In this document: positions 1 to 43,999 of the stretch, piece after piece
Layout: every line of letters begins with the position of its first letter
Position numbering within the stretch: the stretch's first letter is position 1
Assembly: GCA_900315605.1 (NCBI GenBank)
Contig: OMZU01000016.1
Span: 1-43,999 of the forward strand
DNA: 43,999 bases
Reading direction: 5' to 3'
Source of the DNA: an uncultured Eubacteriales bacterium
GTDB lineage: Bacteria > Bacillota > Clostridia > Oscillospirales > Acutalibacteraceae
Position numbers and translations under genes: made by a program
Notes under the pieces: model-generated
Seen by the model: only the letters and a program-made list of their open reading frames with translations
The model's database searches: none
Told to the model about the DNA's origin: nothing

Positions 1-7
1 CACAATG

Positions 8-179
8 CTCTTTGCGATTGTAACCTTGTTCCACATAAACCGTCGTGCGGTATCTAACTGATTAACAACTGTACAAAGAGACTGTGGTTAGAGCCTTTCA
101 GTAACCGTCTTGCGGTAGGAAAGAAATACTAATCCACAGTATCTCTAACAGTATAGCATACAGTCCTTGGAGAGGGACT
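8..179 (+). ncRNA. Candidate structured leader RNA upstream of yajC
   Basis: About 200 non-coding bases precede yajC and hold several helices. CTCTTTG (8-14) can pair with CAAAGAG (74-80). CTGTGG plus TTAG (82-91) pairs with CTAA plus CCACAG (129-139) with one bulge. CTTTC (95-99) pairs with GAAAG (119-123). Two small hairpins, ACCG-TCGTG-CGGT (39-51) and ACCG-TCTTG-CGGT (104-116), are nearly identical. AGAGA (77-81) could instead pair with TCTCT (142-146), which would compete with the first helix. AGTCC (162-166) pairs with GGACT (175-179). I do not recognise the class. It could be a cis-regulatory leader or the 3' part of an RNA that begins before the window. Confidence 0.35.
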
Positions 180-217
180 CTAATAACTACTACTCTATAA
201 TACAAGGAATGAAATAA

Positions 218-628
218 ATGACAGAACTTTTTAACATTGTAGCCGCAGATCCGGCACCTCAGAATATGTCGTTACAGAGTATGCTCCCGATGATATTGCT
301 CTGGGGCGGAATCATTGTAGTGATGTACTTCTTCCTCATCAGACCTAACTCAAAAAAGAAAAAGGAAGAAGCCGAAATGAGAAATTCTCTTGATATCGGC
401 GATGAAATCACAACGATTGGCGGAATTATGGGTCGCGTTGTTGCGATCAAGGACGACGAGGACGCTATCATTATTGAAACAGGCTCGGACAGAGTTAAGA
501 TGAAGTTCAAAAAATGGTGTATCTCAAGCGTTGATACGGTTAAGGAAGCTCCGAAAAAGGATGAAAAAACCGAGAAAAAGAGCTTTTTCAGCCGCGCAAA
601 AAAAGAAGAAAATAAAGACGAAAAATAA
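218..628 (+). CDS. yajC: Preprotein translocase subunit YajC
   Basis: YajC is the small accessory membrane protein of the Sec translocon (SecDF-YajC). The 136-residue product has a short N-terminal segment, one membrane helix at about 23-42, the family motif FLIRPN at its cytoplasmic end, a basic stretch, and the conserved GDEITTIGGIMGRV block at about 61-74. The Lys/Glu-rich tail after residue 105 is longer than in minimal YajC proteins and looks disordered. AAGGA lies about 10 bases before the ATG. In Clostridia yajC often follows tgt and precedes a TIGR04086 gene; the next gene fits that order, and what lies upstream is outside the window. Confidence 0.96.
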   Translation: MTELFNIVAADPAPQNMSLQSMLPMILLWGGIIVVMYFFLIRPNSKKKKEEAEMRNSLDIGDEITTIGGIMGRVVAIKDDEDAIIIETGSDRVKMKFKKWCISSVDTVKEAPKKDEKTEKKSFFSRAKKEENKDEK

Positions 629-664
629 TTCGCCCAAAACTGAATATTCTTTATCCGCTCCGAG

Positions 665-756
665 TAAAGTATAGTGTATACTTTAGGAATCGCTGATTAA
701 TTCACGCAAGGCTGTCATACGGAAACGCTGTAGGATGTTGCGTCAGAATTAATCAG
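665..756. repeat. Hairpin and palindromic element between yajC and the TIGR04086 gene
   Basis: A perfect 9-bp inverted repeat with a 3-base loop lies at 665-685 (TAAAGTATA, GTG, TATACTTTA). It is followed by a larger imperfect palindrome: CTGATTAATTCACGCAA (693-709) faces TTGCGTCAGAATTAATCAG (738-756), the same arm with a 2-base indel. The element ends a few bases before the GGGGTGAT ribosome site of the next gene, so it would lie in the mRNA between two co-transcribed genes. It resembles a small non-autonomous palindromic repeat; a processing or attenuation role is inference. Confidence 0.55.
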
Positions 757-781
757 TACTTCCTTTACTTGGGGTGATTTT

Positions 782-1171
782 TTGTCTGATAAAAAACAAC
801 TGGTCAAGGGCGTAGTCACCGGAACAGTCTGCGGTCTGCTTGTAACCATGCTTCTCAACTTCATCTGTGCGGCTGTTATGCTGAAAACAGGCTTGCTTCC
901 GGCTGAGCTTACGGGCTACATAGTCTGCGGTTTGCTTGCCGCCGGAGCTGTGGCGGCAGGAATCACAGCGACCAAGATAACAAGATCCGCAGGGCTGATC
1001 GTAGGACTTATTGCAGGCGCGACGATGTTTTTGCTCGTCACGATCGCAGGGCTGATAAAAAGCAGCGAGACGGTGGGTGTTATGACTGTTATAAAGCTCG
1101 CTTCTTGTCTTGCGTTCGGCGGTCTGGGCGGCATTTTGGGATTAAAAGAAAACAAACGAATCAAAATATAG
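782..1171 (+). CDS. TIGR04086 family membrane protein
   Basis: The 129-residue product has four predicted membrane helices, at about 9-33, 39-61, 67-88 and 100-120, with few charged residues between them. Size, helix pattern and position just after yajC match the TIGR04086 family of uncharacterised Clostridia membrane proteins. I chose the TTG at 782 because GGGGTGAT lies 5-8 bases upstream and no ATG follows before the first helix. In many Clostridia this gene is followed by the SCIFF peptide gene scfA and its radical-SAM maturase; neither is here. Function is unknown. Confidence 0.8.
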   Translation: MSDKKQLVKGVVTGTVCGLLVTMLLNFICAAVMLKTGLLPAELTGYIVCGLLAAGAVAAGITATKITRSAGLIVGLIAGATMFLLVTIAGLIKSSETVGVMTVIKLASCLAFGGLGGILGLKENKRIKI

Positions 1172-1566
1172 ACAATTCCGAGCTGTTCTCTGCGCACGAT
1201 TTGTCTGACAATATATCGTCCGTGCAAGAGCTTTTGCAAGGGCGGTATTATTCTTTTAAAAAAATATATTAAGAAATTGTAAATAATATGGAAAATAATA
1301 TTCAGATGTGTTATAATTGAGGCGGTGCGGTGTTTTGTATAGATTCACATGCAAAGCCTCGCCTGTTTTTTCACAAAGTATTTTTATTCATTTGAATTAG
1401 GAAGGTATATTTAATATTCAAGCCTTTATGGGAGCCTCCGATAATTCATTGTCATACGGATAATCAAGCTTGTGGATCATACCGTAAAGCTTTTGTTTTT
1501 ATCTGTGACATGGGATTTTCAGCGGTTCCCCCAAGGCTTGTACCTCAGAGAAAAGGAGTTGTTAAA
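1172..1566 (+). promoter_or_regulatory. Non-coding stretch with a candidate promoter
   Basis: No convincing gene lies here. A good -10 (TATAAT, 1312-1317) has a weak -35 (TGGAAA, 1289-1294) 17 bases upstream. GAGGC (1319-1323) can pair with GCCTC (1356-1360) shortly before six Ts, which may be a weak terminator for the yajC transcript or an attenuator. I could not assign the long leader to a known riboswitch. AAAGGAG at about 1551-1557 is the ribosome site of the next gene. Confidence 0.45.
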
Positions 1567-3705
1567 ATGGCAAAAAATTCCAAGCTCCCCGGCAGTCTTA
1601 AAGCATGGAGGATCGTATCCTCAGAGCCTGACGGAAGCTTTATTGTCAGCAAAAAAGGAACTGACGGAAAAAAAGCCGTGCTCAAAATCTATGAGCTTTT
1701 TCACGGAGAATCCTACACCTCCGAAAACAGAGATTTTGCCCAAAACGAGGCTGATTTCATAAAGAATCTCTCAAAAAATGAAAGCTTCAGCAACTATCTT
1801 GACGTTGCTGTTTCCGATAATTCATCCGAAAAAAAGCTTTCGGTATACGTTATAACCGAACAGCTCACTCCCCTGTCTGAATACTACCGCGATTCACAGC
1901 CAGACGATCGCGAAATCGTGGATTTTGGTATTCAGATCGGAGAAACGCTTGAAAAGCTTGAGGAAAACAAGATCTTTCACGGCAACATCAATCCCGATAA
2001 TATTTATGTTACACCCGACAATAAATTCAAGCTCGGCGGCTTCTGCGATTTTGAGAACGATCCCGATAATTATGACTATGCCGCACCGGAAATCCCTAAT
2101 AACAAGCCTGCTGATTTTACCACAGACCTTTATTCTCTCGGTCTTGTGCTTTATTCTCTGAGCAACAACGGAAAGCTCCCGTTTGAAGGCAACGGAGTGA
2201 GCCGAAGCGAAGCTGTAAAAAAGAGACTTTCGGGAGCAGCGGTTTCCGCCCCTGAAAACGGCAACCAAAAGCTAAAGAGCGTTATTATGATAGCCTGCCA
2301 GCCCGAAAACAAGAACCGCTGGAAAAACGCCGGCAATATCAAAAACGCTTTTAACTCTATAATGGACGAGCTTCCTGCCCCGACCGCACAGAACATCAAC
2401 GTGATCGTACCCGAGGGCACTGATTTTGACGGAAACGTTTTTGACGAGTACGAATATGACGAAAGCTCGGCAGAAGAGAATCCGACGGAAAACGAGCAGA
2501 CTGCTGAGGAAAGCGTTACTCCGGAAGAAAACGAAGAAGCCGAAGATGCTGAAGATACCGCTTCTCAGGACTCGACCGACGAAACGGAGACGGAAAGCAC
2601 GCCGGAGGAAAACGGCGAAAGCGAATCGGACGAGAACGATAATGACAATGCTTCCGACGAGCCTGACGAGAAGGTTTTTGACGATTACACAACCAAGGGT
2701 AAAATAACATATATAAATCAGGGCAAAAACGATTACGGCGACTTTTTTGAGGAAGAAAAGCCCGACGCCGATAAGGATAAAAGCAAAGACGAGGACAAAC
2801 AAAAAACGACCGCCTTTGTTCCGATCAAATCCAATGAAGATAACCTTGATGTTGACTCCGATAGCGAATTTGATTACAGCGATCCCGATGAAAAAAAGAA
2901 GAGCAAAAAAGGTCTTATTGCGGCAATTATCGGCTTGATAGCTGTTTTGCTTGCACTTGGAGGAGTTACTTTCTGCGCGTTCAACGGAATGTTTGACGGA
3001 CTTTTCAAGGGCTCTGATAAACCGCAGGAAACCACCGCGCCTCAGACGACCACAGCCGAGGTCAAGGCTACTACCGCAGCTCCAACAACAGCTGCTCCGA
3101 CCACGGCAGAGCCGACTACAGAGATCGAAGAAACCACAAGCGCGGAAATCGACAAATTTGTTACTCCGGTTGTGGGCTACTATTATGATTATGCCAAGGA
3201 GCTGCTTGAAAACGAAGGCTTTGTTGTTCAGATGGGCAGCTACGAATACAGCACAAAGTATGAGGCAGGAAAAGTCATCGCTCAGTATCCGAGCGAGGTT
3301 ACGATCGCGACAACCGGCAGCGTGGTTACTCTTGACGTTTCGGCTGGACTTATTGACGAGCCGACCAACGCTCCCGACACCGAGAGCGAGCAAAGCAGTC
3401 AAAACGAAAGCTCCGACGACAGTCCCGCGCCAATCAGCGAATACAAGGGCAACAACTCTTATATGAGCAAGTCAGAGGTCGAGGCTATGAGCGACAGTGA
3501 ACTAAATCTCGCGCTCAACGAAATCTACGCAAGACGCGGAAGGATCTTTACTACTCCGAGCCTGTCCGAATACTTTAATTCACAGTCTTGGTACACGCCG
3601 AAATATTCTGCCGCTGAGTTTGACAGAAATGTTGTTTTCAACGACTACGAGCAAAAGAACCTCCAGCTCATGATAAACGAGCAGCAAAAGCGCGGAATAA
3701 GGTAA
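1567..3705 (+). CDS. Membrane pseudokinase with PASTA and YARHG domains
   Basis: The 712-residue protein has an N-terminal Ser/Thr-kinase-like domain (about 10-265), an acidic Glu/Asp-rich linker (about 290-440), one membrane helix (about 447-471), a Thr/Ala/Pro-rich stalk, one PASTA domain (about 530-593) and a C-terminal YARHG-like domain (about 630-712, motif NEIYARRGRIF). PASTA kinases sense peptidoglycan or lipid II outside and phosphorylate proteins inside. Here the beta-3 Lys (K40), APE (173-175) and DLYSLG are kept, but HRD is HGN (138-140), the catalytic-loop Lys is Asn142, and DFG is GFC (158-160). It is therefore probably a catalytically dead scaffold or sensor. The start at 1567 has AAAGGAG at good spacing; the reading frame is open 19 codons further upstream without a ribosome site. 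Confidence 0.88.
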   Translation: MAKNSKLPGSLKAWRIVSSEPDGSFIVSKKGTDGKKAVLKIYELFHGESYTSENRDFAQNEADFIKNLSKNESFSNYLDVAVSDNSSEKKLSVYVITEQLTPLSEYYRDSQPDDREIVDFGIQIGETLEKLEENKIFHGNINPDNIYVTPDNKFKLGGFCDFENDPDNYDYAAPEIPNNKPADFTTDLYSLGLVLYSLSNNGKLPFEGNGVSRSEAVKKRLSGAAVSAPENGNQKLKSVIMIACQPENKNRWKNAGNIKNAFNSIMDELPAPTAQNINVIVPEGTDFDGNVFDEYEYDESSAEENPTENEQTAEESVTPEENEEAEDAEDTASQDSTDETETESTPEENGESESDENDNDNASDEPDEKVFDDYTTKGKITYINQGKNDYGDFFEEEKPDADKDKSKDEDKQKTTAFVPIKSNEDNLDVDSDSEFDYSDPDEKKKSKKGLIAAIIGLIAVLLALGGVTFCAFNGMFDGLFKGSDKPQETTAPQTTTAEVKATTAAPTTAAPTTAEPTTEIEETTSAEIDKFVTPVVGYYYDYAKELLENEGFVVQMGSYEYSTKYEAGKVIAQYPSEVTIATTGSVVTLDVSAGLIDEPTNAPDTESEQSSQNESSDDSPAPISEYKGNNSYMSKSEVEAMSDSELNLALNEIYARRGRIFTTPSLSEYFNSQSWYTPKYSAAEFDRNVVFNDYEQKNLQLMINEQQKRGIR

Positions 3706-3733
3706 GTAAAATTTACAAACTCAATGAATAGAA

Positions 3734-3768
3734 GCCAATCGCCGTTTGATTTTTTGACGGCGATTGGC
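3734..3768. other. Perfect 12-bp hairpin against a start codon
   Basis: GCCAATCGCCGT (3734-3745) and ACGGCGATTGGC (3757-3768) form a perfect 12-bp stem with an 11-base T-rich loop. The ATG of the next gene (3770) begins one base after the stem. No T-run follows on the plus strand, so a simple intrinsic terminator is unlikely. It could protect the 3' end of the pseudokinase mRNA or control initiation of the membrane-protein gene. Confidence 0.6.
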
Positions 3769-3769
3769 T

Positions 3770-5503
3770 ATGGATTTTAAAATGAAAGAAAAAATATTAG
3801 CTGTGCTAAAAAGCAAGCTGCTGTTCGCTCTGGTCATCAACCTTGCGATAATGGTGCTTTGCGTGATAATCACGAGCTTTGTATATGACAGCAGCAATGA
3901 TTTTTACAACTCAATAAATATTGCCAAGAATCATTTTTATTACAGCAGCTCTATCAACTATATTGCTGCGGTGCTGATTGGCACGGTGCAGTATGTCTTT
4001 TCCGAGATAAATTGCTTTGTTGCCGCCCAGGTGTTTTTGTCTTATATTTCTTTTACGGCAATAACATTTGTTTTCTGCGACAAGTTCAATTCCAGAAAAG
4101 CGTTCACCTTTACATTGGTGATAAACCTTCTTTTTGCACTGAACCACTACTCAACGATCAATTCGGACCGCACGGCTGCGCTCGGACTGATCGCAGGATT
4201 TTTGCTTGTTTTGAACGCTATTCACAACAAAAGATACAATCTTCCGTGCTGGATCGGAGTTGCGATCATCTGCGGCGGGTCATTTTTTAATTTCTATTAT
4301 TTCTTTGTTGCTCTCGGCTTTGCGTGTGCGTTTTTCTTTGGCGATCTGATCGCAAAAAAGAAATACAAGCTGCCTTTTAGAAAGCTGTTTTGGTATTTCA
4401 GACCGTTTTTGCTGATGTTTATATTCGTTACTCTTAATGTTCTGGGACTCAATCAGTTTTCTTACACAATAAACCACGCTACCGACGAGGCAGAAAACTA
4501 CTATGAGTATTCGGCGGTCGTGAATAAAATCAACAATCTCCCCTTCCCCTCGTATGACGATTACGAGGAGGAATTCAACGAAATCGGCGTCAAGTCCGAC
4601 AGTGATTATGAGCTGCTCAAAAACGGCTATTACGATCCCGAAAAAAGCCTGAACACCGAAACCCTAAAGAGCGTGAGCGAGATCCAAAGAGAGGACAATC
4701 CCGATCTACTTTTGTACTCTGCCGGAAACATTTTTGCCGACATTGCTTCGCATTTTTCAACCTTGGACGTCACGGCATTTGTTACGGTTTTCTTTGTTCT
4801 TCTCAGCGTTGTTTTTATTGTGACGCACAAAAAACGCTTTGCATTCTTCCCTGCGTTTTATATTATTACCGGATTTATCGCCGGAACGCTGATTAGGTAT
4901 TTCTTCTCGGGAACAACGCCGATGATCTATGGGATTTGGCTGATGATGGTTGTTATTCTGCTTTATTCCTTTAATTTTGACAAATTCAGATATCTAAGGC
5001 GACCCATTGAAAACCTGCGTCAGCACAACGGCTACTGGCTGATCTCATGTGCGGCGATGATCGTTATGACGCTAAGCTACAGCATTGTATTTGTGACTCA
5101 CGTCAGCTTGCCCGAGGAGGACGACAAGCCTTATCATCTTCTTGAGGAGCTTGGCAGAACGCCCGATAAATACTATGTTTTTGATGTTCCGACAATCAAT
5201 GATTTTTACACTCACACCGAAAATTACATTCATCCGATGTGGGGCTTCAGCGAGGATTATCTTGAAAATATTGACAGCTTTGGATATTTTCATAATAACG
5301 AGGATCTGAGAAAGCGTAATCTTCCCGAAAACATATATCAGGCTGTTTTAAGGCACAACAAGATTTATGTTATTGACCAGGCACTGGTGTTTAAAAAAGA
5401 AAAATACTTTACCGAAAACTATGTGCCTAATGGGAAAAATGCCGTTTATGAGCTTATTGATGAATTTGACAGTTACAAAATCTATAAAGTCGTAATTCTC
5501 TAG
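3770..5503 (+). CDS. Multi-pass membrane protein of unknown function
   Basis: I do not recognise this family. The roughly 577-residue product has an N-terminal helix (about 14-36), further hydrophobic segments at about 63-85, 90-108, 112-130, 134-152, 160-200 and 210-230, a soluble segment with many Asp/Glu/Tyr (about 235-320), another hydrophobic group at about 330-410, a helix at about 425-448, and a soluble C-terminal domain of about 125 residues. This layout resembles large membrane glycosyltransferase-like or polymer-export proteins, but I see no diagnostic motif. The start is uncertain: TTG 3764, ATG 3770 and ATG 3782 are in frame and none has a strong ribosome site. A 12-bp hairpin abuts the chosen ATG. 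Confidence 0.75.
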   Translation: MDFKMKEKILAVLKSKLLFALVINLAIMVLCVIITSFVYDSSNDFYNSINIAKNHFYYSSSINYIAAVLIGTVQYVFSEINCFVAAQVFLSYISFTAITFVFCDKFNSRKAFTFTLVINLLFALNHYSTINSDRTAALGLIAGFLLVLNAIHNKRYNLPCWIGVAIICGGSFFNFYYFFVALGFACAFFFGDLIAKKKYKLPFRKLFWYFRPFLLMFIFVTLNVLGLNQFSYTINHATDEAENYYEYSAVVNKINNLPFPSYDDYEEEFNEIGVKSDSDYELLKNGYYDPEKSLNTETLKSVSEIQREDNPDLLLYSAGNIFADIASHFSTLDVTAFVTVFFVLLSVVFIVTHKKRFAFFPAFYIITGFIAGTLIRYFFSGTTPMIYGIWLMMVVILLYSFNFDKFRYLRRPIENLRQHNGYWLISCAAMIVMTLSYSIVFVTHVSLPEEDDKPYHLLEELGRTPDKYYVFDVPTINDFYTHTENYIHPMWGFSEDYLENIDSFGYFHNNEDLRKRNLPENIYQAVLRHNKIYVIDQALVFKKEKYFTENYVPNGKNAVYELIDEFDSYKIYKVVIL

Positions 5504-5742
5504 TGCCGGTGGTGCCGGTTGGCACTTTCGCCCGCCTATTTTAACCTTATCGATAACAATTAACTTGTTCAACGGCGGTGTCATGCTTTTTTTTAAATAT
5601 TAAAAACATGATTTTCTAATAAAGAGTTGTCAGGCGATTGACTTCTGATTTTCAAATAACGTAAATAAAAAACGTGATTTTCCAATGGAGGCATTGTCGG
5701 GCACTTGACTTTTGATTTTAAAGTAACGTATCTACTTGATCT
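5504..5742. repeat. Intergenic stretch with a 66-bp tandem repeat
   Basis: No gene is seen. Two imperfect copies of a 62-63 base unit lie head to tail at 5602-5663 and 5668-5730, with a period of 66-67. Each has TGATTTTC near its start, then TTGACTT, TGATTTT and a final TAACGTA. A short hairpin, GTGCC (5503-5507) with GGCAC (5521-5525), sits at the stop codon of the preceding gene. Each unit carries a TTGACT that could act as a -35, but no matching -10 is convincing. Confidence 0.7.
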
Positions 5743-5776
5743 AAAAAAGGATTGGTTTCGCGCCAATCCTTTTTTA
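5743..5776. terminator. Bidirectional intrinsic terminator
   Basis: AAAAAAGGATTGG (5743-5755) pairs with CCAATCCTTTTTT across a 7-base loop, giving a stem with A/T tracts on both sides. It separates the plus-strand membrane-protein gene from the convergent RluA-type gene, whose stop codon overlaps its right edge. Confidence 0.88.
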
Positions 5777-6670
5777 TATTACAGATATTTCATTATTAGA
5801 AAAATAAAGCTTTACAACCTTTTGCATATCCTCGGGTATTGGTGCAGAAACCGTCATTTTTTCTCCGCTGACAGGGTGTACAAAGCTCATTTTTGAGCAA
5901 TGCAGGCATTGTCTGCCGATATGGTCACGGCTGCCTCCGTATAGATCATCGCCGACAAGCGGATGCTCCAAAAAGGTCATGTGACATCTTATCTGATGCG
6001 TTCGTCCTGTTTCAAGCCAAAGCCTAAGCACGGAAGCCTCTTTGCAGTGGCAGATCACCTCGTAATGAGTGATCGAAGGCTGACCGTCGGGCAAGACATG
6101 ACGAACGATTTTTGATTCCGAGGTCAAACCGATCGGAGCGTTTATCGTACCGCCGCAGGTTATTTCTCCGTGGCAGATGGCAATATAATCCTTGTCAACC
6201 TTATTTTTCAGCTTGTTGGCAGAAAACTTGTCTTTGCTTATCATGACCAAGCCGGAGGTGTCACGATCCAGACGGTTCACCGCCCTGAAAACATAGTTTT
6301 CATTTTTTTGAATGTTATAATATCTGACAATATTTGCAAGCGTGTCGGTCTGATGCTGCTTTACCGGATGAACCGGCATCAGCGGCGGCTTGTTCACGAT
6401 CAGGAGCCACTTATCCTCATAAATAATATCAAGTTGCCCCTCAACCGGGTCGATCTCCGACTGCTCGCTCGGAAGCGAGAGCACCACCCTCTGCCCTTCT
6501 TTTAGAAAATCAATCGTGCGAATATGCTCTCCGTCGGCAGTGATCCCGTTTTGCTCGCGCTTTAGTTTTATTAACAATGCTGCCGATATTCCGCAATATC
6601 CGCGCAAAAACGACTTTGCCCGCGTGCCGTCAAACTCCTTTGGTACAATAAAGCTTAGCTTCTCAGCCAT
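5774..6670 (-). CDS. RluA-family RNA pseudouridine synthase
   Basis: The enzyme isomerises specific uridines in rRNA or tRNA to pseudouridine. The 298-residue protein has a short N-terminal S4-like region (about 15-60) and a catalytic domain with the family motif RLDRDTSG, whose second Asp is the nucleophile, followed by the ETGRTHQIRCH block. Length fits RluD/YlyB/YjbO-type members; the target uridine cannot be told from sequence. I chose ATG 6670 because GGAGG lies 7 bases upstream; an in-frame codon at 6676 is too close to it. The start overlaps the end of the upstream DUF1294 gene by 8 bases, so the two are probably co-translated. Confidence 0.93.
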   Translation of the reverse strand: MAEKLSFIVPKEFDGTRAKSFLRGYCGISAALLIKLKREQNGITADGEHIRTIDFLKEGQRVVLSLPSEQSEIDPVEGQLDIIYEDKWLLIVNKPPLMPVHPVKQHQTDTLANIVRYYNIQKNENYVFRAVNRLDRDTSGLVMISKDKFSANKLKNKVDKDYIAICHGEITCGGTINAPIGLTSESKIVRHVLPDGQPSITHYEVICHCKEASVLRLWLETGRTHQIRCHMTFLEHPLVGDDLYGGSRDHIGRQCLHCSKMSFVHPVSGEKMTVSAPIPEDMQKVVKLYFSNNEISVI

Positions 6671-6938
6671 TGACAAACCTCCACAAAAACCAGCACAAAG
6701 TCACCTGCAAAACAATTATCAGCGGGATCCCGACCATAAACTTTGGCTTTCGGGTTTTGTGGTGGATCATATGCATTGTGATATACATTCCGACGCTTCC
6801 GCCCATTGCTGCGAGCAAGAGCAGAGTCAGCTCGGGCACACGCTGCTTTTTCTTTTTGGCGTTATGCTTATCCAAAATCGTTACAAAAATTGAAATAAAA
6901 CTGATAACAGCCAAATATAATATAATGTAAGAAGTCAT
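6663..6938 (-). CDS. DUF1294 small membrane protein
   Basis: A 91-residue protein with three predicted membrane helices (about 5-23, 36-56, 70-88) and the family block around LTLLLLAAMGGSVGMYITM followed by HHKTRKPKF. DUF1294 proteins are uncharacterised inner-membrane proteins. The ATG at 6938 has GAGG five bases upstream; GTG 6944 is in frame but too close to that site. It lies head-to-head with the GHL10 gene, with only 21 bases between start codons, and runs into the pseudouridine synthase by an 8-base overlap. Confidence 0.88.
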   Translation of the reverse strand: MTSYIILYLAVISFISIFVTILDKHNAKKKKQRVPELTLLLLAAMGGSVGMYITMHMIHHKTRKPKFMVGIPLIIVLQVTLCWFLWRFVNG

Positions 6939-6959
6939 ATTCACCTCGGAGATGGTTGT

Positions 6960-8174
6960 TTGATTAAAAGAATAATTCCGTTTATTGCCACAGCTGTCAC
7001 GCTTTGCCTTGTGCTGACAATTGGGTTTATTGATAAAAACAAAACTGCGGTCAAGGCGACCGAAGCTAATTATAATTCTGTATCAGAAATAAAAACAAGC
7101 TCCGACAAATCAAGCGAGCCTATGAAGGGCGTTTGGGTGACATATATGGAGCTTAGTATGCAGTATGACGACGACAAAAGCGAAGGAGCCTTTAAGAACA
7201 AGTTTGAAAATATAGCACAAGACTGCAAGTCTCGCGGCTTTAATACGCTTATTGTTCAGGTAAGGCCGTTTTGCGACGCGCTTTACAGCTCCGATTATTT
7301 TCCTTTTTCGCATATTATTACCGGCAAGCAAGGTGCTGATCCCGGCTACGAGCCGCTTGAGATCATGTGCGAAACCTGCAAAAAACTGGGACTGAAAATC
7401 CACGCCTGGATAAACCCCTACAGAATCGCCTTGAACAATATTCCACAGGAGCTAAGCGAAACAAATCCATACATAACAGACAACGAAATCTGCATTGAAA
7501 CCGACAGCACGATTATTTTGGATCCGGCAAGCGAAAAGGCTCGTGAGCTGATTGTCAGCGGAGTAAGCGAGCTTGCAGAAAATTATGAAATTGACGGGAT
7601 CCAGTTTGACGATTATTTTTATCCGCCCGATATTGAAAACGAAGATAACGAACAATATCTTGACTATGCTTCGTCGATTCAAAATAGCTTTGGGATGAAC
7701 CTTGATGAGTGGCGCACAGCCAACGTCAACCTTTTGATAAGCGAGGTTTACAGAACTGTTCATTCTCTTGACAAGGATATTGAATTTGGTATATCCCCTC
7801 AGGGCAATCTGGGCAACAATGCCGGTCTGAACGCCGACGTTGTAAGCTGGTGCTCTCAGCTTGGATATATTGATTATATCTGTCCGCAGATTTATTTCAG
7901 CCTCGAAAATCCGGCTCTGGGCTTTGAGGCAGCTCTAAAAGAGTGGACGGAGCTTGATTTTCACGATGATCTGAGGCTTTACATCGGCTTGGCTGGATAT
8001 AAGGCAGGAAGCGACGCAGACGAAAACACCTGGCAGGACAGCGATGATATTTTGGCACAGGAATATAAAATCTCAGACGATTACAATGCAGATGGAATTA
8101 TGCTCTACAGCTATTCCTCGCTTGTTGATAATAATTCTGAAAAAGAAATTAATAATCTGTGCGAATCATTTTAG
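6960..8174 (+). CDS. GHL10 family exported glycosidase-like protein
   Basis: The 404-residue protein has an N-terminal membrane helix or signal sequence (about 4-24) without a lipobox cysteine, a short linker, and a glycosyl-hydrolase-like 10 TIM-barrel domain (PF02638, YngK type) from about residue 55 to the end. Family blocks visible are KGVWVTYMEL, FNTLIVQVRPF, HAWINPYRI, IDGIQFDDYFYP and YICPQIYFS. The acidic residues in QFDDYFYP are candidate catalytic residues. It probably acts outside the membrane on a cell-wall or environmental glycan; the substrate is unknown. The TTG at 6960 has CGGAG about 9 bases upstream. The stop lies one base from the stop of convergent mtaB, with no terminator between. 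Confidence 0.9.
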   Translation: MIKRIIPFIATAVTLCLVLTIGFIDKNKTAVKATEANYNSVSEIKTSSDKSSEPMKGVWVTYMELSMQYDDDKSEGAFKNKFENIAQDCKSRGFNTLIVQVRPFCDALYSSDYFPFSHIITGKQGADPGYEPLEIMCETCKKLGLKIHAWINPYRIALNNIPQELSETNPYITDNEICIETDSTIILDPASEKARELIVSGVSELAENYEIDGIQFDDYFYPPDIENEDNEQYLDYASSIQNSFGMNLDEWRTANVNLLISEVYRTVHSLDKDIEFGISPQGNLGNNAGLNADVVSWCSQLGYIDYICPQIYFSLENPALGFEAALKEWTELDFHDDLRLYIGLAGYKAGSDADENTWQDSDDILAQEYKISDDYNADGIMLYSYSSLVDNNSEKEINNLCESF

Positions 8175-8175
8175 G

Positions 8176-9468
8176 TCAGTCAAGCGCACCCTCGCAATGA
8201 TCCTTGTGCGCCTTGGTAAGCCTTACTCTATAGATTTTTCCGCACAGCTCGGCGTTGTCGCAAACCACGCGAACAGGAGTATAGTTCTTTGTGTAGCCCT
8301 CAAGAACTCCGTTTCTAAAACGTTCAAAGAGCACTTCTTCCGTCAGTCCGACCTGAGACTCCAAGAATTTTTCTCTGGATTTTTCAACAAGCTTTCCCAT
8401 CAACGCGGCTCTTTTGTCCTTTTCGGCAGGGCTGACCTGATTCGGTGCGTCAGCAGCTACGGTGCCCTTTCGCTGAGAATACGGAAAAACATGGACCTTT
8501 GCAAAGCCAACGCGTTCTACAAAGCTCATGGAAGCATTGAAATCCTCCTCGCTCTCTCCGGCAAAGCCCACCATAACGTCTGTAGTCAAGGAAGGATTGT
8601 CAAAAGCAGCCCGGAGATTATCAACTATTTCCATATAATCGGCAGAATTATAATGTCGGTTCATTGCTTTCAGCGTTTTGTCGCAGCCGCTTTGCAGCGA
8701 AAGGTGAAACTGCGGACAAAACTTTGGCTGGGCAGCAAGTCGGCTGATAAGCTCGGCGTCCATCTGCTCGGGTTCGATCGAGCCGAGCCTTACGCGTTCG
8801 ATCCCATGTATATTGCAGGCACATTCAACGGCGTCTGCAAGACAAAAATCCTCGCCCTGTCCATAGGCGGAAAGGTTGATGCCGACAAGCACGATCTCTT
8901 TGTAGCCGCGCGCAGAGATCGCCTCAAGCTCGGTTTTTAGCTCGGGCAGAGGTTTTGAGCGCACTCTTCCGCGGGCGTAAGGAATAATACAATACGAGCA
9001 AAAACGGTTGCAGCCGTCCTCGATTTTGATAAAAGCGCGAGTATGCTCGTCAAAGCCTGACACCGCCATGCTTTCAAAAATCTCGTATTTTCCCTCGTGC
9101 TCGGTTATGCTGACAAAGGGGTGCTTTTCTGCAAGAAATCTTTGGATTGAAGGAACAAGCTCGCTTCGCCTTGCGTTGCCGAGGACAATATCGCAGTTCT
9201 TAAAATTTTTTGCTTCTTCCGGAAAAGCCTGGGGCATACAGCCTGTCAGAACAATTATTCCGTTTGGGTTTGCTCTTCTTACCCTGCTGATAAGCTTGCG
9301 GTTTTTTGCGTCGCTCACCGAGGTGACGGTGCAGGTGTTGATTATTGTGATGTCCGCTGTTTCAGGCGAATTTGAAGCGGAAAAACCGTGCCTGAGCATG
9401 TCCTCGCGCATCGCCTGAGACTCATATTGATTGACCTTGCAGCCGAGTGTAAGTATATTAAAATTCAT
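8176..9468 (-). CDS. mtaB: tRNA N6-threonylcarbamoyladenosine methylthiotransferase MtaB
   Basis: MtaB converts t6A37 to ms2t6A37 in tRNAs reading ANN codons, using two 4Fe-4S clusters and S-adenosylmethionine. The 430-residue protein has the N-terminal methylthiotransferase domain with cluster cysteines C10, C46 and C77, the radical-SAM CxxxCxxC at C153, C157 and C160 (GCNRFCSYC), and a C-terminal TRAM-like region from about 370. The opening LGCKVNQYES is typical of MtaB rather than MiaB. The ATG has only a weak GGAT ribosome site. The gene converges on the GHL10 gene and diverges from the HPr-like gene. Confidence 0.95.
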   Translation of the reverse strand: MNFNILTLGCKVNQYESQAMREDMLRHGFSASNSPETADITIINTCTVTSVSDAKNRKLISRVRRANPNGIIVLTGCMPQAFPEEAKNFKNCDIVLGNARRSELVPSIQRFLAEKHPFVSITEHEGKYEIFESMAVSGFDEHTRAFIKIEDGCNRFCSYCIIPYARGRVRSKPLPELKTELEAISARGYKEIVLVGINLSAYGQGEDFCLADAVECACNIHGIERVRLGSIEPEQMDAELISRLAAQPKFCPQFHLSLQSGCDKTLKAMNRHYNSADYMEIVDNLRAAFDNPSLTTDVMVGFAGESEEDFNASMSFVERVGFAKVHVFPYSQRKGTVAADAPNQVSPAEKDKRAALMGKLVEKSREKFLESQVGLTEEVLFERFRNGVLEGYTKNYTPVRVVCDNAELCGKIYRVRLTKAHKDHCEGALD

Positions 9469-9519
9469 AATAATCCAAACCCTTTTTATTCAAATAGTTG
9501 AAAATAATTTATTTACGGA

Positions 9520-9555
9520 AATAACATTGTAAAAAGCAAAAAATAATGTTATTAT
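9520..9555 (+). promoter_or_regulatory. Promoter with overlapping inverted repeat
   Basis: TTGTAA (9527-9532) and TATTAT (9550-9555) are 17 bases apart, a good sigma-A-type promoter for the HPr-like gene. A 9-bp inverted repeat, AATAACATT (9520-9528) and AATGTTATT (9545-9553), overlaps both elements and could be an operator. Transcription from here would give a leader of about 205 bases before the TTG start. Confidence 0.6.
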
Positions 9556-9766
9556 ATAAATGAACATTGAAGGGAACTTCAAAAAAACCTTGCTGCTAAT
9601 AAGCACGAAATCTTAACGGCATTTTTTCTAAAATTCCTTTTATATATATGTATGACTGCTATTTTTGGTCAAAATTCCGCCAAAATCTTCCGTACTTTTA
9701 CACAACAATGGATTTCGGAGACTCCCTAAAGATAATATAAAGCACGTTTTGACTGAGGTGATTTTT

Positions 9767-10009
9767 TTGTATTCGCTTCCGATTTCCGCCGGAAATAAGA
9801 ACGGACTGATCGAGATATTTGAAACTCTCGCTCAATTTCCTAACATCATGATGATGATAAAAAGCGGAGATTATACCGTTGATGCTCATTCGCTGATCGG
9901 TGTGTTCTCACTTGACATAAATAAACCAATTGAACTTATTCTTGAACAAGAGCCCGACAAAAACCTTAAAGAAGCTCTTTCAAAATTTATCCCTGCAAAG
10001 GTATCCTGA
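9767..10009 (+). CDS. HPr-like protein lacking the phosphorylatable histidine
   Basis: HPr is the phosphocarrier of the sugar phosphotransferase system. This 80-residue product matches the fold in its C-terminal two thirds (YTVDAHSLIGVFSLDI is the analogue of the VDAKSIMGLMSL block, with S50 at the regulatory Ser46 region). The N-terminal segment that should carry His15 within HARPA instead reads SAGNKNGL, with no His. It cannot act as a normal PTS phosphocarrier and may be a regulatory HPr-like domain of the Crh kind. I chose TTG 9767 because GAGGTG lies just upstream; the frame is open upstream but unlike HPr. A strong terminator follows. Confidence 0.72.
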   Translation: MYSLPISAGNKNGLIEIFETLAQFPNIMMMIKSGDYTVDAHSLIGVFSLDINKPIELILEQEPDKNLKEALSKFIPAKVS

Positions 10010-10036
10010 ATTTACATAGCGACCCAAATAATACTC

Positions 10037-10074
10037 AACCCTATGACGTAATACAAGTCATAGGGTTTTATTTT
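10037..10074 (+). terminator. Intrinsic terminator after the HPr-like gene
   Basis: AACCCTATGAC (10037-10047) pairs with GTCATAGGGTT (10057-10067), an 11-bp perfect stem followed by TTATTTTTT. The T-run touches the stop codon of hisE on the opposite strand. The same stem may also stop the his transcript, although its minus-strand T-run is poor. Confidence 0.9.
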
Positions 10075-10407
10075 TTATGTGTTTTTGTCAACAACATGAA
10101 AGTTCTTGAGGTTTCCTGTTTTTTCGCTGCGCTTGTCAAGCTCCGAAAGAACGTCCTCAAGCGGTATCCCCTGCTGAACCATCATAACGGTAAGATGATA
10201 GATCAAGTCCGCGATCTCGTACACAGTTTCGCTGTTGTCGCCGTTTTTTGCTGCGATAATAGTTTCGCTGCATTCCTCGCCGACCTTTTTCAAGATCTTG
10301 TCAAGTCCCTTGTCCAAAAGGTAACAGGTGTATGAGCCTTCCTTGGGATTATCCCTTCTGTTTTCAACTGTCGCGTACAAAGCCGCGAGAATTTCTCTGT
10401 CGTTCAT
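10075..10407 (-). CDS. hisE: Phosphoribosyl-ATP diphosphatase HisE
   Basis: Second step of histidine synthesis: hydrolysis of phosphoribosyl-ATP to phosphoribosyl-AMP. The 110-residue product shows the alpha-helical MazG-like fold with the acidic metal-binding block GEECSETIIAAK and EIADLIYHL. The ATG at 10407 has AGAGGAA at good spacing; the frame is open about 29 codons further upstream but that extension lacks family similarity and a ribosome site. It is the last gene of the his operon, 41 bases after hisI. In many bacteria HisI and HisE are fused; here they are separate. Confidence 0.95.
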   Translation of the reverse strand: MNDREILAALYATVENRRDNPKEGSYTCYLLDKGLDKILKKVGEECSETIIAAKNGDNSETVYEIADLIYHLTVMMVQQGIPLEDVLSELDKRSEKTGNLKNFHVVDKNT

Positions 10408-10448
10408 ATATTTTTTCCTCTCGTGAAGATTTTGCGGTACTGAAATAC

Positions 10449-10763
10449 TTATTTTATTTGAGTGAAAAAGCAGCTGTGATTTCCGGTATGACAAGCCGCT
10501 CCGGTCTGCTCAACCGTGATCAAAAGCGTATCATCGTCGCAGTCGGAAAAAATCTCCGCCACTTTTTGGATATGACCCGAGGTCGCGCCCTTGTTCCAAA
10601 GCTCCTGCCTGCTTCTTGACCAGAACCAGGTGTAGCCGGTTTCAAGGGTTTTTTTCAGGCTTTCTTTGTTCATATATGCCAGCATCAGCACCTCGCCAGT
10701 TGACTTTTCCTGAACGATAGCCGGGATCAGATCCGACTTTACAAAAAATTTGTCTAAATCCAT
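10449..10763 (-). CDS. hisI: Phosphoribosyl-AMP cyclohydrolase HisI
   Basis: Third step of histidine synthesis: zinc-dependent opening of the adenine ring of phosphoribosyl-AMP. The 104-residue protein carries the family blocks [18 protein letters not shown] and DCDDDTLL (metal-binding Asp residues) and the cysteine/histidine block [13 protein letters not shown]. The ATG follows GGAGG, which lies inside the end of hisA; only one base separates the two genes. In the common Clostridia order hisF lies in this slot, so the tight junction is notable. Confidence 0.96.
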
Positions 10764-10764
10764 T

Positions 10765-11490
10765 TTAATCCTCCAGCCTTCCGGAAACCTCGATAGCCTG
10801 TTTTAGATCAAGGCTTCCACTGTAGATCGACTTTCCGCAAATCGCGCCGTATATTCCCAGCTCGCATAGGTTGATGATATCCTTGATTACTGCGATCCCG
10901 CCGCTTGCGATGATATTACAGTTAACCTCATGCACAAGCGCGTCGAGCTGATTCAGATTGGGGCCGCCCAGCGTACCGTCCTGATCTATGTCGGTAAAGA
11001 CAATAGTGCGAACTCCTACATCCTCCATGCGTTTTGCAAGCTCGATATAGTCGATTTGGGAGTTATCGAGCCAGCCCTCGGCTCTGACCATTCCATCCTT
11101 GGCGTCGATTCCCACAACGATGCTTTCGCCGTAGCTTTTGACAGCTTCTATTACAAAGTTAGGATTTTTGACCGCTGCCGAACCCAGAATAACTCTGTTG
11201 ACGCCCCTTGAAAGGTAATATTCAACAGCTTTCATGTCGCGGATGCCGCCGCCTACCTCGACCTTTAGGCCGGAGGACTTTGCAACGTCGGCAATCAGAT
11301 CCGCATTCACAAGAGCAGCGTCCTTTGCGCCGTCGAGATCGACCATATGGATCCACGACGCACCCGAATCGGCAAACCTCTGCGCCGCAATATACGGGCT
11401 TTCGGCAACCTTGTGGGCGGTTGAATAGTCGCCCTTGACAAGCCTTACGCAGTTGCCGTCCTTTATATCGATCGCAGGAAGAATAATCAT
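10765..11490 (-). CDS. hisA: ProFAR isomerase HisA
   Basis: HisA catalyses the Amadori isomerisation of 5'-ProFAR to PRFAR in a (beta/alpha)8 barrel. The 241-residue protein opens with [15 protein letters not shown] containing the first catalytic Asp, and has the second catalytic Asp in [11 protein letters not shown]. The phosphate-binding glycine motifs EVGGGIRD and ASGGIAV are intact. AAAAGGAG precedes the ATG. It starts two bases after hisB ends; hisH, which usually sits between them, is missing. Confidence 0.97.
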
Positions 11491-11492
11491 TA

Positions 11493-12071
11493 TTACAAAA
11501 CTCCTTTTGTAGAAAGAGGCTTATTTGACGAATTTTGCTTCACGGCAAGCCTCAGCGCGTGAGCCGTCGCCTTGTAAATCGCTTCTGTAATGTGGTGAGA
11601 ATTGTCGCCGTAAACCGATTTTATGTGCAGGGTGATCTGCGAATTGACGGCAAAAGCGCGCATGAATTCGATCGTGAGCGAGCAGTCGTAGCCGCCGCAC
11701 TGCGCCTGCGGAAAGGTCGCGTCAAACGACAAAAACGGTCTGCCGCTTATGTCTACCGAAGCAAAGGCAAGAGCCTCGTCCATCGGAACAAAAAAACTTC
11801 CGAAGCGGTCTATCGAGCTTTTGTCGTCCAAAATTTTATTGAATGCCTGACCCAGCGCGATCCCGGTATCCTCAACGGTGTGATGACCGTCAACCTCCAA
11901 ATCCCCCTTTACTCTCAGCTTTAGTCCAAAGCCGCCATGAGTTGCAAAGGAGTTGAGCATATGATCGAAAAAACCGATGCCTGTGTCGATCGAAATTTCA
12001 CCCCCGTCGAGGTTCAACTCAAGGGAAATGTCGGTTTCTTTTGTTTTTCTCTCAATCAATGCTGTTCTCAT
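11493..12071 (-). CDS. hisB: Imidazoleglycerol-phosphate dehydratase HisB
   Basis: HisB dehydrates imidazoleglycerol phosphate to imidazoleacetol phosphate with a di-manganese site. The 192-residue monofunctional enzyme shows the two family repeats: FFDHMLNSFATHGGF with DGHHTVEDTGIALG, and the later C-terminal GDNSHHITEAIYKATAHALR. There is no histidinol-phosphatase domain, so that activity must come from another gene. GGCTGAG just upstream serves as ribosome site. Its 5' flank is the only large gap in the his operon (182 bases) and contains a palindromic repeat. Confidence 0.97.
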   Translation of the reverse strand: MRTALIERKTKETDISLELNLDGGEISIDTGIGFFDHMLNSFATHGGFGLKLRVKGDLEVDGHHTVEDTGIALGQAFNKILDDKSSIDRFGSFFVPMDEALAFASVDISGRPFLSFDATFPQAQCGGYDCSLTIEFMRAFAVNSQITLHIKSVYGDNSHHITEAIYKATAHALRLAVKQNSSNKPLSTKGVL

Positions 12072-12148
12072 AACTCAGCCTTTCCCGGCAATCTCGCCTG
12101 ACTGTCAATATCCACAACTTAATAAAAAAGCTCCCTAAAGTAAAGGTC

Positions 12149-12221
12149 GTAGGGTCGCACCCATGTGTGCGACCTATAACCCATTGTGCTTCCGAGGGCG
12201 CACACGCGGGTGCGCCCCTAC
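12149..12221. repeat. Palindromic repeat inside the his operon
   Basis: Two 26-base arms, 12149-12174 and 12196-12221, are reverse complements with four differences, all inside an outer GTAGGG/CCCTAC pair. The GC-rich arms stand out from the AT-rich flank. The element lies between hisC and hisB, where it would fold in the operon mRNA. It looks like a dispersed REP- or MITE-like sequence. Confidence 0.72.
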
Positions 12222-12253
12222 ACATAAAGGCTTCTTAAATTGTTGACAATGGT

Positions 12254-13306
12254 TTACTGTATATTAAAGAATTCTTTTATTCCGCAAAGAAGCTCGTCGA
12301 TTTCTTCGTCAGTGCCTGTTGTTATTCTCAGATAAGCTCCCATAAGCCGAACTACTATCGACCTTGCCTTTAGAAACTCAAAAAGCTCTGAGCCGCGCTC
12401 AGCCTTGACAAAAACAAAGTTTGCGCATGTTTCATACGGCTTAAAGCCACTGACCTTTGAAGAAATATCCACCAGACTATTATACAGCCTTTTGGTGTTT
12501 TTTACAATGATTTCTTTTCTTTTTATCAGATGATCTTTGTTATTGTAAACTATTTCGCCTATTGTCTGCGACACCGAATTAACGTTGTAGGGAGACTTTA
12601 CGGCTCTGAGCGCGTTTGTGATTTTTTTATTTGCCACAGCAAATCCGAGTCTCAGCGCAGCCGAGCCGATCATTTTGGAAGCGGTTCTGAAAACGATAAG
12701 GTTATCAAATTTTTCCGCCTTGTCAATCAAACTCTCAGTCCAAAAATCCATGTATGCTTCATCCAGCACAACAAGCGAATCAACCGAAGAAACAAGCTTT
12801 TCCGCCTGAGCAGCGGTTATTCCGATGCCCGTGGGGTTGCAGGGATTTGAGAAAATCACCAATTTGATATTATCGGTATTCACCTTATCAATTAGTGCGT
12901 CAACGTCGATTTTTAAATTCTCGTCCTTAAAAAATGTTTCGCACTCTACCTCGCAGATCGAGGAGTAAAAATTGTACATCGAAAAATCCGGCGAAACAAC
13001 TAACATTTTGTCGCCCTTTTCAAGGAACGCGCTTTCAACCAAAAAAATCAACTCGTCGGAACCGTTACCGGCAGTTATGTTTTCGGGCTTGATGCCGTAA
13101 AAGCCGGCAAATGCCCTGACAAGTCCCGTTGACAACGGGTCGGGATATCGGTTGAATGAGATATTTTTTACCGCTTCTGCAATCTGAACTGAAATCTCTT
13201 GCGGAAGGTTAAACGGACACTCGTTAGCATCCAGTCTGATTTTATAATCGCCGCTGATCGGCTCATAAGGAACTAAGTCGATAATTTTTTGATTCAATTC
13301 ATACAT
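12254..13306 (-). CDS. hisC: Histidinol-phosphate aminotransferase HisC
   Basis: A PLP-dependent class II aminotransferase that makes histidinol phosphate from imidazoleacetol phosphate and glutamate. The 350-residue protein has RLDANECPFNLP near the N-terminus, NGSDELIFL, the NPCNPTG block, VLDEAYMDF and the PLP-lysine motif FRTASKMIGSAALRLGF. AAGGA lies about 10 bases upstream of the ATG. It follows hisD after 35 bases and precedes the palindromic gap before hisB. Confidence 0.96.
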   Translation of the reverse strand: MYELNQKIIDLVPYEPISGDYKIRLDANECPFNLPQEISVQIAEAVKNISFNRYPDPLSTGLVRAFAGFYGIKPENITAGNGSDELIFLVESAFLEKGDKMLVVSPDFSMYNFYSSICEVECETFFKDENLKIDVDALIDKVNTDNIKLVIFSNPCNPTGIGITAAQAEKLVSSVDSLVVLDEAYMDFWTESLIDKAEKFDNLIVFRTASKMIGSAALRLGFAVANKKITNALRAVKSPYNVNSVSQTIGEIVYNNKDHLIKRKEIIVKNTKRLYNSLVDISSKVSGFKPYETCANFVFVKAERGSELFEFLKARSIVVRLMGAYLRITTGTDEEIDELLCGIKEFFNIQ

Positions 13307-13341
13307 TGAAAAACGATCCTTTCCAAAATATAATTGAAATA

Positions 13342-14634
13342 TCAGTCCATATCAAAGCGGACCTTGATTGAATTGGCATGAGCGGTCAGACCCTCGGTCT
13401 CGGCAAAGCGAACTATATCCTCCGCGTCCGATTTAAGAGCCTGTTCTGTATAGTAAATAAAGCTTGATTTCTTGATAAAGCTGTCAACAGAAAGCGGAGA
13501 GAAAAATCTTGCCGTGCCGCCTGTCGGCAAAACGTGGTTGGGACCGGCAAAGTAATCGCCCAGCGGTTCGGGACTGTAGTTTCCGAGGAAAACCGAGCCT
13601 GCATTGTCAAGCCTGCCGACATATTCCATTGGATTGTTGCAGCAAACCTCAAGGTGCTCCGGAGCAAGCTCGTTGGCAAAATCTACCGCCTGATTCATGT
13701 CGCTGCAAACTATGATCGCTCCGTAATCGTCGAGAGAGGTCTCGATGATCTCTCTGCGCGAAAGTGTTTCAAGCTGCTTTGCAAGCTCTGTTTTGGTCTG
13801 CTCGGCAAGCTCTGCGCTGTCGGTCAAAAGAATTGACGAAGCAAGCCTGTCGTGCTCTGCCTGGCTCATAAGATCCGCCGCCAAAAAGCGAGGGTTCGCC
13901 GAGCTGTCGGCAATGATTAGTATCTCGCTGGGACCCGCGATCATGTCGATATCAACCACTCCGTAAAGGAGCTTTTTTGCGGTGGCAACAAATATATTGC
14001 CGGGGCCTACGATCTTATCGACCTTGGGCACGGTTTCTGTGCCGTAGGCAAGCGCGGCGACAGCCTGAGCTCCGCCCATCAGAAATACTCTGTCAACGCC
14101 GGCGAGCTTTGCCGCTGCGACAATATTCGGGTTAGGCGTTCCGTCCTTTTGAGGCGGAGTTACCATGATTATTTCTTCAACTCCGGCGATCTTTGCAGGG
14201 ATCGCGTTCATCAAAACCGATGAAGGATAAGCCGCAGTGCCGCCGGGAACATAGATGCCGACCCTCTTTAAGCCGCGCACCCTCTGCCCCATTATTACGC
14301 CGTTAGCTTTGGTTGTAAGCCAACTCTGCTGAACCTGTCTTTGGTGAAAATCGGCAATATTTTTTGCCGCCCTTTCAACCGTGGCAAGGTAATCCGGATC
14401 GCATTTTGAAATTAGCCCTTCGATCTCGTCCTTTGAAATCTCTACATACTCCGGGGCTTTTCCGTCAAATTTGATCGTGTATTCCCTAACCGCCGAGTCT
14501 CCGTTTTTTCTTACGTTTTCAATGATCTCGGAAACAGCCGGAATAACGTTTTTATCGGAATTTTGCGCTCTTTGCTTGAGCAGCTCTATAAATTCATATT
14601 CTCTTTTGCCGTCTGCGGCAACCGTTGTAATCAT
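13342..14634 (-). CDS. hisD: Histidinol dehydrogenase HisD
   Basis: HisD carries out the last two steps of histidine synthesis, oxidising histidinol to histidine with NAD and zinc. The 430-residue enzyme shows VPGGTAAYPSSVLM, DMIAGPSEILI, SQAEHD (zinc ligands), ELAPEHLE (catalytic Glu-His) and AGPNHVLPTGGTARF. The frame is open 35 codons further upstream, but the start at 14634 overlaps the hisG stop as ATGA, which marks translational coupling and matches family length. Confidence 0.97.
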   Translation of the reverse strand: MITTVAADGKREYEFIELLKQRAQNSDKNVIPAVSEIIENVRKNGDSAVREYTIKFDGKAPEYVEISKDEIEGLISKCDPDYLATVERAAKNIADFHQRQVQQSWLTTKANGVIMGQRVRGLKRVGIYVPGGTAAYPSSVLMNAIPAKIAGVEEIIMVTPPQKDGTPNPNIVAAAKLAGVDRVFLMGGAQAVAALAYGTETVPKVDKIVGPGNIFVATAKKLLYGVVDIDMIAGPSEILIIADSSANPRFLAADLMSQAEHDRLASSILLTDSAELAEQTKTELAKQLETLSRREIIETSLDDYGAIIVCSDMNQAVDFANELAPEHLEVCCNNPMEYVGRLDNAGSVFLGNYSPEPLGDYFAGPNHVLPTGGTARFFSPLSVDSFIKKSSFIYYTEQALKSDAEDIVRFAETEGLTAHANSIKVRFDMD

Positions 14635-15260
14635 TGCGTTACTGCCTCCAGTTTTTTCTGTAGTTGCTCGATCTCGTTCTTTCTCAGCTTTAGGCTTGCG
14701 GTGTTGGCGATAAGCCTTGCCGAAATGTCTGTCACCCACTCGATGACCTCAAGACCGTTTGCCTTTAGGGTCGAGCCTGTTTCAACAATATCAACGATTC
14801 CGTCGGCAAGTCCCACAAGCGGAGCAAGCTCGACCGAACCCTCGATTTTTATTATACGAACGTCCATATTTTTGTCGTCAAAAAAGGCTCTTGTAACGTT
14901 TGGATATTTTGTGGCGATAGTCTTGGTGTTGTAGCCGCCGTAGAAATTATAATCCTTTTTGGTTGCAAGCGCAAAGCGGCATTTGCCGAAGCCCAGATCC
15001 AAAAGCTCATAAAAAGAGCTTCCGTTCTCCAAAATCGTATCCTTGCCGACTACGCCCAAATCGCACACACCGTGCTCAACATATGTAATAACATCCGCCG
15101 CTTTTGCGAGAACGACCTCAAAATCGTTATCGCCAACCGGCAAAATAAGTCGTCTTCCCTTGTTTTTTACTTCGTCGCAGTTGTAACCGATTTTTTCAAA
15201 AAGCTCGATCGTGTTTTTTTCAAGCCTTCCCTTTGTCAGGGCAATTCTGATTGGTTTCAT
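14631..15260 (-). CDS. hisG: ATP phosphoribosyltransferase catalytic subunit HisG (short form)
   Basis: HisG joins ATP and PRPP in the first, feedback-controlled step of histidine synthesis. At 209 residues it is the short form without the C-terminal ACT-like regulatory domain, and so depends on HisZ, encoded immediately upstream. The PRPP-binding block DGIVDIVETGSTLKANGL is intact. The start overlaps hisZ by four bases and the stop overlaps hisD by four bases. Confidence 0.97.
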   Translation of the reverse strand: MKPIRIALTKGRLEKNTIELFEKIGYNCDEVKNKGRRLILPVGDNDFEVVLAKAADVITYVEHGVCDLGVVGKDTILENGSSFYELLDLGFGKCRFALATKKDYNFYGGYNTKTIATKYPNVTRAFFDDKNMDVRIIKIEGSVELAPLVGLADGIVDIVETGSTLKANGLEVIEWVTDISARLIANTASLKLRKNEIEQLQKKLEAVTQ

Positions 15261-16441
15261 ATTTTTTCCTTTCGCTCGAACATTTCAACGCGCTGTACTC
15301 CTCTTTTTTGGGCAAAGGCTTTGGTTTCTTCAAGCGTGGGCAAAACGCTGAACTGAGCCTTGATCCCCTTTTTGTTCAGCTCGGAAACATAGCTGATCGC
15401 TTCTATTTCCGCTCCGTCCTCGGCAAAAACAAAAAGCTCGGGTTTGTCCGAATAGCTCACGTCTGCGTCTGACAGCTGCTTGAGCGTAACCGCGTCGGTA
15501 TCCATAGCAAAGCCTGCAGCGCACATCGGAGCGTCAAACTCCGAGAGCAGCTTGTCGTACCTGCCTCCCGATACAACAGCGTCGCCGATCCCGTTTATAT
15601 ATCCGGAAAAAACAATTCCGGTGTAATAATCATTTCGCTGAACAAGACCTAAATCAATAATCAGCTTGTCGCCCAAGCCGAGCGGCAAAAGGTTGCTGTA
15701 GATTTGGTGCAGATAATCAAGAGCCTGCTCCGCCTTTGTGCCTGAGCAAATATCCTTTGCCTTCTCAAAAACCTCTTCTCCGCCGAAAAGCGAAGGCAGA
15801 CTGCGGATTGCGCGCACAGTCTTGCTTTGTTCGAGCTTGTCGAGCAAATTGTTCAGCGATGAATAATTCTTGCTTTCGATCGAGCTCCTGATTTTTTCTT
15901 TGTAATCTTCGTCAATATTCAATTCGTCCGAAAGTGCGTCAAAAACCTCGGCATGACCAAGCTCGATTCTGAAATCGTCGGCAACTGACATGACGGAATC
16001 GATCGCAGTTGTCAGAATTTCAAGATCGGCTCTCATTCCCTGAACGCCCAAAAGCTCAACGCCCATCTGCATTATTTCATTTCTTCTGCCTGTTAGGGTT
16101 GGATTGTTGCGGTAAACCGGCTGCTTGTAGTATAGCTTCAGCGGCAGAGCACTGTTTTTTAGCCTTGTTGAAACCATGCGGGCGATCGGCAGTGTGATGT
16201 CGGGGCGAACAACGAGCAGTCGTCCCTTGTTATCGGTCAGCTTGAACATTTCTTCCTGAGAAATGCCGCTGCACGGAACCGAGAAAACATCATAAAACTC
16301 TATTCCCGGAGTAATAACCTTTTTGTAGCCGCGCTCAACAAAAACGCTCTCGATTTTGCCGCAGATATCATCCATAGCCGAACATTCGGCAAAAAGAAAA
16401 TCCTTTGTGCCCTCCGGCGTCTGCATTATATATTTCTTCAT
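15257..16441 (-). CDS. hisZ: ATP phosphoribosyltransferase regulatory subunit HisZ
   Basis: HisZ is a catalytically inactive histidyl-tRNA-synthetase relative that binds histidine and activates or inhibits short HisG in a hetero-octamer. The 394-residue protein has class II synthetase-like blocks (TPEGTKDF, the motif 2-like KLYYKQPVYRNNP, and VSGGRYDKL) but no anticodon-binding domain. AGAGGAA precedes the ATG. It is the first gene of the operon, about 25 bases after a strong predicted start of transcription. Confidence 0.96.
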   Translation of the reverse strand: MKKYIMQTPEGTKDFLFAECSAMDDICGKIESVFVERGYKKVITPGIEFYDVFSVPCSGISQEEMFKLTDNKGRLLVVRPDITLPIARMVSTRLKNSALPLKLYYKQPVYRNNPTLTGRRNEIMQMGVELLGVQGMRADLEILTTAIDSVMSVADDFRIELGHAEVFDALSDELNIDEDYKEKIRSSIESKNYSSLNNLLDKLEQSKTVRAIRSLPSLFGGEEVFEKAKDICSGTKAEQALDYLHQIYSNLLPLGLGDKLIIDLGLVQRNDYYTGIVFSGYINGIGDAVVSGGRYDKLLSEFDAPMCAAGFAMDTDAVTLKQLSDADVSYSDKPELFVFAEDGAEIEAISYVSELNKKGIKAQFSVLPTLEETKAFAQKRGVQRVEMFERKEKI

Positions 16442-16472
16442 ATATTCCTCTCAAATACTTTAGTGCGCTAAT

Positions 16473-16501
16473 ATATTAGCATAATAAAATCATTTTGTCA
16501 A
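16473..16501 (-). promoter_or_regulatory. Consensus sigma-A promoter of the his operon
   Basis: On the minus strand TTGACA (16496-16501) is followed after 17 bases by TAATAT (16473-16478), with TG one base before the -10 (extended -10). Predicted initiation near 16466 leaves a leader of only about 25 bases before hisZ, too short for a T-box or peptide attenuator. Confidence 0.85.
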
Positions 16502-16519
16502 TACTTTTACGTCGAGAAG

Positions 16520-16560
16520 ATAGGTCGGATAAAAAATAAGCCTTTTATACCCGACAATAA
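16520..16560. terminator. Weak hairpin at the end of the polC cluster
   Basis: Around 16526-16556, TCGGATAAAAAAT faces TTTTATACCCGA, an imperfect AT-rich stem in the 107 bases between the AI-2E exporter gene and the his promoter. It may end the long pyrH-polC transcript. The stem has mismatches and the T-run is irregular. Confidence 0.35.
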
Positions 16561-16608
16561 CGACATTGGAAAATTACGTTTTTGATTAACTTTTTCTTAT
16601 AGTATTTT

Positions 16609-17943
16609 CTATATGTCGGTTGATTCATCGTTTTCGGCGTTTTCCTCTTCTTTGTCGTCACCGTCTGATTTTCCCAGGCCGATCAGCTTTTTGAACTTCT
16701 CGCGCTGCTGAGATTCCTTTTCCTCGCGTATCTTCTTTTGCTCCTCAGCTATTTTTGCGTAATTGAGCACCTCGAAATCCAACGCCTCCTGAGCAATTTT
16801 GCCCTTGCTGTCAATTGAATTTTTGACTCTTTTGCGGATGAGGGTATATATTACGGCGTAAATCGGAGTACCGAGGATAAAGCCGATCATTCCGAACAGC
16901 GCACCGCCTACGATTACGCTGAAAAGTACCCAAAAGCTTGAAAGACCGACCTGATTTCCGATGATCTTAGGCTTGAAGAGGTTGCCGTCAAGCTGCTGAA
17001 TAACCACGAGAATGATGACAAAAACGATCATATCTCCGGGGTTTATCAGGAAAAGTATAAACGCACTCGGGATTCCGCCGATAAACGGACCGAAGAACGG
17101 GATGATATTCGTCACGCCGATAATAACTCCGATCAAGGCGGCGTAAGGCAGATTGAAGATCGACATTGTTATAAAGACCAAAAAGCCAATAAATGCTGCG
17201 TCGATGATATCTCCAACCAGAAAACGACCGCATTTTGTGTCTGTGATGTCAACGATCTCGTATACCTTCGGAAGATATTTAATTGGAATAAACGCAACAG
17301 CAAGACGCTTCATTTCGCGGCAAAGCTGTTCCTTTGCAGAGAGGAAGTAAATTGAGATCACGATCGCCATCACGAAATTATATAAGCCTGTCGTGGTGCT
17401 TGAGAACATATTGAGTATTGTTTTCGCGCCTGCTGCCGGGTCGCTGAAATTATCGCCTGTGACTGTTTTGAGCAGAAATGACGACAAGCTGTCGAACATC
17501 TCGGAAATATCAAGACCCCAGTGGAAGGTATTGTTGATCCAGTCCACAGCTACGTGAAAATATCTTGCTGCATTCTCTGAATATGTCGGTATGTTTTTGA
17601 TAAGATTTGAAATGTTGATCGAGATTTGAGGTACAACGATCAAAATCAACGCTATTACGATCGCAAATACCAAGGCATATGTGCTTATGATCGAAAACGT
17701 TTTTTTGAGGTTTGACAAAAACTGGTTTTTTTTGCCCATTCTGCCGAAAACCTTGTTGTAAAAAAACTTGTATGGAAAATTCAGGATATATGCAAACAAA
17801 AATCCGATCAAAAACGGCGTCAGGATAGATAAAAATGATGTGATCATCGACCAGAAATCATCTACATTATCCTTGATAAAAAGCAAAAAAACAGCAAACG
17901 CAATAGCGATAAGCACGTTTCTCATATTAAGCATTTTTTTCAA
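16609..17943 (-). CDS. AI-2E family transporter (PerM-like)
   Basis: A 444-residue polytopic membrane protein of the AI-2 exporter/PerM superfamily, with about seven or eight helices. Family blocks are FLIGFLFAYILNFPY near the N-terminus, the central TNIIPFFGPFIGGIPSA, and IGNQVGLSSFWVLFSVIVGG. After about residue 370 comes a charged cytoplasmic tail rich in Glu, Lys and Asp. Substrate is unknown; members include autoinducer and Na+/H+ exporters. I chose TTG 17943 because AGGAG lies eight bases upstream and overlaps the polC stop, suggesting coupling; GTG 17952 is too close to it. It is the last gene of the pyrH-polC cluster. Confidence 0.88.
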   Translation of the reverse strand: MKKMLNMRNVLIAIAFAVFLLFIKDNVDDFWSMITSFLSILTPFLIGFLFAYILNFPYKFFYNKVFGRMGKKNQFLSNLKKTFSIISTYALVFAIVIALILIVVPQISINISNLIKNIPTYSENAARYFHVAVDWINNTFHWGLDISEMFDSLSSFLLKTVTGDNFSDPAAGAKTILNMFSSTTTGLYNFVMAIVISIYFLSAKEQLCREMKRLAVAFIPIKYLPKVYEIVDITDTKCGRFLVGDIIDAAFIGFLVFITMSIFNLPYAALIGVIIGVTNIIPFFGPFIGGIPSAFILFLINPGDMIVFVIILVVIQQLDGNLFKPKIIGNQVGLSSFWVLFSVIVGGALFGMIGFILGTPIYAVIYTLIRKRVKNSIDSKGKIAQEALDFEVLNYAKIAEEQKKIREEKESQQREKFKKLIGLGKSDGDDKEEENAENDESTDI

Positions 17944-17954
17944 ACAAATCACTC

Positions 17955-20900
17955 CTAAAACAAAGAAATCTGTGAGCTTTCGGGCAGGTGTCTGAGAACT
18001 CCCACGCTTTTGAGAGTCTCTATTACCGCCTTTGTGACCTTGGTTTTTATCTGCATATCCTCAATTGACAGATAGTCGGCGTTCTTGGCGGTTTCTGCCA
18101 GCGAAACTGCGGCGGCGTCTCCTACGCCGGGCAAGGATGAAAACGGCAAGCGAATCTTTCCGTCCTCGACCTTGAACATTTTCGCTTCGGATTTATATAT
18201 ATCTATCGGCAAAACTTCTATTCCCCTCGCCATCATCTCGTTGACGATCTGAAGGGTTTGAAGCTCGGCTTCTTCCTTTGCCGACGCCTCGTGAAGACTT
18301 TGCTTTTGCTTGATATTTTTCATCTTTTCCCTAACGGCGTTAATGCCCTGCATAGCCACCGCACCGTCCAGATTTTCGCTTCTCACGGTGAAATAAGCGG
18401 CGTAATATTCAACCGGCTTGTGTACCTTGTACCAGCCAAGCCTGAGCGCGGCGATCATATATGCCGCTGCGTGCGCCTTGGGGAACATATACTTGATCTT
18501 CATGCAGGAATCAATATACCATTCCGGCACATTGTGCTCGCGCATTTCTTTGAAATGCTCCTCTGTGAGCAGCTTTGTTGCGTTGCCCTTACGCACGATC
18601 TCCATGATCTTGAACGCCATTGAAGGGTCAAGTCCCTTGTGCATAAGGTAGGTCATAATAGAGTCTCTTGTTCCGATAACCTCGGAGATACCGCAGGTTC
18701 CGTTGTGGATCAGCTCCTGCGCGTTGCCGAGCCATACGTCGGTGCCGTGCGACAAGCCCGAGATCTGCAAAAGGTCGGTAAAGGTCTTGGGCTGTGCTTC
18801 AAGCAGCATTCCCCTTACAAAGCTCGTTCCGCATTCCGGGATACTAAAGGTTCCGGTCTCGCAGTCGATGTCCTCGGGCTTGACCTTGAGAGCCTTTGTT
18901 GAGGTGAACAGCGACATAACGTCGGGGTCGCTCATTGATACCTGCATGACCGGGATACCGGTGAAAAGCTCAAGATAGTGATAAATGGTTGGAACATCGT
19001 GTCCGAGCTCGTCGAGCTTGGTTATTGTATCGTGGATAGAATGGAAATCAAAGTGAGTTGTGATATTATCTGAATTAACGTCGTTTGCAGGGTGCTGGAC
19101 AGGACAAAAATCGTAAACCTCGTTTGTTCTCGGAACAACAACCATTCCTCCGGGATGCTGACCGGTGGTGCGCTTTACGCCCGTACAGCCGATAGCAAGG
19201 CGTTTGAGCTCAGCCTTGTGGAGGCTGATGCCCTTTTCTTCCTGATATTTTTTTACAAAGCCTATTGCGGTTTTCTCGGCAACGGTCGCTATTGTGCCTG
19301 CCTTAAAAACGTTGCTTTTGCCGAACAGCTCCTCGGTGTAGCGGTGAGATTTTGACTGGTATTCGCCGCTGAAATTAAGGTCGATATCCGGCACCTTGTC
19401 ACCCTTGAAGCCCAGGAAGGTCTCGAACGGTATCTCGTGACCGTCTCTGTCCATCGGCTCTCCGCATTCCGGACAATTCTTTGGCGGAAGGTCAAAGCCC
19501 GAGCCGTAGCTTCCGTCGGTGATAAACTCGCTGTGCTTGCATTTTGGGCAAACATAGTGAGGGCAAAGCGGATTGACCTCGGAAATGCCCGACATTGTTG
19601 CGACAAAAGACGAGCCTACCGAGCCTCGCGAGCCGACAAGATAGCCGTGAGCCTCGCTGTCGGCAACAAGCTTTTGAGCGGTCATATAGAGCACCGAAAA
19701 GCCGTAGGTGGTTATCGAATTAAGCTCCTTGTCGAGCCTTGCTTTTACGATCTCGGGAAGCGGGTCGCCGTATTTTTCCTTTGCGCGCTTCCAGGTGATG
19801 TCAATAAGCTGCTCCTGCGCTCCCTCGATATTCGGAGGGAAGGTTCCCTTTGGAATCGGGCGCAGGGAATCACACATATCGGCGATCTTATTGGGATTTT
19901 CGACAACGACCTCGTACGCCTTATCCTTGCCGAGCCACTCAAATTCCTTTAGCATTTCTGCGGTCGTTCTGTAGAACAGCGGAGCCTGATCCTCGGCGTC
20001 CTTAAAGCCCTGACCTGCCATAAGGATTTTACGAAATTCCGAATCGGTGGGATCCATAAAATGCACGTCGCAGGTCGCACAGACAGGCTTTCCGAGCTCT
20101 TTGCCGAGTCTTATGATCGTGCGGTCGATCTCGTGAAGCTCGTCCTCGTTTTGAAAACGTCCCTCGCGGATCAAAAACGCATTGTTGCCCGTGGGCTGGA
20201 TCTCAAGATAGTCGTACAGAGAGGCTATTTGCTTTAGCTCGCCCCAGGGCTTTCCTTTTAGGATCGCGTCGTAAAGCTGACCGGCACAGCACGCCGAACC
20301 GAGGATCAGACCCTCTCTGTGCTCAAGCAGCACGCTTTTGGGGATCCGCGGTTTTTTGTAAAAATAATCAAGGTGGCTGTAGGAAATCAGCTTGTAAAGA
20401 TTTTTTAGTCCTGTTTGATTTTTTGCGAGGATTATCTGATGATAGGTTGGCAGCTTTTTAAAATCGCCGCCGGTGATCTTGGTATTTATTTCGTTTGTTT
20501 TTTCAATATTATAATCGTCCCTGAGTCTTTGGCAAAGACATATAAAAATCTTTGCAAGGATCGTTGCGTCGTCGGTCGCACGGTGATGATTGAACTTTCC
20601 GAGCTTTAGGTGATTTGCTACTGTGTCGAGCTTGCAGTTTTTTATGTTTTGCAAAATAGCTCTTGAAATCGCAACCGTGTCGATCGAAGTGTAGTTATAT
20701 TCCCTGCCCATATTCTCGCAGGCAGCCTTGATAAACGAGGTATCGAACGGAGCGTTGTGAGCCACAAGAACATGGTCGCCGGCAAATTCAAGAAACTCGC
20801 TCACCGCCTCGCTTTGAGACGGAGCGTCCTTGACCATATCGTCGGTGATACCGGTGAGCTGAGTTATTTTGCCGGGAATCGGTATCTCGGGATTGGCAAA

Positions 20901-22310
20901 GGTTGAGAAGGTATCTGTGATCTCACCGTTGACAACCTTGACTGCTCCGATTTCGGTGATTTTGTCGCGAGCAGCGGAAAGACCTGTGGTTTCGATATCA
21001 AAGCAGATAAAAGTTCCGTCAAGCGCGGAATCATCGGAGCCGGAGACCGATTCAACAAGGTCGTCCATAAAATAAGCCTCTAAGCCGTAGAGCACCTTGA
21101 TTTTTTCTTCGTCCTTATTGATTTTGTCAGCCGCCTTCATAGCGTCGGGGAACGCCTGAGCAACGCCGTGGTCGGTGATCGCGATTGCCTTGTGACCCCA
21201 TTGAAAGGCGCGTTTTACCAAATCGCCTGCGGATGTGACCGCGTCCATCTGCGACATATTCGTATGCAGATGCAGCTCGACCCTCTTGTTTGGTGCCTTG
21301 TCAACCACCTTTACTTTTTCGGCGGTTCCTATTGAACGAGCGTTTACCACAAGCTCGCCGGCATATTTGTCATACTCAACGTCGCCGGCTACAACGATCG
21401 TGCTTCCCTTTGAAATATTGTCAAGCGGAGCGGATTCCTTGATCGTATTGAAAACCTTTACAGTCGTTGAGCCTGTGTAGTCTGTTATATCGATTGTGAA
21501 TATATTTTTGTCGCCCGATCTTGTGACGCGCTTTTCCATGTCAAAGACGTCGCCCCAGATCAGGATCCGTCCGGAATCGTCAGTGATCGAGCTTATCGGA
21601 GTCATTTTTCCTCTGATCGAACGGCCGTAGAGCGGACGAACCGAGGACTGGATGACCTGCGGAGTTGAGAACACACCCTCTCTGATTTCGATTTCGGTCG
21701 CGGTTTTTTCCTGCTTTGAGGCTTTTATTGCCTCGGAATTATCGGCTTCCTCTTCAAAAATCTCTGTGAGCCTGTGATCGTTTTCGCGTTTGATTTCTGT
21801 TTCGGCATTTTGTATCGCCTGCTGAAAATCGTCGCTGTGCTCGTCGATCTCAAGCGTTCCGGTGTATTGGATCTCGGGTGCTATGCCAAATTCATCAAAG
21901 ATACGTCTTTTTAGTATCCGGTCAAATCCCTTTGCGTCAAGCAGACTTTTTCCGCCGTTTTGCATGTTAATAGTCAGCTTGTTGTTCTCAAAGCTAACCT
22001 CACAGTTGTTCAGCGTTCCGTTGATGCTGGGTATCTCGTATCTTACCGCTGCATAAAGCTGAGGAAAATACGAGGAAGAAAACAGCTCGGGAGCATATTT
22101 GGGAAATATTTTTACCGAAGCCCCCAAAACAGAGGAAAGCGATTTTTGAGAATTTAGGAGCGTTTCAAAATCAACAAGTGAATCAAAACGCGCCCGGATC
22201 AAAACCGACCTTGTTTCATTTTTTATATTAACTTTTTCGACAATTCCTTTTGAGACGCAGTCGTCAGTCTGCGCACCCATTGATTTAAAAATATCGCCGA
22301 GAGTTTTCAT
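17955..22310 (-). CDS. polC: DNA polymerase III PolC-type alpha subunit
   Basis: PolC is the main replicative polymerase of low-GC Gram-positives, with built-in proofreading. The 1451-residue protein has N-terminal domains, an OB-fold (about 210-330), a split PHP domain starting near 343 (VELHLHTNMS and AITDHGVAQA), a DEDDh 3'-5' exonuclease from about 433 (FICFDIETTGLS) through HNAPFDTSF and NHHRATDD, a cysteine zinc-binding site near 917-950, and the palm active-site block PDIDLNFSGEY near 970. Length is normal (about 1440). AAGGAAG precedes the ATG. It follows ispG after 68 bases containing a hairpin. Confidence 0.98.
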   Translation of the reverse strand: MKTLGDIFKSMGAQTDDCVSKGIVEKVNIKNETRSVLIRARFDSLVDFETLLNSQKSLSSVLGASVKIFPKYAPELFSSSYFPQLYAAVRYEIPSINGTLNNCEVSFENNKLTINMQNGGKSLLDAKGFDRILKRRIFDEFGIAPEIQYTGTLEIDEHSDDFQQAIQNAETEIKRENDHRLTEIFEEEADNSEAIKASKQEKTATEIEIREGVFSTPQVIQSSVRPLYGRSIRGKMTPISSITDDSGRILIWGDVFDMEKRVTRSGDKNIFTIDITDYTGSTTVKVFNTIKESAPLDNISKGSTIVVAGDVEYDKYAGELVVNARSIGTAEKVKVVDKAPNKRVELHLHTNMSQMDAVTSAGDLVKRAFQWGHKAIAITDHGVAQAFPDAMKAADKINKDEEKIKVLYGLEAYFMDDLVESVSGSDDSALDGTFICFDIETTGLSAARDKITEIGAVKVVNGEITDTFSTFANPEIPIPGKITQLTGITDDMVKDAPSQSEAVSEFLEFAGDHVLVAHNAPFDTSFIKAACENMGREYNYTSIDTVAISRAILQNIKNCKLDTVANHLKLGKFNHHRATDDATILAKIFICLCQRLRDDYNIEKTNEINTKITGGDFKKLPTYHQIILAKNQTGLKNLYKLISYSHLDYFYKKPRIPKSVLLEHREGLILGSACCAGQLYDAILKGKPWGELKQIASLYDYLEIQPTGNNAFLIREGRFQNEDELHEIDRTIIRLGKELGKPVCATCDVHFMDPTDSEFRKILMAGQGFKDAEDQAPLFYRTTAEMLKEFEWLGKDKAYEVVVENPNKIADMCDSLRPIPKGTFPPNIEGAQEQLIDITWKRAKEKYGDPLPEIVKARLDKELNSITTYGFSVLYMTAQKLVADSEAHGYLVGSRGSVGSSFVATMSGISEVNPLCPHYVCPKCKHSEFITDGSYGSGFDLPPKNCPECGEPMDRDGHEIPFETFLGFKGDKVPDIDLNFSGEYQSKSHRYTEELFGKSNVFKAGTIATVAEKTAIGFVKKYQEEKGISLHKAELKRLAIGCTGVKRTTGQHPGGMVVVPRTNEVYDFCPVQHPANDVNSDNITTHFDFHSIHDTITKLDELGHDVPTIYHYLELFTGIPVMQVSMSDPDVMSLFTSTKALKVKPEDIDCETGTFSIPECGTSFVRGMLLEAQPKTFTDLLQISGLSHGTDVWLGNAQELIHNGTCGISEVIGTRDSIMTYLMHKGLDPSMAFKIMEIVRKGNATKLLTEEHFKEMREHNVPEWYIDSCMKIKYMFPKAHAAAYMIAALRLGWYKVHKPVEYYAAYFTVRSENLDGAVAMQGINAVREKMKNIKQKQSLHEASAKEEAELQTLQIVNEMMARGIEVLPIDIYKSEAKMFKVEDGKIRLPFSSLPGVGDAAAVSLAETAKNADYLSIEDMQIKTKVTKAVIETLKSVGVLRHLPESSQISLF

Positions 22311-22332
22311 GTACTTCCTTAAAACAATTTCT

Positions 22333-22355
22333 CAAGGAAAGCCGATCTTTCCTTG
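22333..22355. other. Hairpin between ispG and polC
   Basis: CAAGGAAAG (22333-22341) and CTTTCCTTG (22347-22355) form a perfect 9-bp stem with a 5-base loop, located just before the polC ribosome site on the minus strand. No clean T-run follows, so it may be a processing or partial attenuation site. A fragment GTGCGGTGTTGCC (22361-22373) beside it matches the arm of the palindromic elements at 33964 and 41467. Confidence 0.5.
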
Positions 22356-22378
22356 TAATATGTGCGGTGTTGCCTATT

Positions 22379-23422
22379 TTATAGCTTTTCTATCTCGCTT
22401 ATCAAAGCGTCTACCAACTTGTCCTCGGAAACCTTGCTTATGATTTCTCCTTTTTTGAAAACAAGTCCCACTCCGTCGCCGCCGGCGATCCCTATATCGG
22501 CTTCTTTAGCCTCGCCCGGACCGTTTACAACGCAGCCCATTACGGCAACCTTGATGTTCTTTTTGCAGCCGCGCAGACGTTCCTCGACCTCGTTAGCTAT
22601 TTTTACAAGGTCGATCCTGGTTCTTCCGCAGGTGGGACAGGAAACAAATTGTATCCCGTCCTTTTTGATGTCCAACGCCTTGAGGATATCAAAAGCTGCA
22701 TAGACCTCTCTTACCGGGTCGGCGGTGAGAGAAACGCGGATCGTATCTCCGATCCCGTGCAGCAAAAGCGAGCCTATTCCAGCTGCTGACTTTATGATCC
22801 CCATTCGCTCGGTTCCTGCCTCGGTAACGCCGAGGTGAAGCGGATAGTCGCACTGAGCGGCTGCAAGCTCATAAGCTTGGATCATCGTAGCCACGGTTGA
22901 GCTTTTCATCGAAAGAACAATATCGTTGAAGTCAAATTTCTCAAGCAGCGAAGCGTGATAAAGCGCGCTGTCGCACAACGCCTGAGGAGTCGGATGGCCG
23001 TACTTTGCAAGTATCTCCTTTTCAAGAGAACCGGAATTAACGCCGATCCTTATGGGTATATTTCTGCTTCTGCAAGCGTCGGCGACCGCCTTGACTCTGT
23101 CGTCGGAGCCGATATTGCCGGGATTTATGCGGATCTTGTCAACGCCTGCGGCGCAAGCTTCCAAGGCCAGCTTATAGTTAAAATGAATGTCCGCGACGAT
23201 CGGTGCGCTTACAGCCTCCTTGAGCGCAGGAATAAGCCTTACCGCGTCCATGTCGGGGATCGCGGCTCTGATGATCTGGCAGCCCGCCTTTTCAAGCTCT
23301 ATTGCCTGTTTTACCGAGCCCTCAATATCCGTTGACGGCACATTGAGCATTGACTGCACGCTCACCTGCGCGCCGCCTCCGATTTTTATATTTCCTGCCT
23401 TGACCTGAATTTTGCTTGCCAT
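22379..23422 (-). CDS. ispG: 4-hydroxy-3-methylbut-2-en-1-yl diphosphate synthase IspG
   Basis: IspG reduces MEcPP to HMBPP in the MEP isoprenoid pathway using a 4Fe-4S cluster. The 347-residue protein is the short bacterial form: a TIM barrel (about 1-235, with ADIHFNYKLALEA and KIRINPGNIG) and a C-terminal domain whose cluster cysteines lie in SCPTCGRTRIDL and near GCVVNGPGEAKEADIG. GGGGAAG is the ribosome site. It follows rseP after 12 bases. With dxr and uppS nearby the cluster covers parts of the route to undecaprenyl phosphate. Confidence 0.97.
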   Translation of the reverse strand: MASKIQVKAGNIKIGGGAQVSVQSMLNVPSTDIEGSVKQAIELEKAGCQIIRAAIPDMDAVRLIPALKEAVSAPIVADIHFNYKLALEACAAGVDKIRINPGNIGSDDRVKAVADACRSRNIPIRIGVNSGSLEKEILAKYGHPTPQALCDSALYHASLLEKFDFNDIVLSMKSSTVATMIQAYELAAAQCDYPLHLGVTEAGTERMGIIKSAAGIGSLLLHGIGDTIRVSLTADPVREVYAAFDILKALDIKKDGIQFVSCPTCGRTRIDLVKIANEVEERLRGCKKNIKVAVMGCVVNGPGEAKEADIGIAGGDGVGLVFKKGEIISKVSEDKLVDALISEIEKL

Positions 23423-23434
23423 AGCTTCCCCCTG

Positions 23435-24820
23435 CTACATTCCCGGCATTGTGCCGGTTATAAGCTGCCAGACGTCCTTTAGCGAGATTATCGCCATAAA
23501 CGCAAACAGCAGTATGATTCCAACGGTGTTTACGATTTTTTCTACCTTTCTCGGAATCGGCTTTCTGAAGATCCACTCTATCAGCAGGAACAAGAATCTT
23601 CCTCCGTCAAGAGCCGGGAACGGCAGCATATTTACGATTCCGAGGTTTACGGTTATGAGTATCATTACAAACAAAATGTTGTTTACCGCGTCCATAAAGC
23701 CGGTTTCAAGTCCCTGAGAGGCGACCTGAGTCACGGCTGTTGCAATGCCGACGGGACCCGAAAGCTCGTTAAACGAAAATCTGCCCTGAACCAGCCAAAC
23801 AAGCGAGGTCCACACCGTTCTGCCCATTGATATCGTGCCTGAGAAGGTTTCGTGCATAACCGAGCCAAAGGTCTTTTCAACAGGCTCCACATAGAAGTCA
23901 AAGGCAACCGACATCTTGTTGTTTTCCTTGTCCTCTTGGGATTTGTAGTAAGTATAGAACTGGACCTGTTCAAGCTTTTGCTTTTCATAGCCGCGCTCAA
24001 CCGTCATGTCGGCGCAAAATCTCCAGCGTTCGTCGCTTTCGGTGATTTCGGGATATTCATATTTTTCATCCTTGGCGTCGGCGATTTTTGAGTAAAGGTC
24101 GTCGATCGCCTGCTTCATCAGGCTGTATGCAGCCTCCTTGGACTCAGCCTCGGCGATTTTGTAAGAAGCCGAGGTCAGTGCGGAAAGCATTTCTTGATTC
24201 GTGTCCTGATCGGGAGAATATTTTTGAGCAAGGTTTTGGTACACCATACAAGCCTCGCGCGAACAGTCCTGCCTGTAGATCTCAAGCGAATGACCGTCGA
24301 GCTGCTTGGAAGTCAGGGTCGCGATCGCAAACTGCAAATCGCGTGCGTTCAAAATCGAATATCCGTTTACATCCAAAATCTTGTCTCCGGGCTTTAGACC
24401 GCAGTTGAGCGAAAAAGAATTCGGCTCAAAGCCCGAAACTGTTGTTGAACTATATACGTCCATCTGGACTGTGTATGCAAACATCATTATAAAGCCGAGC
24501 AGGATGTTCATGGTCGCGCCGGCAATAATGATTATCATTCTTTTCCAAATTTTTGCATTGTTAAAGGCTCTCGGCTCCGGGCTGTCGGCGTCCTCGCCCT
24601 CCATGGCGCAATAGCCGCCTATCGGAAACAGCCTGAGTGAATACTGAGTCTCGCCTTTCTTGAAGCCGAAAAGCTTGGGACCCATTCCGAGAGCAAATTC
24701 ATTGACCTTTACACCCGAAAGCTTAGCGGTGATAAAGTGACCGAATTCGTGAAAAAAAATAATCAGCTCAAACATCAGTATGCCGATTATTATTAAAGCC
24801 ATTGTTATCAGTATCTGCAT
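23435..24820 (-). CDS. rseP: RIP metalloprotease RseP (site-2 protease) with enlarged PDZ region
   Basis: RseP cuts membrane-bound anti-sigma factors and signal-peptide remnants inside the membrane. The 461-residue protein has the zinc-binding HEFGH at 24-28 in the first membrane helix, a PDZ domain starting near 135, and the third zinc-ligand motif NMLPFPALDGG near 393 before the last helices. It is longer than typical Firmicutes RseP because of about 110 helical, charged residues inserted after the first part of the PDZ domain (about 185-300). The ATG has GGAG 13 bases upstream, a loose spacing. A hairpin separates it from dxr. Confidence 0.95.
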   Translation of the reverse strand: MQILITMALIIIGILMFELIIFFHEFGHFITAKLSGVKVNEFALGMGPKLFGFKKGETQYSLRLFPIGGYCAMEGEDADSPEPRAFNNAKIWKRMIIIIAGATMNILLGFIMMFAYTVQMDVYSSTTVSGFEPNSFSLNCGLKPGDKILDVNGYSILNARDLQFAIATLTSKQLDGHSLEIYRQDCSREACMVYQNLAQKYSPDQDTNQEMLSALTSASYKIAEAESKEAAYSLMKQAIDDLYSKIADAKDEKYEYPEITESDERWRFCADMTVERGYEKQKLEQVQFYTYYKSQEDKENNKMSVAFDFYVEPVEKTFGSVMHETFSGTISMGRTVWTSLVWLVQGRFSFNELSGPVGIATAVTQVASQGLETGFMDAVNNILFVMILITVNLGIVNMLPFPALDGGRFLFLLIEWIFRKPIPRKVEKIVNTVGIILLFAFMAIISLKDVWQLITGTMPGM

Positions 24821-24842
24821 TAATGAAATTCAACTCCATATC

Positions 24843-24885
24843 GGGAATTTCGGAGTGCCGCTCTACCCTGTGACACTCCGTTCCC
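24843..24885. other. Hairpin between dxr and rseP
   Basis: GGGAA and CGGAGTG (24843-24857) pair with CACTCCG and TTCCC (24874-24885) with a 3-base bulge. A second small hairpin, TGCCA/TGGCA, follows at 24906-24916. They fill most of the 117-base gap between dxr and rseP and may set the relative level of the two proteins. No T-run follows. Confidence 0.55.
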
Positions 24886-24937
24886 AAAAATTACCGCAAA
24901 ATCTGTGCCATTGGCACTGTAGCGTTATTGTATGATA

Positions 24938-26086
24938 TTATTTCACTCTGCCTCTTACATATTCGCGTGCCAAAAAATCTGCATTCAGCACGTCGTCAAC
25001 AGTCATAGGCTCATAATTTTTTATGCCCTCAACTGCTCCGGTAACAAGCTCTCCGATTTCGAGGAAGGATATCCTTCCGTCGCGGAACATCTGATTTGCT
25101 TCCTCGTTCGCTCCGTTGGCGATCGCCGTTGCAACGCCGCCCATAGACAACGCTTTTTTGCAGGCGGCAAGGCATTTGAAGGTTTTTTCGTCAGGCTCAA
25201 AAAATGTCAGCTTTCCGATTTCGGCAAGGTTCAGCTCGCCGACCGGAGATTCAAACCTTTCGGGATAGGTTATTGCGTATTGGATAGGGATCCTCATGTC
25301 GGGCAGTCCCAGCTGAGCAATAACCGAATTGTCGGCATATTCGATCAGCGAATGGATTATGCTCTCGCGGTGAACCACCACGTCGATGCTCTCAGCCGGC
25401 ATATCAAACAGCCACCTTGCCTCGATGATTTCAAGACCCTTGTTCATCATTGAAGCAGAGTCAACTGTGATTTTCGCGCCCATGCTCCAGTTGGGATGAT
25501 TGAGTGCCTGTTCGATCGTAACGCTCTTTAGTTCCCTTTCTGTTTTGCCGAAAAAGGGTCCGCCCGAGGCGGTCAGTATGAGCTTTTTGAGTGATTTTTT
25601 ATCGTTCATGCCCTGTAGACACTGAAAGATCGCCGAATGCTCGCTGTCAACCGGAAGCAGCTTGACTTTGTTTCTCTTTACTGCCTCAGTAACCAGCGAA
25701 CCGCCTGCGACAAGAGTTTCTTTGTTTGCAAGGGCGATGTCCTTTTTTGCCTCTGCCGCTGCCAGGGTCGGGCGCAAGCCTACCATACCGACTACGGAAT
25801 TGAGCACAAGCTCCGCTTCCTCAAGCTCCGCCGCGGCGATCAGTCCTTCCATTCCGGAGAGTACCTTTGTGTTTGTATCGGAAATATTATGTTTTAGATC
25901 CTTCGCCCTTTGTTCGTCAAAAACGACAGCAAGAGAGGGGCTGAATTTTCTTATCTGCTCTTCAAGCAGCTTTATGTTCGTTGCCGCGGTCAGGGCGCAC
26001 ACACGAAGCCCAAGCTTTTCGGCAACGTCAAGCGTTTGTGTTCCGATCGAGCCGGTCGAACCGAGCACCGAAATTGTTTTTATCAT
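24938..26086 (-). CDS. dxr: 1-deoxy-D-xylulose 5-phosphate reductoisomerase
   Basis: Dxr converts DXP to MEP with NADPH, the committed step of non-mevalonate isoprenoid synthesis. The 382-residue enzyme has the NADPH-binding GSTGSIG (9-15), NKETLVAGG, the metal/substrate motifs DSEHSAIFQ and KITVDSASMMNKGLE, and the flexible-loop His within HPNWSMG. GGTGTGAT before the ATG overlaps the end of cdsA, three bases away. All catalytic blocks look intact. Confidence 0.98.
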   Translation of the reverse strand: MIKTISVLGSTGSIGTQTLDVAEKLGLRVCALTAATNIKLLEEQIRKFSPSLAVVFDEQRAKDLKHNISDTNTKVLSGMEGLIAAAELEEAELVLNSVVGMVGLRPTLAAAEAKKDIALANKETLVAGGSLVTEAVKRNKVKLLPVDSEHSAIFQCLQGMNDKKSLKKLILTASGGPFFGKTERELKSVTIEQALNHPNWSMGAKITVDSASMMNKGLEIIEARWLFDMPAESIDVVVHRESIIHSLIEYADNSVIAQLGLPDMRIPIQYAITYPERFESPVGELNLAEIGKLTFFEPDEKTFKCLAACKKALSMGGVATAIANGANEEANQMFRDGRISFLEIGELVTGAVEGIKNYEPMTVDDVLNADFLAREYVRGRVK

Positions 26087-26089
26087 AAA

Positions 26090-26926
26090 TCACACCGTCC
26101 CTGTGGTAATAAGCGGCAAAAACGTATCGACAGCGATGATCGCCGGAGCTGTAAAAACAATGCTGTCAAAACGGTCGAGCATTCCTCCGTGACCCGGAAA
26201 AATCGATCCGTAGTCCTTTATATTCAGGCTACGCTTTATGAGCGAAAAGCTCAGATCTCCGAGGATCGAAAGCGGCGCGTCGATCGCACCGAGCAAAACA
26301 AGCGCGAAGAAATTTATGTTTGCCTCCGGCGTGATCCAAAGCTTGAAAACTATTCCCATACAAACGGCGGATAGTATGCAAAAAACAAATCCGCCGACTG
26401 CGCCCTCAACCGTCTTTTTGGGGCTGATATTGGGACAAAGCTTGTGCTTTCCGAAAGCCGCTCCGATAAAGAATCCGCCGGCGTCCGCCATCCACGGAAG
26501 CAAAAATACAGGCACAAAATAGAAAACAAAAGACGGTTTTCCGAACGAGCCAATTACAATCGCAGACATTCCGAAGGTTATCAAGATCGTTCCGAACAGC
26601 GAGTACGCCAGATCAATGTATGTGAGCCGGCTGTGATAAAACAAAATCACCGAAAACGCCGCTATCATGAAAGCAAAAAACAAAATGTACAGCCGCCCCG
26701 AAAAAAGCAGCAGGGTGACTGCAAGCGGAAACGCCATGCAGGGGATCGACAGCGCGTAAAGCTTGAGCAGATCCTTGGCATGAAGATATTCTCCGATCAT
26801 AAACGACGAGGCAAGCCCCACCGCGATCGCGATTATCGGCGGCCAACTCTCGCCTAAAAATAAAATTAGCAGAAGCAGCGGTATTCCAATTACCGCAGTC
26901 AGCAATCTGGGTCCCAGTGATTTCAT
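26090..26926 (-). CDS. cdsA: Phosphatidate cytidylyltransferase CdsA
   Basis: CdsA makes CDP-diacylglycerol, precursor of all major phospholipids. The roughly 278-residue polytopic protein has about eight membrane helices and the C-terminal family signature GSIFPGHGGMLDRFDSI. I chose ATG 26926, which has AGG nine bases upstream; an in-frame TTG at 26935 is possible. Position between uppS and dxr is the standard Firmicutes arrangement. Confidence 0.96.
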   Translation of the reverse strand: MKSLGPRLLTAVIGIPLLLLILFLGESWPPIIAIAVGLASSFMIGEYLHAKDLLKLYALSIPCMAFPLAVTLLLFSGRLYILFFAFMIAAFSVILFYHSRLTYIDLAYSLFGTILITFGMSAIVIGSFGKPSFVFYFVPVFLLPWMADAGGFFIGAAFGKHKLCPNISPKKTVEGAVGGFVFCILSAVCMGIVFKLWITPEANINFFALVLLGAIDAPLSILGDLSFSLIKRSLNIKDYGSIFPGHGGMLDRFDSIVFTAPAIIAVDTFLPLITTGTV

Positions 26927-27051
26927 AAATAACAACCTAAAACTAACTTATTAAGCAAAGCGTCAAAGAATTATATTGCGTTTACTTAATCATTTATTCA
27001 TATTTAAAAGCTAAAGCTTTTTAGTTATATCCTAAAAATATTAATTTGCTA

Positions 27052-27798
27052 CTAAACTCCGCCGTAGCGTCGGTTGCGCTGAGCATAGATCCTCAGTGCC
27101 TCGTCCAAATCTTCCTTGTCAAAGTCCGGCCACAGCTTGTTCATTATTACAAACTCCGAATAGGCGCACTGCCACAGCATAAAATTGGAGATCCTGTATT
27201 CTCCGCTCGGACGGATTATCAGATCCGGGTCGGGCTGACCGGCAGTGTAAAGGCGGTCGGAAATCAACTGCTCGCTGATCTCTTCCTCGCTCACGCTTCC
27301 GTCCTTTACCTCGCTGACTATCTGCTTTACCGCCCTCACGATCTCGTCGCGGCTACCGTAGTTCATGGCGATGTTGAGCACCATTCCGGTTCTGTCCTTT
27401 GAGCCCTCCTCGTTTTCGATCATCAGGGCTCTGAGCTCTTCGTTAAAATGCGACTTGTCGCCGATAAAGCGCACAACTATATCGTCGTCCTTAAAGTCGG
27501 TGAGAGCCTCCTCAAGATATGACCTGAACAGCTTCATTAGCGAGCTGATCTCGTCATCGGGCCGCTTCCAGTTTTCGGTGGAAAAGGCATAAACGGTAAG
27601 GTATTTTATTCCGATATCAGAGCAATATCTTGCGATTTTTCTAAAGGTTTTTCCGCCCTCGGAATGACCTGCCTTGCGCGGAAGCCCGCGCTTTTTTGCC
27701 CATCTGCCGTTGCCGTCCATGATGATCCCGATATGCTTTGGAAGATTTTCGGGCAAGCTGCGCGGCTCGGATTCTTTTTTCTTATTAAACAAAGCCAT
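27052..27798 (-). CDS. uppS: Undecaprenyl diphosphate synthase UppS
   Basis: A cis-prenyltransferase that extends farnesyl diphosphate with eight isopentenyl units to form the lipid carrier for peptidoglycan and other wall polymers. The 248-residue protein has the active-site block IGIIMDGNGRWAKKRGLPR, with the catalytic Asp of MDGN, and the C-terminal PDLIIRPSGEYRISNF. GGAG from the end of frr serves as its ribosome site, two bases separating the genes. It is followed by a 126-base AT-rich gap before cdsA. Confidence 0.97.
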   Translation of the reverse strand: MALFNKKKESEPRSLPENLPKHIGIIMDGNGRWAKKRGLPRKAGHSEGGKTFRKIARYCSDIGIKYLTVYAFSTENWKRPDDEISSLMKLFRSYLEEALTDFKDDDIVVRFIGDKSHFNEELRALMIENEEGSKDRTGMVLNIAMNYGSRDEIVRAVKQIVSEVKDGSVSEEEISEQLISDRLYTAGQPDPDLIIRPSGEYRISNFMLWQCAYSEFVIMNKLWPDFDKEDLDEALRIYAQRNRRYGGV

Positions 27799-27800
27799 TA

Positions 27801-28355
27801 TTAAAGCTCCAGAATCTCTTTCTGCTTGTCTGCGGAAAGCTTGTCAACCTGCTTTGTGAATTTGTCCGTAAGCTCCTGAGTCTTTTTCTCGCCGAGCTTG
27901 AGGTCGTCCTCTGTGAGCTCGCCGCCCTTTTTCATTGTCTTGAGCTTTTCGATGGTATCACGTCTTACGTTTCTTATCTGAACCTTTGTGTCCTCGGAAA
28001 TTTTTTGAACGTCCTTTACGATCTCCTTACGTCTGTCCTCTGTGAGCGGAGGGAAAATCAGGCGGATCATCTTTCCGTCGTTTTGCGGATTGATTCCGAT
28101 ATCCGAGGTCTGGATCGCCTTTTCGATCGGTCTGAGTACCGAAATATCCCAGGGCTGGATCGTGAGCACACGCGCCTCTGCAACCGAAACCGCAGCAAGC
28201 TGGTTTACCGGAGTTGGTGTTCCGTAATAATCGACCTTTACCTTGTCAAGAACCGCAGGATTTGCTCTGCCTGCTCTGATTTCCGAAAATTCCTTGCACA
28301 TATGGTCGATTCTTCTGTCCATTCTTTCTTCTGCTTTTTTGAGTTGAGTTTGCAT
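27801..28355 (-). CDS. frr: Ribosome recycling factor
   Basis: RRF, with EF-G, splits the post-termination ribosome. The 184-residue protein has the usual length, the blocks AGRANPAVLDKVKVDYYG and QLAAVSVAEARVLTIQPWD, and the conserved ERRKE-type region TEDRRKEIVKDVQK in the helical bundle. AGGAGG lies at good spacing before the ATG. It follows pyrH after a 167-base gap. Confidence 0.98.
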   Translation of the reverse strand: MQTQLKKAEERMDRRIDHMCKEFSEIRAGRANPAVLDKVKVDYYGTPTPVNQLAAVSVAEARVLTIQPWDISVLRPIEKAIQTSDIGINPQNDGKMIRLIFPPLTEDRRKEIVKDVQKISEDTKVQIRNVRRDTIEKLKTMKKGGELTEDDLKLGEKKTQELTDKFTKQVDKLSADKQKEILEL

Positions 28356-28493
28356 ACAAAATGCCTCCTTATGATAAAAATACTAAGTCCGTTTATTTTT
28401 AAATTGAGTGTTACAGCGGCAACGGTTGGTTGCCTTTGAATTTTTTATATTGTATTTATAATTCCTTTGCGGAATAATTATCGGGAATTAATT

Positions 28494-28548
28494 TTCTTTT
28501 ATAGAATTAACGATAGAGATTATTATTCTTTTACAGAATTAACAATAG
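28494..28548. repeat. Duplicated 3' end of pyrH
   Basis: A 23-base segment covering the last codons of pyrH (28526-28548) recurs immediately downstream (28494-28516) with two differences, at a period of 32 bases. Read in the pyrH sense, the downstream copy would encode IVNSIKE, nearly the natural IVNSVKE end. It looks like a small tandem slippage duplication. Confidence 0.7.
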
Positions 28549-29239
28549 TACCTATGTTTTCTCCGCAAACTGCCCTGTAAATATTTTCGGGATCCTCGAT
28601 GCTGAACACAAGGATCGGGATATTGTTGTCCTTGCAAAGCGACGCTGCGGTGCTGTCCATTACAGCAAGATCCTTGTTGAGCACCTCGTAGAACGAAACA
28701 CTGTCATACTTTTTTGCGTCCGGATTTGACTTGGGATCGCAGTCATAAACGCCGTCAACCATAGTCGCCTTCATGATGATGTCAGCTTCGATCTCGGCTG
28801 CGCGGAGTGCGGCAGCAGTGTCGGTGCTGAAAAACGGATTTCCCGTTCCGCAGCCGAAAATAACAACTCTGCCTGCGTCAAGGTGACACATAGCCTTGTT
28901 CCTTATGTACGGCTCGGCGATCTGGTGCATTGCAATAGCGGTCTGGACCCTGACCTCGACCCCGAGCTGTTCGAGCGCGTCGGCAACGCCGAGGGCGTTG
29001 ATCGCAGTTGCGAGCATTCCCATATGGTCTGCTCTGGTCCTGTCCATTTCGCCCGAGCTTCTTCCGCGCCAAAAGTTACCGCCGCCAACAACTATTCCGA
29101 CCCTGACGCCGGCGTCTACGCATTTTTTGATAGGCTCGCAAAATTTGAGAACGGTATCAAAATCAATGCCGTGCTTTTGGCTTCCGGCAAGCGATTCGCC
29201 TGAAAGCTTCAACAGTATTCTCTTATATTTTGGTTGCAT
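28523..29239 (-). CDS. pyrH: UMP kinase PyrH
   Basis: PyrH phosphorylates UMP to UDP; bacterial forms are hexameric and GTP-activated. The 238-residue protein shows [22 protein letters not shown], the acceptor-site [13 protein letters not shown] and [16 protein letters not shown] 29239 has GGAG eight bases upstream; an in-frame GTG at 29248 overlaps that site. rpsB and tsf, which often precede pyrH, are absent, and pyrH has its own promoter. Confidence 0.97.
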
Positions 29240-29273
29240 ATATAACACTCCATATTAATTTATAGTTATTAAT

Positions 29274-29302
29274 ATAATACAACATATTGTGGATTTTGTA
29301 AA
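29274..29302 (-). promoter_or_regulatory. Promoter of the pyrH-polC cluster
   Basis: On the minus strand TTTACA (29297-29302) and TATTAT (29274-29279) are 17 bases apart, with predicted initiation about 27-30 bases before the pyrH start. It appears to drive pyrH, frr and the downstream cluster. Confidence 0.7.
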
Positions 29303-29460
29303 GGTTTACCTACTATTTTTTTACAATTTTATTGCATATTATTTAGAAATCAAATTAAGCTATCTTATTTTCACAAAAAATAAACGCTTCCGTGTGACCG
29401 AAAACGTTTATCAATACTATGCAATATAATAATTCTCCAAAAATGTATTGTTATTCATTT

Positions 29461-29623
29461 TTAATACTAATCTCAGATAAAAAATGGACAAAGATTTGCG
29501 AGGATATTTTTCGCAAGACGAGGCGAAGGACGCCGCAAGGCTGTCGCCTTGCAAGGACAACAACGAAGTATTGCGGAAAATAGACCGCAAAGATTGTCTA
29601 TTTTTTATTTGAGTTTAGTATAA
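29461..29623. repeat. 163-bp palindromic MITE-like element
   Basis: Left arm 29461-29520 and right arm about 29564-29623 are imperfect reverse complements over about 60 bases. Both carry the A-tract, GACAA and CTTTGCG/ATTTGCG blocks and TATTTTTCGCAA-like segments. The 43-base centre contains a further GGCGA/TCGCC hairpin. It encodes nothing and fills the space between trpA and pyrH. Because the arms begin and end with A/T tracts it could also act as a bidirectional terminator. Confidence 0.8.
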
Positions 29624-29632
29624 GTGCTTTTC

Positions 29633-30397
29633 TTAGTGTATCGTGCTGAGCTCTTTGATAAACAAGCCGATCTCCTTTGGAGCATTTTTGCCGTAGCTTT
29701 CGAGCCGCTCAACGATTGCGGAATCCACAACAACACCGTCGGATATTTCCGTTAGTCTCTCCGAATTCATATTTGAAAGGCTTTGTCCGGCGACAACACA
29801 AGGAATATCTGTATATTTTCTCGCGGTGCGAACAGTTTCTTCAAGCCCGGAATGTAAAATTCTTCTGTCGGTCTCTCCTATATCTGCGGAAACAAACAGA
29901 AAACCCTCTGCATTTTCGGCGATCATCGGTATTCTGTCGCCGGAGGTCGGAGCTACGGCTGAAATCAGGTCAACGCCGTATTTTTCGCAAAACGGCAGGA
30001 ACTCTTCTTTTTCTTCAAACGGCAAATCCTCAACAAAAAGTCCGTCCACCCCGGCTTCGCCGCAGGCAGAAATGAATTTTTCGGAACCGTAAGAGAACAC
30101 CACATTTGCATATGCAGAAAAGACCATTGGTATGCTTGTTTTTGCTCTGAGTTTTTTTACAAGCGAAAGTATATCCGCGGTTTTCACTCCGCCCTTTAAT
30201 GCTCTGATATTGGAAGCCTGGATCGCCGGAGCTTCTGCGGTCGGATCGGAAAAGGGGATCCCGAGTACAACCATTGCCGCGCCGTTCTTTTCGGCTTCGA
30301 TAACCGCCGCTTCTGTGGTCTCCAGGTCGGGATCTCCGCAGGTTATAAACGGGATGAAAGCTTTTCCGCTGTTTAAAGCTGCTTTGATTTTACTCAT
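29633..30397 (-). CDS. trpA: Tryptophan synthase alpha-like subunit, catalytically degenerate
   Basis: TrpA normally cleaves indole-3-glycerol phosphate and passes indole to TrpB. The 254-residue product aligns along its length ([41 protein letters not shown]). However, the catalytic Glu49 (E. coli numbering; ELGxPFSDP) is Val44 here ([10 protein letters not shown]), and the residue at the Asp60 position is Glu55. The phosphate-binding loops are also lost: GVTG is GETD (174-177), GFGIS is AGQSL (203-207), and the GS of the last motif is DS (225-226). It likely cannot use indoleglycerol phosphate and may only activate TrpB. The start overlaps the trpB stop by eight bases. Confidence 0.9.
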
Positions 30398-31580
30398 GGA
30401 TATCCTCCCCTCTGTATCGCGCGATTGCCGCGCAGTCCTTGTCGCCTCTGCCCGAAACGGTGATAACGATTATTTTGTCCTTTTCAAGCTGCGGCGCAAG
30501 CTTGATTGCATGAGCGATCGCGTGAGAAGATTCGATCGCGGGGATGATCCCTTCGGTTCTCGAAAGATACTCAAAGGCGTTCACAGCCTCGTCGTCGGTA
30601 ATCGCAACATACTCGGCTCTGCCGATATCATACAGATGCGCGTGCTCGGGTCCGACTCCCGGATAATCAAGACCTGCCGAGATCGAATAAACAGGAGCGA
30701 TCTGTCCGTCCTCGTCCTGACAGAAGTACGACTTCATTCCGTGGAAGATTCCCCGCCTGCCGGTCGAGATCGTCGCAGCAGTTTCAAAGGTGTCTATGCC
30801 CCTGCCTGCCGCCTCGCAGCCGATAAGTCGAACTCCCTCGTCGCCGATAAAATGATAAAAGCTTCCTATTGCGTTTGAGCCGCCGCCGACGCAAGCGATA
30901 ACAGCATCGGGAAGTCTGCCCTCTTTTTCAAGCATTTGCTCCTTGATCTCCTTAGAGATCACCGCCTGAAAATCGCGGACGATCGTTGGGAACGGGTGCG
31001 GACCCATAACAGAGCCAAGGCAGTAATGAGTGTCGCTGATGCGACCTGCCCACTCTCTCATAGCCTCGGAAACCGCGTCCTTAAGCGTTGCCGTGCCCGA
31101 AGTGACCGGAACAACGGTCGCGCCCAAAAGCCTCATTCTGTACACATTCAGAGCCTGACGGATCGTGTCCTCCTTGCCCATAAACACAACACATTCAAGT
31201 CCCATCAGCGCGGCGGCGGTTGCAGTTGCAACGCCGTGCTGACCTGCTCCTGTTTCGGCGATAAGCCTAGTCTTGCCCATCTTCTTGGCAAGCAAAGCCT
31301 GACCGAGAACGTTGTTGATTTTATGCGCGCCGGTGTGGTTAAGATCCTCGCGCTTCAAATAAATCTTTGCGCCGCCGAGATCCTTTGTCATTTTTTCGGC
31401 ATAATAAAGGCGCGACGGTCTGCCGGCATAGTTATTAAAAAGCTCGCTTAGCTCGCGGTTAAATTCCGGGTCGTTTTTATAATGATTATAAGCCTCTTCA
31501 AGTTCAATTACTGCATTCATCAGCGTTTCTGGGATATACTGACCGCCGTGAATACCAAAGCGTCCGTTTGGGTTAGTCAT
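30390..31580 (-). CDS. trpB: Tryptophan synthase beta subunit
   Basis: TrpB is the PLP enzyme joining indole and serine to give tryptophan. The 396-residue protein is of the TrpB1 type, with the PLP-lysine motif [10 protein letters not shown], catalytic Glu in [11 protein letters not shown], the COMM domain region [12 protein letters not shown] and the phosphate-binding GGGSNAIG, all intact. ATG 31580 follows AAAGGAAAG at good spacing; the frame is open six codons further upstream. It is the first gene after a Trp T-box. No trpE, G, D, C or F is present nearby. Confidence 0.97.
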
Positions 31581-31640
31581 AATAATCTTTCCTTTCATTA
31601 ATTGAGGTACATCCTGTGGATTTTCTGTAGAGCAAAAAAG

Positions 31641-31930
31641 AAAAAACGCCCTTGACAGAATTATCGGATTCTGTCAAGGACGATAAAGTGCATAACACTC
31701 TCCGCGGTGCCACCTTGATTCACGGCAAAGCCGTGCGCTTAGCAGGATACTTCATATCCCCGGCAAATAACGTCTGCCTGCAACGTCGCAGAATACTCCG
31801 GAAAATTCCGTTTGACTGCGCCCTCAGCGGTCCATTTGACAATGTGTTTCTCACCTGACTCTCAGCTTCGCAGGCTCTCTGTAGAGGCGTCATTGCCTTT
31901 ATCTCCGCGTCAACGGTTTGATTGATTTTC
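31641..31930 (-). promoter_or_regulatory. Tryptophan T-box riboswitch with terminator
   Basis: On the minus strand the leader of trpBA has all T-box parts. Stem I contains AATGGACC with a UGG (Trp) specifier at 31832-31834. The conserved T-box AAGGTGGCACCGCGGA lies at 31701-31716. The terminator is CCTTGACAGAAT (31668-31679 read in reverse) pairing with ATTCTGTCAAGG (31650-31661) around a 6-base loop, followed by GCG and six Ts (31641-31646). Uncharged tRNA-Trp would stabilise the antiterminator and switch trpBA on. Confidence 0.95.
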
Positions 31931-31933
31931 TAA

Positions 31934-31962
31934 AGTATATCACAGTAATTTTTTTGTGTCAA
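31934..31962 (-). promoter_or_regulatory. Promoter of the T-box/trpBA unit
   Basis: On the minus strand TTGACA (31957-31962) and TATACT (31934-31939) are exactly 17 bases apart. Predicted initiation near 31927 places the whole T-box in the transcript. Confidence 0.88.
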
Positions 31963-31987
31963 TAGTTTTAAGCAATTTATTATATTG

Positions 31988-32419
31988 CTATTTCTTTTTG
32001 TGAAAGTCCTTCACTCGCTGCGAGAGCTGTTCAAGCTCCTCCTTTGACATTTCGGGCAGATGCTCCAAGTCCACAAGAAACTCCTGCACGCTGCTGTTCG
32101 CTCTAAAACGAGCCAAATCCATAAAAAAGCCTGTTATAACAGCTGTAATGATCGCGATCACCGCAATTGAATACACCGACAAAATCACTGTAAGGACCCT
32201 GCCCAAAAACGTGACCGCAACTATGTCACCATAGCCGATCGAGGTTGCTGAAGCAAAGCAAAACCAAAGACTGTCTATATAGCTGCCGATGCCCGGCTCC
32301 CAAATCCAAATCGCAAGGGCAAACACAAAAAAGGTGACTATATACGCGCCGATAATTTTGTCTGCACCCGCGGTTTTGAAAGTATTTATGAGCATACGCC
32401 TGATCTTTTTTCTTCTCAT
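31988..32419 (-). CDS. Two-helix potassium channel-like protein
   Basis: A roughly 143-residue ion-channel (Ion_trans_2) protein: one helix at about 21-41, a pore helix, the selectivity filter TSIGYGD (about 59-65), a second helix at about 73-100 and a short charged cytoplasmic tail without an RCK domain. It should form a tetrameric K+ channel. The start is uncertain: ATG 32431 is almost on top of GGGAG, while ATG 32419 is 13 bases from it. It lies upstream of the Trp promoter on the same strand, apparently as a separate unit. Confidence 0.85.
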   Translation of the reverse strand: MRRKKIRRMLINTFKTAGADKIIGAYIVTFFVFALAIWIWEPGIGSYIDSLWFCFASATSIGYGDIVAVTFLGRVLTVILSVYSIAVIAIITAVITGFFMDLARFRANSSVQEFLVDLEHLPEMSKEELEQLSQRVKDFHKKK

Positions 32420-32494
32420 AATACAAATCATTCTCCCGTGATTCTATAAAGAAAGTATATCATTTTACTCAATACATGTCAATTCAATACGAAA

Positions 32495-32530
32495 GCACAT
32501 GATTCCCGAAGCATATCGAAAATCATGTGC
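32495..32530. other. 10-bp hairpin after the phage-like genes
   Basis: GCACATGATT (32495-32504) and AATCATGTGC (32521-32530) form a perfect stem with a 16-base loop. It lies 27 bases after the stop of the small phage-like gene on the minus strand. There is no clear T-run, so a terminator role is only possible. Confidence 0.5.
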
Positions 32531-32556
32531 ATTGTAATTTATTTAGCTAAAATCAA

Positions 32557-32811
32557 CTAAATTATTTCTTCGTTTTCTTCTGATTCAACAACCGTTGGCT
32601 CACTTCCCCACACCGCAATAACCGCGTTGTAGTATTCCGTCGGAAGAGCATTGGCGATCAGTCTTCTGCCCTCTGCGCTGTTGACGTAGGCATTTCTGAT
32701 ATTTCCGCCGATTTTTTGAAAAAATCCGTCAAAATCAATGAATCTCTGCTTGAGCACAGACACACTGTTTTCGTCGAGCATATCGAGCCTGATAACCTCT
32801 TTAATTTCCAT
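32557..32811 (-). CDS. Small phage-like protein of unknown function
   Basis: An 84-residue soluble protein with a moderately acidic C-terminus (EENEEII). I do not recognise a family. It follows the baseplate-like gene by three bases and has AAGGAGG before its ATG, so the two form one unit. Small acidic proteins often follow tail-fibre or baseplate genes in Firmicutes prophages, which is the only basis for the label. Confidence 0.6.
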   Translation of the reverse strand: MEIKEVIRLDMLDENSVSVLKQRFIDFDGFFQKIGGNIRNAYVNSAEGRRLIANALPTEYYNAVIAVWGSEPTVVESEENEEII

Positions 32812-32814
32812 TAG

Positions 32815-33810
32815 TTATACCTCCTTGATCTTGTAAAATCCGTTGATTGTAAGATTTGAACCGCCCTGAACAGAAGTATAAACAGAAAGCGTCAGGTCGC
32901 TTCTGTTAGCGTTGCCGGATCCGGACGCTATGATTGAGTTGGTATTCAAGCTATGAGACACCGCGCTGAACGTACTGTCTACAACAAACGGCAAGCCGGC
33001 GAGCTTGATGCGGTAAGGGTTCGCAGAGCTTGCGGATATATTCCTCAGACCGATTGTGAGACTAAAAAACAAAATATTGTCAAGCTTAGTATAATTCAGC
33101 CTTATCACATCGGAAAAAACATATTGAGCTTCTGTTTCATAACCCTCGCAAACCGTAAGAATACTTGAACCTCTTTCGACCTCTGCCAAATCCTCAACCG
33201 CACTTTCGATCATCATATTCATGTATGAAAGCGACGGATAGGACGCATCAAGATTGGAAACACTCATAGAGTTTTGAGGAGTGACCTTGTTTTTGAGATT
33301 CTCCTTTTTTGCCAAATCAGCGTCGATCTCCTCAAGCGTACCGCTGACGCTGTTGAGCAGATCGGCAACCCTGCCCTGTGTGTTTTCGCAGTACTCGGAA
33401 TCGTCTACGATCGAGGGCTTGACCGTTACGCTGATCGGGAACGGAAGCGTAATAATCTCATTATTATCGGTGACGGTGATCTCAATTTTGAGATTGCCGC
33501 TCTGATTATTTATCACAGCGCGGTCAATGGGAACGATGATGCTGTTGTTTTCGATTTGACATTCAACATCCTCGGCAAGCAAAAGCTTTGTTGACTGTCC
33601 TATTCCGTTCGGCGGTTTCTTGATGCAAATATATGACGCCGAAGCCTGCTGACCGCTAAGCGTGATACGGTTTTCGTCGCCAAGCGGCTCGTCCTCAAAC
33701 AGCTCAACCTTTAGGGCGCGCGAATCGTCGTCATTCACACTTTCGACCAGGATACGATCAGGTGGATATAGTCTGTTGACATTGTATTTCACTTTATGAA
33801 AAAACTTCAA
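32815..33810 (-). CDS. BppU-like phage baseplate/tail protein
   Basis: A roughly 331-residue protein whose N-terminal part (about 15-140) resembles the BppU-type baseplate domain of Gram-positive phages: a beta-rich module with repeated acidic patches and the block SGNLKIEITVTDNNEIITLPFPISV. A helical linker (about 160-215) follows, then a beta-rich C-terminal domain (about 230-331). It may be a receptor-binding or host-contact protein. I prefer TTG 33810, preceded by GGCAGGG; the frame is open to 33852 with an ATG at 33828. No other phage gene is in the window, so this is a remnant or a domesticated piece. Confidence 0.6.
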   Translation of the reverse strand: MKFFHKVKYNVNRLYPPDRILVESVNDDDSRALKVELFEDEPLGDENRITLSGQQASASYICIKKPPNGIGQSTKLLLAEDVECQIENNSIIVPIDRAVINNQSGNLKIEITVTDNNEIITLPFPISVTVKPSIVDDSEYCENTQGRVADLLNSVSGTLEEIDADLAKKENLKNKVTPQNSMSVSNLDASYPSLSYMNMMIESAVEDLAEVERGSSILTVCEGYETEAQYVFSDVIRLNYTKLDNILFFSLTIGLRNISASSANPYRIKLAGLPFVVDSTFSAVSHSLNTNSIIASGSGNANRSDLTLSVYTSVQGGSNLTINGFYKIKEV

Positions 33811-33865
33811 AATAACCCTGCCTTTCATTATGTAATAAGAAACGTCTCTCACTTATGGAGAAAAA

Positions 33866-33895
33866 AAGAAAAAACTTGTATAAAAATATACAAGC
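33866..33895 (-). terminator. Minus-strand intrinsic terminator
   Basis: CTTGTATA (33875-33882) and TATACAAG (33887-33894) form an 8-bp stem with an AAAA loop. Read on the minus strand the stem is followed by a run of Ts broken by one C. It lies upstream of the baseplate-like gene and would stop transcripts entering from the right. Confidence 0.75.
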
Positions 33896-33963
33896 TTTCA
33901 GAAAATAAAACGGAGAAATTTTAGAACATGTTGTATTTGGAATAGTGCTGAATTAAAATAAAG

Positions 33964-34085
33964 GCAACACCGCACAATTCGCGGCGCACGCCTTGCTTGC
34001 ATATTATTCCGTCAGACTGCCCAAAAATCAGTCCCCATACGTCAGTATGCGAACTGATTCGTACACCTGAATTATGCGGTATTGC
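33964..34085. repeat. 122-bp palindromic element with nested core
   Basis: Arms GCAACACCGCACAATTC (33964-33980) and GAATTATGCGGTATTGC (34069-34085) match in 15 of 17 positions. Inside lie a second palindrome, AATCAGT (34026-34032)/ACTGATT (34053-34059), and a third, CATAC-GTCA-GTATG (34036-34049). A 34-base part of the left side recurs inverted at 41434-41467. It sits just upstream of the tRNA promoter. Confidence 0.78.
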
Positions 34086-34120
34086 TTTAAGTAAAAATTT
34101 TTATTTTTTTTCAAAAACTA

Positions 34121-34149
34121 TTGACTTTTGAAAGAAATTACACTATAAT
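34121..34149 (+). promoter_or_regulatory. Strong promoter of the tRNA pair
   Basis: TTGACT (34121-34126), a 17-base spacer and a perfect TATAAT (34144-34149) lie about 30 bases before the tRNA-Gln gene. This near-consensus arrangement is typical of stable-RNA genes. Confidence 0.88.
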
Positions 34150-34181
34150 ATATATCGTTGCATGAATGTGCAGACAAATGA

Positions 34182-34255
34182 TGAGGAATAGTGTAACGGT
34201 AGCACGACAGACTCTGACTCTGTTTGTTGGGGTTCGAATCCCTATTCCTCAGCCA
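34182..34255 (+). tRNA. tRNA-Gln (anticodon CTG)
   Basis: The 74-base gene includes the encoded CCA. The acceptor stem TGAGGAA pairs with TTCCTCA. The anticodon stem ACAGA/TCTGT encloses the 7-base loop CTCTGAC, giving anticodon CTG, which reads CAG. The T-arm GGGGTTCGAATCCC is canonical. This is the minor Gln isoacceptor; a TTG-anticodon tRNA-Gln must exist elsewhere. Confidence 0.96.
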
Positions 34256-34257
34256 AT

Positions 34258-34284
34258 CAGCCTCGAAAAATCGGGGCTGTTTTT
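34258..34284 (+). terminator. Terminator-like hairpin between the two tRNA genes
   Basis: CAGCCTCG (34258-34265) pairs with CGGGGCTG (34272-34279) with one wobble around AAAAAT, followed by five Ts. It ends two bases before tRNA-Pro, leaving no room for another promoter. It may allow partial readthrough or serve as an RNase processing site. Confidence 0.7.
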
Positions 34285-34286
34285 AT

Positions 34287-34363
34287 CGAGGTGTAGCGCA
34301 GTTTGGTAGCGTACATCGTTCGGGACGATGGGGTCGCAAGTTCGAATCTTGTCACCTCGACCA
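34287..34363 (+). tRNA. tRNA-Pro (anticodon CGG)
   Basis: The 77-base gene includes CCA. The acceptor stem CGAGGTG pairs with CACCTCG, and the anticodon stem CATCG/CGATG encloses TTCGGGA, giving anticodon CGG, which reads CCG. The T-arm CAAGTTCGAATCTTG is intact. It is probably co-transcribed with tRNA-Gln. Confidence 0.96.
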
Positions 34364-34364
34364 A

Positions 34365-34396
34365 AAAACTGTCGATTTTAATCGGCAGTTTTTTTA
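34365..34396 (+). terminator. Terminator after tRNA-Pro
   Basis: AACTGTCGAT (34367-34376) and ATCGGCAGTT (34381-34390) form a 10-bp stem with one wobble and a TTTA loop, followed by a T-run. Confidence 0.88.
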
Positions 34397-34429
34397 TTTG
34401 ATAATTTTGAAATTCACAACAAAACCTCA

Positions 34430-34466
34430 AACCGGACAACCCTTTTCGGGTCGCCCGGTTTTTCTT
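34430..34466. terminator. Second terminator hairpin, convergent region
   Basis: AACCGG (34430-34435) with CCGGTT (34455-34460) and an inner ACCC/GGGT form a GC-rich hairpin followed on the plus strand by TTTC and five Ts. It lies between the tRNAs and the stop of the convergent secreted-protein gene and may serve both directions. Confidence 0.75.
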
Positions 34467-34522
34467 TTTGGCTTTTTGCTCAGCCTGTATATATTTTAGA
34501 GAAATCAGGAATCGTTCTGTCA

Positions 34523-37500
34523 TCAAACGAATGTCCACCATGTTGGGTTGAGGTGATCTGCTGCGTACATGTTCTGGTCATCCTGAGAGATGTTTTCTCT
34601 TTCTGCCTGAGAACTTACGTTTCCGGAGAAGGTGTTGTTTCTGAAGTTAGCCTTGTCCTTGTAGATGTAGAAGATACCTGTTCCGTACAATATTGACTTG
34701 TTGTTGATGAACTCTGAGCTTTCAACTGTGAGCTTGGTCTGGCAGTCTGCTGTGATAGCTCCGCCCTTGAAGCTGCTCAAAGCCTCGTTGTTTGAGAATG
34801 TGCAGTAGTATACGCTTGCTTCCTTTGAAAGTCTGAGGCCTGCGCCGCCCTCTGATGAGGTCGCTGTGTTGCTGTCTACAGTCACAACAGAAAGCTTGAT
34901 CTTTGAGAGGCTGTATACGCCGCCGCCTGTCATCGCTGTGTTGTTGTTGATAGTACCCCCGGAAATGGTTGTTTCGTTGTTGTCTGCGCTGATGTAATAT
35001 CCGCCGCCTGCCTGCTTACAAGTGTTTCCGTCAACGTGGCATTCAGTGAACTCTGTTACTGTCTTGTCTGCGAAGTATGAGGTTCCGTTGTAGGTCGCAA
35101 CGCCGCCGCCCTGATCGTTTTTAGCTTCGTTGTTTGTGATCTTGCATGATGAGAATGTGCCCTTTGCGCCGTTTGTTACGAGGATGCCGCCGCCTGTTGC
35201 AGTTGCTGTATTGTTGTCAACCTTCACGCTGCTCATCTGGAAGATACTTCCGTCAACATAGACGCCGCCGCCGTAGTTAGCCTTGTTTCCGCTGATAACA
35301 CCGTTTTGAACGCAGGATGTACGCCAGTCCTTTGCGTGCTCGTAGATACCGCCGCCGTCAGTTCCTGCTGTGTTGCCGGTGATTTCCCAGTCGTCCTGCA
35401 ACCACATTCCGCCGTAGTTGACGATACCGCCGCCGTGATTTACTGAGGTGTTTTCTTTGATGACGTTATTTCCTTCTTTGACTTCAAGTACGCCGGTTTC
35501 GCAGTTGAAGATACCGCCGGCTACGCTTGCGTGGTTTTGAGAAACTGTTGCGCCCTTCATGTTGAGTCTGCCGCCGTTCTGGATATAAACGCCGCCGCCC
35601 TGATTGCTTGCGTAGTTGTCGCAGATCGTGCCGCCTTCAAGGTTACATACCGCATTCTTCTGGATAAGGATACCGCCGCCCTTTGTTGAGTAGCCGCCTG
35701 TAACTGTACCTGTCTGTGCATAGCTTGAATCCTTGATGGTCAGTGTGCTGTAGTCCTCCGCACGGAACACGTGTCCGTCATCTGTTACAGTAGATGCACT
35801 CTTGTTCTTTCTGTTGATTGTGTGGCCGTTGAGGTCGATCACAGCGTTTACGCCGTGAGGTACACAGATATCGCCCTTTAATGTTACGTCTGCGTCAAGT
35901 GTGTATGTCTGAGAAGAAAGTACATACTTGCCTTCGTGAAGTGTGCCGAACGGATGCTTTGCGCTGCTCTTCTCGCCGATTACGAGGAAGTTGTTTGTAT
36001 AGCCTGTGCCGTCGGAGCTTTTATCTGTCGCCGATCTTGTGTAGATCTTTGTGATGTTCAGAGAAGAATCATCAATATTGATGCCCTTGATGCTGTACTG
36101 GTAATCATTCTTTGATCTCTTTTCAGAGGTTTCCTTTGCGTCTGTGATGAGATAGATCTTTTCATCCGGAAGCTGTTCGCCTGACGCCTGCTCGATAACC
36201 TGGCGGATAGTCATTTCCTTTTTATCCGCTCTGTCGATTATCGCCTGGATCTTATCCTTTGTTACAGTCTTGCCGTTGTCTTTTTCGTCCACGCTTACGA
36301 TACGGTAGTTGTTCTCTTTGATGAACTTGTACTGATCTGATTTTCCGGTTACTGTTGTAACATCGGTATAAAGGTTGAGGTCTGTATCCATCAGGTTCAT
36401 ACGCTCTTCGTTTGAAAGCTCCTCAAGTCTGCTGAGAACGTTCTGCTCTACGCCGCTGTCGGTCACGTCGAACATATAAGGAAGGAGGTCGTTTCTTCTT
36501 GTATAGAAGTTGATCCTGTCTGAATCCTTGACGATTTCGTTGTACTTGTCAAGATAAGCGTTGCTGAGGTTGCTTGTGTCAAATACGTCCTGAGTATTCA
36601 TAAGAGTTTCGCGTACACTTGCAGATTCAATAGCGAGCGCGAAGGCTGTTGTGTAAGTTACCATACATTCTGTTGCGTATTTGTGTGCAGCGTCAACTCC
36701 CTCGCCGCTGAACAGGATATCCTCCTGCAACGCACGCTCCAAAACTACATCAAAGAACGGTCTGTCAGCCCAGTAGGTGTGATCTGTTGTGATGTAGTAG
36801 CCCATTGTGCGAAGTCCGCCGATGATTCCGCGGCAGCCCAGCTTCCACTTGTCCACATTGCCTGTGACCGAAGCGATGTGAACCATTTTTTCCTCATCTG
36901 TCAGCGGTCTGAGGATATCTTTGCCGTACTCGTCTTTTTTGCCGGTGGGGATTCCGTCTTCAAGAGCTTTAAGATCGTTGAGAGCGTCTTTGAGATCCTG
37001 GCTCAGATCCTCCATCGGAACAGAGTACTTTGAGAACTCGGATTCTGTTTTGATGATATTTTTAAGCTTTTTGACATTTTCATCGGAATGCTTATTGATC
37101 CTGTCAGCTGTTTCATTAAGCTCTGTGCTCAATTGCTTGATCTGCTCGCTGACGTCCTCCAGTTTCATTCCTTCTTTCTTGTCCTCTTTCAGTCCGACCT
37201 CGTCGCAAAGAAGCTTTCCGAGAAGTTTACCTACATGAAGACCGAGCTTTTTGTCAGCCTTTTCGCCGATGTACGGGATCTTCTGGAAGAGCTTGTCTGT
37301 AAGACCGGGAACCTGCTTAGCCGCAGTGTTCTTGGCGAAGTTCAGCGCGTAGATCCCAAGCTCCGAAGCCTTTTTCTTGATATCGAAGCCGCCGTTGTCG
37401 TCGCTGTAAGTAGGTCCGATGTATGGATTGTCATCATCAAAGCTGTAGCTGCCGCCGTTTGTCTGCTCCTGAGAGGAGGTCAGAGCCTCGGGCGTCGCGT

Positions 37501-37663
37501 CTGCCTGAGCTGCGATCGAAGTTGTTTCTGCTGCCGAAGCCGCGAAGGTCGGTGTTGTCAGGAGCGCGCATGATGAGCTCGCTGTCAAAGCTGCCATTGC
37601 AATGGCGATCATTTTTGTTTTTACGTTTTTCTTTGCTTTCGCGTTTTTCTTTGTGTTTGTCAT
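34523..37663 (-). CDS. Large secreted right-handed beta-helix protein
   Basis: The 1046-residue product starts with a clear signal peptide: basic n-region (1-17), hydrophobic stretch MIAIAMAALTASSS, and Ala-rich cleavage area near TFAASAAET. A helical, charged N-terminal half (about 60-480) includes a coiled-coil-like part around SEQIKQLSTELNETADRINK. From about 655 to 1020 a parallel beta-helix is evident, with GGG(I/V)Y turns recurring about every 20-30 residues (GGGIYEHA, GGGVYVDG, QGGGVATY, AGGGYYIS, TGGGVYSL), as in polymorphic outer-membrane-like repeats. There is no LPxTG, S-layer or choline-binding anchor; the chain ends NPTWWTFV. It is probably an adhesin or glycan-binding protein. 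ATG 37663 has AAGGAG upstream. Confidence 0.85.
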   Translation of the reverse strand: MTNTKKNAKAKKNVKTKMIAIAMAALTASSSCALLTTPTFAASAAETTSIAAQADATPEALTSSQEQTNGGSYSFDDDNPYIGPTYSDDNGGFDIKKKASELGIYALNFAKNTAAKQVPGLTDKLFQKIPYIGEKADKKLGLHVGKLLGKLLCDEVGLKEDKKEGMKLEDVSEQIKQLSTELNETADRINKHSDENVKKLKNIIKTESEFSKYSVPMEDLSQDLKDALNDLKALEDGIPTGKKDEYGKDILRPLTDEEKMVHIASVTGNVDKWKLGCRGIIGGLRTMGYYITTDHTYWADRPFFDVVLERALQEDILFSGEGVDAAHKYATECMVTYTTAFALAIESASVRETLMNTQDVFDTSNLSNAYLDKYNEIVKDSDRINFYTRRNDLLPYMFDVTDSGVEQNVLSRLEELSNEERMNLMDTDLNLYTDVTTVTGKSDQYKFIKENNYRIVSVDEKDNGKTVTKDKIQAIIDRADKKEMTIRQVIEQASGEQLPDEKIYLITDAKETSEKRSKNDYQYSIKGINIDDSSLNITKIYTRSATDKSSDGTGYTNNFLVIGEKSSAKHPFGTLHEGKYVLSSQTYTLDADVTLKGDICVPHGVNAVIDLNGHTINRKNKSASTVTDDGHVFRAEDYSTLTIKDSSYAQTGTVTGGYSTKGGGILIQKNAVCNLEGGTICDNYASNQGGGVYIQNGGRLNMKGATVSQNHASVAGGIFNCETGVLEVKEGNNVIKENTSVNHGGGIVNYGGMWLQDDWEITGNTAGTDGGGIYEHAKDWRTSCVQNGVISGNKANYGGGVYVDGSIFQMSSVKVDNNTATATGGGILVTNGAKGTFSSCKITNNEAKNDQGGGVATYNGTSYFADKTVTEFTECHVDGNTCKQAGGGYYISADNNETTISGGTINNNTAMTGGGVYSLSKIKLSVVTVDSNTATSSEGGAGLRLSKEASVYYCTFSNNEALSSFKGGAITADCQTKLTVESSEFINNKSILYGTGIFYIYKDKANFRNNTFSGNVSSQAERENISQDDQNMYAADHLNPTWWTFV

Positions 37664-37667
37664 GATT

Positions 37668-37785
37668 AATTTCTCCTTTTTGTTTTGTTTTGATTTTTTG
37701 ATTTGTTTTTTGTGTTTGTTCTTTTGTTTTGTTTTTGTTTTGTTTTCCAGCGTTTGGGTTGTTCCCTTGCTGTGTCTATATAATA
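37668..37785 (-). promoter_or_regulatory. Promoter and A/C-rich unstructured leader of the secreted protein
   Basis: On the minus strand TTGTTT and TATTAT (37780-37785) are 17 bases apart. The resulting leader of about 110 bases contains roughly 75 bases (37673-37747) made almost only of A and C, with two U residues and few G, ending at AAGGAG. Such a leader cannot fold and should keep the ribosome site fully open. Confidence 0.6.
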
Positions 37786-37829
37786 CGACATTTTTCACAC
37801 AAAAACAATTTTCAAATCCTACACCAAAT

Positions 37830-37869
37830 GTTAATTAACTAACAATTTCCTTACAATGTGTTAATTAAC
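37830..37869. promoter_or_regulatory. Paired GTTAATTAAC palindromes, candidate operator
   Basis: The same 10-bp palindrome occurs at 37830-37839 and 37860-37869, exactly 30 bases apart (about three helical turns). Both copies lie in the divergent promoter region, upstream of the -35 of each side. Flanks are also similar (ATGTTAATTAACT and GTGTTAATTAACT). A dimeric regulator bound at both sites could act on both genes. Confidence 0.5.
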
Positions 37870-37911
37870 TTACATTTTGTTAAAATATTGTAAATATCGG
37901 AGAATAATCAA

Positions 37912-37940
37912 TTGAAAAACACGTTGATATAATGTATAAT
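37912..37940 (+). promoter_or_regulatory. Promoter of the partner-switch operon
   Basis: TTGAAA (37912-37917) and TATAAT (37935-37940) are 17 bases apart; predicted initiation is about 40 bases before the STAS gene. Confidence 0.82.
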
Positions 37941-37988
37941 AAGTAAAGGAAAGCTATATAAGCAACACCGTGTAAAGGAGAAAAACAC

Positions 37989-38297
37989 ATGAATATTTCA
38001 AAGGTTAGGAAATTCGATACACTTACGATCAATGTTGAAGGAAAGATCACTGCCCAGACTGCGGCGGAATTTGAGAATTTTATTAATGATAATTTAGACG
38101 GCGTTAGCAATTTGATTCTCGATTTGAAGGATACGGATTATGTGTCATCAGCAGGTCTGCGCGTGATTTTAAAGGCAAAAAAAGTTATGAACACCCAGGG
38201 AACAATGAAGATAGTCAACGTTCAGGAGGACGTTATGAGAACCTTTGTGATGGTCAGCTTTCCCGACATAATCACCATTGAGCAGCTACCGATATGA
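37989..38297 (+). CDS. STAS-domain anti-sigma factor antagonist
   Basis: A 102-residue SpoIIAA/RsbV-like protein. In partner switching the unphosphorylated antagonist binds the anti-sigma kinase and frees its target; phosphorylation of a conserved Ser releases it. The motif DYVSSAGLRVIL (about 56-67) carries that Ser. AAAGGAG gives a strong start. The stop overlaps the next gene as ATGA, so antagonist and phosphatase/kinase are made together. No sigma factor gene is adjacent, so the output may be another protein, such as a cyclase or regulator. Confidence 0.93.
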   Translation: MNISKVRKFDTLTINVEGKITAQTAAEFENFINDNLDGVSNLILDLKDTDYVSSAGLRVILKAKKVMNTQGTMKIVNVQEDVMRTFVMVSFPDIITIEQLPI

Positions 38298-40357
38298 AGA
38301 AGTTTTTGAAAAAGATCAGCGGCAGTCTGTCCTTTAACGTTATCGGTGGTTTTGTCGGATATACAATAATATTCGGGTTGATCATCGTTACCATCAGCAA
38401 TATTATTTTTATCAACACCTTCAAGACGGAGTATGCCGAAACGACATATCATATGGCAGACGCCGCTTCCGCATTGGTTGACGGTGCTTACATTCCGTAT
38501 TTTCTAAAAGGAGAAAACAAGCTTGAATATTCACGCATTCAAAGAGAGCTGGACGTTTGCTGTGAAAAGATGTTTGTTTCAATTATATATGTGATCGCGG
38601 TAGATCAGAGCGATTACGGCAGCTATATTTCGGTCTTTAACTCCGTTAATAACGAGGTTGACAACACCAACTATGTGCCGTGGGAATTAGGGTACAAACG
38701 TGAAACGTCAAATGACGAATACAGACAAAAATACAAGGCACTCTATGAGCAGGGCAGCACGTATGAAACCGTCTACCGTATTCGCAGCAATGGAAATGAA
38801 CGTCCGCACAATTCGCACATTACCACAGTCGTACCTATAAAGAACCATACCGGTGAGGTTGTGGCTCTGTTGTGTATGCAGAGACCGTTAGACGAACTGT
38901 TGGACAAAATGTTTCCTTATCTCGTAACCGTTTCTATCAGCGCGTTTATGTTTGCGAATTTATTTAACGTCCTTATTTCGTTATTCATAAAGTATCGTAT
39001 TATAAAGCCTGTGAGCGAGGTATCCGAAGAAGCACTGCGCTTTGCCGAGGAAGGCACAAAGGGAAATCTGCGCAATGATATAAGCAACTACAAGGTGTTC
39101 TCGGATCTTTCCACGTCGATCAACAGCATGGAAACGGATTTGACGCAGTATATTGAGGATATCACCTCTATTACCGCAGAAAAGGAAAGGATAGGCGCGG
39201 AGCTGGATATCGCAAAAAGGATCCAGTTTGATATGCTGCCCAGTATTTTCCCGCCGTTCCCCGACAGAAAGGAATTTGATATCTATGCCTCGATGACTCC
39301 GGCAAAAGAAGTAGGCGGCGATTTCTACAACTTCTTCTTTATTGACGACGACCACCTTGCGTTGGTCATCGCGGATGTTTCGGGCAAAGGTATCCCCGCA
39401 GCTCTGTTTATGATGGTCACAAGCATTATAATCAGCGATATCGCCAAGACAGGGAAAACGCCTTCTGAGGTGCTGACCAAGGCGAACGAAAGGATTTGCA
39501 GCCACAACAAGGCTGATATGTTCGTAACCGTTTGGCTGGGTGTTCTGGAGATCTCCACCGGCAGGCTTATAAGCTCCAATGCAGGTCACGAGGATCCTGC
39601 TGTCTGCCGCAAAAACGGTGATTTTGAGCTTTTGAAAAGCAAGCACGGACTTATGCTCGGCACTTTGGAGGGAATTAAATACGCTGATTTTGAGTTTAGA
39701 CTTAACAAGGGAGACAAGCTGTTCCTTTACACCGACGGCGTTCACGAGGCGACAAACGAACAGGATGAAATGTTCCGTATCGACCGTATGCTCGATACGC
39801 TTAATTCCTATAAAGAAAAATCCCCGACCGAAATACTCAAAGGAATGCACAACAGCATCAATACATTTGTCGGAGACGCACCGCAGTTTGATGATTTGAC
39901 AATGCTTTGTATTGAAATGAAAGATGATTTCGTTTCGGAAAGCCTGACCTTGGACGCTACTCTTGACAATCTTGATAAAGCAGACAGCTTTGTTGGAGGA
40001 GTTTTGGACAAGCTCGGCTGTGATTCCGGCATAAAAAAGCAGATCGCCCTTGCATTTGAGGAATGCTTCGTTAATATTGTAAGCTATGCCTACGGCGATA
40101 ATTGCGGCAAGGCGGAAATAACCGTGGAGGGCGACAGAAGCAAAGTGACCTTGATCCTCAAAGACAGCGGAAGCCCCTTTGATCCTCTTGGTAATCCGGA
40201 TCCCGATTTGAGCTTATCTGTTCAGGACCGGGAGATCGGAGGTCTGGGCGTGTATCTGACCAAGAAAAGCATGGACTCTGTTGCCTATGAATATACAGAT
40301 AACCAAAATGTTTTGATTATGGAAAAAAGACTGACAGGAGGTGTGGGCAGTGAATAA
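38294..40357 (+). CDS. Membrane PP2C phosphatase fused to an RsbW-type kinase domain
   Basis: The 687-residue protein has a membrane helix (about 14-40), an extracellular sensor of about 160 residues (Cache-like by layout), a second helix (about 207-232), a HAMP-like linker (about 233-295), a SpoIIE/RsbU PP2C domain (about 310-545: GGDFYN 341-346, DVSGKG 361-366, LYTDGVHEA 478-486, DDLTML 533-538) and a GHKL/HATPase domain (about 555-680: E589/N594, DSGSPFDP 624-631, GGLGVYL 649-655). One chain therefore holds both the phosphatase that would activate the STAS antagonist and the kinase that would inactivate it. It overlaps the STAS gene by four bases and the TetR-like gene by eight. Confidence 0.93.
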   Translation: MKKFLKKISGSLSFNVIGGFVGYTIIFGLIIVTISNIIFINTFKTEYAETTYHMADAASALVDGAYIPYFLKGENKLEYSRIQRELDVCCEKMFVSIIYVIAVDQSDYGSYISVFNSVNNEVDNTNYVPWELGYKRETSNDEYRQKYKALYEQGSTYETVYRIRSNGNERPHNSHITTVVPIKNHTGEVVALLCMQRPLDELLDKMFPYLVTVSISAFMFANLFNVLISLFIKYRIIKPVSEVSEEALRFAEEGTKGNLRNDISNYKVFSDLSTSINSMETDLTQYIEDITSITAEKERIGAELDIAKRIQFDMLPSIFPPFPDRKEFDIYASMTPAKEVGGDFYNFFFIDDDHLALVIADVSGKGIPAALFMMVTSIIISDIAKTGKTPSEVLTKANERICSHNKADMFVTVWLGVLEISTGRLISSNAGHEDPAVCRKNGDFELLKSKHGLMLGTLEGIKYADFEFRLNKGDKLFLYTDGVHEATNEQDEMFRIDRMLDTLNSYKEKSPTEILKGMHNSINTFVGDAPQFDDLTMLCIEMKDDFVSESLTLDATLDNLDKADSFVGGVLDKLGCDSGIKKQIALAFEECFVNIVSYAYGDNCGKAEITVEGDRSKVTLILKDSGSPFDPLGNPDPDLSLSVQDREIGGLGVYLTKKSMDSVAYEYTDNQNVLIMEKRLTGGVGSE

Positions 40358-40949
40358 CAAGCCGGTTGACCGCCGCACAACAAAAACCAAGCGTGCGTTG
40401 AGCAACGCTCTGGCAGAGCTTTTGTCCGAAAAGGAGCTGCGCAAAATCACAGTTCAGGAAATCGTAGATAAGGCTGATGTGAGCCGCGTTACGTTTTATA
40501 AATACTATCTTGACGTATATGACCTTTGCGAAAAGATCGAGGAGGTCGTGCTGACTGAGCTGGGGCTTATTGTTCTTCAGCTTGAAGACAATTCCACAGA
40601 ATTGTTCTTTGAACAGCTTGTCGGCTATATTTCCGAAAACCGCGTCACCTTCAGCATGATATTCAACCCTAACACGACCAGCAAGCTCCGTGACAAGCTC
40701 AGCAAGCTGATAGAGGGTATGCTCCGCAACGTTTACAGCGAAAAGCTGGGAATAAAACCGAACAACAAAGAGCTTGCCTATATCTGCTGTTACCATGCAC
40801 AGGGCTGTCTTGCCATACTTCAAAAGTGGGTGCAGGACGGATTCACTGAGCCGGATGATTATATCATCAAGCTTATGCCTGCTATCGACGAACAGATCGA
40901 GGACTATTTTTCAAACAAAAATAGTAAGGCAAAGAGATCAAGGGCTTAG
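40350..40949 (+). CDS. TetR/AcrR-family transcriptional regulator
   Basis: A 199-residue regulator with an N-terminal helix-turn-helix (about 5-55; TKRALSNALAELLSEKELRKITVQEIVDKADVSRVTFYKYY in pieces) and an all-helical ligand-binding domain resembling the DhaS/TetR_C_8 group (tail around AYICCYHAQGCLAILQKW). GTG 40350 follows AGGAGG by eight bases; an in-frame GTG at 40341 lies on that site. Overlap with the phosphatase-kinase gene implies co-expression. The nearby paired GTTAATTAAC palindromes are possible targets. Confidence 0.9.
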   Translation: MNNKPVDRRTTKTKRALSNALAELLSEKELRKITVQEIVDKADVSRVTFYKYYLDVYDLCEKIEEVVLTELGLIVLQLEDNSTELFFEQLVGYISENRVTFSMIFNPNTTSKLRDKLSKLIEGMLRNVYSEKLGIKPNNKELAYICCYHAQGCLAILQKWVQDGFTEPDDYIIKLMPAIDEQIEDYFSNKNSKAKRSRA

Positions 40950-40976
40950 AAAACCGCCGATTAGGAGAATCGTTTT

Positions 40977-41420
40977 ATGATAGTAAGGGCTGAATATGAA
41001 GATTTGGAGGAAATACTTGACCTGCAATATCTTGCTTATCAAAGCGAAGCTGAATTATTCGGAAGTAAAGATATCCCTCCGCTGAAACAAAAAATAGATG
41101 CCGTTATCGAGGAGTTCAATAACGGCATCATATTGAAAATGACTGATGATAATAATACGATTATCGGTTCTGTTCGTGCTAATGAGAAGAACGGAACAGT
41201 CTATATCGGAAAACTCATGGTTCACCCGGAGCACAGACACAAGGGATATGGTTCAAGGCTGCTTGCAGCGATAGAAGGCTGTTATCCCAACAGGCGTTAT
41301 GAGCTTTTTACAAGCACCAAAAGCGTAGATAATATACGGCTGTACCGGAAGATGGGTTATACGATCTTTGATCGTAAGCCTGTTGATGATGAACTGATAT
41401 TCGTATTTATGGAAAAATGA
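40977..41420 (+). CDS. GNAT family N-acetyltransferase
   Basis: A 147-residue acetyl-CoA-dependent acyltransferase. The acetyl-CoA binding motif A reads VHPEHRHKGYGSRLL (Q/RxxGxG/A type, about 81-95), followed by the C-terminal NIRLYRKMGY block. The acceptor is not predictable. AGGAG lies nine bases before the ATG, and the gene follows the TetR-like gene after 27 bases with no terminator. Confidence 0.93.
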   Translation: MIVRAEYEDLEEILDLQYLAYQSEAELFGSKDIPPLKQKIDAVIEEFNNGIILKMTDDNNTIIGSVRANEKNGTVYIGKLMVHPEHRHKGYGSRLLAAIEGCYPNRRYELFTSTKSVDNIRLYRKMGYTIFDRKPVDDELIFVFMEK

Positions 41421-41433
41421 CGTAACAATATTC

Positions 41434-41467
41434 AAGCAAGGCGTGCGCCGCAAATTGTGCGGTGTTG
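41434..41467 (-). repeat. Inverted half-copy of the 33964 palindromic element
   Basis: This 34-base segment is the reverse complement of 33965-33998 with one mismatch. Only the outer part of the element is present, in the 60-base gap between the convergent GNAT and corA genes. Confidence 0.8.
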
Positions 41468-41480
41468 TTTTATAGGTGCC

Positions 41481-42398
41481 CTAAAGCCATTTTTTCTTTT
41501 TGAAAAACAGCAGGCTTCCTATAACGATAAGTATGCTGACTGCGATTATAACGGGATATCCCCACACAGAGTCAAGCTCAGGCATATATCTGAAATTCAT
41601 TCCATACCAGCCTGCGATCAGCGTCAGCGGCATAAAGATAGTCGTAACGACCGTAAGGATCGTCATAATACGGTTTTGTTTGATATCCAAATGCGAGTTA
41701 TAAACGTCGCGGATCTGAACGGCGTGCTCGGTGACAGCAATTGCCGAATCGCGCAGCCTTTCTATACGGTTGATAAACAATCTGAAATAACGAAGGTTAT
41801 CGTGCTTGAAAAAGTTATTTTCATTCTCCTCAAGCTCTTGTGAAAAATCAAGCAGATGTTCATAATGAACCCTTAGATTTCTGATCTCACCGCGGATATC
41901 ATTTAGTTGATCTGCGGTTATTTCGTCTCCGTTGCTGACGATCGCGTCTTCAAGCTTGTCAAGCTTACGGTCGTAGCTTTCAAGCAGATCGCGGTCATGC
42001 GAGACGATCTGTTCCAAAAAGTCGTAAAGGAATCTTTCAAGGCTGGGCAAACGCCACTTTTTGGTGCGTTTGATTTCTTCGATAAGCTTTTGCGCCTCGG
42101 TACTGTCGTCTATCAGTACGATCCCTTTTTCATCCATTGCGAAGGCAAAGGTTATATTATTGTCCGAAAGCCTGTTCCTGTCTGGAATACTAAAGGTCCC
42201 CGTCAATGAATCAAAATTGACCTCCGCCTTGGTTGAGTGGATCGATGATATATCAGGCTCAATATCAATGCCCATATCAAAGCTGTCCTTCATCAAAGCC
42301 CATTCCTGCGAGCTGATAACGGCTACATACTGTGATGACGCGCCCTTGATTTGATCCTTAGGTATTTCTGTTAATGTTTCTTTGATAAGATAAAACAC
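41481..42398 (-). CDS. corA: CorA family magnesium/divalent cation transporter
   Basis: A 305-residue CorA-type channel: long soluble N-terminal alpha/beta and helical funnel region (about 1-245) and two C-terminal membrane helices. The first helix ends with the selectivity motif YGMNF, and the basic tail ends KKKKW. It forms a pentamer for Mg2+ (or Co2+/Ni2+) uptake. I chose GTG 42398, preceded by AAAGGTGAT; the upstream in-frame GTG at 42407 lies inside that site. No M-box was found in the 5' flank. Confidence 0.93.
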   Translation of the reverse strand: MFYLIKETLTEIPKDQIKGASSQYVAVISSQEWALMKDSFDMGIDIEPDISSIHSTKAEVNFDSLTGTFSIPDRNRLSDNNITFAFAMDEKGIVLIDDSTEAQKLIEEIKRTKKWRLPSLERFLYDFLEQIVSHDRDLLESYDRKLDKLEDAIVSNGDEITADQLNDIRGEIRNLRVHYEHLLDFSQELEENENNFFKHDNLRYFRLFINRIERLRDSAIAVTEHAVQIRDVYNSHLDIKQNRIMTILTVVTTIFMPLTLIAGWYGMNFRYMPELDSVWGYPVIIAVSILIVIGSLLFFKKKKWL

Positions 42399-42483
42399 TG
42401 TGATCACCTTTTGTTAAAAATTATTAGCCGATACAGCAGAACGCTGTGCGGAGCTATTGCTTGTTTTTCAATATCCATATGAT

Positions 42484-42618
42484 TATAGGACACCTCTAAA
42501 AATTCATAGCTGCCCATAGTCACAAATCTTTCACAGCATATTTCTGCCAAAACTCCTCGTTATACGTCAGTATGACTTCGTCGTTTTGACAACAGTGAAT
42601 TTTTAGAGGTGCCCTATA
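42484..42618. repeat. 135-bp palindromic element with the shared core
   Basis: The 23-base arms at 42484-42506 and 42596-42618 differ by one base (TATAGG[A/G]CACCTCTAAAAATTCA). Inside lie CAAAAC/GTTTTG and the core ATAC-GTCA-GTAT (42562-42573). The 13-base string ATACGTCAGTATG is identical to that at 34037-34049, although the arms of the two elements are unrelated. Confidence 0.82.
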
Positions 42619-42757
42619 ATATGATTACGCAGATGAACATAATAGCTGCGTTGATAAACAGCAGATTTGCCCGGGCTAGGAGCGTTGGACGGATCTCGCT
42701 GTTTTCACTTATCGTTGCAATAGAGCGATAACCTAAGCTGTTGAATATCGTAATCAT
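42614..42757 (-). CDS. Possible small membrane protein or gene remnant
   Basis: A 47-codon frame starting at ATG 42757 encodes MITIFNSLGYRSIATISENS followed by a hydrophobic segment (NLLFINAAIMFICVIIL), which would be one membrane helix. The frame stays open upstream into the end of the DUF308-like gene, and its stop coincides with the edge of the palindromic element. No good ribosome site is visible. It may be the surviving 3' end of a decayed membrane-protein gene. Confidence 0.3.
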   Translation of the reverse strand: MITIFNSLGYRSIATISENSEIRPTLLARANLLFINAAIMFICVIIL

Positions 42758-42783
42758 CAAATAATTAAAATTTGGATCCCGGT

Positions 42784-43593
42784 TTATTGCTCTTTGATTT
42801 GGTCAATGGTGTCTTTTATCGAAGAAAAAACCTCTCTGTTGTGGATCATAACGATCAATTCACTGACAGCTTTTACGATCAGCATTATGCCTGTAATACG
42901 ATAAACCAATGCCGAGGTGTTCGCCGGCAACAAAATGAACGTAATGCCGAGTCCGATAGTAAAAATGCTGAGAACGACAGAAACGATCTTGTTTTTCATA
43001 GGCAGACCGCTCTTATAAGCAGCCGCCACGGTGATCAGGCTTGATATAGCGTCGGCGATCAACAAGCAGCCGATAATGATTTGAACTGCGTTGACAAAAA
43101 AGCTGCGCCAAATAAACATTGCGACAGCTATCGCCAACAAAAAAATATAAATAATCATCATTACATTTTTTCCGGGAGAAGTGCTTTTCTTTTGCTCTCT
43201 TTTTTCCGAAAGCTTTTCCACGCGCTTGTCCAAACGCTCGTTAGAAGCCTTTGTGTGTTCGCTCAGCGTTTTGCTTTTTGAGATCAGTTCTTGTCCTATG
43301 GCGGCATGGTCTCTTTGACCTTCAAAATATCCCTTGACAAGATCTTCGGCGATCTCCTGTCCCTTTCCGACCTTTGTGTTCTCGTTAGTCAATACAAAAA
43401 CAATCGATATGACCGCATACAGCATTAACGTCAGCGACAGTATCATTACATCCCAATTAAGAGAACCCACCGGATTAAAGGTGTGAAACAGCCCGGGTAT
43501 CAAAAAGCACAAGACAGCAACCAGCTTGTTCTTCATCACCAGCCTATAAGTGCTAACTCCCCAGGTGAAAATTTGTCCGATTTTTCCATTCAT
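42784..43593 (-). CDS. DUF308-like membrane protein
   Basis: A roughly 269-residue protein with helices at about 15-35 and 45-68, a charged cytoplasmic region with coiled-coil character (about 80-140), then about four closely spaced C-terminal helices (about 143-250) resembling the HdeD/DUF308 repeat (IIGCLLIADAISSLITV and YRITGIMLIVKAVSELIV are the two similar halves). Function is unknown. ATG 43593 has GGTGATT upstream; an in-frame GTG at 43602 overlaps that site. Confidence 0.72.
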   Translation of the reverse strand: MNGKIGQIFTWGVSTYRLVMKNKLVAVLCFLIPGLFHTFNPVGSLNWDVMILSLTLMLYAVISIVFVLTNENTKVGKGQEIAEDLVKGYFEGQRDHAAIGQELISKSKTLSEHTKASNERLDKRVEKLSEKREQKKSTSPGKNVMMIIYIFLLAIAVAMFIWRSFFVNAVQIIIGCLLIADAISSLITVAAAYKSGLPMKNKIVSVVLSIFTIGLGITFILLPANTSALVYRITGIMLIVKAVSELIVMIHNREVFSSIKDTIDQIKEQ

Positions 43594-43705
43594 TTTAATC
43601 ACCGCTCTCTTTGTTTTTTCGGGATAGGATTATTTAGCCAAAATCACCCGATCCATCATAAAGCATTTTGTAATAGTAGTGCTCAAATATAAATATTCGT
43701 TAAAT

Positions 43706-43728
43706 AAAAAAAGCGGGAGATTCCCCGC
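43706..43728 (-). terminator. Minus-strand intrinsic terminator
   Basis: GCGGG (43713-43717) and CCCGC (43724-43728) form a short GC stem; read on the minus strand it is followed by a run of seven Ts. It would stop transcription entering from beyond the right edge before the DUF308-like gene. Confidence 0.75.
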
Positions 43729-43898
43729 CGTAAAGTGAACCGGAGGCTTTCGACCGATTCTGATGAAACAAATCTATTTATGTGTTTATTATATCCGAGA
43801 TAACAGATAATGTCAAGAAATACATCTGTTTATGAGAATAAGATTTTCTGTATTGTAAAAAGATAGGGTATTTAACAGTCAAATTATGAAAAACAACG

Positions 43899-43941
43899 CC
43901 AAGGGGCTGTCGCAAATCGAAAGATTTTCGGCAGCCTTTGG
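43899..43941. other. Long imperfect hairpin with GAAA loop
   Basis: A stem of about 19 bp (CCAAGGGGCTGTCGCAAATC with GATTTTCGGCAGCCTTTGG) closes on a GAAA tetraloop, with a few mismatches. The GGGGCTGTCGCAAA string resembles ends of some transposable elements, but no transposase is visible and the window stops 58 bases later. The rest of 43730-43999 shows no supportable gene. Confidence 0.5.
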
Positions 43942-43999
43942 TCTTGAATGAATTATTGAATGTTAAGCTTGCAACAATACGCAGCAAACCGGAGGGTGG

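Follow-up and report, generated by a model that had tools for sequence, protein, structure and literature searches.

Among the textbook examples of allostery is tryptophan synthase, in which catalysis by the α-subunit (TrpA) and the activation that α confers on the β-subunit (TrpB) are hard to separate. The closest described relative of the system reported here is the TrpA of Chlamydia trachomatis, encoded in trpRBA, which was reportedly studied by Michalska et al. in 2021. As portrayed in the parts of the literature drawn on here, this protein cannot use indoleglycerol phosphate, is specified by a reduced trpBA operon and activates TrpB for the use of outside indole: TrpB activity rises four-fold with the impaired TrpA (PMC9378776), and TrpB is inactive without full-length TrpA (PMC6635532). 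The likeness drawn here is to that published description rather than to residues, and activation in the present case is predicted. C. trachomatis is one pathogen lineage, whereas the TrpAs considered below come from several lineages of gut Clostridia, in which the catalytic glutamate and the phosphate motifs have been lost and T-box-like leaders occur.

Three further comparisons are useful. In the cited portion of a study of plants, one subunit of tryptophan synthase likewise has a dead paralogue, a TSB-like pseudoenzyme, that is kept to activate the other subunit (PMC12727527); this is a mirror image of the present case, since the dead plant β activates α to release indole, whereas here a dead α would activate β to consume it. 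Among human gut genomes, a TrpAB-only variant (A1) comprises 14 of 2856 genomes that have TrpA and TrpB as their sole tryptophan enzymes and are listed as needing tryptophan or indole precursors; these share the TrpAB-only state, the comparison being one of enzyme content, as the cited part of that survey does not comment on TrpA residues (PMC9026213). Stand-alone TrpB, or TrpB2, likewise serves indole salvage without α catalysis, but the TrpB described below differs in being canonical and having a TrpA partner, and the TrpB2 of the same genome is a separate gene.

The window, i.e. the whole stretch of 43,999 nucleotides that was analysed, is one of the 93 contigs (C57) of a genome of 2.42 Mb; the genomes compared are drafts. 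On its minus strand lies a reduced trpBA pair, with neither trpC nor trpF beside it. The first gene, trpB (30390..31598), encodes a canonical TrpB of 402 amino acids that, as a preliminary description of this DNA had said, looks intact: K87, E109, S377 and the COMM-domain residues K167 and R175 are all there. It scores 654.3 bits against the trpB profile and 190.6 bits against trpB_rel (TIGR01415, cut-off 518.85), and is thus not of the TrpB2 type. Overlapping the end of trpB by 8 bases is the open frame of trpA2 (29633..30397), which encodes a degenerate α-subunit of 254 amino acids. Directly 3' of trpA2, at 29471-29620, is a 150-base element predicted to form one long hairpin (-65.5 kcal/mol); a 91% copy (L067:14146-14284) occurs elsewhere in genome G057, the nearest relative to have the trpBA locus, and the element therefore looks mobile.

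Upstream of the pair, at 31673..31922 on the minus strand, is a T-box-like leader that matches RF00230 with 81.7 bits (E 3.8e-18), a score under the gathering score of 93, so that it is not reported at the gathering threshold. It carries GGTGGCACCGCG and, at the specifier position, TGG, which by the T-box specifier rule we take to be the tryptophan codon. A closely similar leader (92.6 bits), which can be aligned with that of the window, precedes trpE in the same genome and also has TGG at the specifier position. Among 27 distinct loci for which the upstream sequence reaches 400 bases or more, a T-box motif was found before trpB in 16, with AAATGG(A/G)CC in 15 of these 16, and a motif search found none in the other 11.

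That the remainder of TrpA2 is TrpA-like, as first claimed, is borne out by 203.6 bits against the TIGR00262 trpA profile (cut-off 102.35) and 202.3 bits against PF00290 (cut-off 27). Residues are numbered here by E. coli K-12 TrpA, in whose fetched sequence residues 49 and 60 were verified to be E and D. The preliminary description had placed Val44 of TrpA2 at the position of the essential Glu49, and the alignment to the K-12 protein does the same (E49V). Its other replacements, GVTG to GETD, GFGIS to AGQSL and GS to DS in the phosphate-binding motifs, are also those of the alignment, in which 60 of 60 intact TrpAs of the family keep E49, G184, G213, G234 and S235. The TrpA of G057 (L008), 93% identical to TrpA2, shares the motif changes and has isoleucine at position 49; they are therefore no sequencing slip.

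A displaced catalytic glutamate was also looked for in the alignment, as the preliminary description had proposed. There is none adjoining position 49 in TrpA2, although glutamates do occupy two active-site columns. At position 129, which we take to be a member of the active-site pocket, TrpA2 and L008 have Glu where the second, intact TrpA of the window's genome (TrpA1) and all 60 intact family rows have Pro. The column of the second catalytic acid, 60, holds E and not D in TrpA2, as it does in 60/60 intact family rows. Loop 2 is present in TrpA2, as are Y102, N104, D130 and P132, which are assumed here to be TrpA positions at the TrpB interface.

Outside the view of the preliminary description lay both TrpA1 and the recurrence of degenerate TrpA in other Clostridia. 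TrpA1 has all four motifs intact and is encoded by the last gene of a trpE-G-D-C-F-A operon with its own T-box-like leader, on contig C66 (L066:5146-10435). The operon has no trpB, and none was matched in the 18 kb fetched around it; the relatives fetched usually have trpF-trpB-trpA in this order, and in four other genomes with both kinds of TrpA (L112-L115) trpB is inside the operon. The upstream pathway has thus not been lost and an intact TrpA stands alongside the degenerate one, in both respects unlike the C. trachomatis type. The trpB of the window is the sole canonical TrpB gene found in the genome, a separate TrpB2-type gene lying on contig C71, and in a quick TrpB tree its product groups, with modest support, with the operon TrpBs of the genus. 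By gene content, this single TrpB would have to pair with both TrpA1 and TrpA2, two alphas for one beta. With TrpC and TrpA1 both encoded, salvage is not the only route to tryptophan in this genome, which also has the TrpB2, an enzyme that may not need TrpA. Identities to a genus relative (L010) are 83% for TrpA1, 92% for TrpB and 58% for TrpA2, which therefore appears to have run ahead.

A foreign origin of contig C66 was made less likely by matches of 81-96% between its parts upstream of the operon and two contigs of G057 (C107 and C33). It would be unsafe to conclude that G057 itself is without the pathway, as one of its contigs starts within trpE, behind a leader of the same type; the operon of G057 may sit in an assembly gap. 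Contig C66 also carries, at L066:15004-15108, a repeat of about 105 bases of which some 30 or more copies (96-100%) lie on G057 contigs and, upstream of the trp operon (L066:11029-14368), two similar genes that, judged by eye, presumably encode serpins with a dockerin-like N-terminal part.

The recurrence of such TrpAs was followed in two ways. A pattern for TrpA loop-2 DNA with a non-Glu codon was scanned against 84,980 species genomes and gave 38 stretches, of which 33 are TrpA; L084, L087, L090, L098 and L099 match the pattern but are not TrpA. Most of the 33 (28, one of them titled only Bacillota) come from records titled Clostridia or members of that class, and the remainder from Bipolaricaulota, Fructobacillus, Chloroflexi, Erysipelotrichaceae and Bacteroidales. 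A TrpB match accompanies 32 of the 33, and 30 have no TrpF or TrpC match within the same stretch. Two records titled Ruminococcus have a TrpG-like gene upstream of the bare trpBA pair (L076:5748 and L105:4582). In the Bacteroidales trp operon (L107, around 6796), the first residue of the TrpA match is 45; the frame is open but has no usual start.

An unselected sample of 100 genus and 250 family genomes provided 150 TrpA loci and 142 complete proteins. Of these, 132 are intact and 10 have lost at least two of the four motifs; none has lost exactly one. Five of the ten (L213, L222, L226, L149 and L156) lack the phosphate motifs and keep Glu49. All ten degenerate TrpAs are in bare trpBA pairs, versus 6 of 123 usable intact ones (Fisher 2.4e-11), where a bare pair is one with no trpF, C, D, E or G match in the fetched flank, which for degenerate rows extends only 0.25-0.5 kb above trpB. 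On a quick TrpB tree with many weak branches, 19 changes of TrpA state are counted, at least 4 of them forced by starred branches. Related gut bacteria have apparently come to the degenerate state on several occasions, and the homologue alignment called for in the preliminary description thus finds the changes of TrpA2 in L008 and the degenerate state again in other Clostridia. No report of a dead TrpA in Clostridia was found among the literature matches listed, as judged from titles and the openings of abstracts.

What the degenerate proteins have kept was assessed column by column in 125 intact and 31 chosen degenerate rows, with L187-L198 and cut rows excluded. Of 72 positions at least 95% fixed in the intact TrpAs, 31 stay at or above 90% in the degenerate rows, 17 are at 50% or below and 24 are intermediate. 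The lost columns include E49, V63, T158 and strand 6-8 positions around the phosphate site; loop 6 counts are unsure owing to alignment gaps. The kept columns include Y102, N104, D130, P132, E134, E135 and loop 2 (P53-E60), but also E60, F22, T24 and barrel positions off the TrpB side, so that part of the retained conservation may reflect stability of the fold. Loop 2, Y102, N104, D130 and P132 are fixed in 31/31 degenerate rows, for loop 2 partly by construction, since the scan pattern demands PFSDPxA(D/E). Loops 2 and 6 of TrpA contact the COMM domain of TrpB, according to the one section cited here (section 4.2 of PMC6608616). The TrpB partners of the degenerate TrpAs have K87, E109, S377 and K167 in 33/33 cases and R175 in 30/33.

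Could the old pocket have been put to a new use, catalytic or ligand-sensing, with a ligand such as indole or a phosphate-free compound, in a TrpA2 that still docks on TrpB? We consider this improbable. The presence of Glu129 and the retention of E60, F22 and T24 would fit such a role, and the I, V, L or A found at position 49 in the 26 of 31 degenerate rows that have no Glu there would suit an open hydrophobic pocket, though the rarity of polar residues there is partly built in by a scan pattern that excludes codons with A in second place. Against it, Glu129 is confined to TrpA2 and its G057 orthologue, 2 of the 36 degenerate rows aligned with the 60 intact family TrpAs (these 36 include the repeats L034=L083 and L064=L075, the outliers L073, L077, L086, L107 and L110, and the cut rows L085 and L108). 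The phosphate-loop replacements also vary among lineages, with no common strand 6-8 replacement motif discernible by eye. Given Glu129, some other chemistry in TrpA2 may be conceivable.

The variety of those replacements could equally be expected if TrpA2 were an idle, decaying relic carried downstream of a selected trpB, and other observations lean the same way. Degenerate TrpAs have changed faster than their own TrpBs, with dN/dS of 0.11-0.17 versus 0.026-0.030 at L092, L103 and L104. Two loci bear decay-like signs: the TrpA of genome G275 keeps Glu49 but has its last third in another frame, with no adjoining TrpB match (L124:1504-2261), and in the second trpBA locus of genome G064 (L231:1483-2046) all that remains of trpB is an early segment, overlapped by a late segment of trpA, which is how an internal deletion, or else a misassembly, would look. 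TrpA2 itself, however, is under purifying selection: between the window's genome (G000) and G057, 17 of 254 residues differ, the frame is open in both species, and dN/dS is 0.062, compared with 0.043 for TrpB of the same pair. Values for intact TrpAs are 0.063-0.096 in four diverged pairs, and 0.16 and 0.29 in two that show hardly any changes; six further degenerate pairs lie at 0.08-0.20, three of the nine degenerate pairs being saturated. The degenerate TrpAs are looser than TrpB, yet far from neutral, and the 31 positions that stay fixed across 31 degenerate rows also speak against a relic.

The distribution of TrpB types bears on the same point. Of the 250 family genomes, 80 carry a TrpB close to that of the window (67-100% identical), and every one of these also has a TrpA match; a divergent TrpB (43-57%) occurs in 62, of which 58 lack both a close TrpB and any match to TrpA. 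In the family sample the close type is never alone, even where TrpA is degenerate, and the divergent type is. These 58 genomes indicate that trpA can be lost when its product is not required by TrpB, and the TrpB of G275, with its two-frame TrpA, is of the divergent type. An example of the divergent type, a candidate TrpA-free TrpB, is found at G103:C19:27374-28519. Taken together, we regard the idle relic as quite unlikely.

The enzymes that supply indoleglycerol phosphate are mostly absent from genomes with a degenerate TrpA. Of 36 genomes tested, 7 have TrpC, and the proportion is 7 of 32 once three repeats and G275 are removed (it is absent from 25 of 32 distinct genomes with E49 lost; G275 is left out of these counts as its Glu is present and its TrpA is in two frames). 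TrpD scores over the cut-off in 7/34 genomes, or 6/32 without G275 and Fructobacillus, and is absent from 26/32. All six E49-loss genomes with TrpD have a second TrpA with Glu49 (that of G438 with a stop inside the match), and the 26 without TrpD have one TrpA each over the cut-off. In the unselected sample, TrpC is found in none of the 8 genomes whose sole TrpA is a complete but degenerate protein (G057, G024, G213, G030, G093, G038, G130 and G134, of which G057 may be a false absence), versus 30 of 32 intact control genomes (Fisher 5.9e-7). These controls were chosen by hand and include 6 intact bare pairs; the two without TrpC (G023 and G073) have TrpA at a contig end. G096, with a cut TrpA and Gln49, has no TrpC, and G094 and G064 have TrpC plus a TrpA with Glu49.

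There are counter-examples. G437 has TrpC and a single TrpA with E49 lost, and Fructobacillus pseudoficulneus (L077/G439) has Ala49 in its only TrpA, yet has TrpD and a trp operon. The latter TrpA (L077:2559-3326) has its other motifs present, and trpF matches there in two pieces. Most bacteria with a degenerate TrpA nevertheless seem, from their gene content, unable to make indole themselves. TrpB2, which may not need TrpA and may share the work of salvage, is found in 22 of 38 degenerate-TrpA genomes. That TrpA2 still cleaves indoleglycerol phosphate by way of a displaced acid is extremely improbable, for although Glu129 (its pocket membership being our assumption) and Glu60 stand at active-site columns, the phosphate-binding motifs are altered, an intact TrpA1 is available for the reaction, and the eight sample genomes with only a degenerate TrpA have no TrpC.

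The explanation that we favor, and hold to be probable, is that TrpA2 is a non-catalytic α-subunit, retained because it activates TrpB in the salvage of indole. The pseudoenzyme reading, already put forward in the preliminary description and here supported at the level of sequence, draws on the residue losses, the retained surface, purifying selection, the intact TrpB, the recurrence of bare pairs, the frequent absence of TrpC and the lack of any close TrpB without TrpA; the overlap of trpB and trpA2, the T-box-like leader and the association with missing TrpC and TrpD support it further. The trpB-trpA2 pair would serve as a tryptophan synthase for indole salvage, which a T-box responding to tRNA-Trp would switch on when the cell is starved of tryptophan. 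TrpB would carry out the β chemistry (indole + serine to tryptophan), and TrpA2 would neither bind nor cleave indoleglycerol phosphate. We infer that TrpA2, lacking α activity, docks on TrpB and holds it in an active state, which would be why it is kept, and that under tryptophan shortage it supports the β reaction on indole from outside.

A more far-reaching proposal, which we consider possible but doubtful, is that the repeated gutting of α in gut Clostridia, with loop 6 and the phosphate site dismantled and Glu49 made hydrophobic, would turn it into an always-open port and activator for outside indole. One TrpB would then swap between TrpA1 for de novo synthesis and TrpA2 for salvage, both behind tRNA-Trp T-boxes, so that the α partner would set the source of indole.

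It appears, then, that nature has repeatedly removed α catalysis and, by the pattern of conservation, kept activation. With several natural proteins of independent origin, the degenerate set could be used to map which features of its partner TrpB requires. The window's genome adds a TrpB that would be common to a live and a dead α, and the type of TrpB that stands without TrpA in the family provides a natural contrast. For these bacteria at large, a bare trpBA pair with a degenerate TrpA, in most cases accompanied by the loss of TrpC, may serve as a genomic marker for gut species that are likely to live on the indole of their neighbours.
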